NCBI GenBank assembly: GCA_913058345.1
Contig: CAJXQR010000001.1
Location: forward strand, 186,001 to 250,000
Length of the DNA stretch: 64,000 bases
Direction of reading: 5' to 3'
From: an uncultured Gammaproteobacteria bacterium
Lineage (GTDB): Bacteria > Pseudomonadota > Gammaproteobacteria > Pseudomonadales > Porticoccaceae
Each line of letters starts with the position of its first letter. Positions within the stretch are counted from its first letter, which is position 1. Shown here one piece after another: positions 1 through 64,000 of this stretch. Under the pieces are notes generated by a model. That model saw only the letters and a list, made by a program, of their open reading frames with translations. It was not told where the DNA came from and did not search any database. Position numbers and translations under genes: made by a program.

Positions 1-1
1 T

Positions 2-931
2 GAGCGTTCTTCACATAAAATAAAAATTGGTCTGGCACTGGGTAGTGGCTCTGCCCGTGGTTGGTCACATATCGGTGTTATTGAGGCCTTACAGGCCCAC
101 GGTATTGAACCCGATATTATCTGTGGCTGTTCGATTGGTGCTCTGGTGGGGGCATCTTATGCAGCCAACAAAATTACGGCACTTGAAGAATGGGTGCGAT
201 CCTTAAACCTGCTTGAAACTGCTCGCTTTGCCAGTTTCGATACCTCTTTTAATGGTGTGATCAACAAGGCTCGTTTACAAAAGGTGCTAAGGCAGTTTAT
301 CGCCGAAGACAGTTTTTCAATAGCTGATTTGCAGCGCCCCTTTGCCACCGTAGCAACGGAATTGAACAGTGGGCGGGAAATTTGGTTTACCGAGGGCCCC
401 TTACTCGACGCCGTTTGGGCTTCAATATCCTTACCGGGTTTGCTCCCTCCAGTAAGACACAAAAATCGCTGGGTGGTTGATGGTGGATTGGTCAATCCTG
501 TGCCGATCTCTGTGTGTCGAGCTCTGGGGGCTGATTTCGTCATAGCAGTTAATCTCAATGGCACTCTTCTTGGGCGCCATCGCGACAAAGTTGTCAGCAA
601 AGAAGGGACGGAAAGGTCCTCTCATTGGAGTGACAAAATACGCTGGTCTTTAGGGAATGATTTAAAACAGAGCGCGAATGCTGATGAGCTTGATGTGAAG
701 ATTCCGAGAGTATTCGAGACCATTGCTGGCTCTATTAACATTGTTCAGGACCGCATCACCCGCAGTCGCATGGTCGGGGAACCACCAGATATCTTGATTA
801 CCCCTGAACTGGCCGATATTGGCTTGCTGGAGTTTTATCGTGCCGCCGAATGTATCGAAGAAGGTAAAGAAAGCGTACGTCGTGCACTATCTGAGATCGA
901 TCGTTTGCTTAAGGCGCCAGTAGGGCTCTAG
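2..931 (+). CDS. Patatin-like phospholipase family protein (RssA/NTE type), 5' end missing
   Basis: The reading frame is open from the first bases of the window, so the N-terminus lies upstream. The first visible ATG at 146 is internal, because the catalytic region precedes it. Visible motifs are the glycine-rich oxyanion loop GLALGSGSARG (about bases 26-58), the nucleophile elbow GCSIG (about 125-139) and the Asp motif VVDGGLVNPVP (about 472-505). Together these make the Ser/Asp dyad of the patatin fold. The length fits the bacterial RssA-like family of about 300-320 residues. Such proteins are cytoplasmic or membrane-associated acyl hydrolases; the substrate here is unknown. A thiolase follows 89 bp downstream on the same strand, so a lipid-related link is possible but unproven. 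Confidence 0.9.
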   Translation, partial: ERSSHKIKIGLALGSGSARGWSHIGVIEALQAHGIEPDIICGCSIGALVGASYAANKITALEEWVRSLNLLETARFASFDTSFNGVINKARLQKVLRQFIAEDSFSIADLQRPFATVATELNSGREIWFTEGPLLDAVWASISLPGLLPPVRHKNRWVVDGGLVNPVPISVCRALGADFVIAVNLNGTLLGRHRDKVVSKEGTERSSHWSDKIRWSLGNDLKQSANADELDVKIPRVFETIAGSINIVQDRITRSRMVGEPPDILITPELADIGLLEFYRAAECIEEGKESVRRALSEIDRLLKAPVGL

Positions 932-1020
932 TGGGGCTTTTGTGTTGTACAATTTTACCAAGCTAAAAAATTAACGGTTAAGTTCAAGAACGCACTAACA
1001 CTGAATGTAGGGGAAGAGTA

Positions 1021-2211
1021 ATGCGCAAAGTTAAAATAGCTGGAACCGGAATGACACATTTCGGCAAGCGTATGGATGCCACTTTACGCAGTCTGACCAC
1101 AGAGGCTTTAGATGAGGCCATGGGAGACGCCGCCATCAATGCGGACCATGTCGATAGCATTTTTTTTGGCAACGCCGTCGGCGGCTTAATTACAGGGCAG
1201 GAAATGATTCCTGGGCAAATAGCACTGCGTGAATCGGGGCTCATGGGTAAACCCATTATTAATGTTGAAAATGCCTGTGCTTCGGCTTCGACGGCAGCGC
1301 ACCTGGCCTGGTTGTCCGTGGCCTCCGGGCAAAGTGAGGTTGCCCTTGCCATTGGTTCAGAGAAAATGACCCACAAAGATAAAATGTTATCGTTCAAAGC
1401 CTTAATTGCGGCCATGGATCTCGAGGAAATAAAAGCAGAAACTGGCTCTGATGACCCCTTAACCGCAGGCAGCGAACCGGGACGCTCTGGCTTTATGGAT
1501 GTTTATGCCGCTAAGGCCCGCCAGTATATGGAGAAGACCGGGGCAACCATGGAAGACTTTGCCCGTGTTGCAGCCAAGTCTCACAAGTTTGGTTCACTCA
1601 ACCCCAAAGCCCAGTTTCAGAAAGCCCTGTCGGTGGATGAGATTTTAGCGAGCCGTTTGATTATTGACCCCTTAACGCTGGCGATGTGCTCGCCAATTGG
1701 TGATGGTTCAGCCGTTCTGGTTTTTACCTCCGAGGATTTCGCACGTAAGCACGGTTGTGACGCAGTTACGGCCGAAACGATTACACTGGTGTCCGGCCAA
1801 CCCGGTGGCCGTAGCTGCAACGACAGAGCAGGTGAAAAAGCTTACGCCATGGCCGGTGTCGGCCCGGAAGATGTTGATGTGGTTGAGCTACACGATGCCG
1901 CCTCGCCCGCTGAACTTATGTACATTGAAGAGCTGGGGCTGTGCCAGGTGGGTGAGGGCGTGCAGATGATTCGCGATGGTCAAACTGACCTCGGCGGCAG
2001 GGTACCAGTCAATACCAGCGGCGGGCTGGTGGCCAAGGGACATCCGGTCGGTGCTACCGGCTGTGCCCAGTTGGTTGAACTGACCAATCAGTTGCGCGGT
2101 CGTTGCGGCAAGCGTCAGGTGGAAGGCGCCAAGGTGGCTCTCGCGCAAAATGGCGGTGGTTGGATAGAAGACGATACCGCCGCGACAACGCTGAGTATTC
2201 TGACGCGTTAA
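1021..2211 (+). CDS. Thiolase family protein (SCP-x-like acetyl-CoA acyltransferase)
   Basis: A 396-residue thiolase-fold protein. The start ATG has a strong AGGGGAAG ribosome site 5 bases upstream. The nucleophilic cysteine is visible in NACASAS (C86), and the C-terminal signature GHPVGATG carries H341. The position that reads HDCF in SCP-x thiolases reads HDAA here (residues 291-294), so the second catalytic cysteine appears to be missing. The usual C-terminal C-x-G loop reads AQNGGG. Thiolases condense or cleave acyl-CoA in fatty-acid, sterol side-chain or polyketide-like metabolism. This one belongs to the broad 'thiolase domain / lipid-transfer' group, and its exact substrate cannot be read from the sequence. 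It lies downstream of the patatin-like lipase. Confidence 0.88.
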   Translation: MRKVKIAGTGMTHFGKRMDATLRSLTTEALDEAMGDAAINADHVDSIFFGNAVGGLITGQEMIPGQIALRESGLMGKPIINVENACASASTAAHLAWLSVASGQSEVALAIGSEKMTHKDKMLSFKALIAAMDLEEIKAETGSDDPLTAGSEPGRSGFMDVYAAKARQYMEKTGATMEDFARVAAKSHKFGSLNPKAQFQKALSVDEILASRLIIDPLTLAMCSPIGDGSAVLVFTSEDFARKHGCDAVTAETITLVSGQPGGRSCNDRAGEKAYAMAGVGPEDVDVVELHDAASPAELMYIEELGLCQVGEGVQMIRDGQTDLGGRVPVNTSGGLVAKGHPVGATGCAQLVELTNQLRGRCGKRQVEGAKVALAQNGGGWIEDDTAATTLSILTR

Positions 2212-2380
2212 TTAGTGTCGTTTAACCTAGATGCCAGGGGTCTTTGCTGACACTTGAGAGCTTGATAATACTGAAGCCTGGGATAGTGTTCAGGGAAACG
2301 TCCAAAGGGTATTCGTGACAGGCTACCTAGGAAGTACAGTATAGAAGTCGATTAGTACCACTCCGCTTTGAACGAGCAAT

Positions 2381-3079
2381 TCAGGTATGCAGTCCGCACT
2401 CCAAATGCTCCGCAGCTTTGGTGGGATCGTGATATTCCATTTCACTGGGCAGCTTGTGTTCGAGTAAATAATCGACCAAATTCATGGTGGTGCAATGAAA
2501 GCAGGGGGCAACTTTAGTGGTTGCACGGGATGCGTCCCAAGTGAATATGTTTTGTGACTTCCTGAATTCAGTTTCTTCGCGGCGAATACCGTTAATCCAC
2601 AGATCGGGTGTTAATTCACTGAAAGCCCGAGAGAAAGGCTCTAATTTGACCATTTTTGTAAACTCAGCGTGTTCAGTGGTACCAATGTCTGGCACGCCCT
2701 TATAGCGTGCTTCCAGATGAGCCGCTGAAAAAGAGGGGTGGAAAACCTTCAGGTTTAGATCCAGGTCTTTCACCAATTGGTCGACAAAGCGATAAGTGGC
2801 AGCTGTATTAAAGCCACTATCACACCAGACGACGGGTGTGCCGGGTCGCAGAGTTTGTACCATGTGCAGTAGAACAGCAGAGTAGGCTGAGAAGCTGGTG
2901 CTGATAATTGGTCGGCTGGCGGTATTGAGCGCTTTAGCAAGTATATCTATCGGTGATGCCTCTGCCATCGCCAAATTGGCGGCGTCAAGATCAAATAAGG
3001 CTTCTCGCCTTGCTTGAGGGACATCGTCGGTAGTGGATTGTTGTGCTACTGCAAGGCTCATAGTTTGTCGAATAAACAC
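2381..3079 (-). CDS. Phosphoadenylyl-sulfate reductase family protein (CysH-like, short form)
   Basis: A 232-residue protein of the PAPS/APS reductase family (PP-loop adenine nucleotide fold), which reduces activated sulfate to sulfite in cysteine biosynthesis. Support comes from ISTSFSAYSAVLLH near residue 60, VVWCDSGFNTAATYRF, INGIRREE, and above all the C-terminal ECGLHT, which carries the catalytic cysteine. It is shorter than E. coli CysH, with a stretch missing before ECGLH. It has one CxxC (about residues 193-196) but not the CC...CxxC pair of Fe-S APS reductases, so PAPS/APS specificity is open. The start is uncertain: GTG at 3079 or ATG at 3061; neither has a clear ribosome site. It stands alone with no cysDNC or sulfite reductase gene nearby. 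Confidence 0.8.
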   Translation of the reverse strand: MFIRQTMSLAVAQQSTTDDVPQARREALFDLDAANLAMAEASPIDILAKALNTASRPIISTSFSAYSAVLLHMVQTLRPGTPVVWCDSGFNTAATYRFVDQLVKDLDLNLKVFHPSFSAAHLEARYKGVPDIGTTEHAEFTKMVKLEPFSRAFSELTPDLWINGIRREETEFRKSQNIFTWDASRATTKVAPCFHCTTMNLVDYLLEHKLPSEMEYHDPTKAAEHLECGLHT

Positions 3080-3254
3080 GTTTGTCTTTGAGCTGGCGAT
3101 TAAAACGCCGTAGGGCGGACAAGTAAAAGAACCCTTTTAAATATGCTTATTTCAAAACGAGCTTTTAAGAATATTAAAAGCAGTTTTTAGAAGTGACTAG
3201 CTTCGGCTCCCTTGCTTGAGGGATATAAACGACAGAGCAAGGAGCTGCTATTTA

Positions 3255-3284
3255 TCCTATCGATAGAGCGATAAATCGATAGGA
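3255..3284. repeat. 10-bp inverted repeat (TCCTATCGAT / ATCGATAGGA)
   Basis: Two perfect 10-base arms (3255-3264 and 3275-3284) are separated by a 10-base spacer, in the gap upstream of the CysH-like gene. It could be an operator or a small hairpin. No T-run follows on either strand, so a terminator is unlikely. The function is unknown. Confidence 0.4.
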
Positions 3285-3319
3285 AATGCCTGCTCACTGG
3301 TGAATTGGGATCGTGCCGA

Positions 3320-3475
3320 TTATTGATCCTGATCCTGTGTGCAGTACAACGACCATTCCAAGGCTTTGTTCCTGTTACTCAGCAGAAACGTGAAGCCCAA
3401 GCCGCCGACAGTATCGTTGTAGGCATTGTTTAATCTCCAAAACGGCAAGAGTGTTGAGGGTCTATCAGAAACTCC
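3320..3475 (-). pseudogene. Probable C-terminal remnant of an unidentified protein (51 codons, no start)
   Basis: On the minus strand a frame of 51 codons runs between stops, with no ATG or GTG start. Its composition looks protein-like: LPFWRLNNAYND, then GGLGFTFLLSN, then ALEWSLY, ending QDQDQ. This resembles the terminal beta-strand and tail of a larger protein. The 5' part is absent: the next in-frame triplet upstream is TAA at 3476-3478. I do not recognise the family. It may be the last piece of a deleted gene, consistent with this accessory stretch, or a chance open frame. Confidence 0.3.
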
Positions 3476-3563
3476 TTAAATCAGAAATACTTTAAGTGGC
3501 CTGGTTCTCAATAACCAGGTGTGACAAATCTATTGATGAGGCCGCTAAAGGCTTTGTTGTTCA

Positions 3564-3935
3564 TCACTGTGGCTTGTTCGCGTTATCGCTGGGCTTCTGC
3601 CAGGGCCAGCGACCTGTGAGCTCGAGATCTAAAGTGAAGCTGAGGAATGTCCGTATTATAACGACCAGAGCTAACACGCCAACGGATTCAAACGTGAGCT
3701 CCACAGCGACTGTGTGAATAATGTCCGCAGCGACGAGGAACTCTAAACCCAGCAAAATACCATGCCCCAGCATTTGCCGGACTTTTTTAAAGGTTTCCTC
3801 TTTCGCATGCCCTTTGATAAGAAGGTTGGCGCCCATGATGAGCGAGGCGGCTGCGAATAGAATGATTATAGCCAGCCCAAACAGCTCGATTCCCGCCGCG
3901 CACCATTCCGCAATCGGTCTGACAAATTCGTTCAT
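3564..3935 (-). CDS. DUF1622 family membrane protein
   Basis: A small integral membrane protein of about 123 residues from the preferred start (MNEFVRPIAEW, ATG at 3935), which has an AAGG ribosome site about 9 bases upstream. An upstream in-frame start would add 12 residues without a better ribosome site. Hydrophobic segments are visible at roughly residues 14-36 (FGLAIIILFAAASLIMGANLLI), 58-72 (the LGHGILLGLEFLVAADIIHT region) and 80-100 (VGVLALVVIIRTFLSFTLDLEL). The motif LGLEFLVAADII-TV and the closing RTFLSFTL-LE are what I associate with DUF1622. The function is unknown. It is a single gene between a remnant and a large AT-rich gap. Confidence 0.72.
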   Translation of the reverse strand: MNEFVRPIAEWCAAGIELFGLAIIILFAAASLIMGANLLIKGHAKEETFKKVRQMLGHGILLGLEFLVAADIIHTVAVELTFESVGVLALVVIIRTFLSFTLDLELTGRWPWQKPSDNANKPQ

Positions 3936-4724
3936 AAAAATAGCCTTTTTTAAATTTTTCCACCGCTGCAATTATCAGGCGGTGCAGTAAACAAGCATCA
4001 ACAAACTGACTGACACAGCCGTAATGCTCTATGCCTCTGTTAGTCAGAAAATACAATATAAGTAGCTCACATTCGATGGGCAAGCGCAATACGGAAGGGC
4101 GAAGTATTGTTGCTGAAAATACACTTTATGGTGAAGTCTGTTTGGGTCGGGCAGAGTTAGTGGAAGGCTTCTTCCTCAACGTGCCGGTCAATGTGTGTTG
4201 ATAAAATCGATATATCAAGTATTTTAAGTTGCTCACAATACATCTTAATTTTTTATGGTAGGCCAACAAGATTGGCATTCATCATCGAGAAGGTAATACG
4301 TTCTTGATTGACTCTACTCAAAATGAATGGGGAATAAAAACGCTAGAGTCTGGAATAGTGAGTGCTGTAATTGGGTGAAAAACACCAGATAACAACAAAT
4401 TATTGAAAAATTTTATCAAATCCTTAATTTTTTAGTCGCCAGCCTTAAATTTAAGATTTATTCGCAAGTTCACTGGCATAAGTTCACTGGAAATAATGCA
4501 ATTAAATCGATTCTCTGGCTACTACGTCTTGGTTAGATGAAGAACTAAGGATGCGTTTTATCGTTATATGCTGATAGGCATCTTCAATATTGAATCGAAA
4601 TCTGTTTAACTACGATGCCTGCGTGTAGAAAGCCTTAAAATATAGCTTTTCAGCGCGGATGGATTTAGTATTTTTAAACTAAATCTACTGGATATAACAA
4701 TTACTAAACAGGGAAAGTAAATTT
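3936..4724. other. 789-bp AT-rich intergenic region
   Basis: It separates the divergently transcribed DUF1622 gene and the large fusion enzyme. No credible coding frame, RNA gene or strong terminator was seen. It presumably carries both promoters. The last 200 bases before 4725 are notably AT-rich. Confidence 0.5.
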
Positions 4725-7700
4725 ATGAGTAATCGTCCTGATTATATTTATTCTGGCGGGTCGCCAGTTATGCACACACCATTAGCGCTAAAAAAAGCCA
4801 ATATGTACGGCTTCTTTCTGAAGGGTAAGCGGCCTCTTTTACAAAAAACTGTCGAAGAAACTTTAAATACAGTGGCCTGCGGAAACATGACCCTCAAAGC
4901 AATTTCTCCCTATGTATTAACGACATTTACGGAGGTAGGTCACGCCAACTCAACCGTCAATGTCGATAAAGATAAGGGTTGGATCACCGAAGTAGATATT
5001 GTTACCTGGGTGATGATCGGACAGATGGATGATGTAGGTAAAATCTCCCATGTGTACTGGTACCCATGCCATATTTTTGTCGACAATGGTATGGCAATGA
5101 TTAATGGCCGTGAATTATATGGCTACCCAAAATATCTTTGCGAATACGATATGCCGGGGCTGGATGATGATCCCTTGCATTTTTCAATGAGCGCTCAAGG
5201 TTTTAAAACGTTTTCTCCGCAGACTGAAATTGCGTTGCACCCTTTATTGGAGGTGAATGCGACCAATAGAAATAGCGCCCACCGACCGGTTAAAAGTTTT
5301 ATCGATTTTTTGGAGCAGGCTTTTGAAGTGCTTAGCTCGATGCCCGACTTTCTTGATTTCGATAAGGCGGGTTGGAAAGAAATTATTTCACTGTTGTTGA
5401 AACCTCGTATTCCTCAGATATTTTTAAAACAATTCCCTGACTCTGCCGGCATCAAGGCAGTTTATCAGGCCTTGATAGCAGCCCCAGCGAATATTGATAA
5501 GGTCCACAGTGGGGCAATATTGGGCCATGAATATGAAGCGACCTTGCATGCCTTTGATAGCTTTCCTCTGGATAAGACGCTCGGCATCGGCCTTGGTAAC
5601 TCGCCAGCTATTCTAGCCTACAATTTGTATTTTGATTTTACAGTCACACCGGGTGAAGAACTGGTTGATAATTCGCAAGTTCAACCTGAAAAAATAGCGA
5701 TTCTTGGCGGTGGTGTTGGCGCTATGAGCAGCGCGTTTCATTTAACTAATCAAGCGGGCTGGCAAAATAAATACGATATCACCATCTATCAAATGGGCTG
5801 GCGTTTGGGTGGTAAAGGTGCCAGTGGGCGTAACGCCGAAAGTTGCGAGCGTATTGAAGAGCATGGTTTACATATCTGGTTTGGCTTCTATGACAATGCA
5901 TTTGCGATGATCAAGGAAGCCTACGCTGCGCTCGACCGTCCCTCTGGTGCGCCCTTGGCGACATGGCAAGACGCGTTTAAACCCCATGACTTTATCGCGC
6001 TGTCTGAGAATATTGAACAGGAGTGGAAAACCTGGTCATTGATGTTTCCAACCTTACCTGGGGAGCCTGGAACAGCCTTAGCATCACTCACTCCCTGGAA
6101 AATGGCGGTGGCAGCCTGGGATTGGCTTAAACAATTATTGCTTGATTTTCATGCATTACAAGGAGCCAATTCTGATACGCGGGAACCGATTAAGTCTGAA
6201 GAAAGTCTATGTTGGTTTAGACGACTAGCTGAAGATGTCAAAGAGGATTTCGACGAACTCGATGATGATATGGACAGCGCAGTAGAAATTCTGCATCGAT
6301 TGTTTCACCGTACCTCAGACCTGAGTGTTAGCCATTCACTCTCTCGACGTTTACTCTTGATACAAGGTTTAAACGTCGTTAGAGAGTTAATTGTCAGCAG
6401 GTTCAAGGCTGAGCTTGGCTCTCACGATAAATTGCGACACCTTTTTATTACCATTGATCTTGGGTTCACCATTCTTAGTGGTATGTTAGAAGACGGTGTT
6501 CTTGAGCATGGTTTCGATATTATTAATGATATCGATTTTTATGCCTGGCTCGAGAAACATGGGGCGAATAAGAAATATACTGTCCATTCTGCACCTGTTC
6601 GCGGCTTTTATGATTTGGTTTTTGCTTATGAGGGTGGCGACTTCAATAAGCCCAATGTTGAAGCTGGTACTTTACTACGCGCAATGCTGCGTATTGGCCT
6701 TTGTTATAAAGGCAGTATTATGTACAAAATGCAGGCGGGCATGGGTGACACGGTGTTTACACCGCTTTACGAGGTATTGAAAGAGCGGGGTGTTAAGTTT
6801 AAGTTCTTTCATAAAGTCGATGAGTTGATTCCCAAGGAGGCGTCTATTGAAGAAATTCATCTTACCCGACAGGTGACTGTGGTTGATGGGGATGAATCGT
6901 ATGATCCCCTGGTTGATGTTAAGGGTCTCGGTTGTTGGCCAAGCACACCGCTTTATTCACAAATAGAACCGCAGCAAGCGGCCTTGCTGCAGGAAGGAAA
7001 TATTAATCTCGAATCCAACTGGAGCTCCTGGCCTGAGCTGTATGAGTCCGCTTTTGGTCGTTCGTTACCTCAGCTGACTCTTAAGAAGGGACGTGATTTT
7101 GATCATGTTATTTTTGGCATTTCTCTGGCTTCAATCCCCTTACTTTGTCCAAAGTTAGTGGCACAGAGCCCGGCTCTAAAAACCACTACGCAAGAAGTAA
7201 AAACCGTAGTCACCCAGGCCTATCAGGTTTGGTTGAACCAAAATCTGGAGCAACTAGGCTGGACAGATCAACCCGAAGGCCAGGAACCCGTGCTCAGCGG
7301 TTTTTCAGAACCCTTCGACACCTGGGCACCGATGGATCAGTTATTGTGCCGTGAAGAGTGGCCGCTTGATAATAAGCCAAGAAATGTGTCCTATTTTTGC
7401 AGTGCAATGCCGCTTACTCACTTTCCTCCCGTCGATGACTACGGATTCCCCGAGCGCTGTAACCGACAGGCAAAAGACAATGCTATAGAGCAGCTTAATC
7501 AACGTATAACGGGACTTTGGCCTAATGCGGGAAGTGTCGGCAACTTTAAATGGGAGTTTCTGGTTGATCTTAGTGGGCTTAATGGTGAGGCACGTTTTGA
7601 TAGCCAATATTGGCGCGCAAATATTGATCCCTCCGAGCATTATGTCATGTCAGTAGTTAATAGCAGTCAATATCGCATTGATACCGATGGATCAGGCTTT

Positions 7701-7841
7701 AACAATCTCTATATGGTGGGCGACTGGATTAAGACGGGCTTAAATGCTGGGTGTGTTGAAGCTGCTGTGATGGCAGGTATGCAATGTTCGCGGGCAGTGG
7801 CAGGTTATCCAAAAATAATTAAAGGAGAGACAGATTTTTAA
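4725..7841 (+). CDS. Two-domain protein: acetoacetate-decarboxylase-like domain fused to FAD/NAD(P)-binding oxidoreductase
   Basis: A 1038-residue protein. Residues 1 to about 305 resemble acetoacetate decarboxylase (ADC): MINGRELYGYPKYL (residues 125-138) aligns with the ADC GREL-x-YPKK signature. The Schiff-base lysine is kept (K136), but the neighbouring lysine that lowers its pKa is a tyrosine (Y137). After a linker, residues 322-345 carry a Rossmann FAD motif (KIAILGGGVGAMSSAFHLT), then GWRLGGKGASGRN and EEHGLHIWFGFY. The C-terminus has NLYMVGDWIKTGLNAGCVEAA, the FAD-contact motif of phytoene-desaturase/amine-oxidase-like flavoproteins. A spaced GGGAAAG ribosome site precedes the ATG. 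No signal peptide is seen. The reaction is unknown; a coupled decarboxylase/dehydratase plus desaturase or oxidase is a guess. It stands alone, convergent with a diguanylate cyclase. Confidence 0.85.
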   Translation: MSNRPDYIYSGGSPVMHTPLALKKANMYGFFLKGKRPLLQKTVEETLNTVACGNMTLKAISPYVLTTFTEVGHANSTVNVDKDKGWITEVDIVTWVMIGQMDDVGKISHVYWYPCHIFVDNGMAMINGRELYGYPKYLCEYDMPGLDDDPLHFSMSAQGFKTFSPQTEIALHPLLEVNATNRNSAHRPVKSFIDFLEQAFEVLSSMPDFLDFDKAGWKEIISLLLKPRIPQIFLKQFPDSAGIKAVYQALIAAPANIDKVHSGAILGHEYEATLHAFDSFPLDKTLGIGLGNSPAILAYNLYFDFTVTPGEELVDNSQVQPEKIAILGGGVGAMSSAFHLTNQAGWQNKYDITIYQMGWRLGGKGASGRNAESCERIEEHGLHIWFGFYDNAFAMIKEAYAALDRPSGAPLATWQDAFKPHDFIALSENIEQEWKTWSLMFPTLPGEPGTALASLTPWKMAVAAWDWLKQLLLDFHALQGANSDTREPIKSEESLCWFRRLAEDVKEDFDELDDDMDSAVEILHRLFHRTSDLSVSHSLSRRLLLIQGLNVVRELIVSRFKAELGSHDKLRHLFITIDLGFTILSGMLEDGVLEHGFDIINDIDFYAWLEKHGANKKYTVHSAPVRGFYDLVFAYEGGDFNKPNVEAGTLLRAMLRIGLCYKGSIMYKMQAGMGDTVFTPLYEVLKERGVKFKFFHKVDELIPKEASIEEIHLTRQVTVVDGDESYDPLVDVKGLGCWPSTPLYSQIEPQQAALLQEGNINLESNWSSWPELYESAFGRSLPQLTLKKGRDFDHVIFGISLASIPLLCPKLVAQSPALKTTTQEVKTVVTQAYQVWLNQNLEQLGWTDQPEGQEPVLSGFSEPFDTWAPMDQLLCREEWPLDNKPRNVSYFCSAMPLTHFPPVDDYGFPERCNRQAKDNAIEQLNQRITGLWPNAGSVGNFKWEFLVDLSGLNGEARFDSQYWRANIDPSEHYVMSVVNSSQYRIDTDGSGFNNLYMVGDWIKTGLNAGCVEAAVMAGMQCSRAVAGYPKIIKGETDF

Positions 7842-7858
7842 TTGAGGAATTACGGAAA

Positions 7859-7886
7859 GCACTGAGCTTAACGAGCGGTTCAGTGC
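7859..7886. terminator. Possible bidirectional hairpin between convergent genes
   Basis: Seven-base arms GCACTGA (7859-7865) and TCAGTGC (7880-7886) flank a 14-base loop between the end of the fusion gene and the end of the diguanylate cyclase gene. There is no strong T-run, so termination is only suggested by position. Confidence 0.3.
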
Positions 7887-9628
7887 CCCACAATCTGGGT
7901 CAAGGGCGTAGTATCGTCGGCTCTCGCATGACGGTTTAAGGTTTTATATTCATACATGCGCTTATCAGCTAGGCTGAACATATCGTGGGTTGATTGGCAT
8001 TCGTGGGAATGGGCTATACCATAACTTACGCCAACTCCCCGAAACTCGTGTTCATGAAGCTTTTTTTCAATGTTCGCTATGGCAATATTGATATTACTTT
8101 TTCTGTCTATAGGTGCAATGACGGTAAATTCATCGCCGCCGATTCGGTAGACCTTGCAGTCATCAATTTCCAAAGTGCTTAAATGCTGGGCGAATGTGCA
8201 TAATAATTTGTCGCCTGATAAATGTCCGTGTCGGTCGTTAATACGCTTCATGCCGTCTAAATCGATGAGGTAGAGGGCTTTCTTGGAGCCGTCAAGTTCC
8301 TCGGTTGACAGGTTAAAAACCTGGTTGAAATCCTGATCGAAAGCATGACGATTGGCAATACCTGTTAAATGGTCGGTGCGGGTGATGGCCAGCATTTTGT
8401 GAAGACTGTGCAGGGCCTCATCTTTGTCGCTGGAAAGAATTCGAATTTTGTCGGCCAGTGCTAGGGCTAGAAGAATGGCGTCAAAAGTACCTCCAAGTAG
8501 GGTAAACAACTCGGAATTACGGACTAAATCAGGAATTAAACCCAAATTGGCAGGTAAAATAATGAGGCCTGGTAGCAGAAGAGCAGTAAAGGCAAAGACA
8601 AAATAACGCGCTGGTCGAAAACCTCTGCGCATGCAGACTATCGAGCTAACCAACGCCAGGATTAGCCAATAGCCAATCGCCAAGGTGGCTAGTACGTGGG
8701 CATAGTGCAAAGCGATAAAGCAGCTCGGCAGTAATAATAATGGCAACCAATAATTAACACGACTCCATGCGGCTAAGCGTGGTGCGCGTTTCTTCAATTC
8801 TAGAAATTCGATGTAAAACAAAGTGTTCAAGATGGGGAGAAAAAAGAAAAATATATAGTGCAGTTGTAGATTGTGTAAGTCGAATAATTCAGCCGGTAGG
8901 TGGAAGGTGAAAGCCCAGGCTAAAAAATAGGCAGTAAGATAAAGTGCATAATATAAATAGGCTCTGTCGGTGGTGGTGATGAAGATGAAGAAGTTATAGA
9001 GAGCAAGAGTAAGTAAGGCTCCAAAAGCAAAGAGAGCCAAGACATTTTCCCAACTTACGCGGTATTTAAAAGCCTCTACGGATAGCCATTCAAAATCTGG
9101 AAAAGACGCAAAATACGGACTATCAAAACGCAGGAGTAGTTGCCCTTTGCTACCGGGAGGGAAGAATACTTCTTTGCCATAATGCAGCATATAGTCGTGG
9201 TCGGCGGTATAACCCGTTTTAAACGCCTGCACGAGGCCGCCCTCTGAATAAAATTTAACGTCGACATTTTCAATCAAGGTACCGCTGGGGTTCATTACCC
9301 AAGTCGCAATGTTACTGCTATTACGCAATTCTACGTGATACCAGTAACTACCACCGAGTAAGCTAACGTTTTGCACAGGGCTGCGCTGGGCGATAAAGTT
9401 AGGGATATCGGCCACAGAACTGGGAAAGGCTTCGCTGTCAGCGTGGTATAGCTGGCCACCTTGATTGAGGTCAGTCGTCTCGACGGTGTCGATAGATACG
9501 GCTTCAGATTGCCCGATCGGTGTGTATAAACCCAATAAAATGCCTAAAAAAAGTAAACATAGCAATAATAAGGGCGCAACTTTGCCGCTTTTGGGGGAAG
9601 TATTACTGGGGTGATACGCAGTCATCAT
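7880..9628 (-). CDS. 7TM-DISM diguanylate cyclase (membrane sensor with GGDEF domain)
   Basis: A 582-residue membrane sensor. An N-terminal signal or anchor segment (about residues 19-40, PLLLLCLLFLGILLGLYTPIG) is followed by a periplasmic 7TMR-DISM extracellular domain (about 60-190, with GSYWYHVELRNSS). A block of seven or so membrane segments spans about 195-390, and a cytoplasmic GGDEF domain about 410-575. The active-site motif RIGGDEF is intact, so c-di-GMP synthesis is likely. The residues upstream of it read IDDC where the inhibitory RxxD I-site would be, so product inhibition through that site is not expected. It is a single gene; its ligand is unknown, though DISM domains often bind carbohydrate-like ligands. 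Confidence 0.9.
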   Translation of the reverse strand: MMTAYHPSNTSPKSGKVAPLLLLCLLFLGILLGLYTPIGQSEAVSIDTVETTDLNQGGQLYHADSEAFPSSVADIPNFIAQRSPVQNVSLLGGSYWYHVELRNSSNIATWVMNPSGTLIENVDVKFYSEGGLVQAFKTGYTADHDYMLHYGKEVFFPPGSKGQLLLRFDSPYFASFPDFEWLSVEAFKYRVSWENVLALFAFGALLTLALYNFFIFITTTDRAYLYYALYLTAYFLAWAFTFHLPAELFDLHNLQLHYIFFFFLPILNTLFYIEFLELKKRAPRLAAWSRVNYWLPLLLLPSCFIALHYAHVLATLAIGYWLILALVSSIVCMRRGFRPARYFVFAFTALLLPGLIILPANLGLIPDLVRNSELFTLLGGTFDAILLALALADKIRILSSDKDEALHSLHKMLAITRTDHLTGIANRHAFDQDFNQVFNLSTEELDGSKKALYLIDLDGMKRINDRHGHLSGDKLLCTFAQHLSTLEIDDCKVYRIGGDEFTVIAPIDRKSNINIAIANIEKKLHEHEFRGVGVSYGIAHSHECQSTHDMFSLADKRMYEYKTLNRHARADDTTPLTQIVGH

Positions 9629-10027
9629 TCACCCAGCTAATGCCTATCTAGTCCTTTAAATACGTTCATAGCTAGAAGCCGATGGATTGAGTTAATCACT
9701 TGTGGTTGCCACTCACACTAACTTAGTTTACTTGAAAATGCATCTTCGTTAATGGTACTGGTTGGCGATTTTCCTCTGTAAAGGATTGCAAGCTTTAAAA
9801 CCTCAGTAATTTATTCCTTGCTAAGTAGTGACAGGTAACGTCGCCGAACATGTATTAAAACGCCTGATTTTTATTAGGATGCTGAGTCGTTGGTCTAGTT
9901 AAAAAGGGTCTTAAATGGTAATTCTTCTCATATCTCAGTCGTTTATTTCTTTTCAAAAAATGTGAAAGGTCTCACAGTTCTTTAGTTTTTCCATCATTAA
10001 AGTTTATCAAACACCTCATTGTTGTAG
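9629..10027. other. About 400-bp gap upstream of the diguanylate cyclase and before the IS66-type element
   Basis: No gene is seen. It contains a good CRP/Vfr-type palindrome at 9961-9976. It ends at the target-site duplication of the inserted element. Confidence 0.5.
9961..9976. promoter_or_regulatory. Candidate CRP/Vfr binding site
   Basis: TGTGAAAGGTCTCACA matches the CRP consensus TGTGA-N6-TCACA in both half-sites, and the outer bases (AAA on the left, GTT on the right) also fit. It lies 333 bp upstream of the diguanylate cyclase start and 60 bp left of the IS66-type insertion. The target gene is unclear. Confidence 0.45.
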
Positions 10028-10035
10028 GAATTTGT
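10028..10035. repeat. Left target-site duplication (GAATTTGT)
   Basis: This 8-bp sequence is repeated exactly at 10616-10623, immediately outside the other end of the element. Eight base pairs is the duplication length known for IS66-family elements. Confidence 0.92.
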
Positions 10036-10045
10036 GTAAGCGCTC

Positions 10046-10216
10046 TTAAATCAGCTGTCGGTTGGTGAAAGCATACAGGCCGCCGTCAAAGGGATTGTGT
10101 TCCAGCTCTTGTTCAACGATGGCGGCAAGACCATTACATTGTTTGCGAAAGTCGACAGGATCACGATAGAGAAATATCCGTGGCATGTTGTTGGCTGGTC
10201 GAAGGTAGCGCGTCAT
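10046..10216 (-). pseudogene. tnpB: IS66 TnpB-like protein, 3'-truncated
   Basis: The 56-codon frame starts MTRYLRPANN and contains the family's hallmark segment RIFLYRDPVDFRKQCNGLAAIVE. It ends in FTNR followed by three codons and a TAA that lie in the terminal inverted repeat. Full-length IS66 TnpB (Orf2) proteins are about 110-120 residues, so the C-terminal half is deleted. Its ATG overlaps the TGA of the upstream accessory gene (ATGA), the normal coupled arrangement in IS66 elements. It is not expected to be functional. Confidence 0.88.
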
Positions 10217-10536
10217 CAGCAGTGATCCAACAGTTGACGCACCACAGCTATATTAGCGGCAGTGATACCACGCACGACAAGCCCACTGGGCAACGACAAT
10301 GACAACCCATCATCCCGCTCTGGCTGAACGGCGATACGCGTAAAGCCACTCGCTGTCGGTGCAGTCTTTTTGGGTGCCGTTGAACAACCCAACTTTTGCC
10401 GCCAGTAAACAAAACGGTGATAGGATAAATCATTGGCTTTGTAGAATTTGGCACCTGACAGGCCGGACTCTTTCCAGATGCTCACTTGTTGTTGCCAATA
10501 AGCGTGGCGTTCTTGGGGGCCGGATAATTCGTTCAT
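10216..10536 (-). CDS. tnpA: IS66 family accessory protein TnpA
   Basis: A 106-residue intact reading frame resembling the IS66 Orf1/TnpA accessory protein. It has an N-terminal helix-turn-helix-like region with HAYWQQQVSIWKESGLSGAKFYK and the HRFVYWRQKLG segment. This protein helps IS66 transposition but is not the catalytic transposase. A ribosome site (AGGAGAAAACC) precedes the ATG at 10536. It overlaps the truncated tnpB by 1 base at 10216. The gene is complete although the rest of the element has been deleted. Confidence 0.85.
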   Translation of the reverse strand: MNELSGPQERHAYWQQQVSIWKESGLSGAKFYKANDLSYHRFVYWRQKLGCSTAPKKTAPTASGFTRIAVQPERDDGLSLSLPSGLVVRGITAANIAVVRQLLDHC

Positions 10537-10615
10537 GGTTTTCTCCTGTGTGATAGTCAGGAGAAAGTCTGGCCGGAAGTGTTATGGGAAATAGGGCTGA
10601 TTTAAGGGCGCTTAC

Positions 10616-10623
10616 GAATTTGT
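10616..10623. repeat. Right target-site duplication (GAATTTGT)
   Basis: An exact copy of 10028-10035, directly abutting the right inverted repeat of the IS66-type element. Confidence 0.92.
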
Positions 10624-10759
10624 TGTGAGAATGCTCTGTAGCAATAAAATCTGAATCACCCCAGGTTAATCGGAGGCTAATTTGCTTGAGAGGGTCGGCT
10701 AATGAACAGGCGACCCGTCTATTCAAATAAGTCTGCGAACGTGTAGTTCGGTTGGTATT

Positions 10760-11246
10760 AACCAGTGAGCATGACTATTCATCATCGCTGGATGGCCACC
10801 CAATCAATCGCATCCAACGTGGGTTGCACCTCAGACATTTTCCTCACATGGGGTATGGGTAATGAAGATGGAACGCGACCCTGGTGCACGGCCTGGCATA
10901 ACAAACGACCAGCATCAACAGACCAAAGAGTTAGAGCGTGAGGTTCGCGCACTCAAGCACTAATGTGATATTGCGTAAAGCCTGTCCTGCGATACCCAAA
11001 GCGCTACGCGGAGTGCGCTGAGTGCTTTGGGTACAATGCACTAGCAGCGGCAATGAGTGGCTTATACAAAGCGGAAGTTACCCGCAAAGACGGCTCTTGG
11101 CGTGGGCTTGATGACGTAGAGCGAGCAGCACTAACCTGGTGGATTGGTTTAATCACCGCCGATTGCTACGATCCATTGGCGATGTGCCGCCGGTTGAGTT
11201 TGAGGTGATGTACTCTCAGCAAGCTGAGTCAAGCAATCTCGCATGA
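10760..11246 (+). pseudogene. IS3-family transposase relic (OrfA and OrfB fragments)
   Basis: Fragments in shifting frames match IS3-type transposases. The OrfA helix-turn-helix region RWMATQSIASNVGCTSD lies at about 10786-10836. The ERDPGARPGIT...KELEREVRALK region lies at about 10870-10960, followed by NVILRKA in another frame. From about 11055 comes the OrfB C-terminus GLYKAEVTRKDGSWRGLDDVE. The expected WVDWFNHRRL-SIGDVPP continues only after a one-base deletion near 11137 and ends at the TGA at 11244-11246. The catalytic DDE core is entirely missing, so about 0.7 kb of the original element has been lost. It is inactive. I could not define its terminal repeats. Confidence 0.8.
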
Positions 11247-11855
11247 TTCAGATAAAACTACCTCTGATAAAACCTGTGCGATTTACTCTCACTACATCTT
11301 GCTCGTTCGCAGGAGGAAAAATAAGGCATTAAATGCTGGTATGTATCGGTAAGGCGACGCACCTTCCTTGAAAGCCGCCCTGATAGGCTGAAGTCATAAT
11401 GTTGAATTGAATGAAAAACGCGTTTTCGTGTTATGGCCGCGTTTTTAGATAGCAAGACAACTTTGACAGCTTGCTCTTTCTCGAACCTTTGATTGATAGT
11501 GTTGATAGTCAAGCGTCTTCGGGGGGACGGCAAGACCACCCCTTTTTCTAGAAATATATCTAAGTGCTTTTCTTGGTATTACTTTTACGTTTTTGGCCCT
11601 TCTTTTCGGAAGACTTTATCAGACAGCTCGAAAAGTGCGCTCGATGAAACTGCGATAACTAGCGTCCCTTCTTTTGGATATAATATTTTCTATCCGTATC
11701 GAATCGAATGGTAACCCTGGAAAATCAGAAATCTAAGCGCCTAGACAGAATCTATGATTCTGTCTAGGCGTACCACGAATATTCACTGGCAACTCTTAGT
11801 TATTCAATAGGTTGCAGATAGTTCTTCAGGATCGCGTTAATATATTTTTGCGTTT
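11247..11855. other. About 610-bp region with no recognised gene
   Basis: It lies between the IS3 relic and the end of nrdB. The only clear structure is the perfect hairpin at 11738-11770. An open frame of 93 codons on the minus strand (11258-11539) has a low-complexity basic composition and no recognised motif, and I do not call it. Confidence 0.5.
11738..11770 (-). terminator. Perfect 14-bp hairpin downstream of nrdB
   Basis: CGCCTAGACAGAAT (11738-11751) pairs exactly with ATTCTGTCTAGGCG (11757-11770) around a 5-base loop. It lies about 85 bp past the nrdB stop. There is no continuous T-run, only T-rich sequence (TTAGATTTCTGATTTT) on the minus-strand 3' side. It may act as an imperfect terminator or RNA-stabilising hairpin for nrdAB mRNA. 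Confidence 0.5.
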
Positions 11856-13226
11856 TTAATCCCAGCTCAACGCCCCTCCAGTCTGATATTCAATAACCCG
11901 AGTCTCAAAGAAGTTTTTCTCCTTGCGTAAATCCATCATTTCGGACATCCATGGGAAGGGGTTCTGGGCGCCGGGATACTGTTCGGCGAGGCCGAGCTGA
12001 TTGAGGCGGCGGTTGGCGATAAAGTGCAGGTATTCTTCCATCATCGCGGCGTTCATGCCGAGCACACCACGGGGCATGGTGTCGCGGGCGTAAGCGATTT
12101 CCAGTTCGGCGCCCTCCAGTATCATTTGCGTGGCTTTTTCCTGAAAGGCGTCTGTCCACAAATGGGGGTTTTCCAGTTTGATTTGGTTAATGACGTCGAC
12201 ACCAAAGTTGAGGTGCATGGATTCATCGCGCAGGATGTACTGAAATTGTTCGGCGACGCCAGTCATTTTATTGCGTCGCCCCATGGAAAGGATTTGGCTA
12301 AATCCGCAGTAAAAGAAGATGCCTTCGGTGACGCAGCAAAAAGCGATGAGGTTACTGAGTAGTTCCTGGTCGGTTTCTGGGGTACCGGTGGTGAAAGTGG
12401 GGTCACACAAGGCCTGGGTGTGTTTGATGGTCCAGGCAGCTTTTTTGGCGACAGCGGGGACTTCGCGGTACATATTGAAGATTTCGCCTTCATCCATGCC
12501 CAGTGACTCGACGCAGTACTGATAGGCGTGGGTGTGAATGGCTTCTTCAAAGCTTTGACGCAGTAGATATTGGCGGCATTCGGGGTTGGTGATAAGGCGA
12601 TAGACAGCAAGCACCAAATTGTTGGCAACCAGAGAATCGGCGCTGGAGAAGTAGCCCAGCGAACGTTCGACGATCTTACGCTCGTCGGCGCTGAGGCCGT
12701 CTTCGCTTTTCCAGGTGGCGACGTCAGCGGTCATGTTGATTTCCTGAGGCATCCAGTGGTTGGCACAGGCGTCAAGGTATTTTTGCCAGGCCCACTCGTA
12801 CTTAAAAGGCACGAGCTGGTTGAGGTCGGCACGGCAGTTGATCATGGCTTTATCGTCGACTTCAATGCGTGCGGCACCCATTTCAAGCTCTGCAACACCC
12901 GCCTCTATATCGAGGCTTTCGAGTCCGGCCTTGGCACGCTCGGCGGCGGGGAGGTTGGGGTCAATGTTCAGGTCTGTTGCGGTTTCGACAGGTGCGGATG
13001 TCGTTTGTGGATCCGCCGGAGCAGGCGCTGCAGGGGCGGGCTGCTCTTTTTCTTTAAGAATGGCCTGTTTAACGGCTGCCGCTTGCTGTGGCGTTGGAGC
13101 CGGCTGGCGTACGGGTGTGGCTGGCTGTGTTTGCTTCAGGGTTTCTTGCCGAACGGAGGCGGGCACGTTCTGGGGCTTAAAGGTTTTGATTGGTGCGTCG
13201 CTGTTGAAGTCGTCCCAACTTAACAT
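11856..13226 (-). CDS. nrdB: Ribonucleoside-diphosphate reductase class Ia, beta subunit
   Basis: A 456-residue radical-generating subunit that pairs with NrdA to make dNDPs. The diiron/tyrosyl motif is intact: SADSLVANN (Asp ligand), [12 protein letters not shown] (Glu, His and the radical Tyr), [12 protein letters not shown] (Glu) and [10 protein letters not shown] (Glu and His). The C-terminal tail [10 protein letters not shown], which docks on NrdA, is also present. It is longer than the roughly 415-residue Pseudomonas protein because of an N-terminal Pro/Ala/Gln-rich, probably disordered, stretch (about residues 20-90). It follows nrdA by 132 bp and is presumably co-transcribed from the nrdA promoter. 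Confidence 0.97.
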
Positions 13227-13301
13227 TATTTTTCCTCAAATCTTGTGCGTTGTGTTTGTGGTGTTAAACCTGTTCTGCGCGTTCTGTGTGCTGCTCATTG
13301 A

Positions 13302-13350
13302 CTTCGACTTACCCGCCGTCGTTGGTCGTTGAGAGGCGGGTAAGTTGAAG
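13302..13350 (-). other. Long hairpin in the nrdA-nrdB spacer
   Basis: Arms of 16 bases (13302-13317 and 13335-13350, core ACTTACCCGCC/GGCGGGTAAGT) pair with one G-T wobble around a 17-base loop, starting a few bases after the nrdA stop. There is no T-run on the minus strand, so it is more likely an mRNA stability or processing element that sets the nrdA:nrdB ratio than a terminator. Confidence 0.5.
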
Positions 13351-13358
13351 CGAGGCAA

Positions 13359-16286
13359 TTACTGGCAGGCTTCACAATCGGGATCGTCCAACGAGCACGC
13401 CTCGGGCACGGGCGCAGGGCCTGCGGCGAGGGGTGCTGCCTCAGACGATACGGCGTTCAGCTGGCCGGTTTGAATGGTCGACTTTTCTGTGGTGGTGGCG
13501 GCCAGTGAGCGCAGGTAATAGGTAGTTTTTAAACCGCGAAACCAAGCCATACGATAGGTCATATCGAGCTTTTTGCCATTGGCTTCAGCCAGATAAAGGT
13601 TGAGGCTCTGGGCTTGGTCGAGCCATTTTTGGCGACGGCTGGCGGCGTCCACAATCCACTGGGGGCCCACTTCGAAAGCGGTGGCGTAGAGTGCCTTGAG
13701 GTCGTCGGGAATGCGCTCGACAGGTTGGGCTGAGCCGTCGAAGTATTTCAGGTCATTGGCCATCACCTCGTCCCACAAACCGCGCTCTTTGAGGTCGTGA
13801 ATCAAATAGGCGTTCACTACGGTGAATTCACCGGAGAGATTCGATTTCACATAGAGATTTTGGTAAGTCGGCTCAATTGACTGGCTGACACCGGTGATGT
13901 TGGCGATGGTGGCGGTCGGTGCAATCGCCATGACGTTGGAGTTGCGCATGCCCTGATTTTGCACGGTAGCACGCAGGCTGTCCCAGTCGAGGGTTTGGCT
14001 TTTGTCAACGTCGAGATAGTCGCTACCGCGCTGTTGCTCGAGCAGATCGAGGGAGTCGATAGGCAGTATACCCTGACTCCACAGTGAGCCGTCGAAGCTG
14101 GGGTAACTACCGCGCTCAGCGGCGAGTTCGGAAGAGGCCTGAATGGCGTAGTAGCTAATGGCTTCCATGGAGCGATCGGCAAATTCCACCGCCGCGTCGG
14201 AGGCGTAGGGCACTTTGATTTGATAGAGGGCATCTTGAAAGCCCATCAAGCCTAATCCCACGGGTCTGTGACGCATATTGGACTGACGGGCGGTGTCGAC
14301 CGAGTAGTAGTTAATGTCGATCACGTTGTCGAGCATACGTACGGCTGTGCGTACAGTGCGGCGGAGCTTGTCGTTATCGAGCTGGCCATTTTCGTCAATG
14401 TGCTGGGCGAGGTTGACGGAACCAAGATTGCACACGGCAATTTCTTCATTGGCCTTGGTGTTCAAGGTGATTTCAGTGCACAGGTTGGAGGAGTGCACAA
14501 CGCCGACGTGCTGCTGGGGTGAGCGGACGTTGCAGGGGTCTTTAAAGGTCATCCAGGGGTGGCCGGTTTCAAACAACATGCCGAGCATTTTTCGCCATAG
14601 GTCCTGAGCGCGAAGGGTTTTGAAAAGGCGCATTTCTCCTTTTTCGGCAAGGGCTTCGTATTCGTTATAACGCTGCTCGAAGGCGGTCCCGTAGAGGTCG
14701 TGTAAGTCAGGTGCATCATTAGGCGAGAACAAAGTCCACTGACCGTCTTCGAATACGCGCTTCATAAACAGGTCTGGGATCCAGTTCGCGGAGTTCATGT
14801 CGTGCGTGCGGCGACGGTCATCACCGGTGTTTTTGCGCAGTTCGATAAACTCTTCGATGTCGATGTGCCAGGTTTCAAGGTAGGCACAGACAGCACCCTT
14901 GCGCTTGCCACCCTGGTTCACGGCAACGGCGGTGTCGTTAACCACTTTCAAAAAGGGAACAACGCCCTGGGATTTACCATTGGTGCCTTTGATATAAGCG
15001 CCAAGGCCCCGTACGGGTGTCCAGTCATTGCCCAGCCCGCCAGCCCACTTGGAGAGCATTGCATTGTCCTGAATAGCACCGTAAATACCTTCGAGGTCGT
15101 CAGGTACGGTGGTGAGATAGCAGCTCGATAGCTGGGGGCGCAGGGTGCCGGCGTTGAAGAGTGTCGGCGTTGAGCTCATGTAATCGAAGGAGGAGAGCAG
15201 GTTGTAGAACTCGATGGCGCGGTCTTCACGGTTTTCTTCCTGCGCGGCAAGACCCATGGCGACGCGCATAAAAAAGCACTGGGGTAGCTCGAAGCGGGTT
15301 TCGTTACTGTGTATGAAGTAACGGTCATAGAGAGTCTGCAGACCGAGATAGGTGAACTGCAGGTCACGACTCGCATTAATGGCTTGCCCCATTTTATCAA
15401 GGTCATAGTCGGCTAACTCGGGGGCGATCAACTCTAATTTAATACCGGTGTTGATGTAGGCCTTCAGCGCATCGGGGTAGAGACCTTCCATCTCATGTTG
15501 TGTGGCGGCGGCAGCGACGTTGAGGAAACCCAAGGCTTCGCTGCGCAGGCCGTCCATCAGCAGACGAGCGGTGGCATAGGTGTAGTTGGGTTCTTTTTCA
15601 ACCAGGGTACGGGCGGTAATGACCAGTGCGGTGTTAACGTCGGCAATGGACACGCCGTCGTAAAGGTTGCGCAGCGCTTCGCTCAAAATGGCGTCGACTT
15701 CGACATCTTTCAGGCCAGCACAGGCCTCACTGACGACTGTATGCAAGCGGGCCATATCGAGGGGACCATCGGTGCCGTCAGGATAGGTGACGCGAATGGC
15801 GGGGCCTGTGTAATCACTTTCTGTTTCTGTCGCCGCTGCGGCAGAGGCGGCATTGGCTTCGGCGGCGCTGCGCTCCTGAGCCCGTTGCTCACGGTAAATG
15901 ACATAAGAACGGGCTATTTTTTGTTCGCCACTGCGCATCAGTGCCAACTCGACCTGGTCTTGAATGTCTTCGATATGCACAGTGCCCCCCGAGGGCATGC
16001 GGCGCTTAAAAACGTCACTGACCTGGGCATTTAAGGCATGGACCGTTTCGTGAATGCGACCGGAGGCCGCTGCTGCGGCACCTTCGACGGCGAGGAAGGC
16101 CTTGGTAATAGCGACGATGATCTTCTCATCGGTATAGGGCACCACGGCGCCATTGCGCTTAATAACCTTGAGCTGTCCGGGGGCTGTGGCCTCTACGGCG
16201 CTCTTTGCAGCCTGCGCTGGCATGTCGACAGCTGATTGGCCCGTGGTTGGCTGTTGATTCTGTGTTGATGTTTCCATTGTGTCCAT
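13359..16286 (-). CDS. nrdA: Ribonucleoside-diphosphate reductase class Ia, alpha subunit
   Basis: About 975 residues from ATG at 16286 (an alternative ATG at 16277 is equally possible). A longer frame from a TTG at 16373 is unlikely, since it would run through a candidate promoter and has no family counterpart. The N-terminus is Gln/Ala-rich, then an ATP-cone (LKVIKRNGAVVPYTDEKI...) for allosteric control. The catalytic core includes LSSCYL, the SSNLCTEITLNT...CNLGSVNL segment and NSNVMAIAPTATIANI. The C-terminal redox pair is CSLDDPDCEAC. It works with NrdB in dNTP synthesis. Candidate NrdR boxes lie upstream. Confidence 0.96.
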   Translation of the reverse strand: MDTMETSTQNQQPTTGQSAVDMPAQAAKSAVEATAPGQLKVIKRNGAVVPYTDEKIIVAITKAFLAVEGAAAAASGRIHETVHALNAQVSDVFKRRMPSGGTVHIEDIQDQVELALMRSGEQKIARSYVIYREQRAQERSAAEANAASAAAATETESDYTGPAIRVTYPDGTDGPLDMARLHTVVSEACAGLKDVEVDAILSEALRNLYDGVSIADVNTALVITARTLVEKEPNYTYATARLLMDGLRSEALGFLNVAAAATQHEMEGLYPDALKAYINTGIKLELIAPELADYDLDKMGQAINASRDLQFTYLGLQTLYDRYFIHSNETRFELPQCFFMRVAMGLAAQEENREDRAIEFYNLLSSFDYMSSTPTLFNAGTLRPQLSSCYLTTVPDDLEGIYGAIQDNAMLSKWAGGLGNDWTPVRGLGAYIKGTNGKSQGVVPFLKVVNDTAVAVNQGGKRKGAVCAYLETWHIDIEEFIELRKNTGDDRRRTHDMNSANWIPDLFMKRVFEDGQWTLFSPNDAPDLHDLYGTAFEQRYNEYEALAEKGEMRLFKTLRAQDLWRKMLGMLFETGHPWMTFKDPCNVRSPQQHVGVVHSSNLCTEITLNTKANEEIAVCNLGSVNLAQHIDENGQLDNDKLRRTVRTAVRMLDNVIDINYYSVDTARQSNMRHRPVGLGLMGFQDALYQIKVPYASDAAVEFADRSMEAISYYAIQASSELAAERGSYPSFDGSLWSQGILPIDSLDLLEQQRGSDYLDVDKSQTLDWDSLRATVQNQGMRNSNVMAIAPTATIANITGVSQSIEPTYQNLYVKSNLSGEFTVVNAYLIHDLKERGLWDEVMANDLKYFDGSAQPVERIPDDLKALYATAFEVGPQWIVDAASRRQKWLDQAQSLNLYLAEANGKKLDMTYRMAWFRGLKTTYYLRSLAATTTEKSTIQTGQLNAVSSEAAPLAAGPAPVPEACSLDDPDCEACQ

Positions 16287-16343
16287 CTGCCCTGTGAAGT
16301 TTTCGTTGAGTAGCACTTGAGTGAAAGGCTCCAAGTGCGGGCT

Positions 16344-16373
16344 ATTTTTCCGACAAGATGTGTCTCTTGCCAA
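16344..16373 (-). promoter_or_regulatory. Candidate nrdA promoter with an overlapping NrdR-like box
   Basis: On the minus strand, TTGGCA (16373-16368) and AAAAAT (16349-16344) are 18 bases apart and would start transcription about 40-50 bases before the preferred nrdA ATG. The spacer holds ACACATCTTGTCG, whose complement shares the CAAGATGTG core with the box at 16744. The -10 is weak. This is a proposal from spacing and sequence only. Confidence 0.3.
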
Positions 16374-16681
16374 TGTGTAACACTCTTTTTCGCCGGTGGC
16401 TGTGTGAGGTTTCGCTACAGCTTGCCTCGCGTTGAGTTTTCAGTAACGGCTTTTGCCACTGTTCAGTGTCGTATCAGTTATAAGTAAGGGTTGTGATTGC
16501 TTTTATTATGTTGATCATGGTTCTCGTTAAATATGGTTCTAAAGTTAAGTCAGTCGTTTTTTAAAGAGTCCGTTGACCATTGATCGTGGAGTAAGGTTTT
16601 CTGGCACTCATTTCTAAGCACAGGCGTGTTGTCCTTACTGCATTTGGAGTCTGTTAGGTAGCATTGAAACCTTATTGGCGC

Positions 16682-16759
16682 GCACTAGATATAGTGCTTG
16701 CTTCAGTAGAGATACAAGATAGGCTGTTTTGAGATGGAAAGCAATACAAGATGTGCTGT
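16682..16759 (-). promoter_or_regulatory. Cluster of three candidate NrdR boxes upstream of nrdA
   Basis: Box 1, GCACTAGATATAGTGC (16682-16697), matches 13 of 16 positions of the published NrdR consensus acaCwAtATaTwGtgt. Boxes 2 and 3, ATACAAGATAGGCTGT (16712-16727) and ATACAAGATGTGCTGT (16744-16759), match it less well but are 14/16 identical to each other. They begin 32 bp apart, about three helical turns, which is the spacing known for paired NrdR boxes. No other gene is downstream on this strand except nrdAB. Confidence 0.45.
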
Positions 16760-17022
16760 TAATTGGGTTTTTATGAACAATGCCTTACCCTTGGTTTCAC
16801 TATAAAACTTGCTCAATTCAAGACTTCCGTCACAAGCGCTCAGTAGTGAAAGTAGTCACTTACAGAGTGAAAAATACTTGCTTTTTTTCGATCTGAATAC
16901 TGTAAGAAAGCGCTTCATGCGGTGCCGATTCTTTTATTAGCAGAGGCAGTTAATGGTTTGCCTGGCGACATCAACTCTTGCGACGGGAGAGTTTAGTTCC
17001 CATTGAATTTTTAACGTATTGT

Positions 17023-17937
<915 letters not shown>

Positions 17938-17968
17938 GGCGAATTCCCCCAGCGAGCGCTGTTGCCCA

Positions 17969-19138
17969 CTAAAAATCTTTAATTAAAGGCGCGAGTATAT
18001 TGACCAATGTCTCTGCTTGCTCGTCATTAAGCACCAGTGGTGGCAAGAGGCGAATAACGTTACCAGCAGTAACGTTAATAAGCAGCCCCTGATCAGCAGC
18101 TCGTGCAACCAGTTCGGCGCAGGGCTTGTTGAGCTCAATGCCAATCATTAAGCCACTGCCGCGTATATCTTGCACCGTTTCACAGTCGACGAGTGCGCTA
18201 CTAAAGGCTTGTAGTAGCTGCGTACCGAGTTCGCTTGCGCGCTGAGCCAATTGTTCATTTTCAATGGTTTCAATGGCGGCCAGTGCCGCTGCGCAGGCGA
18301 TGGGGTTGCCACCAAAAGTCGAGCCGTGATTGCCGGGTTGCATGAGTTCAGCGGCAGGACCGTGGCTCAAGCAGGCTCCGATAGGAACGCCGTTGGCAAG
18401 GCCTTTGGCGATGGTAACTACGTCGGGCAGAATATTGTGCTGCTGATAGTGAAAGAACGTACCAGTGCGACCGTTCGCGGTTTGAATTTCATCCAGCATT
18501 AACAACCAGCCTTTGGTATCACACAGGACGCGCAATTGCTGCAGGTAGTCGGGGGCGGGGATGTTGATGCCGCCTTCACCCTGTATAGGCTCAACTAACA
18601 CGGCGACGATATTGGGATTGTTTTCGCCAATAGCCTGTATAGCCTCAATATCATTAAACGGAGCGCGGGAAAACCCTCTCACTAGTGGTTCAAAGCCGGC
18701 GTGTACTTTACGGTTGCCAGTCGCCGTCAGAGTGGCAAGGGTGCGGCCATGAAAGGCCTGATCAGTGACAATAATGGTCGGCAGATCAACCCCCTTTGCA
18801 TGGCCATGGAGGCGGGCGATTTTAATAGCCGCTTCGTTGGCTTCCGCGCCGGAGTTGGAGAAAAACATATTGCGCATACCCGAGAGGGCGCTGAGTTTAT
18901 CGGCCAATGCCTCCTGAGCAGGAATATTGTAGAGATTGGAACAATGGGCGAGGGTTTGTGCCTGATCGGTAACGGCTGCGGTGACAGCGGGGTGGGCATG
19001 ACCCAGCCCACACACTGCGATACCGGCGAGAGCATCGAGATATTTTTTGCCGTGGTCGTCCCACACGTAGGCGCCTTCACCTTTCACGAGGGTCAGGGCG
19101 CGTTGTCCGTAAGTGTTCATTAGTGAGTTACTCGTCAT
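17969..19138 (-). CDS. argD: Acetylornithine/succinyldiaminopimelate aminotransferase
   Basis: A 389-residue PLP-dependent class III aminotransferase that converts N-acetylglutamate semialdehyde to N-acetylornithine. Many family members also act in lysine synthesis. Visible features are [16 protein letters not shown] (cofactor phosphate region), [32 protein letters not shown] and the PLP lysine in [15 protein letters not shown]. The start at 19138 fits related proteins; an internal ATG at 19120 is possible. It is the first gene of an argD-argF unit. A hairpin terminator and a short open frame lie just upstream on the same strand. Confidence 0.95.
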
Positions 19139-19188
19139 GGCTTGCTCAAGGATGTCTGTTTAGTCAAGTGTCCGGCAAAAGTTGCGCC

Positions 19189-19215
19189 AAAAAAATAGGC
19201 GGCACTAAGCCGCCC
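19189..19215 (-). terminator. Rho-independent terminator upstream of argD
   Basis: On the minus strand GGCGGC-TTAGT-GCCGCC is followed by TATTTTTTT. It sits 50 bp upstream of the argD start, in the direction of argD transcription. It would either end a now-decayed upstream gene or act as an attenuator in an argD leader. Confidence 0.65.
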
Positions 19216-19232
19216 GAAAAAAGCGAATCATA

Positions 19233-19310
19233 TTAATTAGCTTTATGGGCCTTGGCAATAGCATTGATGGCCTTTTTGTGACTGATATAACTTAGTTGCG
19301 TGAGCTGGCG
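19233..19310 (-). pseudogene. Possible C-terminal remnant or leader frame upstream of argD
   Basis: A 25-codon open frame ends YISHKKAINAIAKAHKAN and TAA, about 20 bp before the terminator at 19189-19215. It has no start codon in frame: a TGA precedes it. An ATG pair at 19312-19320 lies in another frame. The gene-end-plus-terminator layout suggests the tail of a lost gene. The protein is not recognised. Confidence 0.25.
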
Positions 19311-19402
19311 TCATGATCATTTGATTATCGGCGTTTCTTTTTTGATTGAAAACAGTTAGAATAACCGAGTGTTTTGCTAGGTTATTACTTGAGGTGCTTT
19401 AA

Positions 19403-19732
19403 ATGGACGTGCTGGATACTATCCGCGATCAAATCGAAACCAATCCCGTTATTGTTTACATGAAGGGGTCTCCCAATCAGCCCCAGTGTGGCTTTTCAGC
19501 GCGTACTGTACAGGCTTTGATGGCCTGCGGTGAGCGTTTTGCCTATGTCGACATTCTGTCAAACCCGGAAATACGCAGTAAGCTACCCGAATATGCTAAC
19601 TGGCCAACGTTTCCACAGCTGTGGGTCGGCGGTGAGCTAATTGGTGGTTGTGACATTGTGACTGAAATGCATGAAAAGGGGGAGTTGCAGCCTTTGGTTA
19701 AGGAGGCGGCATTACCTGCTGATGATGCCTAG
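19403..19732 (+). CDS. grxD: Monothiol glutaredoxin (Grx4/GrxD, CGFS type)
   Basis: A 109-residue monothiol glutaredoxin. The CGFS active site is visible in PQCGFSARTVQAL (about residues 28-40), preceded by the glutathione-contact stretch VIVYMKGSP. Further on are the cis-proline region WPTFPQLWVGGELIGGCDI (about 73-91) and a C-terminal helix. CGFS glutaredoxins carry and deliver [2Fe-2S] clusters with glutathione and BolA partners in the cytoplasm. It is monocistronic and ends in a strong terminator 45 bp downstream, shared with the convergent rnt gene. Confidence 0.96.
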   Translation: MDVLDTIRDQIETNPVIVYMKGSPNQPQCGFSARTVQALMACGERFAYVDILSNPEIRSKLPEYANWPTFPQLWVGGELIGGCDIVTEMHEKGELQPLVKEAALPADDA

Positions 19733-19773
19733 CCCTTGGGCGAAGCCGTTGATCTAAACATAAGGATCAGGCA

Positions 19774-19805
19774 ATAAAAAGCGGGTAACTCCCGCTTTTT
19801 TATTG
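19774..19805. terminator. Bidirectional terminator between grxD and rnt
   Basis: AAAAAGCGGG-TAACT-CCCGCTTTTT is a ten-base stem with a five-base loop, flanked by A- and T-runs. It can therefore terminate transcription from both convergent genes. Confidence 0.9.
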
Positions 19806-19830
19806 TCTGCAATTTAACGAAATCCCAGGC

Positions 19831-20493
19831 TTAAGCTGGCTTCCAGCCACCTAATTCACGCCATCGATTGACAATCGCACAAAATAATTCCGCCGTGCGT
19901 TCGGCATCGTAGGCAGCACTATGTGCCTCTTTATTGCTAAAGGGGATGCCGGCCGACTGACAAGCCCGTGCCAGCACAGTCTGCCCGTAGGCTAGCCCCC
20001 CGAGGGTCGCGGTGTCGAAGCAGGAAAAGGGGTGAAAGGGATTGCGCTTAATCTGACTGCGGTTGACAGCAGCGTTTACAAAGCCGAGATCGAAATGGGC
20101 ATTGTGAGCAACGATCACGGCGCGGGTGCAATGGTGCTCGCTGATGTTATGGCGAATTTCTTGAAAAATATCGCGCAGGGCGTCCTTCTCACTCATTGCG
20201 TCGCGGTTGGGATCGTCAGGGTTAATGCCGGTAAATTCGAGGGCGGCATCGTCACAGATAGTATCGACGTGGGGAACGATATTGCGGGCTATGGTTCTAT
20301 CGCGGATCAGGAGGCCTGAATCGTCCATCACGAGGGATACAGCGGCGATTTCCAGTAGGGCATGCTTGTCAGACTCAAAACCACCGGTTTCAACATCAAT
20401 CACTACGGGCAGAAAACCACGGAAGCGTTCGGCAATAAATTCACCACCAAAGTCGCCCATAGAAGCAGCGGCGGGCATACTCATGTCGTCCAT
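19831..20493 (-). CDS. rnt: Ribonuclease T
   Basis: A 220-residue DEDDh exonuclease that trims 3' ends of tRNAs and other stable RNAs. The start is set at the ATG at 20493 (MDDMSMPAAASMG), because GGAG lies 6 bases upstream. A longer frame overlaps pyrC by about 100 bases. The four acidic residues and histidine are in place: VIDVETGGF (D and E), VAHNAHFDLGFVN (D) and HSAAYDAERTAEL (H and D). FRGFLPVVIDVETGG is diagnostic of the RNase T family. The GGAG is the GGA GAA of the last pyrC codons, so rnt translation is coupled to pyrC. Confidence 0.94.
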   Translation of the reverse strand: MDDMSMPAAASMGDFGGEFIAERFRGFLPVVIDVETGGFESDKHALLEIAAVSLVMDDSGLLIRDRTIARNIVPHVDTICDDAALEFTGINPDDPNRDAMSEKDALRDIFQEIRHNISEHHCTRAVIVAHNAHFDLGFVNAAVNRSQIKRNPFHPFSCFDTATLGGLAYGQTVLARACQSAGIPFSNKEAHSAAYDAERTAELFCAIVNRWRELGGWKPA

Positions 20494-20494
20494 T

Positions 20495-21553
20495 TTATTC
20501 TCCATCGACAACGGCCCATTGTAGGGTTTCAGACGCGTAAAAGGGCACCATGGGGTCTCCACCAAGTTGTGTCGTTGCAGGTAGTTGCCAGGGGGCACGG
20601 CGCAGGGTTAATTTTTTTTGATTGACGGGCAGGCCGTAAAAACTCGGGCCGAAGTGGCTGGCGAAATTATCGAGTTTATCCAGTGCGCCAGCACGATCAA
20701 AGGCCTCGGCATAGAGTTCGATAGCCGCATGGTGTGAGTAACAGCCGGCACAACCACAAGCGTTTTCTTTTTTGTTTTGTGGGTGGGGAGCGGAGTCAGT
20801 ACCGAGAAAAAATTGACCACTATCGCTGGTCGCAGCTTCAATTAATGCTTGTTGGTGGCTTGAGCGTTTCAAAATGGGCAGGCAATAATTGTGAGGGCGA
20901 ATGCCGCCCGCTAGTAAATCGTTGCGGTTATAGAGCAAATGTTGAGGCGTGATAGTGGCGGCTAAATTTTCGCCGCCACTAGCCACAAACTGAGCGCTCT
21001 GTGCTGTAGTGATATGTTCGAGCACAATTTTTAAACCTGGGAACTGGACGCAGAGCGGGTTAAGTGTGCGCTCAATAAAGACGGCTTCCCGATCAAAAAT
21101 ATCGATGTGGGCATCAGTCACTTCGCCGTGCAATAACAGGGGTAAACCGCATTTCTGCATGCGCTCTAGCACCGGATATACTTTTTTTATATCGGTGACA
21201 CCGGAGTCTGAATTGGTGGTTGCCCCGGCGGGGTAGTATTTAATGGCGTGGATAAAACCACTGTTGATGGCGCGGTCAATTTCATCCGCCGGGGTGTTGT
21301 CCGTTAAATAGAGTACCATCAACGGTTGCCAGTCATTGCCTTTAGGACGGGCGGCAAGAATACGCTCGCGATAGTCGGCGGCTTGCGCGGTGGTGATAAC
21401 TGGCGGCGCCAGGTTGGGCATAACAATGGCGCGGGCGAAGTGACGTGCGACGTCGCTGACAGTGTGGTGCAGGGCTGGGCCGTCACGCAAGTGCAGATGC
21501 CAGTCATCGGGTTGTGTAATGGTGAGTGTGTCGAGAGTTAAAGTTGTAGACAT
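20495..21553 (-). CDS. pyrC: Dihydroorotase
   Basis: A 352-residue zinc amidohydrolase of pyrimidine synthesis that cyclises carbamoyl aspartate to dihydroorotate. Visible motifs are [10 protein letters not shown] (HxH metal ligands, about residues 17-26), [16 protein letters not shown] (carboxylated lysine), [16 protein letters not shown] (His) and FLGTDSAPH (Asp). Size and motifs place it with the single-domain E. coli-type enzyme. Its last codons supply the ribosome site of rnt, so the two form a pyrC-rnt operon. No other pyrimidine gene is near. Confidence 0.97.
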
Positions 21554-21716
21554 TATTTACCGGCGAGCTTGCTTGCTGACTTGAAGAACGGCCATCCTAC
21601 CGGAAAGCTACGGTACAGGACAGGCTTCTATCAGCATCGAGCGCTATCAAAAAGGCGGAGCAAGGTTTAGAATTTAAGTTTATTCAGTTGCTTCTATTCA
21701 TTCCAGGAGATTGTTT

Positions 21717-22928
21717 GTGTCCGATATTAAAAAAGTGGTCTTAGCCTATTCCGGAGGGCTCGATACCTCGGTGATTGTCCGCTGGTTGCAAGAGACGTAT
21801 CAATGTGAAGTGGTAACTTTTACGGCAGATATTGGACAGGGCGAAGAAGTCGAGCCGGCACGGGCGAAGGCTAAAGCTCTGGGTATTGAAGAGATTTATA
21901 TTGATGATTTGCGCGAAGAGTTTGTGCGTGACTTTGTTTACCCCATGTTTCGCGCCAATACGATTTATGAAGGTGAATACCTGCTCGGCACCTCCATTGC
22001 GAGACCATTAATCGCTAAGCGTTTAATTGAAATTGCTAATGAAACCGGGGCCGATGCTATTTCTCATGGCGCCACCGGCAAGGGGAATGATCAGGTGCGT
22101 TTTGAGTTGGGTGCCTACGCTTTAAAGCCGGGGGTTAAGGTCATTGCGCCCTGGCGTGAGTGGGACTTAACCTCTCGCGATACGCTGATGGCCTATTGTG
22201 CAGAGCACGATATCCCCGTCGATTTTTCATCCAGTAAAAAGAAGTCACCCTATTCGATGGATGCCAACTTGCTGCATATTTCTTATGAGGGTGGTGTGCT
22301 TGAAGAGCCCTGGGCTGAAGCCGAAGAGTCAATGTGGCGCTGGAGTGTGTCACCCGAAGCGGCACCTGATAAACCTCTGTATATGGAATTAAGCTTTGAA
22401 AAAGGCGATATCGTTGCCATTGATGGTAAGTCAATGACACCGGCTGAGGTGTTGACACTACTTAATAAAATAGGTGGCGCCAACGGCATTGGCCGTGCCG
22501 ATATTGTTGAAAATCGCTATGTGGGGATGAAGGCGCGAGGCTGTTATGAGACGCCCGGGGGCACCATTATGCTCAAAGCCCACCGGGCGATAGAGTCTAT
22601 TACCCTTGACCGGGAGGTGGCACACTTGAAAGATGAATTGATGCCCCGTTACGCCAGCCTGATTTACAACGGCTACTGGTGGTCCCCAGAGCGTGAAATG
22701 CTACAAACGATGATTGATGAGTCCCAGCGATATGTAAACGGTGTGGTTCGCCTGAAGCTTTACAAGGGCAATGTGATAGTTATCGGGCGTAAATCGGAAG
22801 ATAGTTTATTTGATGAACGTATTGCGACCTTCGATGACGATGCGGGTGCTTACGACCAGCAAGATGCAGAAGGCTTTATTAAGCTTAATGCCTTGCGCTT
22901 GCGTATTGCAGCTAATAAAAACCGCTAG
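21717..22928 (+). CDS. argG: Argininosuccinate synthase
   Basis: A 403-residue enzyme that condenses citrulline and aspartate using ATP in arginine synthesis. The preferred start is GTG at 21717 ([18 protein letters not shown]), 7-8 bases after AGGAGA; an in-frame TTG at 21711 is too close to that site. The PP-loop AYSGGLDTS (about residues 9-17), [15 protein letters not shown] (about 114-128) and APWREW are intact. It stands alone, with no argH next to it, and the cbb3 oxidase locus follows after 157 bp. Confidence 0.97.
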
Positions 22929-22982
22929 TAATTAACACTATTGCAAATAGTCATGGACAACCTGTTTGAGGCAATCGGTTAA

Positions 22983-22996
22983 TTGATATATATCAT
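22983..22996. promoter_or_regulatory. FNR/ANR box upstream of ccoN
   Basis: TTGATATATATCAT matches the FNR/ANR consensus TTGAT-N4-ATCAA at 9 of 10 defined positions. It lies 90 bp before ccoN. Downstream are two possible -10 elements: AATAAT near 23019, which puts the box near -41.5, and TATAAT at 23034, which puts it near -56. This fits the known low-oxygen control of cbb3 oxidases. Arms AGCGGCG/CGCCGCT (23002-23033) form a hairpin over the same promoter. Confidence 0.7.
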
Positions 22997-23085
22997 GTTA
23001 TAGCGGCGTTCGATCACTAATAATTGCGCCGCTTATAATTTAACTGTGTAAGTTCTCCTCCCTTTTCTTATCAAGGAAATACAAA

Positions 23086-24528
23086 ATGAGCGTTGTTAGC
23101 CTTGCGAATACCACCCCCACATACAACATAAGGGTGGTCAAGCAATTTGCTATCATGACCATTGTTTGGGGTGTCGTCGGTATGTTGGTGGGTGTGATTC
23201 TCGCCGCCGAAATGATATGGCCCGATTTGAATATGGGAATACCCTGGCTGCATTTCGGGCGCCTGAGACCGCTACACACCAATGCAGTAATTTTTGCTTT
23301 TGGCGGCTGTGCACTATTTTCAAGCTCTTACTACGTCGTACAAAAAACCTGTCAGGCGAGGTTGATATTGCCAGGGCTTGCGGCCTTCACTTTTTGGGGC
23401 TGGCAGTTAGTCATTGTTGCGGCGGTCATCACTTTGCCCATGGGTTTGACGACCACGAAAGAGTACGCCGAATTGGAATGGCCTATCGATATATTGATTA
23501 CAGTCGTATGGCTTTCTTATGCCGTTGTATTTTTCGGCACTATCGCAAAACGGCAAACCTCTCATATTTATGTCGCTAACTGGTTCTTCGGGGCCTTTAT
23601 TCTCTCCATTGCCATGTTGCATGTGGTCAATAGTGCCGCCATCCCTGTGTCGCTGTTTAAATCCTATTCGGTGTACGCTGGCACTATCGATGCCATGGTG
23701 CAGTGGTGGTACGGACACAATGCGGTGGGCTTCTTTTTAACAGCGGGCTTCCTTGGCATGATGTATTACTTCGTGCCCAAGCAGGCGGGACGGCCTGTCT
23801 ACTCCTACCGCCTGTCCATCGTCCATTTCTGGGCCTTGGTTGCGGTTTATGTTTGGGCCGGCCCGCACCACCTGCATTACTCGGCTCTGCCGGACTGGGC
23901 GCAAAGCCTGGGTATGGTGATGTCGCTGATACTGTTGGCGCCATCATGGGGTGGCATGATTAACGGTATTATGACGTTGTCCGGAGCCTGGGGTAAGTTG
24001 CGCACCGATCCGACTCTACGCTTTCTGGTGGTATCACTTTCTTTCTACGGCATGGCGACCTTTGAAGGTCCTATGATGGCTATTAAGACGGTGAATGCTT
24101 TGTCCCACAATACAGACTGGACTATTGGTCATGTGCATTCCGGTGCTTTGGGTTGGGTGGCGATGATTTCGATAGGCAGTATGTATCACTTGTTTCCTGT
24201 GCTCTTTGAAAAACCGAAGATGTACAGCATCAAATTGATTAACACCCACTTCTGGCTGGCGACCATGGGCACCGTACTTTACATAGCTTCTATGTGGGTT
24301 AATGGCATTGCTCAGGGTTTGATGTGGCGAGCTTTCAATACCGATGGCACATTGACGTATAGCTTCGCTGAATCTATTGAAGTGAGTATGCCTGGTTATT
24401 ACGTGCGCTTGTTGGGTGGTGGCATGTTCCTCCTCGGTATGGTGGTGATGGCCTTTAACGTTTGGATGACCTGTCGAGGGCCAGGTATTACAAGAACCGA
24501 TGACCGTCAAGCCACGGCCACAGTGTAG
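23086..24528 (+). CDS. ccoN: cbb3-type cytochrome c oxidase subunit I
   Basis: The 480-residue catalytic subunit, a 12-helix inner-membrane protein that binds haem b and the haem b3-CuB centre and reduces oxygen with high affinity. Diagnostic stretches are [17 protein letters not shown] (a haem ligand His), [26 protein letters not shown] (the CuB His region), [25 protein letters not shown] (the HH pair) and [17 protein letters not shown]. It is the first gene of ccoNOQP, followed by the assembly genes ccoGHIS, and lies behind an FNR-type box. Confidence 0.98.
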
Positions 24529-24538
24529 GGGCACGACG

Positions 24539-25153
24539 ATGAAGCATGAAATAGTTGAAAAAAATGTTGGTCTGTTGATTGTGCTGACCATAGTGGCGAT
24601 GAGTTTTGGCGGTTTAGCACAAATTGTTCCACTGTTTTTTATCGGATCGACAACCACCCCTATTACAGGTTTAAAACCACTTCCACCGCTAGTTCTCGAA
24701 GGGCGTGACATTTACATTCGGGAAGGCTGTCACGTATGTCATACCCAAATGGTTCGTCCTTTCCGCTCTGAAACTGAGCGTTACGGTCACTATACTGTAG
24801 CCGGTGAGCAGATTTACGAACACCCTTTTTTGTGGGGATCAAAGCGTACAGGCCCTGACTTAGCTCGTGTTGGTGCTCGTTACAGTGATGAGTGGCACCG
24901 GGCTCACCTCTACAATCCCCGGGATGTCGTACCTATTTCAAATATGCCGGGCTTTCCGTGGCTATTCCACAATGTCGTTACGGGCAAGGATACCGTAGCG
25001 AAAATGCGGGCACTGCGCACCGCGGGTGTGCCTTATACCGACAGCGATATTGAAAACGCACCAGCTGTTTTTGCTTCCGGCGAGGTAAAGGAGATTGATG
25101 CACTGGTGGCCTACCTCCAACAGCTAGGCACACTGATCAAACAGAAGCGTTAG
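24539..25153 (+). CDS. ccoO: cbb3-type cytochrome c oxidase subunit II (monohaem cytochrome c)
   Basis: A 204-residue membrane-anchored monohaem cytochrome c that passes electrons towards CcoN. The start is ATG at 24539 ([11 protein letters not shown]), preceded by AGGGG and 10 bp after ccoN. An upstream in-frame start would overlap ccoN. One N-terminal membrane helix (about residues 10-35) is followed by the haem motif CHVCH in [14 protein letters not shown] (about residues 65-78). A distal Met ligand is likely in [10 protein letters not shown]. The length is usual for the family. Confidence 0.97.
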
Positions 25154-25170
25154 GGCGTACAGGAGGGTAC

Positions 25171-25458
25171 ATGGATCAAGGTACATTAGAAGGTATTGGC
25201 ACTTTACTGGCGATGCTAGCGTTTATTGCCGTTTGTGTATGGGCTTACAGTGCACGAAATAAGGCGCGATTTGATGAAGCCGCTATGTTGCCATTTGCAG
25301 ATGAAGAGAAAGCTGATAAAGAAGAAGGGTCAAACGGTGACAAAACTGATGATGAAGACGAACCCGATGACGGTGACGAAACTGCTGACGATGACACCGC
25401 AGTTGATGATGAAACAGGTCGGCAGACAACAGAGAATAAGGTAGGAAAAAACCTATGA
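25171..25458 (+). CDS. ccoQ: CcoQ-like cbb3 oxidase subunit with a long acidic tail
   Basis: A 95-residue protein. The first 40 or so residues are a normal CcoQ/FixQ core: one membrane helix (GTLLAMLAFIAVCVWAYS) followed by ARFDEAAMLPFADEE. The remaining 50 or so residues form an unusual tail with more than 20 Asp/Glu, roughly doubling the usual 50-60-residue length. AGGAGGGT precedes the ATG. Its stop overlaps ccoP (ATGA). CcoQ stabilises the association of CcoP with the complex. The tail would lie in the cytoplasm. Confidence 0.9.
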   Translation: MDQGTLEGIGTLLAMLAFIAVCVWAYSARNKARFDEAAMLPFADEEKADKEEGSNGDKTDDEDEPDDGDETADDDTAVDDETGRQTTENKVGKNL

Positions 25459-26351
25459 GCACCTTCTGGAGTTTGTGGATTAGTATTATCACTATCATTA
25501 CCACCGTCGGTGTTTGTTGGGTATTACTCTCCAATCGAAAAGTGGTCGTCAAGGAAAAACCCAAAGATGGTGAAGCACCCAAAACCGGCCATGTCTACGA
25601 TGGTATTGAAGAGTACGACAATCCACTGCCGGGGTGGTGGTTCAATATGTTTGTGGGAACGGTGGTATTCACGATTATCTACTTGGTACTTTATCCCGGC
25701 ATGGGAAATTTCCCTGGGGTGCTAGGCTGGACTTCCGATGGGCAATGGCAGGAGCAAGAGAAAAAAGCAGAAGTTCGATTCGAAGCGGTTTACGCAACGT
25801 TTGATGGCTTATCTATAGAAGAGCTTTCTGTCAATCCCGAAGCTTTTAAGATTGGTCGCCGCCTGTTTGGTAATAATTGTGCGGTTTGCCACGGCAGTGA
25901 CGGGAGGGGTAGTTATGGCTTTCCCAATTTAACGGATGATGACTGGTTGTATGGTGGCACACCGGAAGCGATTGAGGCTTCTATTACCCATGGCCGCAGC
26001 GGCATGATGCCCGGCTGGGCCGCGGCGATTGGTGAAGAAGGTGTTAATCAGGTGACTGAGTATTTATTCAAACTGGGTGACAGTGAACATGACGCTAAGC
26101 TGGCGGAGGGTGGTGAAAAAGTGTTTGCTAGCTTCTGCGTTGCTTGTCACGGTGTCGGTGGCGAGGGAAATCAGGCTCTTGGCGCCCCGAATTTGACTGA
26201 CGATATTTGGTTGTATGGTCGTTCACCGGAATTGATAAAAACCACCATTCGTTCCGGACGCCAAGGCTTAATGCCCGCGCAAAGCGAACAGTTGCGCGAG
26301 AGTAAAATCCGTTTGTTGACAGCTTATGTTTACAGTCTGGCACATCAATAG
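25455..26351 (+). CDS. ccoP: cbb3-type cytochrome c oxidase subunit III (dihaem cytochrome c)
   Basis: A 298-residue dihaem subunit that receives electrons from soluble cytochromes. It has two membrane segments (about residues 4-24 and 60-82, the latter in FNMFVGTVVFTIIYLVLYPGMG). Two CxxCH haem sites follow: CAVCHGSDGRG (about residue 140) and CVACHGVGGEG (about residue 227), each followed by a PNLTDD-WLYGG type segment. The ATG overlaps the ccoQ stop by 4 bases, so translation is coupled. Confidence 0.98.
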   Translation: MSTFWSLWISIITIITTVGVCWVLLSNRKVVVKEKPKDGEAPKTGHVYDGIEEYDNPLPGWWFNMFVGTVVFTIIYLVLYPGMGNFPGVLGWTSDGQWQEQEKKAEVRFEAVYATFDGLSIEELSVNPEAFKIGRRLFGNNCAVCHGSDGRGSYGFPNLTDDDWLYGGTPEAIEASITHGRSGMMPGWAAAIGEEGVNQVTEYLFKLGDSEHDAKLAEGGEKVFASFCVACHGVGGEGNQALGAPNLTDDIWLYGRSPELIKTTIRSGRQGLMPAQSEQLRESKIRLLTAYVYSLAHQ

Positions 26352-26400
26352 CTTACGAAAAGTTTAGCCGCGTAGTGAATGTTGGCTGAGAGAGGCGACC

Positions 26401-27810
26401 ATGAGTTCGCAAGAGGAAAAAAAACCGAGTCTTGAGGAAGAAGCTCATGTGCTCTATCTCTACGAGACAGAAAAGAAAATTTACCAGCGACGTTTTGTAG
26501 GTTTTTTTCGAAAGCTAAAAAAGCGCAGTGGAATACCGCTATTATTGGGTTATTTACTGCTCCCCTGGATTCAGATTGACGGTCGTCAAGCAGTCTGGTT
26601 CGATTTACCAGCGCGTAAATTCCATATTTTATGGATGACCTTCTGGCCTCAGGATTTTATGATGTTGGCCTGGCTGCTCATTATCGCTGCCTTTGCTTTA
26701 TTTTCTGTGACAGTCGTTGTAGGACGTGTTTGGTGTGGCTTTAGCTGTCCGCAAACAGTGTGGACCATGATGTTCTCCGGGGTTGAACGGTTTTTTGAAG
26801 GCGGCCGTAACAAGCGCATTAAGCTCGATTTGGCGCCCTGGGATTTCAATAAAATCTGGCGAAAAAGCGGCAAGCATTTCGTTTGGCTAATCATTGCCTT
26901 TATTACGGGTTTTACTTTTGTTGCCTATTTTAACCCTGTTCGCCAACTCAGCATTGATTTACTAACGTTTTCAGCTCATCCAGCTGCTGTTTTTTGGATT
27001 TTCTTTTTTACACTAATGACGTACATGAATGCGGGCTATCTGCGTGAACAGGTCTGCAAATACATGTGTCCCTATGCGCGTTTCCAGTCGGTAATGTTTG
27101 ATGCCGATACCTTGATTGTCTCTTACGACAAAGAACGGGGCGAAACACGGGGACAGCGTAAGAAAGGTAGTGACTACAAAGCCAAAGGGCTGGGTGACTG
27201 TGTTGACTGCAGTCTCTGTGTTCAGGTTTGTCCGGTTGGCATCGACATTCGCGACGGTTTGCAATCAGAGTGTATTAGCTGTGGTCTTTGCATTGATGCC
27301 TGCAATGCGATTATGGAAAAAATGGAATATCCGAAGGGTTTAATTAGCTTTACCACTGAGAATAAGTTGGCAAAAGGTAATACCCATATACTCAGACCGC
27401 GTTTGTTGGGTTACGGTTTGGCGTTAATAGTGATGGTTGGTGTCTTCAGTTATACCTTGCTCACCCGGGTGCCTTTGGAACTCGATATTATTCGCGACCG
27501 CTCACTGCTTTATCGCGAAACGTCTCGGGGCTTGGTTGAGAATATTTATACGCTGCGTATTAACAACATGGATAACCAGGCCCATCAATACGCCATTTCC
27601 GTAGAGGCTGAGCAAGATTTTCGTTTTATTGGAGATAGGCTTGTTAATGTGGCTGCGGGTGAAGTCTACACTCATGTTGTTCGTCTGGAGTTAGACCCAG
27701 GCTTACTTAACCGCGGTAATATAGATATCGCTTTTACCCTTCAGGCGGTGGATGATGCCGCGATGCGTGATACGGAAGAAAGTCGCTTTATTGGACCATT
27801 TATACCTTAA
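26401..27810 (+). CDS. ccoG: Cytochrome c oxidase accessory protein CcoG (FixG/RdxA)
   Basis: A 469-residue inner-membrane protein with polyferredoxin features. It is needed for copper handling during cbb3 assembly; CcoG is known as a Cu(II) reductase. Membrane segments are visible in the first half. CGFSCPQTVWT (about residues 117-127) and CKYMCPYARFQS are conserved cysteine sites. Two 4Fe-4S motifs follow: CVDCSLCVQVCPVGIDIRDG and CISCGLCIDACNAIM. The C-terminal part (about 360-469) is an Ig-like periplasmic domain. It lies 49 bp after ccoP in the order normal for cco loci. Confidence 0.97.
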   Translation: MSSQEEKKPSLEEEAHVLYLYETEKKIYQRRFVGFFRKLKKRSGIPLLLGYLLLPWIQIDGRQAVWFDLPARKFHILWMTFWPQDFMMLAWLLIIAAFALFSVTVVVGRVWCGFSCPQTVWTMMFSGVERFFEGGRNKRIKLDLAPWDFNKIWRKSGKHFVWLIIAFITGFTFVAYFNPVRQLSIDLLTFSAHPAAVFWIFFFTLMTYMNAGYLREQVCKYMCPYARFQSVMFDADTLIVSYDKERGETRGQRKKGSDYKAKGLGDCVDCSLCVQVCPVGIDIRDGLQSECISCGLCIDACNAIMEKMEYPKGLISFTTENKLAKGNTHILRPRLLGYGLALIVMVGVFSYTLLTRVPLELDIIRDRSLLYRETSRGLVENIYTLRINNMDNQAHQYAISVEAEQDFRFIGDRLVNVAAGEVYTHVVRLELDPGLLNRGNIDIAFTLQAVDDAAMRDTEESRFIGPFIP

Positions 27811-28025
27811 CTTATTGAGGTTTATTGTTTATTTTATTTTGAGGGCCTAGACATGAGCCTGGACTTTAGCTACAGGGTTTTAGGTAGAGAATGTTAGAGC
27901 AGAGTTTTAGGTCCTTCACTTTATATTTCCAGCTTCCTGTTCTCAACAATACAAGCGATTTTACTAACTTGCAGGATAAAATGAGTAATGTTTTTCAACA
28001 GTAAGCGTGGCAACAGGGTATATCA

Positions 28026-28625
28026 ATGGTAGACAAGCTACCTCCAGAAAGCACACCACTGCCTTGGTATCGCCAGTTCTGGCCGTGGTTCTTGATTGCC
28101 TTGCCAGCAACGGTAGTGATAGCTGGTTTCTTTACTCTCTATTTGGCAATTAAATACAGTGATGACTTGGTCAGTGATAACTATTACCGCGATGGCCTGG
28201 CAATTAACCAGCAGCTTACTCAAGACCTCCGCGCCACTGAACTTGCCTTGTCGGCAAGACTTGATTTTAATGGTGGCAGTGATGATACGGTAAAAGTACT
28301 GGCGCTTACGTTGAACAGCGCAATAGAGACTTTTGTCATGCCAGCTGCCTTAAAACTCTATTTAATTCATCCCACAGACGCGAGTGCAGATCACGCAATA
28401 CACCTGATAGCAGCGGGCGATGGTCGTTATCGGGGGCAGCTGCCAGCATTACCCACACAACGGGTTTATTTACGATTAATTCCTGTGGTTCCCAGTGAGG
28501 AGGGTGCGCAACACACCTCCCTACAAGATGCCGCGTGGCGCCTGGCGGGTGATATAGATTTCACCCAGGGTCATGTTGTCGAATTAAATGCTAATCCAGT
28601 ACCTCCCACTACAAGCAGCGATTAA
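28026..28625 (+). CDS. ccoH: FixH/CcoH family assembly protein
   Basis: A 199-residue protein with one N-terminal membrane helix (about residues 15-40, WPWFLIALPATVVIAGFFTLYLAIKYS). It is followed by the typical DDLVSDNYYRDGLAINQQL segment and a periplasmic beta-rich domain. This matches FixH/CcoH, which binds and stabilises assembling cbb3 subunits. It is 215 bp from ccoG, an unusually wide gap for this cluster, and the gap shows no other gene. It ends 2 bp before ccoI. Confidence 0.9.
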   Translation: MVDKLPPESTPLPWYRQFWPWFLIALPATVVIAGFFTLYLAIKYSDDLVSDNYYRDGLAINQQLTQDLRATELALSARLDFNGGSDDTVKVLALTLNSAIETFVMPAALKLYLIHPTDASADHAIHLIAAGDGRYRGQLPALPTQRVYLRLIPVVPSEEGAQHTSLQDAAWRLAGDIDFTQGHVVELNANPVPPTTSSD

Positions 28626-28627
28626 AG

Positions 28628-31222
28628 ATGTCGCAACAGACCTGCTTTCACTGTGGTTTGCCCTTAAATGGCAGGGACGACTTCAAGCTAATGATTGGCG
28701 GTGAAATGCGCTCGATGTGTTGCACCGGTTGCCAAGCGGTGGCCAGTGCTATCGTCGATGGCGGTCTGGAAAGTTTTTATGAGTATCGGTCGGTCAGTTC
28801 AACACGCAATAGAGACAATGAGAATAATGACTTTAGTGCTTACGATCTTCCTGCGGTGCAAGCAGATTTAATCAATATTGACGAGCAAGGCGTGGCAACG
28901 ATTGAACTCGGTGTCTCTGGCATTAATTGCGCCGCTTGTGCCTGGCTGATTGAGCACCACCTACAGCGATTATCCGGAGTGATTAAAGTGGGCGTTAATG
29001 TCAGTCGCCAACGCTGCCGACTGCAATGGGACAAAGACCAATTACCTTTAAGCCAAGTACTAACAGCCTTTCTTGATATCGGCTATCGCGCTCGTCCGGC
29101 ACGAGAGTCGAACAAACTTGAGCATATTGAACGGGACCAAAAAGATTATTTACTGCGCCTCGGTGTGGCTGGTATTGGCATGATGCAGGCGGGCATGTTG
29201 GCTATTGCTCTCTACGCAGGCGCCTTTCAGGGCATGGATGAACATTGGCAAAATCTTTTACGCTGGGTGAGTTTTCTGTTTGCTACCCCTGTGGTTTTTT
29301 ATTCGGCTCAACCCTTTTTTAAAGGGGGCTGGCGTTGTCTTTCGCGTATGGGTCGGGGGGTCGAAAGCAGCCAGGACGAACGTTGGAATGAGGATTTACC
29401 CTGGCATCAATCCTTGACGATGGATGTGCCCGTTGCACTGGCAATTGGCCTGGCCTACGGCGCTAGTATCTGGGGTACTGTAATAAAAGGGGGGGAGGTC
29501 TATTTTGATGCGGTTTCCATGCTGACCTTTTTCCTTTTGTTGGGGCGTTTTCTGGAAATGCGAGTACGCTACCGCAATGAATTAATGGCTGGTGAGGCTA
29601 CTGATTTATTACCCCTGTCTGTCCAACGTTACGAAAACACTGGTGACGGGGTTTGTCTTGAACAAGTGCCTGTCAAATCCCTTTGTGTTGGCGATAAGAT
29701 TCAAGTTGGCGAGGGCGAGTGCCTGGCCGTTGATGGTGTGGTCTTGGCTGGCCAAAGCCCTGTTATTGAAGCCGTGCTTAGTGGTGAGCAAGATCCGGTG
29801 GCCAAGGGCCCCGGCGATATTGTTAGTGCCGGTACAGTTAACACGACAAACCCTCTGAAAATAAAAGTCAGCGCGGTGGGACAAGGTACTCGCCTGGCAG
29901 CAATTGTCGATATACTCGATGGTGTGGCTGCAGAAAAACCTCGGCAATTGGCCTTAGCGGATCAACTTGCCGCTGCGTTTATTATCTTTGTTTTACTGCT
30001 CGCAACTATAGTGTTTTCTGTGTGGTGGCTACACGATGCCAGCAGAGCGTTATGGGTAACATTGTCAGTGCTAGTCGTAACCTGCCCCTGTGCTTTGTCA
30101 TTGGCGACACCGGTAGTACTTGCCGCAGCGACGGGACGACTGCAGCACAAGGGCTTTTTAGTGCGCAGCTCCCATGTGCTGGAGACATTGAGCAAAGTGA
30201 CCCGCGTTGTACTCGATAAAACCGGCACTTTGACGACAGGTAAGCTTGAAATCGATCGTATTGTTCCGTCTTCATCAGGAACGCTAGATACTGAGAGCCT
30301 AATGGCTATCGCTGCGGCCCTAGAGCAGGGCTGTCGACATCCAATCGCTGGCGCTTTTAAACAACGTGACTCTGAAAGCCAAAGGCAGGCTGAACAGCTT
30401 GTTTATCAGGTGGGCGGGGGAGTTAGTGGTGTACTCGATGGCAAACGTTACGCTCTGGGTAGCGCAGCTTTTCTTGAGCAGTGTTTTGCCTTACAAGTCC
30501 CCGCAGAAATATTGTCATCGTCGCACTCAGCGAGTGATAGGGTGCATTTAAAACACCGTCTTGACGTTATATTGGCTAGCGAAGAGGAAGTATTGACAGC
30601 TTTTGTTCTCGTTGATGAGCTACGTCCCGGTGCGCGAGGTTTAGTCTCCAACCTGCAAGCGCGGGGTCTTGCTGTAGAATTGCTCAGTGGCGATCAGGAA
30701 AGTAACACGGCTGCTTTAGCGACAGATTTAGGCATCAAACAATGGCAAGGCAATAATAGTCCGGAGGACAAACTGTCCATCATCCGAATGAGGCAAAACC
30801 AGGGAGATATCGTGCTGATGGTGGGGGATGGGATTAACGACGTGCCGGTGCTCAGCGGTGCTGATATTTCCGTGGCAATGGCCGAAGCGACCGATTTTAC
30901 GCGTTTGGCCTGTGACGCAGTACTGTTATCGAGCAACCTACAGACCCTGGTCGACACACTGGCAGTGGCGCATAAAACTAAAGCGATTATACGCCAAAAT
31001 ATCAGCTGGGCTCTGCTTTATAATCTGAGCGCTCTACCCCTTGCCGCTTTGGGCTGGATCCCACCCTGGGCTGCAGCCATCGGTATGTCAGCTAGCTCTC
31101 TGGTGGTAGTTTTAAATGCCCTGCGTCTGCAACGGCGTAAGAAAGAGCGGGGCGGGGATCTCGACAATACAGCACTGCAATGGCAGGGGGCTGTACCGTC
31201 TGGCCAGCAGGTAGAAACCTGA
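28628..31222 (+). CDS. ccoI: Copper-translocating P-type ATPase of the cbb3 assembly pathway (CcoI/FixI)
   Basis: An 864-residue P1B-type ATPase that exports copper to the periplasm for the CuB centre. An N-terminal cysteine cluster (CFHCGLP, CCTGCQAV) typical of CcoI precedes the metal-binding domain GINCAACAWLIE (about residues 97-108). The membrane CPC motif is in VTCPCALSLATP, the phosphorylation site is DKTGTLTTG, and the hinge is VGDGINDVPVLSGADI. Its TGA shares one base with the ATG of ccoS. Confidence 0.97.
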   Translation: MSQQTCFHCGLPLNGRDDFKLMIGGEMRSMCCTGCQAVASAIVDGGLESFYEYRSVSSTRNRDNENNDFSAYDLPAVQADLINIDEQGVATIELGVSGINCAACAWLIEHHLQRLSGVIKVGVNVSRQRCRLQWDKDQLPLSQVLTAFLDIGYRARPARESNKLEHIERDQKDYLLRLGVAGIGMMQAGMLAIALYAGAFQGMDEHWQNLLRWVSFLFATPVVFYSAQPFFKGGWRCLSRMGRGVESSQDERWNEDLPWHQSLTMDVPVALAIGLAYGASIWGTVIKGGEVYFDAVSMLTFFLLLGRFLEMRVRYRNELMAGEATDLLPLSVQRYENTGDGVCLEQVPVKSLCVGDKIQVGEGECLAVDGVVLAGQSPVIEAVLSGEQDPVAKGPGDIVSAGTVNTTNPLKIKVSAVGQGTRLAAIVDILDGVAAEKPRQLALADQLAAAFIIFVLLLATIVFSVWWLHDASRALWVTLSVLVVTCPCALSLATPVVLAAATGRLQHKGFLVRSSHVLETLSKVTRVVLDKTGTLTTGKLEIDRIVPSSSGTLDTESLMAIAAALEQGCRHPIAGAFKQRDSESQRQAEQLVYQVGGGVSGVLDGKRYALGSAAFLEQCFALQVPAEILSSSHSASDRVHLKHRLDVILASEEEVLTAFVLVDELRPGARGLVSNLQARGLAVELLSGDQESNTAALATDLGIKQWQGNNSPEDKLSIIRMRQNQGDIVLMVGDGINDVPVLSGADISVAMAEATDFTRLACDAVLLSSNLQTLVDTLAVAHKTKAIIRQNISWALLYNLSALPLAALGWIPPWAAAIGMSASSLVVVLNALRLQRRKKERGGDLDNTALQWQGAVPSGQQVET

Positions 31223-31509
31223 TGGAAAGTCTGTATTTTTTGATTCCTCTCTCGATGGTGGTGGTGGGTGTAGGTATTTGGCTATTCTTTTGGGCCGTTA
31301 ACAACGGCCAATACGATGATTTGGATGGCGAGGCTGAGCGTATTTTATTCGATAATCTCGATGGCGATGCAAACGCTGAAAAAGACGTCAAGCGAGTATC
31401 TGGCTGTCATGTTAAACCGGAATTAAGCCCAAACCCAAAAAAATTAATGCCAAAGTCAGAGGCACCTCCAGAAGCAAGCCCGAACGGTGTTAACAGCGAA
31501 AATGATTGA
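31222..31509 (+). CDS. ccoS: cbb3 oxidase maturation protein CcoS
   Basis: A 95-residue protein that starts MESLYFLIPLSMVVVGVGIWLFFWAVNNGQYDDLDGEAERILFD. This single N-terminal helix followed by the GQYDDLDGEAERIL block is the CcoS signature. The remaining 50 or so residues are polar and Pro/Lys-rich, a longer tail than usual. The start ATG overlaps the ccoI stop. CcoS is needed for cofactor insertion into cbb3 oxidases. Confidence 0.93.
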   Translation: MESLYFLIPLSMVVVGVGIWLFFWAVNNGQYDDLDGEAERILFDNLDGDANAEKDVKRVSGCHVKPELSPNPKKLMPKSEAPPEASPNGVNSEND

Positions 31510-32185
31510 AAGCCTACCACCAATGATAGCGGCCTTAGTAGCAATGTTTGGTATTGGTTTACTCGGTACTGGGCATTGCTTTGCTATGTGCGGGGGTATT
31601 GCTTCTGCTCTGGGTTTTGCGAGTAAAAATGGCGCTAGTCGTTATATCCTTGCCTATAATTTGGGTCGTATTTTCAGTTATGCTTGTGCCGGCGGTGCTG
31701 TGGCTAGCCTCGGTTATATTAGTACTAACTATCTTGCTTTAGCACCTGTATTGCGTGGCATTGCAGGTTTTTTGTTGATTGCTATGGGCTTGACCATGGC
31801 GGGTTGGTGGCGTGGTTTAAGCTATCTTGAGAAGGCCGGTGGTTTATTATGGCAACGCCTGCAACCCCTTGGACTGCGCCTTTTGCCGGTGCGTTCGTTT
31901 CGAACGGCAATATTACTGGGTTTGGTATGGGGCTGGTTGCCCTGCGGACTGGTATATACGGCATTGGCTTATGCGGCTACGGCGCAAACTCCATTAATGG
32001 GTGTGGCGCAAATGACAGCTTTTGGTCTTGGCACGTTGCCTGCTGTTTTACTGGGTGGGCTTTCCCTTGGCAAGGTAGGTAATGTGTTGCGCAGTCACCA
32101 TTTTCGCCTTGTTTTTGCGCTTTTATTAATGGCCTACGGCGTATGGACCTTGCTGCCCGTGATCTCGCCGCATCATCACCATTAA
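31502..32185 (+). CDS. Sulfite exporter TauE/SafE-type (DsbD-like) membrane protein
   Basis: About 227 residues with six likely membrane helices. The motif GLLGTGHCFAMCGGIASALG near the N-terminus carries a Cys/His pair, and WGWLPCGLVYTALAYAA (about residues 145-160) carries a proline-cysteine. These are typical of the TauE/SafE-like protein that follows ccoS in many gammaproteobacteria, where a role in copper handling for cbb3 is suspected. The start at 31502 overlaps ccoS by 8 bases; ATG at 31523 is an alternative. A His-rich C-terminus (SPHHHH) could bind metal. Confidence 0.85.
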   Translation: MIESLPPMIAALVAMFGIGLLGTGHCFAMCGGIASALGFASKNGASRYILAYNLGRIFSYACAGGAVASLGYISTNYLALAPVLRGIAGFLLIAMGLTMAGWWRGLSYLEKAGGLLWQRLQPLGLRLLPVRSFRTAILLGLVWGWLPCGLVYTALAYAATAQTPLMGVAQMTAFGLGTLPAVLLGGLSLGKVGNVLRSHHFRLVFALLLMAYGVWTLLPVISPHHHH

Positions 32186-32301
32186 TGGAGAAGGGGGCTC
32201 GGGTGAAAAGAAGACGCTTAAGGTGAAGCTTGATATTTGTCAATACGCTGCCGTGTTTTTAGCGGTATAAATATAACGAAACCAAAATGGCAGGAATTTA
32301 T

Positions 32302-32901
32302 ATGTTCGGATATATCCCGGGATTGATGATTAATCCTCGTAAACAATGGCATGCTATCGCTGCTTTGACTGATGAAGAAATCAAACGCCTGCTACCTTAT
32401 CCTATTTTTATGGCACTACTACCGCCTTTGGCTTGGTATATCGGTACGACAAAAGTCGGTTGGACCGTGGGCGGTGACGATGTCGTGAGAATTACCGAAG
32501 GCAGTGCTATTCCGCTAATTGTGTTGGGTTACATTGCCTTGCTAGGGGCCGTAGTCTTTATTGGTTTAATGATTAACTGGATGTCACAGACCTATCAAAG
32601 TGAAGCATTCCCCATTAAAGGGGTGGTGTTAATGGGTTATGCGTGTACACCCATTTTTTTGGCCGGTGCCTGTGCCGTGTACCCGGTTTGGTGGATCGAT
32701 ATCGCGCTTGGTACTGTGGCGGCAATCTATACAACGTATTTGATTTACATGGCTATACCGATAATGATGGGCGTACCTTGGGATAGAGGGTTTCTTTACG
32801 CGAGCGCTGTTTTTATGATTGCACTGGTTTATGTGGTGGTGATATTAGTAGGGGTGACGATTATTTGGGAATATATCGCTACCCCTATATTCATCAACTA
32901 A
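32302..32901 (+). CDS. Yip1 family membrane protein
   Basis: A 199-residue integral membrane protein with five hydrophobic segments. The opening MFGYIPGLMINPRKQWHAI-L and the NP-x-x-W motif are typical of bacterial Yip1-domain proteins. The start is ATG at 32302, chosen because AGGA lies 6 bases upstream; an in-frame ATG at 32287 has no ribosome site. Its function is unknown. It follows the TauE/SafE gene by 116 bp and ends the run of plus-strand genes. No terminator with a T-run is seen on the plus strand. Confidence 0.85.
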   Translation: MFGYIPGLMINPRKQWHAIAALTDEEIKRLLPYPIFMALLPPLAWYIGTTKVGWTVGGDDVVRITEGSAIPLIVLGYIALLGAVVFIGLMINWMSQTYQSEAFPIKGVVLMGYACTPIFLAGACAVYPVWWIDIALGTVAAIYTTYLIYMAIPIMMGVPWDRGFLYASAVFMIALVYVVVILVGVTIIWEYIATPIFIN

Positions 32902-33576
32902 AGTGCAATGAATATTCTCGTCTATTTACTATTTCGACACCGAAAAATTAATGAGTGGCAGTGATAGAAAACTATTCGCAACAGCAATAGCTATTAAAAA
33001 AAAGGGGTTCACACATGCCCCTATTCACACCTCTGCTTAAGGATGGGCACGCAGGCGGTGTGTGCACCATTAACGCCATACTCTCAGCGTGCCACGCTGC
33101 AAAACAAGAATAAGAGCTAAAAAAGCCTTACTGTATTTCAACCTGAAGAAGATTAAGCCGATAGCTTATAGGCGGCTCGCCTGTGAAAAAAAGTAACGTC
33201 ATCAACGCTCTTACCCACTTGTGGTAAAGCAATAATCGAAGTCCCCACGTAATGAAAACCCTCGTGGATTTGTTGGCCAATAGGTCTCCAAACAGAAGAT
33301 AGAAAGAGTTGAATGGTGAAAATATGCAAAGACACTGATGCGCTATTATCGCAATTCAAGTTTGATACTGGGAGTATCTCAGAAGTGGCGCGGGTAAATT
33401 CTGTATAAAGCTCATCGGGCCGGTGTGAACCCTTATAAGAACTGAGAACTGTCAACCGCGGAGATTGTGTTGCTCTTTTATTGAGAGATTTCTATAGCAA
33501 TAGCAGCTCAAAAAAAACGCCGACATCTCTACGAGTTGTCGGCGTTTGATATGGCTTGTTCGCCTATGCTAATAAA
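32902..33576. other. 675-bp gap between convergent operons
   Basis: No convincing gene is seen. On the minus strand there is a weak terminator-like sequence (AGGGGC...CCCCTTTTTTTT) at about 32997-33025 and a strong one at 33510-33547. A 100-codon minus-strand frame from a TTG at 33455 has no ribosome site or known motif and is not called. Confidence 0.5.
33510..33547 (-). terminator. Terminator of the DUF1302-DUF1329 operon
   Basis: On the minus strand AACGCCGACA pairs with TGTCGGCGTT around an 11-base loop and is followed by a run of Ts, about 30 bp after the DUF1329 stop. Confidence 0.9.
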
Positions 33577-34986
33577 TTAGCGTGTACCACGGCGGCGAAT
33601 TGAGGATGCAGTGAAGTAATCATCGTTAAGCCGGATGGTGAAGTCTGGAGCGCTATCTTCGTTATCCAGCAAAATGGCCAACATACGACCTGCTTGCATA
33701 TCGTAGAACGTTTCTAGGGTTGAACCCAGGAAGCCTACGTCGTACCACATCAGGTTGTGTGCTTCTTGCAGACGCCAAATTTGACCGCGACGATCATAAC
33801 CATCCATCAGCGTGATCCACCAGGAGTCTTCGTCGAGATAAAACACACGGCGCCCGTAATCGTGTTTCGTTCCTTCGCGCAAGGTACCTTCAACGACCCA
33901 GACACGGTGTAACTCGTAGCGTGCTAGATCCTGATTCAAACGGCCATTTTCAGTGATTATCTCATCATTCTTAAGATCACCCGAATTCAGCTTATAGGCA
34001 TTGTAAGGCACATAGATCTCTTTTCTACCAAGCAATTTCCAGTTAAAGCGATCATTGGGACCGTTGAAGCCGAATTTCTGATCTGTCGTTGCCAAACCAT
34101 CACTGGCACTCAGAGGGTTGTCGTAAACAATTTGCGGTGCACGTTTAACGCGACGTTGGCCGGGACTATAAACCCACGCACTGCGGAATTTGTCCATAAA
34201 GTGCACAGGGTCATTTGCCAATACAACTTGACCTGCAATTTTTGGGGGCGCGGTAATCGTCTGGTAATAAAACATAGAGTCCACACCGGGATCGTAGTCT
34301 TCAATGGTGTTAGTGGGCTCACTCCATTTCCAGTGCTGTTGTACCAACATTTTGTTGACGACATACTTGCCTTGGGTAGTGACGGCTGCCGCGTTATCCC
34401 AGCTCTCTAGCCAGGGCTGAATCGGACGCGTCGCCTGATTCATCCAGGCTTCATTACCATCTTTGGGTATGGGGAACGCCCAGGAAATCACAGCATTTTT
34501 GAAACCAACTACGCCCTCTGGGGTAACTACCACTTCGGCCCGTGGTGCATTCTCCAGCGCCGCTTTATAGATATAGGGCTTATAGACAGCAGTACGACGT
34601 GTTTGATAAATATTCATGTAATAGTCAGGATATGTTTTGAACATATGCTTCTGACCATCGGTTAATTTATCTGCATACTCCGTGTAATTACTGCCATTGA
34701 TGGTGAACAGTACTTTGTCGTTTGGAAAGGGGTCAATATGAAAAGAACCCGGTTTAAAGCCTGCGGGAACCTTAAGAGGCTCATTCTTCCACGCGGGGAT
34801 AGTGCCTTCGGCATTACCGGCCCGAATTGCCCCTGCTGGCGTTAATTCAGTGCCTTCGAGACCCAATTTAGCGAGCTCTTCTGCACTAGGTGCGGCCTGC
34901 CCCGAGACCGATACCGCTAGGGTCAAAGCGGCAAGCGCCTTTCGACCCAGGTTCAAGTTACTTTTTTTGATACTACGTGTAGCCAT
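33577..34986 (-). CDS. DUF1329 family exported protein
   Basis: A 469-residue secreted protein. The start is the ATG at 34986 (MATRSIKKSNL) with GAGGAGGT 7 bases upstream. A signal peptide (LGRKALAALTLAVSVSGQAAPSAEEL) is visible. Family landmarks include LGLEGTELTPAGAIRAGNAEGTIPAW near the N-terminus, SPGQRRVKRAPQIVYD, GRKEIYVPYNAYKL and HRVWVVEGTLREGTKHDYGRRVFYLDEDSW. DUF1329 proteins have no settled function; their fold is thought to resemble lipoprotein-sorting (LolA-like) factors. The ribosome site overlaps the stop of the DUF1302 gene (TGAGGAGGT), so the two are translated together. Confidence 0.93.
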   Translation of the reverse strand: MATRSIKKSNLNLGRKALAALTLAVSVSGQAAPSAEELAKLGLEGTELTPAGAIRAGNAEGTIPAWKNEPLKVPAGFKPGSFHIDPFPNDKVLFTINGSNYTEYADKLTDGQKHMFKTYPDYYMNIYQTRRTAVYKPYIYKAALENAPRAEVVVTPEGVVGFKNAVISWAFPIPKDGNEAWMNQATRPIQPWLESWDNAAAVTTQGKYVVNKMLVQQHWKWSEPTNTIEDYDPGVDSMFYYQTITAPPKIAGQVVLANDPVHFMDKFRSAWVYSPGQRRVKRAPQIVYDNPLSASDGLATTDQKFGFNGPNDRFNWKLLGRKEIYVPYNAYKLNSGDLKNDEIITENGRLNQDLARYELHRVWVVEGTLREGTKHDYGRRVFYLDEDSWWITLMDGYDRRGQIWRLQEAHNLMWYDVGFLGSTLETFYDMQAGRMLAILLDNEDSAPDFTIRLNDDYFTASSIRRRGTR

Positions 34987-34999
34987 TAAAATGACCTCC

Positions 35000-36856
35000 T
35001 CAAAAACTTGTTTTAAAGACGATAGATACGTTGTCGCGATCATCATTGACGCCCGCTGTTCCCAGCCAGGTAACATATTGAAGATCCAGTGATGAGCTCA
35101 GATAGGTAAACCCTACTTTTGCAACAATACTACGCTGATTTTCCACTAACGATCCTGCACTAACGGGTGTATAGCCTTCGACGTGATGGACAAAAATTAT
35201 TGTCGGGGAAACGTTAACGTTGGCAAACGCATTGTTGTAAACCAGACCAGCGACCGCTGCATAACCCCAGGAAAAGTCTGTAATCGGACGGTCTAATCCA
35301 TCAACACCCTCGAAGATACCGGGATCAACAGTAGTACCAAATTGATCGGGTTGAATGTCGAGGCGATCTGTTTTATCACCATGCTCAAGCTCAGTAATCC
35401 ATACTGCAGAACCATCAAAGACAAGATTAATAGTGTCCGCGCCAAGGAAGTCAGTACCACCGGAGTAGGTAAAGTTCAGTAGATAGGTGTACACGTCACT
35501 GGCATTGATATCACAACCGTCGATTGTATTGGCGTATTCTGCCGTTGGATCAAAGTCGAGGCTTGGGCCAAATACCTGACCAACCTGCAGGCCTCCGAGG
35601 TCTGGCACCGAAACACCACTAATACCAAACAAATTACGGCACTCACGGGTATCGAAGAAGTTCTGCTTGAGGTTCAGTTCCATTGCGAACGAAGCACCAA
35701 ACAGGGTTTCACCATTGAGTGAGACGCCATACGTGTCTTGATCTTCACCGTACTTCCACTCGTACCCCGCCAGGGTGTCGTGGCCAGGGCGCGCGGGATC
35801 AGGTCGGGGAACGTAGTCCTCGTCCAGGCCAATGTATGGCGTGTAAGCGTGCGAGCGAACATAGTAAATGCCGAGGTCGGCGAAATTCAGCGACTCCAGA
35901 ATGAAGTGCATATTCACACCCCACTGGCCGCCGGAAGGCTCGTCCCGCCCGGCAAATTCAATGCCACGAACGAACAGATCGGGGTTATAACCCTCACCTA
36001 AAAAATCGAAAGGGCTAAACAATGTTCCGGCAGGAACAAAGATTGAGTTGCGCCAGTTCCAAGTGTAATACGCTTCAAGGCTAACGTTTTCGCTAATACC
36101 CAGGTTAAAGTAAGCGGTCTCCTGAGGCAGCAGGGTTTCTTTGACTTCAGTGCCTGGAGTCGTTGCCTTACCCATGTCTGTGGGGTTTTGCATCTGGCTG
36201 ATACCGCCACCCATAATGTTGCTCTCGCCCCAACTCACCACCTGTTTACCCACACGCACATTCAGAGGGCGATCTAAAACGCGAAAGTTGCCGTAGACAA
36301 AAAGGTCGTACAGGGTGAATTTCTTGCCGACTAGGTTTTGCGCGTCATCGGAAATACCGTCAACCAGTTGTTGTTCTGGTAGACCCTGGTTGAACGCGGG
36401 TGGGGCCCAGGGCCAGAGATTAGATCGTTCGCAATTTGTACAATCCTTACTTCTAATCGTATAGTCATAGCGATAAGAAAAACGAGTAAACATGCCGAAA
36501 TTACCATTGCTAATGCCCGCATCAGTCAATAGTGAAAGTGGTGAGCTATAAATATCACCGGCATCGTTAAAAACTGTCCAGTTGCCTGATGGATCAGCTG
36601 CACCGTGATGCTTAGCGCTTTCTGTGCGCATTGCGGTACTAGCGGAGAAAACGGTATCGACGAAGGCGTCGAACTCACCGATTTTAAATTCAAAGGCCTG
36701 TGTTTGGCTCGCCGCGAGCACAAGTGCACCGGCACTCGCTTTTCGAAGGAACGAGTGTAAAGCCGTTTTAGGTGATTGAAAGGTTGGTGAAACAGAACGC
36801 CGTTTTATATTTAGCGTGGAATTCAAGTTAGAACGTGCAAATATTTGATCGAACAA
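35000..36856 (-). CDS. DUF1302 family outer-membrane beta-barrel protein
   Basis: A 618-residue protein starting at TTG 36856, preceded by GGGGGGAG at a good distance. No ATG occurs for the next 70 or so codons, so the non-ATG start is likely real. A signal region (about residues 38-54, FLRKASAGALVLAASQTQAFEF) comes after a long polar leader. The mature part opens FKIGEFDAFVDTVFSASTAMRT, contains VRVGKQVVSWGESNIMGGGISQ, and ends in strand-like repeats with a terminal Phe (VSIVFKTSF), as expected for an outer-membrane barrel. Function is unknown; in other bacteria it pairs with DUF1329 and often with an RND-type transporter, absent here. Confidence 0.92.
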   Translation of the reverse strand: MFDQIFARSNLNSTLNIKRRSVSPTFQSPKTALHSFLRKASAGALVLAASQTQAFEFKIGEFDAFVDTVFSASTAMRTESAKHHGAADPSGNWTVFNDAGDIYSSPLSLLTDAGISNGNFGMFTRFSYRYDYTIRSKDCTNCERSNLWPWAPPAFNQGLPEQQLVDGISDDAQNLVGKKFTLYDLFVYGNFRVLDRPLNVRVGKQVVSWGESNIMGGGISQMQNPTDMGKATTPGTEVKETLLPQETAYFNLGISENVSLEAYYTWNWRNSIFVPAGTLFSPFDFLGEGYNPDLFVRGIEFAGRDEPSGGQWGVNMHFILESLNFADLGIYYVRSHAYTPYIGLDEDYVPRPDPARPGHDTLAGYEWKYGEDQDTYGVSLNGETLFGASFAMELNLKQNFFDTRECRNLFGISGVSVPDLGGLQVGQVFGPSLDFDPTAEYANTIDGCDINASDVYTYLLNFTYSGGTDFLGADTINLVFDGSAVWITELEHGDKTDRLDIQPDQFGTTVDPGIFEGVDGLDRPITDFSWGYAAVAGLVYNNAFANVNVSPTIIFVHHVEGYTPVSAGSLVENQRSIVAKVGFTYLSSSLDLQYVTWLGTAGVNDDRDNVSIVFKTSF

Positions 36857-37561
36857 AATACTCCCCCCATTTTTATAAGACTATGGAATACCGAGGTACT
36901 ACAAAGCATAAAAGCATTGCTGGTATACACTGAATGGCCACTTTTTTTGTTATGGACACCTCAGCGTGGGGACAAACTAATGGCCATAGAAAACTATGTC
37001 AATATATTTCCTAACTGCTCAATTACCCAGGCTTAAAAGCGAGCTTTTTTGCAAAAAATCTTCATAGGATTGGGTGTTCGAATCACGAAATATTAGTTTC
37101 GTTATTAACAACTTAGCGTATAAATCAGGGTCATGTCCTTTATAATATCTCATAATTATGATTGTTTGTTATTGAGAATATTTCCCAAAAGAATAATATC
37201 AATATCCATATCTTCAGGTTATCAGTTGTATTCCCTTGAGTTGTGTAAGCCCTTTTTTGTTGGTGCGATGTTATACGGCGTCTTTGATCAATCGCACTGA
37301 TACTATAGGGGGGGGCAAATAATTGCACCTCGCTTACGCTATTAATGGATATGCCGTTTACAAGCTCCTCTGTTCACGACATTTGTTGCGCCTAGAGAAG
37401 AAGAATATTCACAGCACGAGAATAGGGTGAGCGCATTAAAGTGTGAGTTTAAGCAAAGAATTCTTGGTGAGCAGACAATTGTAGGGAAAAGGGATCGACG
37501 ACACCTTCATTGATATACTAGGAGAGGAGCAAAAAAAATTGGTCACTATGGGAGTATGATA
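36857..37561. other. About 700-bp intergenic region between the divergent DUF1302 operon and gloA
   Basis: AT-rich; no gene or RNA element recognised. It presumably holds both promoters. A run of nine Gs lies at about 37307-37315. Confidence 0.45.
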
Positions 37562-37948
37562 ATGAAATTACTACATACAATGTTGCGGGTTGGCGATCTG
37601 GAGAAATCAGTCACTTTCTATACTCAAATGCTCGGCATGAAGTTGCTGCGTCAACGAGATTTCCCCGAAGGCCGCTTTACCTTGGCTTTTCTGGGTTATG
37701 GTTCAGAAAAAGAAAACACCGTACTTGAGCTGACCCATAACTGGGATACCTCAAGTTATGAGCTTGGTGAAGGTTATGGCCATATTGCCATTGGCGTGGA
37801 TGATGTTTACGCAACCTGCGATTACATTAAAAATCAGGGTGGTGTAGTGGTAAGAGAAGCGGGGCCAATGATGCACGGTAGTACTGTTTTGGCCTTTGTG
37901 GAAGATCCTGATGGCTATAAAATCGAATTGCTATCCCTCGATAAATAA
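37562..37948 (+). CDS. gloA: Lactoylglutathione lyase (glyoxalase I)
   Basis: A 128-residue enzyme that converts the methylglyoxal-glutathione hemithioacetal to lactoylglutathione. The start is ATG at 37562 ([16 protein letters not shown]), 7 bases after GGAG; ATG at 37556 is too close to that site. The four metal ligands of E. coli GloA have counterparts: His in LLHTM, Glu in VLELTHNW, His in GHIAIGVDD and Glu in YKIELLSL. The length is that of the compact Ni/Co-type bacterial enzyme. It is a single gene, convergent with the next one. Confidence 0.96.
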
Positions 37949-37957
37949 CAAAATACC

Positions 37958-38380
37958 TTAATCAGCATTTTCGGCGTCGATTTCTAGAGGTGGTGTGTTA
38001 ACTTTCCTTCGTAACCAATTGAGACTATTGAGGATTTTTGGCTTTCTGACTATCTTGCGTTCCAGGCTAAATTTGCCTGGATAGTCCATTAATAATAATC
38101 CCATCGCAATGGTCAATAGGCCCTGGCCCGGTATAAAAAGCATAATAAGGCCTCCCAATAGGAGCACCCATCCGAGTAGGTTTTTACCTACTAAGCTCAC
38201 AATTCTAAGGATGGGGTGCGTTTGCTTTAGGGGCGTAGGGTGTCGTTTTTCATGGCAAAAGTAATCCACGGGAATACGCGCGACTAACCAGGGCAAGGTT
38301 AGCAAGCTAATAAAAAAAGTGAAGGCTGAAACGACGGCCATCCAGGTAAAGAGTGCCTGGTACTCTGCTAACCCAGCCAT
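37958..38380 (-). CDS. PGPGW family transmembrane protein
   Basis: A 140-residue membrane protein with an N-terminal helix (about residues 9-33). A central hydrophobic pair contains LLGWVLLLGGLIMLFIPGQGLLTIAMGLLLMDYPGK, matching the Pro-Gly-rich core of the PGPGW family, and a basic cytoplasmic tail follows. Function is unknown. The start ATG overlaps the TAA of ygfZ by one base, so the two genes are coupled. Confidence 0.78.
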   Translation of the reverse strand: MAGLAEYQALFTWMAVVSAFTFFISLLTLPWLVARIPVDYFCHEKRHPTPLKQTHPILRIVSLVGKNLLGWVLLLGGLIMLFIPGQGLLTIAMGLLLMDYPGKFSLERKIVRKPKILNSLNWLRRKVNTPPLEIDAENAD

Positions 38381-39417
38381 TATTCCGCAGCAAGTGTATA
38401 GGGGAGGTCCACTATATGGACGGCTGTGGTTTGGTTATTGATAATTAAGGAAGTCGCATCTGCTTGTTCTTCGTGCAGAATAGCAAGAACCTCAGCATTC
38501 TTTTCGTCCGCTGGCGCTGCTGATAATACACTGCCGACGAGTTTGTTATGAGGGCTTGAATACACTTCTGTACCCCGCTTGGGAGGCGTTGTATTTTCAA
38601 TAATGACTCGATAAGCACGTCGTTTGAGCTTGCCTAAATATTGCATACGAGCGACTATTTCCTGGCCAGTGTAACAACCCTTTTTAAAACTCACAGCGCC
38701 GATAGCCTGTAGGTTAAGCATTTGTGGCACAAATTGTTCGAAGGCTTCGGAGCGCACCTGGGCTAAACCGGCGCGAATAGATTGTAATTCCCAATAGCCG
38801 ACACCTGCAGGTTTAATAGTAGTCGCGAGCTCTAACCAGTATTTTTCTGCGCCAGACTTATCGACGATCAGTAAAAACTGCTGGGCACTGATGCGAAGCA
38901 ACAAGTAATTCTCACCGATGCAAAGTTGGGTTATAGCCTGTGGCACAGCGTCAAAGACCTGATCGAGTAGAGATTCACTGTCTGGGCCGCTAACGCCAAA
39001 TAGGCGATAGCCTTCACTGGCATCGCTTAGAGTGGTTTTAAAAAAAGCGGCATATTTTTCAAGGCGACTAATGCTTGATTCAACAAGAGGGCGGTGCATT
39101 ACCAGTAGAATGGTATCTATCGCGGCTTCAACGGCCTGATAGGAGGTCAGCATTCTGCCTTTGGGATTACAAATAGCGCCCGGCAAGAAAGTATCCTTGT
39201 TGAGCAGACGAGTATCGCTTGTGCTCTGTCCCTGTAAAAACTGCTTAGTGTCGACGCCCTCAAGAGCCAGCACGCCCAAATCGCTAAGATCTGTCAAGGC
39301 CGCTTTTAGCTCTGGATAGTCCGCTGGGGTTTCGCCAAAGGAAGTGACAAGTCCTTCATCGATCGTGGCTCCCTCTTGAATAAGAAAATTCTGCCAGTTG
39401 TTCATTACGTCAGCCAT
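38380..39417 (-). CDS. ygfZ: YgfZ/GcvT-family folate-binding protein
   Basis: A 345-residue tetrahydrofolate-dependent Fe-S cluster assembly or repair factor. The defining motif KGCYTGQE is present in VSFKKGCYTGQEIVARMQYLGKLKRR (about residues 237-262). LALEGVDTKQFLQGQSTSD near residue 52 is the usual N-terminal landmark. ATG 39417 is used; ATG 39405 (MNNWQNF) is possible. It lies divergent from sdhE, as in E. coli and Pseudomonas, and shares a 110-bp promoter region with it. Confidence 0.93.
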   Translation of the reverse strand: MADVMNNWQNFLIQEGATIDEGLVTSFGETPADYPELKAALTDLSDLGVLALEGVDTKQFLQGQSTSDTRLLNKDTFLPGAICNPKGRMLTSYQAVEAAIDTILLVMHRPLVESSISRLEKYAAFFKTTLSDASEGYRLFGVSGPDSESLLDQVFDAVPQAITQLCIGENYLLLRISAQQFLLIVDKSGAEKYWLELATTIKPAGVGYWELQSIRAGLAQVRSEAFEQFVPQMLNLQAIGAVSFKKGCYTGQEIVARMQYLGKLKRRAYRVIIENTTPPKRGTEVYSSPHNKLVGSVLSAAPADEKNAEVLAILHEEQADATSLIINNQTTAVHIVDLPYTLAAE

Positions 39418-39526
39418 TTTCGCTCGCTATTGAGATGGGTAGTTGTTCAAGCTTGCATTATAATGCCAGCTCAACAATTTGTATGTGAATTACCGTATTG
39501 CTGATCAATCAACGGTAAGCGCCACA

Positions 39527-39787
39527 ATGGGTATAGGTATGGATAAAGATCGTCTTTTCTGGGCCAGTCGTCGCGGTATGCTTGAGCTGGATATTATATT
39601 GCAAGCTTTTCTTGAGACGACTTACGACCAATTGAAGTCTGAAGAGCAATTGCTCTACCAAGAATTGCTGAGCTGTGAAGATCAGGATTTATTTGCCTGG
39701 TTAATGGCTCGAGAGGAACCGCAGGACGAGGCAACGGCAACCATTATTGCGATAATTCGTGCTAGTCAGCGTGCCCCAGCAGGCTGA
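39527..39787 (+). CDS. sdhE: FAD assembly factor SdhE
   Basis: An 86-residue helical protein that helps attach FAD to succinate dehydrogenase. The RGMLELD motif (SdhE/YgfY signature RGxxE) is near residue 15, and CEDQDLFAWLM matches the C-terminal helix region. The start is uncertain: ATG 39527 gives the same distance to RGM as in E. coli, ATG 39539 is a shorter option, and an upstream TTG at 39479 has no support. Its end overlaps the CptA-like gene by 29 bases. Confidence 0.92.
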   Translation: MGIGMDKDRLFWASRRGMLELDIILQAFLETTYDQLKSEEQLLYQELLSCEDQDLFAWLMAREEPQDEATATIIAIIRASQRAPAG

Positions 39788-40217
39788 GTTTTCTTTCAAA
39801 GAATCGATTCATGCACAGCGCCAAAAAATATGGCGTTTGCAGAACTTCCTGCTGGCGGTGGTTGCCTTGCTTATTCTCTGTTTAACCAACAGCGTGATCA
39901 TTTGTATCTTGCTAGAACTATTGCTCTTTCTGCTTGCGATTCATACTCGGCGCAGCTTGGCGAAGGGCGTTTGTATAGAAAACCTGATGGTCAGAAATAA
40001 ACGTGTGACAGTCACCATTGACGGCAGCCACTATGCTTTATCCTCATATCATTTAGATTATATGAGTCGTTGGCTTGCCACTGTCCGGTTAACAACTACA
40101 GCAGGGACGAGTTATTGTCTCGTAGTTTTCCCGAGCTTAATGGGTACAGGTAAATACTGCCAGTTGATGGCTTTGCTCAAGGCAGCGCGGCCAGATGTTC
40201 CCAGTCAGATTCGCTGA
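39759..40217 (+). CDS. cptA: YgfX/CptA-like membrane protein
   Basis: A 152-residue protein starting at a GTG inside the end of sdhE. Two adjacent membrane helices (about residues 28-62, LLAVVALLILCLTNSVIICILLELLLFLLAI) are followed by a soluble domain with VRNKRVTVTIDG and a closing VFPSLMGTGKYCQLMALLK. This matches the YgfX/CptA family found next to sdhE. E. coli YgfX was described as a toxin acting on cytoskeletal proteins, but that role is not established more widely. It is convergent with nadB, with only 5 bp between them. Confidence 0.8.
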   Translation: MLVSVPQQAEFSFKESIHAQRQKIWRLQNFLLAVVALLILCLTNSVIICILLELLLFLLAIHTRRSLAKGVCIENLMVRNKRVTVTIDGSHYALSSYHLDYMSRWLATVRLTTTAGTSYCLVVFPSLMGTGKYCQLMALLKAARPDVPSQIR

Positions 40218-40222
40218 TGTGG

Positions 40223-41845
40223 TCAATTTTTACTAACAATAATATCCTGCCCCGCAAAATTCATGGGCACCAGGATAGTGTCTTTAGCGACGGCTGACAA
40301 TTGCGGGTGATCGAGAGTGAAATGCAGACCTCGGCTTTCCTTGCGCAGCATCGCCGAACGAATAATTAATTCGGCAACCACGGCAAGATTGCGCAGTTCA
40401 AGCAAATCGCGGCTTATCTTATAATTGCTATAGTACTCTTGGATTTCCCTTTGTAAAAGACGCACGCGGTTTTCTGCTCTTTCGAGACGCTTACGGGTTC
40501 GCACAATACCCACGTAGTCCCACATAAAATGACGTAGTTCTTCCCAGTTGTGGGAGATCACTACATCTTCATCAGAGTAGGTAACGCGAGATGAATCCCA
40601 CTCCTTGGTGTAGCTGGGTTCGGGGATCGTTTCGATGTGTTGGCGAATACTTTCAGCGGCTGCGCGTGCAAATACCAGGCATTCTAGTAAAGAATTACTT
40701 GCCATGCGATTGGCCCCGTGTAAACCAGTAAAGGCGCATTCGCCAATAGCATACAAATTGTCCAGGTCAGTGCGTCCGTGATTGTCCGTCACAATACCGC
40801 CACAGGTGTAATGGGCCGCGGGCACAATGGGGATACGTTCACGGGTGATATCGATACCAAATTCAAGGCACTGCGCTTTAACAGTGGGAAAGTGTTTGTC
40901 GATAAAGTCGGCAGGCTTATGGCTAATATCCAAGTAGAGACAATCACAACCAAGGCGTTTCATTTCATGATCGATGGCGCGAGCGACGATATCCCGTGGT
41001 GCCAATTCACCTTTTGGGTGGAAGTCAAACATAAAGCGCTTGCCATCAGGCAGTAATAGGTAGGCTCCTTCTCCTCGCAGGGCTTCAGATACCAAAAAAG
41101 CCTTGGCTTTTGGATGAAAGAGGCAAGTTGGGTGAAATTGATTAAATTCCATGTTAGCGACACGACAACCCCGGCGCCAAGCTGCGGCTATACCATCACC
41201 GCTAGCACCGTCGGCATTACTGGTATAAAGATAGACTTTGCTCGCGCCGCCAGTGGCGAGAATCACAACCTTTGCCTGGAACAAGCAGACCCTATCTCGC
41301 CTGGTGTCGAGTGCATAGGCACCATTACAGCGAAAGCTTCGAGAGTTAGTATCGGCCTGGGTGGTCAGGTCAACGACGACATGCTGCTCAAAAATATCGA
41401 GATTGGCTGTTTTGAGAACGCGTTCTGCAAGAGTGCTCGACAGTGCTTGCCCTGTGGCGTCAGTGCTGTGGAGGATACGTCGATGACTGTGCCCTCCCTC
41501 TTGGGTGAGGTGGTACTCACCATTTTCAGCATTGCGACTGAATTCCATGCCAGTGTCGATTAGCCATTGCAGTGCTTCAGGGCCCTGTTCTACTGTTTGC
41601 CGTACGACGTCCTCGTGACAAAGCCCAGCCCCCGCAGTGAGCGTGTCAGCAACGTGGGAATCGAGACTGTCTTCTTCGCTAAACACAGCTGCGATTCCGC
41701 CCTGTGCAAGCCAGGTCGAACCAGTTTGTAATTTGTCTTTGCTCAACAGAGCAACGCGATGGTCAGGGGCCAGGTGCAGAGCGAGGGTCATGCCAGCAGC
41801 ACCGCTGCCTATGATAAGTATTTCGTATTGGTAGGTTTTTTTCAC
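40223..41845 (-). CDS. nadB: L-aspartate oxidase
   Basis: A 540-residue flavoenzyme that oxidises aspartate to iminoaspartate, the first step of de novo NAD synthesis. It starts at GTG ([25 protein letters not shown]). The FAD motif GSGAAG is at about residues 13-18. [28 protein letters not shown], the capping-domain stretch [13 protein letters not shown], and [26 protein letters not shown] are typical of NadB. It is divergent from rpoE, the usual gammaproteobacterial arrangement. Confidence 0.97.
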
Positions 41846-42025
41846 GTCAGACTAATCACTTAGGGTTTTTCATAGGGTATGGAGGGTGTCAATAGGGTGA
41901 CTGGCAGAGCGACATGATAGTATAGCGCTCGAAAAAAGCCCACATGCGATTACTCAATGGTCATGAACGAAAAACCTGGCTGGCGGTCAGCAGGAGGGCT
42001 TAAAAGTACAACAAGTGGAGAGAGA

Positions 42026-42619
42026 ATGGCGACCAACAATGATACAGATACTGATAAACAGCTGGTCGCACGTGTGCAAAAGGGTGATAAGCGCGCTTTT
42101 GACTTGTTGGTGATTAAATACCAACACAAAGTCGCAGCAATAGTTGGGCGTTACATTTACGATCGGGAAGAGGTCAGAGATATAGTGCAGGAAGCTTTTA
42201 TCAAAGCTTACCGAGCCATCGGTTCTTTCCGTGGTGATAGCCAGTTCTATACCTGGCTTTACCGCATCGCTGTAAATACAGCGAAGAACTTTTTAGTTTC
42301 ACGCAGTCGACGCCCGCCAGCAAGTGACATTGAAGTGGAAGATGCTGAATTTTATAGTGATGCTGACAATATGCGTGACGTAGCATCCCCCGAGAATCTG
42401 GCTTTTCGCGATGAGCTACAAGACGTTGTTGATAAGTCGATACAAGCTTTACCTGAGGATCTGCGTGCTGCTGTCAGTCTACGGGAATTTGATGGGTTGA
42501 GTTATGAAGACATTGCTGCTGTGATGGATTGCCCTGTGGGTACAGTGCGTTCACGGATTTTTAGGGCTCGAGAGGCGATCGACGCTCAGGTTAAAGCGTT
42601 ATTAGATGGTCGCCTTTAG
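42026..42619 (+). CDS. rpoE: RNA polymerase sigma factor RpoE (AlgU)
   Basis: A 197-residue ECF sigma factor for envelope stress. The start ATG at 42026 (MATNNDTDTDKQLVARVQKGD) follows GGAGAGAGA; a longer frame from 41957 lacks support. Region 2 is clear (YIYDREEVRDIVQEAFIKAYRAIGSFRGDSQFYTWLYRIAVNTAKNFLVSRSRR), as is region 4 (DLRAAVSLREFDGLSYEDIAAVMDCPVGTVRSRIFRAREAI). A loose sigma-E-like sequence (GAACGA, 16 bases, TCAGC) lies just upstream at about 41966-41992 and might allow autoregulation. Confidence 0.96.
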   Translation: MATNNDTDTDKQLVARVQKGDKRAFDLLVIKYQHKVAAIVGRYIYDREEVRDIVQEAFIKAYRAIGSFRGDSQFYTWLYRIAVNTAKNFLVSRSRRPPASDIEVEDAEFYSDADNMRDVASPENLAFRDELQDVVDKSIQALPEDLRAAVSLREFDGLSYEDIAAVMDCPVGTVRSRIFRAREAIDAQVKALLDGRL

Positions 42620-42656
42620 GTTTTTCGACAAAGTACAGTGTGTTGACATCACTTCG

Positions 42657-42684
42657 GGAACTTTCCTAGATTGCTTAAGTCGGA
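42657..42684 (+). promoter_or_regulatory. Candidate sigma-E promoter driving rseA
   Basis: GGAACTT (42657-42663), a 16-base spacer and TCGGA (42680-42684) closely match the sigma-E/AlgU consensus GGAACTT-N16-TCnnA. It sits between rpoE and rseA, about 90 bp before the rseA ATG, so activated RpoE would boost its own anti-sigma factor. Confidence 0.65.
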
Positions 42685-42773
42685 TTAATTGTGAATGATC
42701 AGCTCCTGTGGTCTCACTCGTTTAGTAACGTTTACAGATTAATAATTAAAGAATCATTAGAAGGTCTGGTCCT

Positions 42774-43469
42774 ATGAATGAACAGCCTGGCGCTAAATTG
42801 CGAGAGACACTTTCGGCATTGATGGATGATGAAGCATCCGAGCTGGAGCTTCACCGCATCATGCGGGAAACAAGTTCAGAAAAATCTCTCAACGAGACGT
42901 GGTCTCGCTACCATCTTGCCGCTAGTGCAATGCGGAAAGAACTGCCGGTTGATTTTGTTGATTCTTCAGCTGAGTTGAGAGCTGGTATTAGTATGGCTTT
43001 GGTCAATGATCCTCTGCCCCGACATCGTCGACAGTGGGGCCAGGCAGTAGGGCGGGCGGCAATAGCGGCAAGTGTGGCGGTGCTTGCCATTTTTGGTGCT
43101 CAACAGTATCAGTTTTTTGAGCCGACAAGGTCTGAACCCCTTGCTGTCCAGACTAATACTCAAAACCAGGTGCAACTAAAAGCAGCGCAAAATGATCATC
43201 AAGGCCCTCAATTTCAGTTGCCCTCTGGTTTTGAAGTGCCTCAGGCGACAGCTCGCACAGTGAGTTCAGGTGCTTATACCAGTAATCAAAATCACCTTTT
43301 AGTAAAGCAAACTGAAGTGCAGGAGAGCTTAAGTGACTTTGGCAGTGATCCCCAGATTCAGGCTTATATGAAGCGCTTAATGTTGCAGCAAGCCAATCGT
43401 ACTCACCGCTCTTCGAATGCTATATTTCTACCCGCTGGAAGCCCTTCAGAACACCTCACAGGGCAATAA
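42774..43469 (+). CDS. rseA: Anti-sigma-E factor RseA (MucA-like)
   Basis: A 231-residue single-pass membrane protein that holds RpoE. The cytoplasmic N-terminal domain (residues 1-60, ETLSALMDDEASELELHRIMRE...WSRYHLAASAMRKE) is the RseA sigma-binding fold. One membrane helix lies at about 97-116 (AAIAASVAVLAIFGAQQY). The periplasmic part is Gln/Ser-rich and unlike MucA in detail. The C-terminal residues do not resemble the E. coli DegS-activating tail in an obvious way. It is followed directly by rseC, with no rseB between. Confidence 0.92.
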   Translation: MNEQPGAKLRETLSALMDDEASELELHRIMRETSSEKSLNETWSRYHLAASAMRKELPVDFVDSSAELRAGISMALVNDPLPRHRRQWGQAVGRAAIAASVAVLAIFGAQQYQFFEPTRSEPLAVQTNTQNQVQLKAAQNDHQGPQFQLPSGFEVPQATARTVSSGAYTSNQNHLLVKQTEVQESLSDFGSDPQIQAYMKRLMLQQANRTHRSSNAIFLPAGSPSEHLTGQ

Positions 43470-43547
43470 TCAAAGAAGCATCTATACCCCAGTGATGTGT
43501 GAGGCATTGAGCGAATGCGTGCGATGACAAGTTCTTAGCTTCCTCTC

Positions 43548-44000
43548 ATGTGGAGAGCCCTTTCCTTGATTGAAGAAATTGTTAAAGTCCTTGATATCCA
43601 TGCTGAATATTTGTGGGTTGAAGGTGTTCAGCGCTCCGCCTGTCAGTCTTGCGTGGCTCAACAGGGTTGTGGGCAACGTATCTTGGCGCGGTACACGGCA
43701 CACCCGGTCCGCTTACGTGTTGCGCTTGACGGACGCAGCGCGGCAGCATTTCACGTCGGGCAAAATGTCACCATCGGTATTGAGGATCATGCAGTAGTTC
43801 GTGGCTCTTTGTTGATTTATCTGCTGCCATTACTCCTGCTTTTGTTGGGAGTCGGTCTTGGTGATATCTTATTTGCCAATGATTTGGCCGCTATTAGTTG
43901 TGGCCTGCTCGCTTTATTTAGCGGTGGATTATTTAGTGGCCGCCTCTTAAATTCCCCTGCCTGTGAGTCGATGTTACAGGCGCAATTGCTTGATGTTTGA
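43548..44000 (+). CDS. rseC: RseC/MucC family protein
   Basis: An inner-membrane protein of about 144-150 residues. The cysteine cluster ACQSCVAQQGCGQ (about residues 31-43) and two membrane helices (about 89-110 and 115-135) are the RseC/MucC layout. ATG at 43548 is the first start. TTG at 43566 would give MIEEIVKVLD, which aligns better with E. coli RseC (MIKEW), so the true start may be there. RseC modulates the sigma-E response and relates to the Rsx electron-transfer system. Confidence 0.88.
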   Translation: MWRALSLIEEIVKVLDIHAEYLWVEGVQRSACQSCVAQQGCGQRILARYTAHPVRLRVALDGRSAAAFHVGQNVTIGIEDHAVVRGSLLIYLLPLLLLLLGVGLGDILFANDLAAISCGLLALFSGGLFSGRLLNSPACESMLQAQLLDV

Positions 44001-44073
44001 TGTCTGCCAAACGTTTAAATTAGGTTGACTGATAGTTGGTCTTGTTGAATAACGAATTGAAGAGGAACCTTTG

Positions 44074-45435
44074 ATGGTGACACGAGCTGTTATCGCTTTT
44101 TGTATGGTGTTTTCATGTGCTGTTGCTACCCATGCGCAGTTGCCAGACTTTACCGTGTTAATAGAGAAAAACTCCGCCGCAGTCGTTAAAATCACAGCGG
44201 TTGAAACCAGTTCAAGCCGACGTAGAGAAACTATTCCTCAAAACCGAATTCCTGATGCACTGAAGGAATTGTTCAACCAGCGTCGTGGCCCAGAGCGCAA
44301 GGCTCGCTCCATGGGTTCGGGTTTCATTATTTCCTCCGACGGTTATATCTTGACGAACAACCACGTCGTTGGCACTGCAAAAGAAATTTCAGTGCGCTTG
44401 AACGACAGACGTGAGTACGAGGCTGAAGTTATTGGGCTTGATCCACGGTCAGATTTGGCCTTGCTCAAAATTAATGAGACAAAACTCCCCGTAGTTCATT
44501 TTAGCGAGCCTGACAAGCTAAAGGTTGGTGAATGGGTGGTTGCCATTGGCTCACCGTTTGGCCTCGATTATTCGGCAAGTACCGGCATCGTTAGCGCTAT
44601 TGGACGCAGTATTCCCACTGCGCGCGGTGAGGACTACGTGCCCTTTATTCAAACGGATGTCGCTATTAACCCCGGCAACTCGGGGGGCCCATTGTTTAAC
44701 CTAGATGGCGAGGTTGTCGGCATTAACTCACAAATCTATACCCGTTCAGGTGGCTCTATTGGACTATCTTTTGCTATTCCGGTGAGCGTTGCCCTAGAGG
44801 TGGTGACTCAGCTTAAGGAAAAGGGGCATGTCGATAGGGGCTGGCTCGGTGTCTATATACAGGATGTTGATAAAAATCTTGCTCAATCTCTTGGTCTTAA
44901 AAAGCCTCAAGGCGCTCTGCTTGCTCAGTTGGAGCCCGATGGTCCAGCCGATAAAGCAGGCCTTAAAGCCGGTGACGTGGTAATTCGTTTTAACAACCAG
45001 GCTGTGGTTGAGGCAAGTGATTTACCTCATATTGTTGGGCTTATCGGAGCGAGTGAAGAGGTTGAAGCCACCATAATTCGCCGCGGTAAAAAAAGGACAG
45101 TGTCAGTAACCATCGGCGCTCGCCCCGGTGAAGACCGGACAGCAGCTAATACTGGCGGTGACATTCTGGGTTTGGAAGTCGGCGATCTCGATGAAGATGC
45201 GCTGGAGCAAAGTCGCTTGCCGGGGGGCATCGTGGTGCTCAAAGTCTACCCTGAATCCTCTGCTGCCGATGCCGGCTTACAAGTGGGTGATGTGCTAGTG
45301 CAGCTTGGTTACCAGACATTGAATGATATGAACGATTATGACGCTATATTGGAAGAGTTGCCGGCCGGCACCCCGGTAGCTTTGCGGTTTTTTCGTCGTG
45401 GTCGTTCGATCTTTCGTACTATTGAGGTGAATTGA
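44074..45435 (+). CDS. degP: Periplasmic serine protease DegP/MucD (HtrA family)
   Basis: A 453-residue periplasmic protease and chaperone that clears misfolded envelope proteins. The start ATG at 44074 follows GAGG by 8 bases. The signal peptide is MVTRAVIAFCMVFSCAVATHA, cut before QLPDF. The catalytic triad is visible: His in LTNNHVVG, Asp in DPRSDLALLKI and Ser in NPGNSGGPLFN. Two PDZ domains follow (about residues 270-355 and 370-450). Position after rseC matches mucD of Pseudomonas, the last gene of the sigma-E cluster. Confidence 0.95.
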   Translation: MVTRAVIAFCMVFSCAVATHAQLPDFTVLIEKNSAAVVKITAVETSSSRRRETIPQNRIPDALKELFNQRRGPERKARSMGSGFIISSDGYILTNNHVVGTAKEISVRLNDRREYEAEVIGLDPRSDLALLKINETKLPVVHFSEPDKLKVGEWVVAIGSPFGLDYSASTGIVSAIGRSIPTARGEDYVPFIQTDVAINPGNSGGPLFNLDGEVVGINSQIYTRSGGSIGLSFAIPVSVALEVVTQLKEKGHVDRGWLGVYIQDVDKNLAQSLGLKKPQGALLAQLEPDGPADKAGLKAGDVVIRFNNQAVVEASDLPHIVGLIGASEEVEATIIRRGKKRTVSVTIGARPGEDRTAANTGGDILGLEVGDLDEDALEQSRLPGGIVVLKVYPESSAADAGLQVGDVLVQLGYQTLNDMNDYDAILEELPAGTPVALRFFRRGRSIFRTIEVN

Positions 45436-45694
45436 TATTGTCCGTCCTATAGACCTGACACCACGTAAAATGACCGGGTCTTCTGGTTAGAGCACCTTTG
45501 GTTAGTAGGGTCTCTGATTAGAAGGGGGTTCTGGCTAAGTCCAGGGACGTAGAAACGCGCAAAATCACTAGGTAAGCATAGATTTTAGCTGCCCGATGTG
45601 CGCTGACAAGGTATTCAAAGCCTCCTTGGACCAGGTTCATAGCTTAGCGGGGCTAAATGCGCTAGACTTCGCGTCGCTCAATTTTCTCTAAGCT

Positions 45695-47512
45695 ATGGAT
45701 TCGAAAAACTCTGTGTCAGATCTCAGTCATATTCGCAATTTCTCCATCATCGCCCATATCGACCACGGCAAGTCGACGATTGCAGACCGTTTTATACAAT
45801 TCTGCGGTGGCCTTAGCGAACGGGAAATGGCCAGCCAGGTGCTCGATTCAATGGATATTGAACGCGAGCGTGGTATTACCATCAAAGCGCAAAGCGTGAC
45901 GCTTAACTACAAGGCAGCCGATGGGCAAACCTACCAACTGAATTTTATTGATACGCCCGGGCATGTTGACTTCAGTTATGAAGTGTCCCGTTCTCTTGCT
46001 GCGTGCGAGGGGGCTCTGCTCGTTGTCGATGCAGCTCAGGGTGTTGAAGCTCAGTCGGTCGCCAATTGCTATACTGCTATTGCTCAGGGCCTCGAAGTTA
46101 TCCCAGTACTAAATAAAATGGATTTACCCCAAGCAGAGCCGGAGCGGGTATGTCAGGAAATTGAAGATATTATCGGCATCGATGCCTCAGGGGCAGTACT
46201 GTGCAGTGCAAAAAGCGGTCTTGGTATTGAAGATGTTCTCGAGCAGCTGGTTGCTGAAATTCCTCCGCCTGAGGGTGACCTCGATGCTCCGTTACAAGCC
46301 TTGATTATCGACTCCTGGTTTGACACCTACCTCGGCGTTGTCTCTCTGGTTCGGGTGATACAGGGCACTTTGACGCGTCGTGACAAGATCATCACCAAAA
46401 GTATAGGCAAAGCGCATATAGCCGATAGCATTGGTGTGTTTACACCTAAGCGCACAGAAACCGATGTGCTACGAGCTGGTGAAGTGGGTTTTGTGGTGGC
46501 TGGTATTAAAGATATTCATGGCGCACCTGTCGGCGACACGATTACGCATGCCAGCAGCCCTGATGTTGAGGCGCTGCCAGGTTTCCAGAAAGTCAACCCG
46601 CAGGTTTATGCGGGAATGTTTCCTATTAACTCTGAAGACTTTGAAGATTTTCGCGAAGCGTTGTCTAAACTCACTCTTAACGATGCCTCACTTTTCTACG
46701 AACCTGAAAGCTCCGATGCGCTCGGGTTTGGTTTTCGCTGCGGTTTTCTCGGCATGCTGCACATGGAAATTATTCAGGAGCGGCTGGAGCGCGAGTATAA
46801 TCTCGATCTAATCAGTACGGCTCCAACCGTTGTCTACGAGGTGCTACACACTAACGGTGAGTTACTGTATATCTCCAACCCCTCGGATCTTCCCGACCCG
46901 GGTCAGATTGATGAAATGCGCGAACCTCTCTGTGAGGCTAACATTTTGGTGCCCAAAGACTATGTGGGCAACGTAATTTCTCTTTGTGTGGAAAAGCGCG
47001 GTGTACAACAGGATATGCAGTTTACCGGAGATCAGGTTTCAATTACCTACGAAATGCCGATGGCTGATGTGGTGATGGACTTTTTTGATCGATTAAAATC
47101 GGTAAGTCGCGGTTTTGCCTCTCTTGACTACAACTTTAAACGTTTTCAAGTAGCACCTTTGGTACGCCTCGATATTTTAATTAACGGTGAAAAAGTGGAT
47201 GCCCTTGCATTGATTGTTCACCGCGATAATGCCCAGCAGAAAGGCCGTTTAATCACCGAAAAAATGAAAGAGCTGGTGCCACGACAGATGTTTGATGTAG
47301 CTATTCAAGCAGCCCTCGGTGGGCATATTATTGCACGCAGCTCGGTCAAAGCGCTGCGTAAAAATGTGACGGCAAAGTGTTATGGTGGCGATGTCTCACG
47401 CAAAAAGAAACTACTGGCCAAACAGAAAGCCGGTAAAAAACGTATGAAGCAGGTGGGTTCGGTGGAAATCCCTCAAGAAGCTTTCCTCGCCGTACTAAAA
47501 ACGGATAATTAA
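45695..47512 (+). CDS. lepA: Elongation factor 4 (LepA)
   Basis: A 605-residue ribosome-associated translational GTPase. The G motifs are [29 protein letters not shown] and LNKMDLP. The LepA-specific C-terminal domain ends in [36 protein letters not shown]. The protein has about 10 extra residues before the usual [10 protein letters not shown] start. It lies 259 bp after degP, and lepB begins 2 bp after its stop. Confidence 0.98.
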
Positions 47513-47514
47513 TA

Positions 47515-48303
47515 ATGGATTTCGACTTTCCTCTCATCCTAGTCCTACTTACGGCGTTTGCTGGCTTTATGTGGCTCGTCGACAGGTTCTTTCTCTCGAA
47601 ACGACGGGGAGAAGATCACACCGCACCTTGGTATATTGAATCGACGGCACCTTTTTTTCCGGTATTGCTTCTGGTTTTAGTCTTACGTTCCTTTATTGTC
47701 GAACCCTTCCAAATTCCTTCCGGCTCGATGATTCCTACCCTCAAAATTGGCGACTTTATTTTAGTGAATAAATTTGCCTACGGCCTGCGTCTACCGGTAA
47801 GTGGCACTAAAGTGGTATCGCTGGGTGAACCCGAACGGGGTGATGTGATGGTGTTTTTCCCTCCCGGTGAGAAACGCTACTTTATTAAACGCGTGATAGG
47901 TTTACCCGGGGATGAAATTCGCGTTATTAATAACGTTCTGTTTGTCAATGGCGAGAAAATGCCGCAGTCAACGCTCGAAAAAGCAGAGCCTTATTTTGTC
48001 ACCAAAAGTATTGCCGAACGAAACTCACCCAGTAATGCACAGGTTATGATGGAAGATTTAGACGGCGTTGACCACTTGATTCGAAAACACCAAACACCGG
48101 GGCGATATGGGCAACGTTTCAGTACGGTCGTACCTGAGGGACATTATTTCATGATGGGCGACAACCGCGATAACAGTAGTGATAGCCGAGAGTGGGGGCC
48201 TGTGCCCGAAGAAAACGTGGTCGGCAAAGCCTTCGCTGTCTGGATGCGCTGGGAGAAAGTGCTAAGCATACCCAGTTTTGATACAGTGGGCGCCATACGT
48301 TAA
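47515..48303 (+). CDS. lepB: Signal peptidase I
   Basis: A 262-residue inner-membrane protease that removes signal peptides from exported proteins. Two N-terminal membrane segments are present (about residues 4-24 and 44-64). The catalytic Ser is in IPSGSMIPTL (about residue 73) and the Lys in RYFIKRVIGLPGDEI (about residue 125). The C-terminal box GDNRDNSSDSREWGPVP is intact. Tightly spaced after lepA, as in most gammaproteobacteria. Confidence 0.98.
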   Translation: MDFDFPLILVLLTAFAGFMWLVDRFFLSKRRGEDHTAPWYIESTAPFFPVLLLVLVLRSFIVEPFQIPSGSMIPTLKIGDFILVNKFAYGLRLPVSGTKVVSLGEPERGDVMVFFPPGEKRYFIKRVIGLPGDEIRVINNVLFVNGEKMPQSTLEKAEPYFVTKSIAERNSPSNAQVMMEDLDGVDHLIRKHQTPGRYGQRFSTVVPEGHYFMMGDNRDNSSDSREWGPVPEENVVGKAFAVWMRWEKVLSIPSFDTVGAIR

Positions 48304-48325
48304 TACGACGGAGAAAGGTCTATTT

Positions 48326-48694
48326 ATGCGACATAATAAACAACGAGGCTTGTCAGCATTAGGTCTTTTAATAGTGTTGGCCATCGGCGGTTTTTTCCTG
48401 ACGGTAGCAACAAGGGTTGGCCCTCTCTTTCTCGACAACTCTTTTGTAAATGCAGCTATGCAATCCCTGGAAAATGAATCCATCCATACACTGACAGACA
48501 GGCAAATTCGTCGAAAACTCTCCGATTATTTTATGGTCAACAATGTGCGTGATGTAAACGTCAAAGATCTTGTTATCGAACGTAAGAAAACGGCTACTGT
48601 TGTTCACCTCGATTATGAAAGGCGAGTCAACTTCCTGGCTAACGTTGATGTTATCGTCGCCTTTGAAAATACCTACGATAGCTCCGCACCGTGA
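48326..48694 (+). CDS. DUF4845 family membrane protein
   Basis: A 122-residue protein starting at ATG 48326 (MRHNKQRGLSALG) after GGAGAAAGG. A single N-terminal membrane helix (LSALGLLIVLAIGGFFLTVATRVGPLFLD) is followed by a small soluble domain with MVNNVRDVNVKDLVIERKKTATVVHLDYE. DUF4845 genes are routinely found between lepB and rnc in this group. Function is unknown. Confidence 0.88.
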   Translation: MRHNKQRGLSALGLLIVLAIGGFFLTVATRVGPLFLDNSFVNAAMQSLENESIHTLTDRQIRRKLSDYFMVNNVRDVNVKDLVIERKKTATVVHLDYERRVNFLANVDVIVAFENTYDSSAP

Positions 48695-48711
48695 TTTTCG
48701 ATAAGTCTTAA

Positions 48712-49416
48712 TTGCCAGTGAAAATATCGTTTCGACGTTTTATTAACCGACTCGGCCATCAATTTTCCGATTTATCCTTGCTGGAACAGGCATTAACGCA
48801 TCGTAGTTTTGGTTCGTTCAATAATGAGCGACTGGAGTTCCTTGGCGATGCGGTGTTAGACCTGATTGTCAGCGAAATGTTATACCAACAATTTCCGACG
48901 GCCAGTGAAGGGGATTTAAGTCGCCTACGCGCCGTTTTGGTCAGGGGCGAAGCGCTGGCTAAAATGGCCCGAGGTATCGAACTGGGTGACCAGTTGCGTC
49001 TTGGCTCTGGTGAATTAAAAAGTGGTGGTTTTCGGCGTGATTCTATACTGGCTGGTGCTTATGAAGCCGTCATCGGCGCAATTTTACTCGATGCGGGCTT
49101 CGATGTTTGTCGCGTCCGTGTTGCGTCTTGGTTCAAGCCTCTATTAGCAGATTTGACCTTAGGTGATGCACATAAAGATCCCAAATCTCGTTTACAGGAA
49201 TATTTGCAGGGCAAGGGTGAAGCTCTACCCGTGTACAAGCTGCTCACGGTTAGCGGTGAAGGGCATGCTCAGCAGTTTGACGTGCAGTGTTGCTTTGATG
49301 GTGATTCTAATGATTATCGAGGAGTGGCGAGTAGCCGTCGCAAAGCGGAACAGGCGGCTGCGAGTGCAGCACTTAATGATCTACTACGCCAGGGTGAGAA
49401 AATGAGCAATGGGTAA
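48712..49416 (+). CDS. rnc: Ribonuclease III
   Basis: A 234-residue double-strand-specific endoribonuclease that processes rRNA and mRNA. The signature [16 protein letters not shown] (about residues 38-53) is present, followed by the C-terminal dsRNA-binding domain ([23 protein letters not shown]...[15 protein letters not shown]). The start is TTG 48712 or GTG 48718; both lack a strong ribosome site. It overlaps or abuts era. Confidence 0.97.
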
Positions 49417-49423
49417 TAATTTA

Positions 49424-50323
49424 ATGACAGAAGGGCAAACGCAACAGTGTGGTTATGTCGCGATTGTTGGTCGCCCCAATGTGGGAAAGTCAACCTTGCT
49501 CAATCATATACTCGGCTTAAAACTGAGTATTACATCGCGCAAACCACAAACGACACGTCACAATGTTCTGGGTATTAAAACCTCCGATAATTGCCAGCTT
49601 ATTTTTGTTGATACCCCGGGTATTCACAACGATCAGGACAAGGCGATCAACCGTTTTATGAATAAAGCGGCTCAGACTGCAATCCGTGATGTTGATGTAG
49701 TTGTGTTTGTTCTTGACCGCCTGTTATGGACAGAGGCTGATAAAGTGGTCGCTGAGAAACTCGCCGCCTCGAACGCTCCTCTTATTGTTGCGATCAATAA
49801 AGTCGACAGAATAGAAGATACAGACGAACTTTTGCCCCATATTGAGCACCTACAGCAGCTAATGCCAAATGCTGAGATTATTCCGGTATCAGCATTGCAG
49901 AAAAAGAATCTCACTTTGCTCGAAGAGCAAATTACAAAGCATATTCCCGACGGTGCTTTCCTTTTCCCCGAAGATCAGGTTACCGACCGCTCAGAACGCT
50001 TTCTCGCTGCTGAGCTTGTTCGTGAAAAAATTACTCGACAACTCGGAGCAGAATTACCGTATCAGATAACTGTTGAAATTGAAGCCTTCGAGATGAAGAA
50101 GCATATTCGCCATATCAAAGCATTAATCCTTGTTGAGCGAGAAGGGCAAAAGAAAATAATAATCGGCGAAAAGGGACTGCGTTTAAAAAGCATTGGCCAG
50201 GCAGCTCGAATCGATATGGAGCGTCTATTCGACAGCAAGGTTATGCTGACCTTGTGGGTGAAGGTGCGAACTGGTTGGTCGGATGATGAGCGAGCATTGC
50301 GGAGCCTGGGTTATAAAGACTAG
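49424..50323 (+). CDS. era: GTPase Era
   Basis: A 299-residue GTPase for 16S rRNA and 30S maturation. ATG 49424 ([24 protein letters not shown]) gives the N-terminus seen in Pseudomonas Era; ATG 49409, overlapping rnc, is the alternative. G motifs [14 protein letters not shown] and NKVD are present, with the KH domain in the last 100 residues ([19 protein letters not shown]). It follows rnc, as in the conserved rnc-era-recO unit. Confidence 0.97.
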
Positions 50324-50402
50324 CCAGGCGGTGTTATACCGCCGTATTGGTTTTTCTCATCAAGTGACTGTGGGCTCTTATCGGGCTCTGCGTTAAAGAA
50401 CA

Positions 50403-51143
50403 ATGAATGCCAGTAATGAAAAGTCCTATATCTTACATAAGCGAAAGTTTCGTGAGAGCAGTCAGTTGGTGGATTTTTTCTCCCGAGATTACGGACGTGT
50501 GCGTGCGGTAGCAAAAGGAACACGAGGGCGCAAGCGCCCAAAAGGAGTCAATTTACAGGCTTTTACACCCTTGTTATTGTCGTGGCGGGGTAGGGGTGAG
50601 CTTAAAAACCTGACGGCAGCAGAACCTTTTGGCAATAGTGCCTGTTTCCAGGGTGAGATGTTGTACGTTGGTTTGTATCTGAATGAATTGCTGGTGCGCC
50701 TCTTGCCTGAGCATGTACCCCACGAAAGCTTGTTTGATTGCTATGAGCTATTAATTAGTCAACTCAGTGCGTGCAATGACCCAGAGCCTTTGTTGCGCCG
50801 CTTTGAACTACGGTTGTTAGAAGAAATTGGCTATGGCCTCGATATGACCGTTGAGCTGAGTGAAGAGCGGAGCATTACTGCAGATGAACGCTACCACTAT
50901 ACCTCTGATCATGGTTTTGTTCGCTCTAATACCTTGGTTGTCCAGAGTAAAGAAGACCTTTATGAAGGTGCACATCTATTGGCGATAGCAAATGCTGACT
51001 ATGAGTTGCCAGCAGTAAGGCGTAGTGCAAAACGTTTATTACGTTGTGCACTGCAATCTCAACTCGGAGATCGTCCGTTACTGAGCCGGCAATTATTTCA
51101 CCAGGCTCGGGTTTGTAGGCCTTCAAAAAAGGATAACGAATAA
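50403..51143 (+). CDS. recO: DNA repair protein RecO
   Basis: A 246-residue recombination mediator that helps load RecA with RecR. The N-terminal OB-fold contains SYILHKRKFRESSQLVDFFSRDYGRVRAVAKGTRG, the family's most conserved stretch. Then come FTPLLLSWRGRGELKNLTAAE and the helical C-terminal region (LYLNELLVRLLPEHVPHESLFDCYE). No zinc cysteines are apparent. It lies 79 bp after era and 10 bp before acpS. Confidence 0.95.
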   Translation: MNASNEKSYILHKRKFRESSQLVDFFSRDYGRVRAVAKGTRGRKRPKGVNLQAFTPLLLSWRGRGELKNLTAAEPFGNSACFQGEMLYVGLYLNELLVRLLPEHVPHESLFDCYELLISQLSACNDPEPLLRRFELRLLEEIGYGLDMTVELSEERSITADERYHYTSDHGFVRSNTLVVQSKEDLYEGAHLLAIANADYELPAVRRSAKRLLRCALQSQLGDRPLLSRQLFHQARVCRPSKKDNE

Positions 51144-51153
51144 TGGGGCTTTT

Positions 51154-51537
51154 GTGATAGTGGGTATCGGGAGTGATCTGGTACATGTTAGCCGGATAGA
51201 GTCTGTATTGGCGCGTCATGACGAAGCTTTCGCAAAACGTATTTTACGTCCAGAGGAGTATGAAACTTTTTGCCAAAAAAGCAGCCCAAGGCAGCAGGCG
51301 GCTTTTTTGGCAAAGCGTTTTGCGGCCAAAGAAGCATTGAGCAAAGCACTAAAAACGGGTATTGGTAAAGTATCGTGGCAGCACATTTTGATCAGTAATA
51401 CAGCCAGAGGGGCACCTGAAATGACATTGTCTGATCAGGCCTTACATGTGTTTAATGACTTAGGTGCCAAGAGCATTCACCTCAGCCTGTCGGATGAGCA
51501 GGATACTGCCCTGGCTTTTGTTGTGCTTAGTACCTAG
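51154..51537 (+). CDS. acpS: Holo-[acyl-carrier-protein] synthase
   Basis: A 127-residue 4'-phosphopantetheinyl transferase that activates ACP for fatty-acid synthesis. It starts at GTG (MIVGIGSDLVHVSRIESVL). The Mg-binding Asp is in GIGSDLV and the Glu in KRFAAKEALSKAL (about residues 54-66). In E. coli pdxJ separates recO and acpS; here acpS follows recO after only 10 bp. Confidence 0.96.
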   Translation: MIVGIGSDLVHVSRIESVLARHDEAFAKRILRPEEYETFCQKSSPRQQAAFLAKRFAAKEALSKALKTGIGKVSWQHILISNTARGAPEMTLSDQALHVFNDLGAKSIHLSLSDEQDTALAFVVLST

Positions 51538-51691
51538 CAATGCCTTGGGATTATGATGTCGCAATAAGCACTAAGTAGATTTGTAAAGCAGGTCAATATG
51601 TCCAAGCTGTCTTAGGAGAGGGGACTATTTGGTCGATAGTAGTGGCCAACGGGCCTAAAATAGAATTTTTGTGAGTGGATACACGTTAAAG

Positions 51692-52582
51692 ATGGAATAT
51701 CCGACCATAGAGTCCTGTATTGGCAACACCCCTCTGGTACGACTACAACGTCTCCGAGCTGGGCGCAACAATACGATCCTGCTTAAACTTGAAGGTAATA
51801 ATCCTGCGGGGTCGGTAAAAGACCGTGCGGCGCTTAGCATGATCGCGCGAGCTGAAAGCCGGGGTACGATTAAGCCTGGTGACACCTTGATTGAAGCGAC
51901 GAGCGGCAACACAGGGATTGCGCTTGCCATGGTTGCGGCAATTAAGGGTTATCGAATGATTTTGATCATGCCCGACCATATGACAAAAGAGCGTAAGGAG
52001 GCAATGCTTGCCTATGGCGCGGAACTCGTTCTGGTTACCCAGAAGGAAGGGATGGAGGGGGCGCGAGACCTGGCTCTACAAATGCAAAATGAAGGTAAAG
52101 GTTTAGTGCTTGATCAATTTAATAATACAGATAACCCTCTGGCACATATAGAAGGGACAGGGCCTGAAATTTGGCAGCAAACAGGAGGCGAAGTCACGCA
52201 TTTTGTTGCGGCTATGGGTACAACGGGCACGATTATGGGTGTCTCTCAAGCCTTAAAGGCCTTCAATAAAGACGTGCAGATCGTTGGTCTACAGCCGATT
52301 GAGGGTGCCAATATCCCCGGCATTCGTCGTTGGCCAACAGCCTACCTACCTGGCATTTTTGATGCTGCGTGTATTGATACGATATTGGATATTGGTCAGG
52401 AAGAGGCCGAGGAGACCATGCGTGACCTGGCCCGCAAAGAAGGCATTTTCTGCGGCGTATCATCAGGCGGAGCCATGGCGGGAGCATTGCGGCTGGCAAG
52501 CGAATTGGAAGACGCGACTATCGTTGTGTCGATTTCTGATCGTGGCGATCGCTACCTTTCCTCTGGGCTTTTTCATGCCTGA
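51692..52582 (+). CDS. cysM: Cysteine synthase B
   Basis: A 296-residue PLP enzyme that makes cysteine from O-acetylserine and sulfide or thiosulfate. The start chosen is ATG 51692 (MEYPTIESCIGNTPLVRLQRL), which matches the N-terminus of CysM in relatives; GTG 51671 would add 7 residues. The PLP lysine is in NPAGSVKDRAA (about residue 41), the phosphate loop is TSGNTGIALA, and GTTGTIMGVS follows. It precedes relA by 40 bp; rlmD, usually between them in Pseudomonas, is absent. Confidence 0.96.
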   Translation: MEYPTIESCIGNTPLVRLQRLRAGRNNTILLKLEGNNPAGSVKDRAALSMIARAESRGTIKPGDTLIEATSGNTGIALAMVAAIKGYRMILIMPDHMTKERKEAMLAYGAELVLVTQKEGMEGARDLALQMQNEGKGLVLDQFNNTDNPLAHIEGTGPEIWQQTGGEVTHFVAAMGTTGTIMGVSQALKAFNKDVQIVGLQPIEGANIPGIRRWPTAYLPGIFDAACIDTILDIGQEEAEETMRDLARKEGIFCGVSSGGAMAGALRLASELEDATIVVSISDRGDRYLSSGLFHA

Positions 52583-52622
52583 TTACGACGACTATTTCGT
52601 TGTTTTGGCCTAGGAGCTTTCA

Positions 52623-54857
52623 TTGGTACAAGTCCGAGAAATTCATGCGACCTCATTGGCAGATCCTGGCGACATTGAAGCCTGGCTAGATAAGATTGCG
52701 CAAAAATGCCAACTTGACAAGCCTGCTCGAGAAAGCCTGGGAGAAGCAGCTGACCTGGCACGGAAGGCAGAAGAGAGTGCTCAGTTGGCAGGCGAATCAG
52801 TTTTCCGCGGTAGTATTTTACAAATGGGCTTGGAAATTGCCGATATTCTCTCCGATTTGCGCATGGACTGTGAAGGGCTGCAAGCGGCAATTTTGTATCG
52901 CGCCGTGCGTGAGGGAAAGCTAGATCTTGATGTTGTTCGTAATGATTTTGGCGAGAGAGTCGCCACCCTAATTAACCATGTACTCCGCATGGCGGTGATC
53001 AGCGGTTTGTGTAATGACTCTCGGCAAAATGTATTCGGGCAGGATGCAGGTCAGCAAGCTGGCAAAGTGAGAGAAATGCTGGTGTCGCTAATTGATGATG
53101 TGCGTGTTGCGCTGATTAAATTGGCTGAACGCACGTGCGCCATCCGAATGGTTAAAACGGCTCCAGAACAAAAGCGCAGGGAGGTTTCACGGGAAATTTT
53201 TGATGTCTATGCCCCTCTTGCAGATCGTCTTGGGATTGGGCAGTTAAAGTGGGAGCTGGAAGACTTGGCATTTCGCTATCTGGAGCCTGATGAGTACCAA
53301 CAAATTGCTCGTTTGCTGGATGAAAAGCGGCTTAATCGGCAGCGATATATTGATTCTGCCATCGCGACGATTAAAGCTGAGCTCGATAAAATTAATAAGC
53401 ACGCTGAGGTGACTGGACGCGCAAAGCACATTTACAGCATTTGGCGGAAAATGCACCGTAAAGATATTGGTTTCTCACAAGTCTATGATATTCGAGCCAT
53501 CAGGGTGCTGGTGCCAACGATTAGTGATTGTTACGCGGTGCTAGGTATCGTCCACAGTAAATGGCGGAATATTCCCAACGAGTTTGATGATTATATCGCT
53601 TCACCTAAGGATAACGGTTATCAATCTCTGCACACTGCCGTTATTGGACCGGGACGCAAAATTGTAGAAATACAGATTAGAACCTTTGAAATGCACGAGG
53701 AATCTGAATTAGGTATTTGTGCGCACTGGCAGTATAAAGAAGGAGCAAAAAGTAGTCCCGGTAAAAACTATGAAGGCAAGATTGCCTGGCTAAGGCAAGT
53801 GTTGGAATGGCATGAAAATATTGACGACTTTATCGAACTGGAAAGTGGTACAGAACAAGTTTATGTCTTCACCCCTGATGGTCATATCATTGATCTGCCA
53901 ATAGGCGCAACACCGGTTGATTTTGCCTATAGAGTTCATACCCAAATCGGCCATCGTTGTCGTGGCGCGAAAGTTAATGGTGATATTGTCAGCCTAAACT
54001 CAACATTAAAAACAGGGGACCAAGTCGAAATTATTACGGGTAATTCAGATGCTCCACGCCGAGATTGGCTGGTAAAGTCTCTGGGTTATTTGCAATCGAC
54101 ACGTGCCAGATCTAAAGTGCAGCAGTGGTTTCGTGCCCAAAATCGCGAGCAAAATATCGAGGCTGGACAACGCATACTTGATCGAGAATTCCGCCTCCTC
54201 GGGCTCGATTTGTCTCAAGTTGATAGCATTGCTAATAGATTTAATAAGCACGGTGCGGATGGCTTGTATGCAGCAATCGGTGCTGGCGACATCAGCGCGA
54301 CTCAGGTTATTAGCGCTGCCCGGAGTAATTTAAAAACCAACACTCGCGAACCAGCCTCAAAGACAAAAAATGCAAGTCGTTATGCTAAATCAACGTTCTA
54401 TATTTACGGTGTCGGTAACTTACTGACTCGTATCGCACATTGTTGTGAACCCCAACCAGGTGATGATATTAGTGGTTATTTGACGAATAGTGATGGCGTA
54501 AGCATTCACCGCTCTGATTGCGCGTCTCTACTGCGTCTACAGGCTGAAGAACCGCAGCGCGTTCTCAAGGTAACCTGGGGCGGAGCACCAGAACAGCGTT
54601 ACCCTGTTAATATTCGCATAAGCTCTTATGACAGGGCTGGCTTATTAAGTGATATTACCCGCTTAATTAATGGCGAAGGACTTTCCATTGGCACTTTGAA
54701 GAGCTCAGAAACAAAGGATGGAATGATTGATACGGAGTTCTCTACTGAAGTGCTCGATATCGAAGAGCTCAGCGGATTACTGAGTAAGCTGTGCCAAATT
54801 GAAAATGTCGTGGATGCCCGCCGTTTGGTTGAGTCAGAATCTAGTCATGTCAATTAA
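52623..54857 (+). CDS. relA: (p)ppGpp synthetase RelA
   Basis: A 744-residue stringent-response enzyme. It starts at TTG with GGAG 6 bases upstream (MVQVREIHAT, the usual RelA opening). The N-terminal hydrolase domain has lost the HD motif (AILYRAVREGKLDLD), so only synthesis is expected. The synthetase domain has RAIRVLVPTISDCY and EFDDYIASPKDNGYQSLHT, with the acidic EFDD typical of RelA rather than SpoT. TGS (VYVFTPDGHIIDLPIGATPVDFAYRVH), zinc-finger (HCCEPQPGDDISGY) and ACT domains follow. It overlaps mazG. Confidence 0.97.
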   Translation: MVQVREIHATSLADPGDIEAWLDKIAQKCQLDKPARESLGEAADLARKAEESAQLAGESVFRGSILQMGLEIADILSDLRMDCEGLQAAILYRAVREGKLDLDVVRNDFGERVATLINHVLRMAVISGLCNDSRQNVFGQDAGQQAGKVREMLVSLIDDVRVALIKLAERTCAIRMVKTAPEQKRREVSREIFDVYAPLADRLGIGQLKWELEDLAFRYLEPDEYQQIARLLDEKRLNRQRYIDSAIATIKAELDKINKHAEVTGRAKHIYSIWRKMHRKDIGFSQVYDIRAIRVLVPTISDCYAVLGIVHSKWRNIPNEFDDYIASPKDNGYQSLHTAVIGPGRKIVEIQIRTFEMHEESELGICAHWQYKEGAKSSPGKNYEGKIAWLRQVLEWHENIDDFIELESGTEQVYVFTPDGHIIDLPIGATPVDFAYRVHTQIGHRCRGAKVNGDIVSLNSTLKTGDQVEIITGNSDAPRRDWLVKSLGYLQSTRARSKVQQWFRAQNREQNIEAGQRILDREFRLLGLDLSQVDSIANRFNKHGADGLYAAIGAGDISATQVISAARSNLKTNTREPASKTKNASRYAKSTFYIYGVGNLLTRIAHCCEPQPGDDISGYLTNSDGVSIHRSDCASLLRLQAEEPQRVLKVTWGGAPEQRYPVNIRISSYDRAGLLSDITRLINGEGLSIGTLKSSETKDGMIDTEFSTEVLDIEELSGLLSKLCQIENVVDARRLVESESSHVN

Positions 54858-55683
54858 AAACAAAACTGACAGTATCGATGACCTGCTTCGTATAATGGCT
54901 CGCCTGCGGAAGCCAGAAACAGGCTGCCCGTGGGATATTACGCAAGATTTCCAGAGTCTCATACCCCATACTCTGGAAGAAACTTATGAAGTGATTGATG
55001 CCATCGAGCGAAACGACTTTACACATTTGCGAGAAGAACTTGGGGATCTCTTTTTTCAGATTGTCTTCTATTGTCAGATAGCAAAAGAGGAAGGCTTTTT
55101 TGAATTTACAGATGTCGTTGACGACCTCAATCACAAACTTCTAAAACGTCACCCCCACGTATTCCCCGATGGCAGCCTGAATAGCGAGCGTATAGCGGAA
55201 TCTGCTCCCCAACAGACTGAAATTCGCAACACATGGGAAAAGTTAAAAGCACAGGATCGTTTATCCAAAGGGCAGAAAGGACGCCTGGCTAACATCCCAT
55301 TGGCGATTCCAGCATTGAGTCGCGCTGAAAAGCTACAAAAAAGAGCAGCTAATCATGGCTTTGACTGGCCCGATTACCCACCCGTATTAGATAAAATCGA
55401 TGAAGAACTTGCCGAGTTAAAAGAAGCGATTGATTTAAATGACGAGCAGCATATTGAAGAAGAGCTGGGTGATTTAATTTTTGCCTGTGTCAATCTTGGT
55501 CGCCATCGTGGTATTAATCTTGAGTCTTGCTTGCGAAGGGCCAATCGAAAATTTGAAAGCCGTTTCCAGGCGATGGAGGGGATTGCCAATAATAACAATC
55601 TTGATTTTGAAAGCTTGAGCCTTGGGGCGAAAAATGATCTGTGGGAACAGGTAAAAAAGTTGAAAAAAAACGCTTCTAGCTAG
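54847..55683 (+). CDS. mazG: Nucleoside triphosphate pyrophosphohydrolase MazG
   Basis: A 278-residue enzyme that hydrolyses NTPs to NMPs and is linked to stringent-response control. The start at ATG 54847 overlaps the relA end by 11 bases. Two MazG domains are visible: CPWDITQDFQSLIPHTLEETYEVIDAI...REELGDLFFQIVFY (about residues 25-90) and EELAELKEAIDLNDEQHIEEELGDLIFACVNLGR (about 185-225). EExxE and EELGDL supply the metal ligands. relA-mazG adjacency is conserved in Pseudomonas relatives. Confidence 0.96.
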   Translation: MSIKNKTDSIDDLLRIMARLRKPETGCPWDITQDFQSLIPHTLEETYEVIDAIERNDFTHLREELGDLFFQIVFYCQIAKEEGFFEFTDVVDDLNHKLLKRHPHVFPDGSLNSERIAESAPQQTEIRNTWEKLKAQDRLSKGQKGRLANIPLAIPALSRAEKLQKRAANHGFDWPDYPPVLDKIDEELAELKEAIDLNDEQHIEEELGDLIFACVNLGRHRGINLESCLRRANRKFESRFQAMEGIANNNNLDFESLSLGAKNDLWEQVKKLKKNASS

Positions 55684-55830
55684 CAACTCGCGCTTATGCG
55701 ACGACTTGTGGAAAAATCCTATTCAGTGTAAGGTTCGGCCTTTTTTTTGGTGCCGTTAAAGTTATATCAAGAGTCGAATCTGCCAACGCTTGGATGACTG
55801 TTATTTTCATCGAGTAAGTCTGTATTTTGA

Positions 55831-56517
<687 letters not shown>

Positions 56518-56610
56518 ACTTACTTGCGTTTGTGGCCCCCCGGTTTTGGCGTTGTCAGTTAGCGTTGATCAGGGCTTGCTTACTTTATTCAGCAGTCGGG
56601 GGGATTATTC

Positions 56611-57627
56611 TTGTCAGTAGAAAAAACTGGTGTCATTTTAGTTAACCTCGGAACGCCTCAGGCACCCACTGCATTCGCTGTGGCTCGCTATTTACGTCAA
56701 TTTCTCTCCGACCCCCGTGTCGTTGAAGTGCCCAGACTGCTTTGGTGGCCATTACTTAATTTTTTAATTATCCCCTTGCGCTCAAAAAAGGTCAGCAATA
56801 AATATCGTTCTATTTGGCTTGATGAGGGCTCACCACTTCAGGTCATTACAGCGCGGCAAGTCGCCGATTTGCAAAAGGCCTTTGATAATGAGTACTGTGA
56901 AGAAAAGCCCTTAGGTACTGCAGGGGTAAAAAACAATCGTGAGTATATCTGCACTTATGCCATGACCTATGGAGACCAGTCTATTGCCAGTAGCGTAAAA
57001 AGTTTGCGTGCCCGCAATGTTAATAAAATAGTTATCCTGCCATTATTCCCCCAATATTCTGCGAGTACCACGGCGGCGGTTTATGATCAACTTGCCGAGC
57101 TGGTCAAAGCATATCGTGATATTCCCGATTTTCGAGTCGTTCATCATTATTATGATCATGCGGATTATATTGCAGCACTCGCAAATTCAGTTCGCGAACA
57201 TTGGCAAAAAAATGGTCAGGCAGAGTGCTTGTTGATGTCTTTCCATGGGATACCTAAGAAATATGTTGATCAGGGTGATCCCTATTACAGCCAGTGCTTA
57301 AAAACAGCACGGGCCTTAGCTCAACAATTAAATCTATCTTCTCAAGAGTGGGCGTTTAGCTTTCAATCGCGCTTTGGTCGGCTAGAGTGGGTAAAACCGT
57401 ACACTGACGTAGTGTTGCAGAGGTGGGGGGCGCGTGGTCTCCAAAGCGTCGATGTGATTTGTCCTGCTTTCTCCAGTGATTGTCTTGAAACTCTGGAAGA
57501 AATTAATCAAGAGAATCGGCAGTTATTTTTAGAGGCAGGCGGGAAAAAATTCACAATGATCCCTTGTTTAAATGACGCGCCTTCACACATCCAATTGTTT
57601 AAAAAACTGATTTGTGACCAGTCATAA
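56611..57627 (+). CDS. hemH: Ferrochelatase
   Basis: A 338-residue enzyme that inserts iron into protoporphyrin IX in the last haem step. It starts at TTG with GGGGGG about 7 bases upstream (MSVEKTGVILVNLGTPQAP). ILVNLGTPQAP, ILPLFPQYSASTTAAVYDQL, the catalytic His in LLMSFHGIPKKYVDQGDPY and FSFQSRFGRLEWVKPYT are all in place. The cbb3 operon and dihaem cytochromes elsewhere in the window depend on its product, but there is no operon link. Confidence 0.96.
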   Translation: MSVEKTGVILVNLGTPQAPTAFAVARYLRQFLSDPRVVEVPRLLWWPLLNFLIIPLRSKKVSNKYRSIWLDEGSPLQVITARQVADLQKAFDNEYCEEKPLGTAGVKNNREYICTYAMTYGDQSIASSVKSLRARNVNKIVILPLFPQYSASTTAAVYDQLAELVKAYRDIPDFRVVHHYYDHADYIAALANSVREHWQKNGQAECLLMSFHGIPKKYVDQGDPYYSQCLKTARALAQQLNLSSQEWAFSFQSRFGRLEWVKPYTDVVLQRWGARGLQSVDVICPAFSSDCLETLEEINQENRQLFLEAGGKKFTMIPCLNDAPSHIQLFKKLICDQS

Positions 57628-57855
57628 AGTCTTTGGCTAGTCACTGTCAACAGCCTCTCTGATTCCCAGCGATTGATTACTCTTTGCGTATTTCGTCTCA
57701 AATAAAATACGCCTTAGACATATAAGGCCGTATTGCCTTGTTTTAACGGGCATTTTGTGGACAGAAAAAACATTATCAACTAAAATTCGCAGACTTGAAA
57801 TAAATTCAAGTCATTTTTGTTTATTGCTTTAAATTATTTTTTCAGGAGCATTTAT

Positions 57856-58806
57856 ATGCCACGCCCTGCAAGCAAGAAGAAACCCGCAAAGCCAGTAGTA
57901 AAAAGCACTACTAGTAGTGTCGAGTCTGCTGCGGAAAAAGAATTGAAAAAAACGCTGAAACAGCTGGATGTTCAACGCGGAAAACTACGTATTGCCAGGG
58001 ATAAGCTTCGTGAAAAAAGAGCGGCTGCTAAAAATAAAGCAACCGCCAGCAGCGCTGCCGCTTTAGAAAAAGCCTATGCTGCTGTAACAACACATTCAGT
58101 AGCGGTGTCTGAATTGACGAATTCTGTGCGACTTGCCAAAGCTGAAGTCCGAATTGAAGCTGTTTTGAAAAAAGCTCAGGAGGCGGAAGCTGCGGCCCAA
58201 CTCAAGCTTGAGAAAGCTGCGCAAAAGATGGCAGAAAGCTCAGCTTCTGATCTTAAGTTGGCGGTAGAAAAGTTCGAACAGCGTTGGTTGAAACAACGTG
58301 AACAAGCCAATGCCAAAAAGTTAAAGTTGGCTGCTTCTCGCTTGAAAGCAAAAATTAAAAGTGTTGAAAAGAAAGCGAATGCAGAGGCGGCGGCTATTCG
58401 CAAGCGTGCACAGAAACTGAGTGCGAAGCCGGTTGCAACCCCTGGTCGACCTGGGCGTCCTGCAGGTTCTCGGGCAAGCACTACGGCAAAAGCCAGTGAA
58501 ACACCCAAGCGTAGAGGCCGCCCAGCTAAAACAGCTGCTAGTGCGACAACAGAGACCCCCAAGCGTAGAGGCCGCCCAGCTAAAGCAGCTGCCAGTGCGA
58601 CAACAGACGCCCCCAAGCGCAGAGGCCGTCCACCGAAGGCAGCGGCTACTCCGGTAAAGCAGTCCACCGCTAATACACCGGACACGCCAAAAAAACGAGG
58701 TCGCCCCGCAAAAGCTAAGGCTACGACGTCCAAAGGAACTAAAACAGCCAGTACGTCCAACGCACCGAAGAAACGAGGTCGTCCACCAAAAGTTGAAAAA
58801 ACCTAA
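57856..58806 (+). CDS. AlgP/histone H1-like protein with AT-hook repeats
   Basis: A 316-residue, very basic, Lys/Ala-rich DNA-binding protein resembling Pseudomonas AlgP. The start ATG at 57856 (MPRPASKKKPAKP) has AGGAG upstream. Residues about 25-185 form a long alpha-helical coiled coil (EKELKKTLKQLDVQRGKLRIARDKLREKRAAAK...). The C-terminal 120 residues carry a GRPGRPAG motif near 197-204 and five AT-hook-like KRRGRPAK/KKRGRPPK units at about 218, 236, 254, 279 and 305. At DNA level, part of this is a 54-bp tandem repeat. A strong terminator follows. Confidence 0.88.
   Translation: MPRPASKKKPAKPVVKSTTSSVESAAEKELKKTLKQLDVQRGKLRIARDKLREKRAAAKNKATASSAAALEKAYAAVTTHSVAVSELTNSVRLAKAEVRIEAVLKKAQEAEAAAQLKLEKAAQKMAESSASDLKLAVEKFEQRWLKQREQANAKKLKLAASRLKAKIKSVEKKANAEAAAIRKRAQKLSAKPVATPGRPGRPAGSRASTTAKASETPKRRGRPAKTAASATTETPKRRGRPAKAAASATTDAPKRRGRPPKAAATPVKQSTANTPDTPKKRGRPAKAKATTSKGTKTASTSNAPKKRGRPPKVEKT
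58507..58650 (+). repeat. 54-bp tandem repeats inside the AlgP-like gene
   Basis: The core AAGCGTAGAGGCCG starts at 58507 and 58561, and AAGCGCAGAGGCCG at 58615, giving an exact 54-bp (18-codon) period. Units one and two are nearly identical; the third is partial and diverged. Each unit encodes one AT-hook and an Ala/Thr linker. Repeat-number change between strains is likely. Confidence 0.85.
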
Positions 58807-58821
58807 CGTCGACTCGTCAAC

Positions 58822-58852
58822 AAAAAAAAGCCCCTTCATTGGGGTTTTTTTT
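58822..58852. terminator. Terminator of the AlgP-like gene
   Basis: AAAAAAAAGCCCC-TTCATT-GGGGTTTTTTTT forms an extended stem followed by a T-run, 16 bp after the stop codon. Confidence 0.9.
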
Positions 58853-58996
58853 GGGGTAAATTTTTCCTGGCGCAGTAAATATCCCAGCAAGTGTTTATAA
58901 TCAGCCAGCGTTTTCTAAGCCAGTGATAGTGTTATTTGGCAATACTATTGCACTTAGCCCCTTGGTTCAGATTTTGGTGATAAAAAGTTCAGGCCT

Positions 58997-59716
58997 ATGA
59001 CATCTATTCTCTCAATTGATACATCGGGAACGTGTTGTTCTGTTGCTCTTGGTGTCGATAATAAGCGCTTGGTTAGGCGTACGGATACGCCACGTGAGCA
59101 TGTGCGCCTAGTGCTGCCCATGGTCGATGAGATTCTGGCCGAGGCGGGTATTAAATTGTCTTGCTTAGATGCGATTGCTTTTACTCACGGCCCGGGTTCT
59201 TTTACGGGCTTGCGTATAGGATTTGGTGTTATACAAGGCTTAGCCTTCGGCGCCAGTTTACCGGTGATTGCTTGTTCAAGCCTTCAAGTGATGGCTCAAA
59301 GAGCTATCAATCGAGGTGGTCACCATGACAGCATTCTTATTACCGCTAATGATGCTCGTATGGATGAATTGTATTGGGGTGCTTATAAAGCAGTGAAAGA
59401 TTTTGCTATCCCGCTTGTGCATGATGGTCTGTGCTCTCAGCAAGAAATACACTTGCCCGTATCCGAGTGGTCTACTGCTGGCACACCTTTCATTGCCGTT
59501 GGCGATGGTTGGCGGTATCAACCGGCTTTGATCTGTGGTGGCGAGGCTTTCAAGCCTACTACTATTTATCAGGATATTGGGCCCGATGCCGAAGATATAC
59601 TCACTCTTGCCTTTTCCGCGTTGCAACAGGGGAAAGTCGCGAACATTGAAGATATTGAGCCTGTTTATTTACGCAACACAATCAGTTGGAAAAAACGTCA
59701 ACGCTTAAGATCTTAA
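58997..59716 (+). CDS. tsaB: tRNA threonylcarbamoyladenosine biosynthesis protein TsaB
   Basis: A 239-residue actin-like ATPase-fold protein that partners TsaD in making t6A at position 37 of ANN-decoding tRNAs. The N-terminus MTSILSIDTSGTCCSVAL and AFTHGPGSFTGLRIGFGVIQGLAFG (about residues 62-86) are the TsaB signature. NDARMDELYWG is also typical. uppP follows 33 bp downstream. Confidence 0.96.
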   Translation: MTSILSIDTSGTCCSVALGVDNKRLVRRTDTPREHVRLVLPMVDEILAEAGIKLSCLDAIAFTHGPGSFTGLRIGFGVIQGLAFGASLPVIACSSLQVMAQRAINRGGHHDSILITANDARMDELYWGAYKAVKDFAIPLVHDGLCSQQEIHLPVSEWSTAGTPFIAVGDGWRYQPALICGGEAFKPTTIYQDIGPDAEDILTLAFSALQQGKVANIEDIEPVYLRNTISWKKRQRLRS

Positions 59717-59749
59717 ATATTCTCCTTTGTCTCAATAACGGGTTAGCGT

Positions 59750-60556
59750 ATGGAAACCATTCAGGTCTTTGTTTTGGCACTTATCCAGGGTCTGACTGAG
59801 TATTTGCCGATTTCGAGTTCTGCCCATTTAATTCTTCCCTCACATTTACTCGGCTGGTCCGATCAGGGGCTGGCCTTTGATGTGGCAGTACATATTGGCT
59901 CGCTACTGGCCGTTTGTACGTATTTTCGACACGAGTTGAAAATCATTTTTACCAGTTGCTGGGCGCAATTATTTCAAGGCAGCGGTGATGAGCACAGTCG
60001 TCTGGGTTGGCTATTAATGCTTAGCACGATTCCTGTCGGCCTAGCGGGCTTATTGTTTGATGATTTCATTGAAAATCATCTGCGCTCTATTGCAGTCATT
60101 GCATTAACGACAATTGTTTTTGGTCTATTGCTGGGACTAGTCGATAAAAAAAGCTCCCAACGATTATCAATGGCGCAGATGAATTGGCGTTCTGCCACGC
60201 TCATTGGTTTGTCTCAAGCTTTGGCGTTAATACCCGGCACCTCTCGCTCCGGCATCACCATTACTGCTGCGCTGGCTTTAGGATATGACCGTCAAAGTGC
60301 TGCTCGTTTTTCCTTTCTTCTAGCGATTCCGGTCATCATCCTCAGTGGTGGCTATAAAGGGCTGCAGCTTGTTGGAGAATCTAACGCTGTCGTTTGGGGC
60401 GATATTTTTCTTGGTATTAGTATTTCGGCCGTGACCGCCTTTACCTGCATTCACTTTTTTCTCGCCCTGGTTAATCGTATTGGTATGATGCCTTTCGTTT
60501 GGTATCGGCTTATTCTGGGCGGATACTTGTGTACTTTGTTAGTCAACGGGAGCTAA
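59750..60556 (+). CDS. uppP: Undecaprenyl-diphosphatase (UppP/BacA)
   Basis: A 268-residue inner-membrane phosphatase that recycles the undecaprenyl carrier of peptidoglycan synthesis; overexpression in other bacteria gives bacitracin resistance. Motifs QGLTEYLPISSSAHLILPSHLLG (about residues 14-36) and ALIPGTSRSGITITAAL (about 160-176) carry the catalytic Glu, Ser and Arg. About eight membrane helices are seen. The next gene starts 4 bp after its stop. Confidence 0.97.
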   Translation: METIQVFVLALIQGLTEYLPISSSAHLILPSHLLGWSDQGLAFDVAVHIGSLLAVCTYFRHELKIIFTSCWAQLFQGSGDEHSRLGWLLMLSTIPVGLAGLLFDDFIENHLRSIAVIALTTIVFGLLLGLVDKKSSQRLSMAQMNWRSATLIGLSQALALIPGTSRSGITITAALALGYDRQSAARFSFLLAIPVIILSGGYKGLQLVGESNAVVWGDIFLGISISAVTAFTCIHFFLALVNRIGMMPFVWYRLILGGYLCTLLVNGS

Positions 60557-60560
60557 CACC

Positions 60561-61457
60561 ATGAAGCAAAAAGTAGCCTTTCTTGGCCTTGGGGTAATGG
60601 GTTATCCCATGGCTGGTCATTTAAGTCGTCAGGGCTTTGAGGTCACGGTTTACAACCGCACAGCGGCACGTGCTGAAAGCTGGATGAGTGAATTCTCTGG
60701 CCAAATGGCGGCAACACCTGCTGACGCGGCATACGGTGCTGAAATTGTTTTTGCCTGCGTCGGCCAGGACGAGGATGTACGGGCTATAACGATCAGCTCA
60801 CAGGGGGCCTTTGAAACATTAAAAAAGGGCGCTATTTTTGTCGATCACACGACAGCGTCTGCTGCTTTAGCTCGCGAGCTGGCAAAGCATTGTCAGCAAC
60901 AGGATTGTCATTTTATTGATGCGCCGGTTTCTGGTGGCCAACAAGGTGCTGAAAATGGCCGTTTAACTATCATGTGTGGTGGCGAAGAATCCCCTTTTAC
61001 CAAAGCGACCACTGTTATGGAGTGCTATGCACAAAGCGTTAAATTATTGGGCCCTTCGGGCAGTGGTCAATTGTGCAAGATGGTCAATCAGATCTGTATC
61101 GCCGGTTTACTACAGGGGCTAGCCGAAGGATTGCACTTCGCCCAAACCGCCGGGCTTGATGCTAACGACGTCATAGAGGTCATTTCCAAAGGCGCGGCAC
61201 AATCCTGGCAAATGGACAATCGTCATAAAACTATGTTGGCGAATGAATTTGAACATGGCTTTGCCGTTGACTGGATGCGCAAAGACCTCGGTATTGTTTT
61301 ACAGGAAGCGCGTCGCAATGGTTCGCAATTGCCGGTGACTGCCCTGGTCGATCAATTCTATGCCGATGTGCAGGCAGCCGGAGGAGGGCGTTGGGATACG
61401 TCGAGTTTGTTGACGCGCTTACAAAACAAAATGAAGCTCGATGAAAAATTGGTTTAG
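60561..61457 (+). CDS. NAD(P)-dependent beta-hydroxyacid dehydrogenase (3-hydroxyisobutyrate dehydrogenase family)
   Basis: A 298-residue two-domain oxidoreductase. The Rossmann motif [17 protein letters not shown] is at residues 8-24, the substrate-binding [22 protein letters not shown] at about 118-140, and the catalytic lysine in [10 protein letters not shown] at about 172. These define the MmsB/GarR/GlxR family. The preferred substrate (3-hydroxyisobutyrate, tartronate semialdehyde, succinic semialdehyde or other) cannot be told. It is packed between uppP and the M18 aminopeptidase. Confidence 0.92.
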
Positions 61458-61468
61458 GGACCTGTACA

Positions 61469-62779
61469 GTGAAGAATCAAGATAGTTTTAATGACCAGTT
61501 ATTAGCCTTTTTAAAAGCTTCCCCGAGCCCTTTTCATGCGGTTCAACAAATGGCTCAACGGCTTGATGAGGCGGGCTTTAAATTTCTTCCCGAGCAAGAT
61601 AATTGGTCGATAGAGGCTGGTGAACGTTATTATACGACTCGCAATGGCTCGTCGCTGATTGCCTTCACCAGCACTGAATTTAACCGGGGCATACGTATGG
61701 TCGGCGCCCATACCGACAGTCCTTGTTTAATGGTTAAACCACAGCCGGAAAAAACCAAAGACTATCTGCAAGTCGGGGTAGAGGTTTATGGTGGCGCTCT
61801 ATTGAACCCCTGGTTTGACCGAGATTTATCACTGGCGGGCCGGGTAATTTATCGTGACGAAGCTAGCGGTCAACTAAAACAAAGCTTACTCGATTTTACT
61901 CGGGCGATAGCGACGATTCCCAGCTTGGCGATTCATCTCGACCGAGAAGCGAATAGTAATCGTACGGTTAATCCTCAGACGGATATCCCTCCAATTTTAT
62001 GCTCTCTTCACGAACAGCGCACTCAGGACTTTCGCGAATTGTTAGTCGTTGAGTTATTGGCGCAAAACCCGCAGTTAGCGAAGAGTGCGGATGCTATCAG
62101 CGTGCTCGATTATGAATTGTGTTTTTACGATACTCAGCCTCCAGCCATCATCGGTTTACATAAGGACTTTATTGCCTCGGCGCGACTTGATAACTTGCTC
62201 AGTTGTTTTACTGGCTTACAGGCTCTTCTAGCGGCCGATGGTCAGCAGGCCAGTCTACTCGTCTGCACCGATCATGAAGAAGTGGGCAGTGCATCCGCCT
62301 GTGGCGCCCAGGGCCCCATGCTGGCATCCGTGCTTGAGCGTTTACTCCCCGATGTGGGTGAGCGTACCCGCTGCATTGCTCGCTCGCTGATGGTGTCGGC
62401 TGACAATGCCCACGGCATACATCCCAACTACCCCAGTAAGCACGATGCTAACCACGGCCCGCTACTCAATGCTGGCCCGGTAATAAAAATTAATGCGAAC
62501 CAACGCTATGCCACTAACAGTGTCACGGCGGCACTTTTTCGTAATTTATGCGCGCAAGCAGACGTGCCGGTGCAAAGTTTTGTGACTCGCACTGACCTGG
62601 GTTGTGGCAGTACTATTGGTCCTATTACTGCCAGTGAGATTGGTGTGCCGACCCTCGATGTCGGTGTGCCCACCTTCGCTATGCATTCTATTAGGGAACT
62701 TGCCGGCAGCCATGATGCCTGGTCTTTGTATAAAGTGTTGCGAACACTTTATGAGCAGTCCGACCTTACTTGTGCTTAA
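61469..62779 (+). CDS. apeB: M18 family aminopeptidase
   Basis: A 436-residue zinc aminopeptidase that starts at GTG with AGGGA upstream. Metal and catalytic residues are in [15 protein letters not shown] (His, Asp, about residues 77-91), [18 protein letters not shown] (Glu pair, about 266-283), [18 protein letters not shown] (Asp, about 310-327) and [14 protein letters not shown]. The size and these motifs fit aspartyl aminopeptidase-like M18 enzymes, which take N-terminal acidic or neutral residues. It is a cytoplasmic housekeeping peptidase. Confidence 0.95.
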
Positions 62780-63022
62780 AACTCATGGTTTTTGTCGTAG
62801 GGTAGTGTGGCTTTATCCGCCACCCAGTTGACAGGCTGCCGATACATTGGTGACGAGCATTTCTCATCAATAGTCTTTCCAACCACTATATTTGCAGCAG
62901 CGCCTCTTCTTATTAGCATTGAGCGAGCTTGCTTGTTGGGATAGGCGTTTATTTACTCGCGATAGAGTAGTGCGAGTGCCGCAATTTCGTTAAAATATGT
63001 CGTTTTTAGGCGATGTCATCCG

Positions 63023-64000
63023 ATGCTCGAAGTTAACCCCATCAGAAATACTCTAGCCGACTTGCAAGCGCGCACTGATGTGCTTAGGGGGTATCTTTGA
63101 CTATGTCGAAAAGAAAGACCGCCTTGCTGAAGTAGAGCTTGAACTGGCCGACCCCGATGTCTGGAACGACCCGGCCCGAGCACAATCCCTGGGTAAAGAA
63201 CGCGCTTCTCTAGAGTTAGTTGTTGAGACGATTGACTCTCTCGACAACGGTGTTGCAGAGAATAGCGAGCTTCTCGAAATGGCCGCTGAGGAGGACGATA
63301 CCGACACCTTGGCTGACGTTGAGTCTGAAGTGGCCTGTTTAACAGCTCGTCTTGAAATATTAGAGTTCCGCCGTATGTTCTCCGGCGCCATGGACTCCAA
63401 CAGTGCCTACCTGGATATTCAGGCTGGCTCCGGGGGTACTGAAGCGCAGGACTGGGCCGAAATGCTACTGCGTATGTACCTACGCTGGGGTGAGCAGAAG
63501 GGCTTTAAAGTCGAACTGATTGAAGCCTCTGCGGGTGATGTCGCCGGCATCAAAAGCGCTACAGTTCACTTTCAGGGTGAATACGCCTTTGGTTGGCTTC
63601 GCACCGAGACAGGCGTGCATCGCCTGGTGCGAAAGTCACCCTTTGACTCAGGTAGTCGTCGCCACACCTCTTTTTCTGCTGTTTTTGTCTCACCTGAGAT
63701 CGACGACGATATTGACATTGAAATCAGTAAAAGCGACGTGCGCGAAGATACATACCGCGCTAGTGGTGCCGGTGGCCAACACGTTAACAAAACGGATTCG
63801 GCAGTACGTTTAACCCACCTGCCCACGGGTACAGTAGTGCAGTGTCAAAATCAGCGTTCACAGCACCAAAACCGCGACAATTGCTGGAAAATGCTGAAAG
63901 CCAAGCTTTATGAGCTGGAAGAATTACGTCGCAAAGAAAGTGCCCAAATGGTGGAAGACAACAAATCAGATATTGGTTGGGGCAGCCAAATTCGCTCCTA
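63023..64000 (+). CDS. prfB: Peptide chain release factor 2, with programmed +1 frameshift; 3' end beyond window
   Basis: RF2 ends translation at UAA and UGA. The frame starts ATG 63023 ([25 protein letters not shown]) and meets an in-frame TGA at 63098-63100. The sequence there, AGGGGGTATCTTTGAC, is the classical RF2 recoding site: an internal Shine-Dalgarno, then CTT, then TGAC. A +1 shift continues as [16 protein letters not shown] from 63099 and stays open to the window end. Downstream are the codon-recognition motif [14 protein letters not shown] and the catalytic GGQ in [19 protein letters not shown]. The last 50 or so residues lie outside the window. Frameshifting autoregulates RF2 level. 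Confidence 0.97.

Follow-up and report, generated by a model that had tools for sequence, protein, structure and literature searches.

Acetoacetate decarboxylase (ADC; PF06314; 3bgt, 3bh2, 3cmb, 3c8w) is characterised by its fold, by a GRE-x-x-G-x-PK motif that carries a Schiff-base lysine, and by the glutamate Glu76. The fold recurs in an ADC-like aldolase/dehydratase branch represented by the single-domain proteins MppR and Swit_4259 (4jm3, 5upb), which provide a model for Schiff-base chemistry without decarboxylation. The substrates of MppR and Swit_4259 are small pyruvate-derived compounds. Plant and cyanobacterial phytoene and zeta-carotene desaturases (5mog; TIGR02731, TIGR02732) are flavoproteins with FAD motifs at both ends and a GLHxxFGxYxN motif. 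In Azospirillum and Catenovulum, adjacent genes are recorded as an 'NAD(P)-binding protein' and an 'acetoacetate decarboxylase family protein', the records assigning no function to either.

The window analysed here, a 64,000-nucleotide stretch from an uncultured gammaproteobacterium of the Porticoccaceae, carries a gene in which homologues of these two adjacent products are fused. Its first half resembles ADC in fold, motif and Glu76-equivalent glutamate, and differs from it in sequence (12–14% identity), in the missing second lysine, in a longer domain, and in its partnership with a flavoprotein, whether by fusion or as a pair; with MppR and Swit_4259 it shares the fold at about 10% identity. 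The second half finds its best fold and sequence match in the plant-type desaturases and shares their motifs; unlike them, it scores far under the equivalog cut-offs, contains a large helical insert, and belongs to a host without phytoene synthase. The convergent neighbour possesses all three Pfam domains and the GGDEF motif of 7TMR-DISM diguanylate cyclases, from other members of which it is set apart by its linkage to this enzyme. The two halves constitute a real, conserved enzyme pair; each comes from a known superfamily, and the tie of the pair to signalling genes is unusually consistent. Nothing found here assigns a function to the pairing, and no description of the fusion was found in the open-access literature.

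Architecture of the Fusion Gene

The fusion gene (4725–7841, forward strand) starts with ATG, encodes 1038 amino acids and occurs as a single copy in the genome. Pfam, AlphaFold2 and Foldseek place an ADC-superfamily domain in residues 1–319 (4725–5681, +), followed by a plant-type desaturase/amine-oxidase-like flavoprotein in residues 320–1038 (5682–7838, +). Both halves exceed their Pfam gathering cut-offs, ADC (PF06314, residues 110–165) just above it with 31.6 against 29.8 bits and NAD_binding_8 (residues 326–398) with 34.6 against 21.9 bits. The full-length protein, modelled by AlphaFold2 from 35 family sequences, reached a mean pLDDT of 87 and a pTM of 0.72. When this single chain was compared with the PDB by Foldseek, the top match was 5mog (E 6e-15), while the other half matched the ADC structure 3bgt (E 3e-11).

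The initial annotation described the gene as standing alone between large AT-rich flanks, a description that holds for the upstream side only. The upstream intergenic stretch (3972–4724) spans 753 bp at 36.5% GC, and promoter-like matches within it are not clearly more frequent than the shuffled expectation. Downstream, just 38 bp separate the 3' end from a convergent 7TMR-DISM/GGDEF gene that is conserved alongside the fusion gene.

The Acetoacetate Decarboxylase-like Half

Modelled alone, residues 1–319 gave a pLDDT of 88.9 and a pTM of 0.89. All 17 PDB structures matched by Foldseek at E<1e-3 are ADC, MppR or Swit_4259 entries, and a clear gap separates them from the next match (E 0.026), which bears out the earlier assignment of an ADC-like N-terminal domain. 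The proposed Schiff-base lysine, K136 in GRELYGYPK136Y137 (codons 136 and 137 at 5130–5135, +), is one of five invariant positions in an alignment of 19 ADC-half sequences. In a profile comparison with hhalign, K136 and Y137 align with K115 and K116 of CaADC, so that the replacement of the pKa-tuning lysine by Tyr137 was also read correctly. Relatives have Y, F, S, T, R or M directly after the Schiff-base lysine, and none of them has K. Glu89 (4989–4991, +), which aligns with ADC Glu76, is conserved in at least 90% of sequences and falls in a TE/TE register in the profile alignment, the register being less sure for distant relatives. The equivalents of ADC Arg29 and Glu61 are not kept in the hhalign alignment (probability 71%), in a stretch of low confidence, and residues 126–133 near K136 are of low confidence in the structure model.

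Given the ADC fold, the invariant K136 and a tuner lysine that is never present, the first half is a member of the ADC superfamily but probably not a canonical decarboxylase. The alignments indicate that the lack of the tuner lysine is a trait of the whole family and no peculiarity of the window gene. By superfamily logic, with MppR and Swit_4259 as precedents, this half would perform Schiff-base chemistry other than acetoacetate decarboxylation; for MppR, an aldolase role is cited in PMC7820114.

The Flavoprotein Half

The second half had been predicted to be a flavoprotein resembling phytoene desaturase, and the fold comparison agrees: its best Foldseek match is rice phytoene desaturase (5mog), with a TM-score of 0.77 by target length. 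The N-terminal dinucleotide-binding region (GGGVGA; residues 326–398, 5700–5918, +) retains invariant glycines, the middle motif EEHGLHIWFGFYDN (5856–5897, +) aligns as the equivalent of ETGLHIFFGAYPN in phytoene desaturase, and the C-terminal FAD motif lies in the LYMVGDWIKTGLNAGCVEAAVMAG region (7710–7778, +), which aligns with the C-terminus of 5mog and includes the conserved columns G680, W682, E693 and G699 (alignment A4). Across the family, conservation is strong in the N-terminal GxGxxG, in WRxGGKxAxxR...EEHGLHxxxGxYxN, and in the C-terminal GDW...GCVEAAV..G. The TIGR02732 equivalog model scores 32.5 bits against a cut-off of 622.15. With scores this far under the desaturase equivalog cut-offs, the protein is desaturase-like but no named desaturase. 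Weak MCRA/oleate hydratase matches were also recorded for this half.

Pairing of the Two Halves and Distribution

The two halves are joined in more than one way. ADC-FAD fusions occur in the window clade, comprising beta- and gamma-proteobacteria and one member of the Deinococcales, and FAD-ADC fusions occur in Thermoleophilaceae, Qingshengfaniella, genome G326 and loci L101–L105. Separate neighbouring genes are found in the order ADC, FAD in Dyella, Catenovulum and L106, and in the order FAD, ADC in Azospirillum, while G667 has a FAD-ADC-FAD arrangement. The Azospirillum pair is adjoined by a second flavoprotein paralogue (L025 16725–18734), situated by a FadL gene. The flavin half is found without a nearby ADC gene in Massilia, G447, G1016 and two actinobacteria; a 317-aa neighbour in Rufibacter has no match to the ADC profile. 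In a flavin-half tree with long and weak deep branches, the four reverse fusions that were sampled group together (85/93) and apart from the ADC-first group.

The occurrence of the fusion in both orders indicates that the two halves work together. Thus, the functional linkage of the halves suggested in the initial annotation stands, whereas nothing points to the beta-keto acid substrate it envisaged and several clues suggest an isoprenoid. The family ranges over Pseudomonadota, Actinomycetota and Deinococcota, with the flavin half extending to Bacteroidota. It is rare (5 of 398 genomes sampled in the phylum, 3 of 369 in the class, and 3 of 289 in the class to which G326 belongs) and patchily distributed, being present in about 1% of the sampled proteobacterial species.

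Signalling Neighbours

The convergent partner (7880–9628, reverse strand) encodes a 582-aa 7TMR-DISM/GGDEF diguanylate cyclase, in which 7TMR-DISM_7TM, 7TMR-DISMED2 and GGDEF all score over their Pfam cut-offs, and which has no other homologue in the window genome at E<=1e-20. The ADC-first clade comprises 17 loci (the window, L005–L011, L013–L019, L021 and L022), every one of which has a 7TMR-DISM sensor linked to the enzyme, in 16 cases within about 113 bp; several Dyella loci in this set are close kin and not independent. In Pseudoduganella, the sensor lies 3.1 kb off and its GGDEF output is replaced by a histidine kinase/receiver/Hpt output, the sensor part being 50% identical to the 7TMR-DISM sensor, and in the Deinococcales member the sensor gene is on the opposite side and divergent.

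Comparison of the window with its nearest relative (L008) reveals the fusion gene and the cyclase as the sole shared genes within about 8 kb, and comparison with L040, from the sister species G004, leaves only the cyclase and a relic of the fusion gene over the same distance. Since nothing else is syntenic within this range, the fusion gene and cyclase behave as a two-gene unit. In G004, the cyclase orthologue is retained and the fusion gene is reduced to a broken remnant, so the cyclase does not strictly depend on it. The remnant (L040 8121–8291, reverse strand) is a C-terminal piece of 57 residues with 58% identity and a stop, located beside the cyclase orthologue.

Beyond this clade, the neighbouring signalling protein varies in type. 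A Ser/Thr kinase-AAA-GAF-histidine kinase is found in Azospirillum and G447, and also upstream in L008; the protein of this kind that adjoins the gene in the sister species is absent from the window genome, which gave just kinase, PAS and histidine kinase domain matches. Rufibacter has a kinase-AAA-GAF-cyclase, and Qingshengfaniella, G326, G667 and two actinobacteria have a cyclase-AAA-TPR protein, often accompanied by a Crp-type regulator. Other neighbours are a PAS-histidine kinase with a receiver (G924), a TIR-TPR protein (the G341 group, L101–L105), a Trans_reg_C-TPR protein (G350, L107, L108), and a cNMP-binding protein (G1016). An adjacent signalling gene was not seen at a few loci, namely short Thermoleophilaceae contigs and Catenovulum. 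Counted before the last search, a signalling gene was near in about 18 of 22 lineages, which at an assumed 20% background corresponds to about 1e-9. Because the background was assumed, the lineages were tallied in hindsight and 'near' was taken in a loose sense, this figure is only illustrative.

In one proteobacterial group, a protein of about 600 aa (L036 6507–8369, also in L100–L108), whose N-terminus reads GITGHR and whose SLATT match stays below threshold, recurs next to the flavoprotein genes. A defence system was considered and rejected, PADLOC returning no match for the fusion protein or the partner cyclase; the partners in other lineages gave weak, domain-level Pycsar/Thoeris-like matches.

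Genomic Surroundings and Origin

Close to the two-gene unit lie a 106-aa ORF (10216–10536, reverse strand) that by eye resembles an IS66 accessory protein but matches nothing in Pfam, and a short 5'-nucleotidase fragment (PF06189; 11258–11539, reverse strand), both of which are possibly mobile-element and gene debris. Third-position GC is 43% in the fusion gene (4725–7841) and 48% in the cyclase gene (7880–9628), compared with 65% in a nearby ribonucleotide reductase gene, and these lower values are compatible with acquisition of the pair from elsewhere. A phage origin was rejected, with no phage match, as was a plasmid origin, the relatives on plasmids being distant.

Clues to the Substrate

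In G341 (L036 8530–15984), an overlapping operon encodes, in order, the flavoprotein, an unknown protein of about 256 aa, a polyprenyl synthetase, a saccharopine-dehydrogenase-like protein and two ADC-like proteins; the same six-gene order is present in L098–L100, and a convergent TIR-TPR gene then follows. In the actinobacterium L083, a polyprenyl synthetase overlaps the flavin gene, and in another actinobacterium it lies about 3 kb away. This linkage is confined to few lineages and was seen in none of the window clade. Partner proteins of about 250 residues, or an N-terminal extension of the polyprenyl synthetase, occur in L036 (10631–11401), L084 (7210–7980) and L083 (10053–10680), their mutual similarity being weak.

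In G667 (L052 12378–13820), an RPE65-type carotenoid oxygenase directly follows the FAD-ADC-FAD genes, in a genome with no phytoene synthase match, and in Azospirillum a gene for a FadL outer-membrane transporter is located by the FAD, ADC pair. A further lead, and no more than that, is the enrichment of cyanobacterial lipid droplets in an ADC-family homologue of the plant neoxanthin factor NXD1 (PMC12923008). The polyprenyl synthetase, carotenoid oxygenase and FadL genes near relatives, the desaturase-like fold and the NXD1 lead together favour an isoprenoid-type hydrophobic substrate for the enzyme pair. The window genome (G000) and its sister (G005) have neither an SQS_PSY (phytoene/squalene synthase) match nor a carotenoid oxygenase, which rules out a carotenoid substrate made in the window host; an isoprenoid substrate must therefore be a linear prenyl compound or be imported.

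Proposed Function and Alternatives

A tentative but quite possible reading is that of a two-site tailoring enzyme for a hydrophobic molecule, probably an isoprenoid of polyprenyl type, with the product or its level coupled to the adjacent signalling protein. The folds, the invariant lysine, the pairing of the halves and their genetic linkage to signalling genes are observed; the substrate class, the reaction and the sensing of the product by the partner are what we infer. The flavin half would oxidise, desaturate or isomerise a chain of prenyl type, thereby producing or consuming an enal or ketone, and K136 of the ADC-like half would form a Schiff base (iminium) with a ketone or enal on the same molecule. 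Hydration/dehydration or aldol-type cleavage might then follow, in the manner reported for MppR and Swit_4259. The product or its level would be coupled to the protein encoded next door, here a 7TMR-DISM membrane receptor bearing a domain for c-di-GMP synthesis, either because the partner senses the product or because it controls the enzyme.

The most serious alternative, although a doubtful one, retains the two-step enzyme and its tie to signalling but replaces the isoprenoid with an acyl lipid such as a fatty acid, the product being an oxidised fatty acid. FadL and patatin genes near some relatives, the weak oleate hydratase matches and the window genome's lack of phytoene synthase all suit an acyl lipid; phytoene desaturase as the best fold and motif match, the polyprenyl synthetase operons and the neighbouring carotenoid oxygenase do not. 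The enzyme might instead be catabolic, degrading terpenoids or similar hydrophobic compounds under the mere regulation of its signalling neighbours, which would be in keeping with a CoA-transferase near the gene in G350, with the FadL import gene and with the patchy distribution. This is quite unlikely, as most members have no surrounding degradation operon and the multi-gene operon that is observed, with its polyprenyl synthetase, looks biosynthetic.

It is more improbable still that the protein is itself a sensor, its ADC half binding but not converting a carbonyl ligand at K136 and its flavin reporting redox state, with direct action on the neighbouring cyclase or kinase: the steady linkage to signalling proteins of varying type would fit, but partners as unrelated as membrane receptors, soluble kinases and cyclases are hard to reconcile with direct protein contact, and the family conserves both its FAD motifs and residues of catalytic type. 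An ordinary acetoacetate decarboxylase joined by chance to a desaturase is very improbable, for although the marginal Pfam match and the retention of K136 and E89 would suit it, the tuner lysine is missing throughout, the R29 and E61 positions seem not to be kept, in a weak stretch of the profile alignment, and the pairing recurs across phyla in both orders.

Implications for the Family

Extended to all members, the proposal of a hydrophobic molecule coupled to signalling becomes one that we consider unlikely as a whole: the family would occur widely as an enzyme, hitherto overlooked, that synthesises or modifies a bacterial signal derived from isoprenoids, with the signal's receptor encoded next door, the receptor output (c-di-GMP, cAMP/cGMP, phosphorelay or TIR) often being swapped while the enzyme pair stays constant. 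Both superfamilies are well known. The steady presence of signalling partners turns this pairing into a specific and testable claim, in which a lipid carbonyl is tied to a second-messenger system. If it is true, the enzyme pair would make or alter a lipid carbonyl that feeds such a system, and the Schiff-base chemistry of the ADC fold would reach large hydrophobic substrates.
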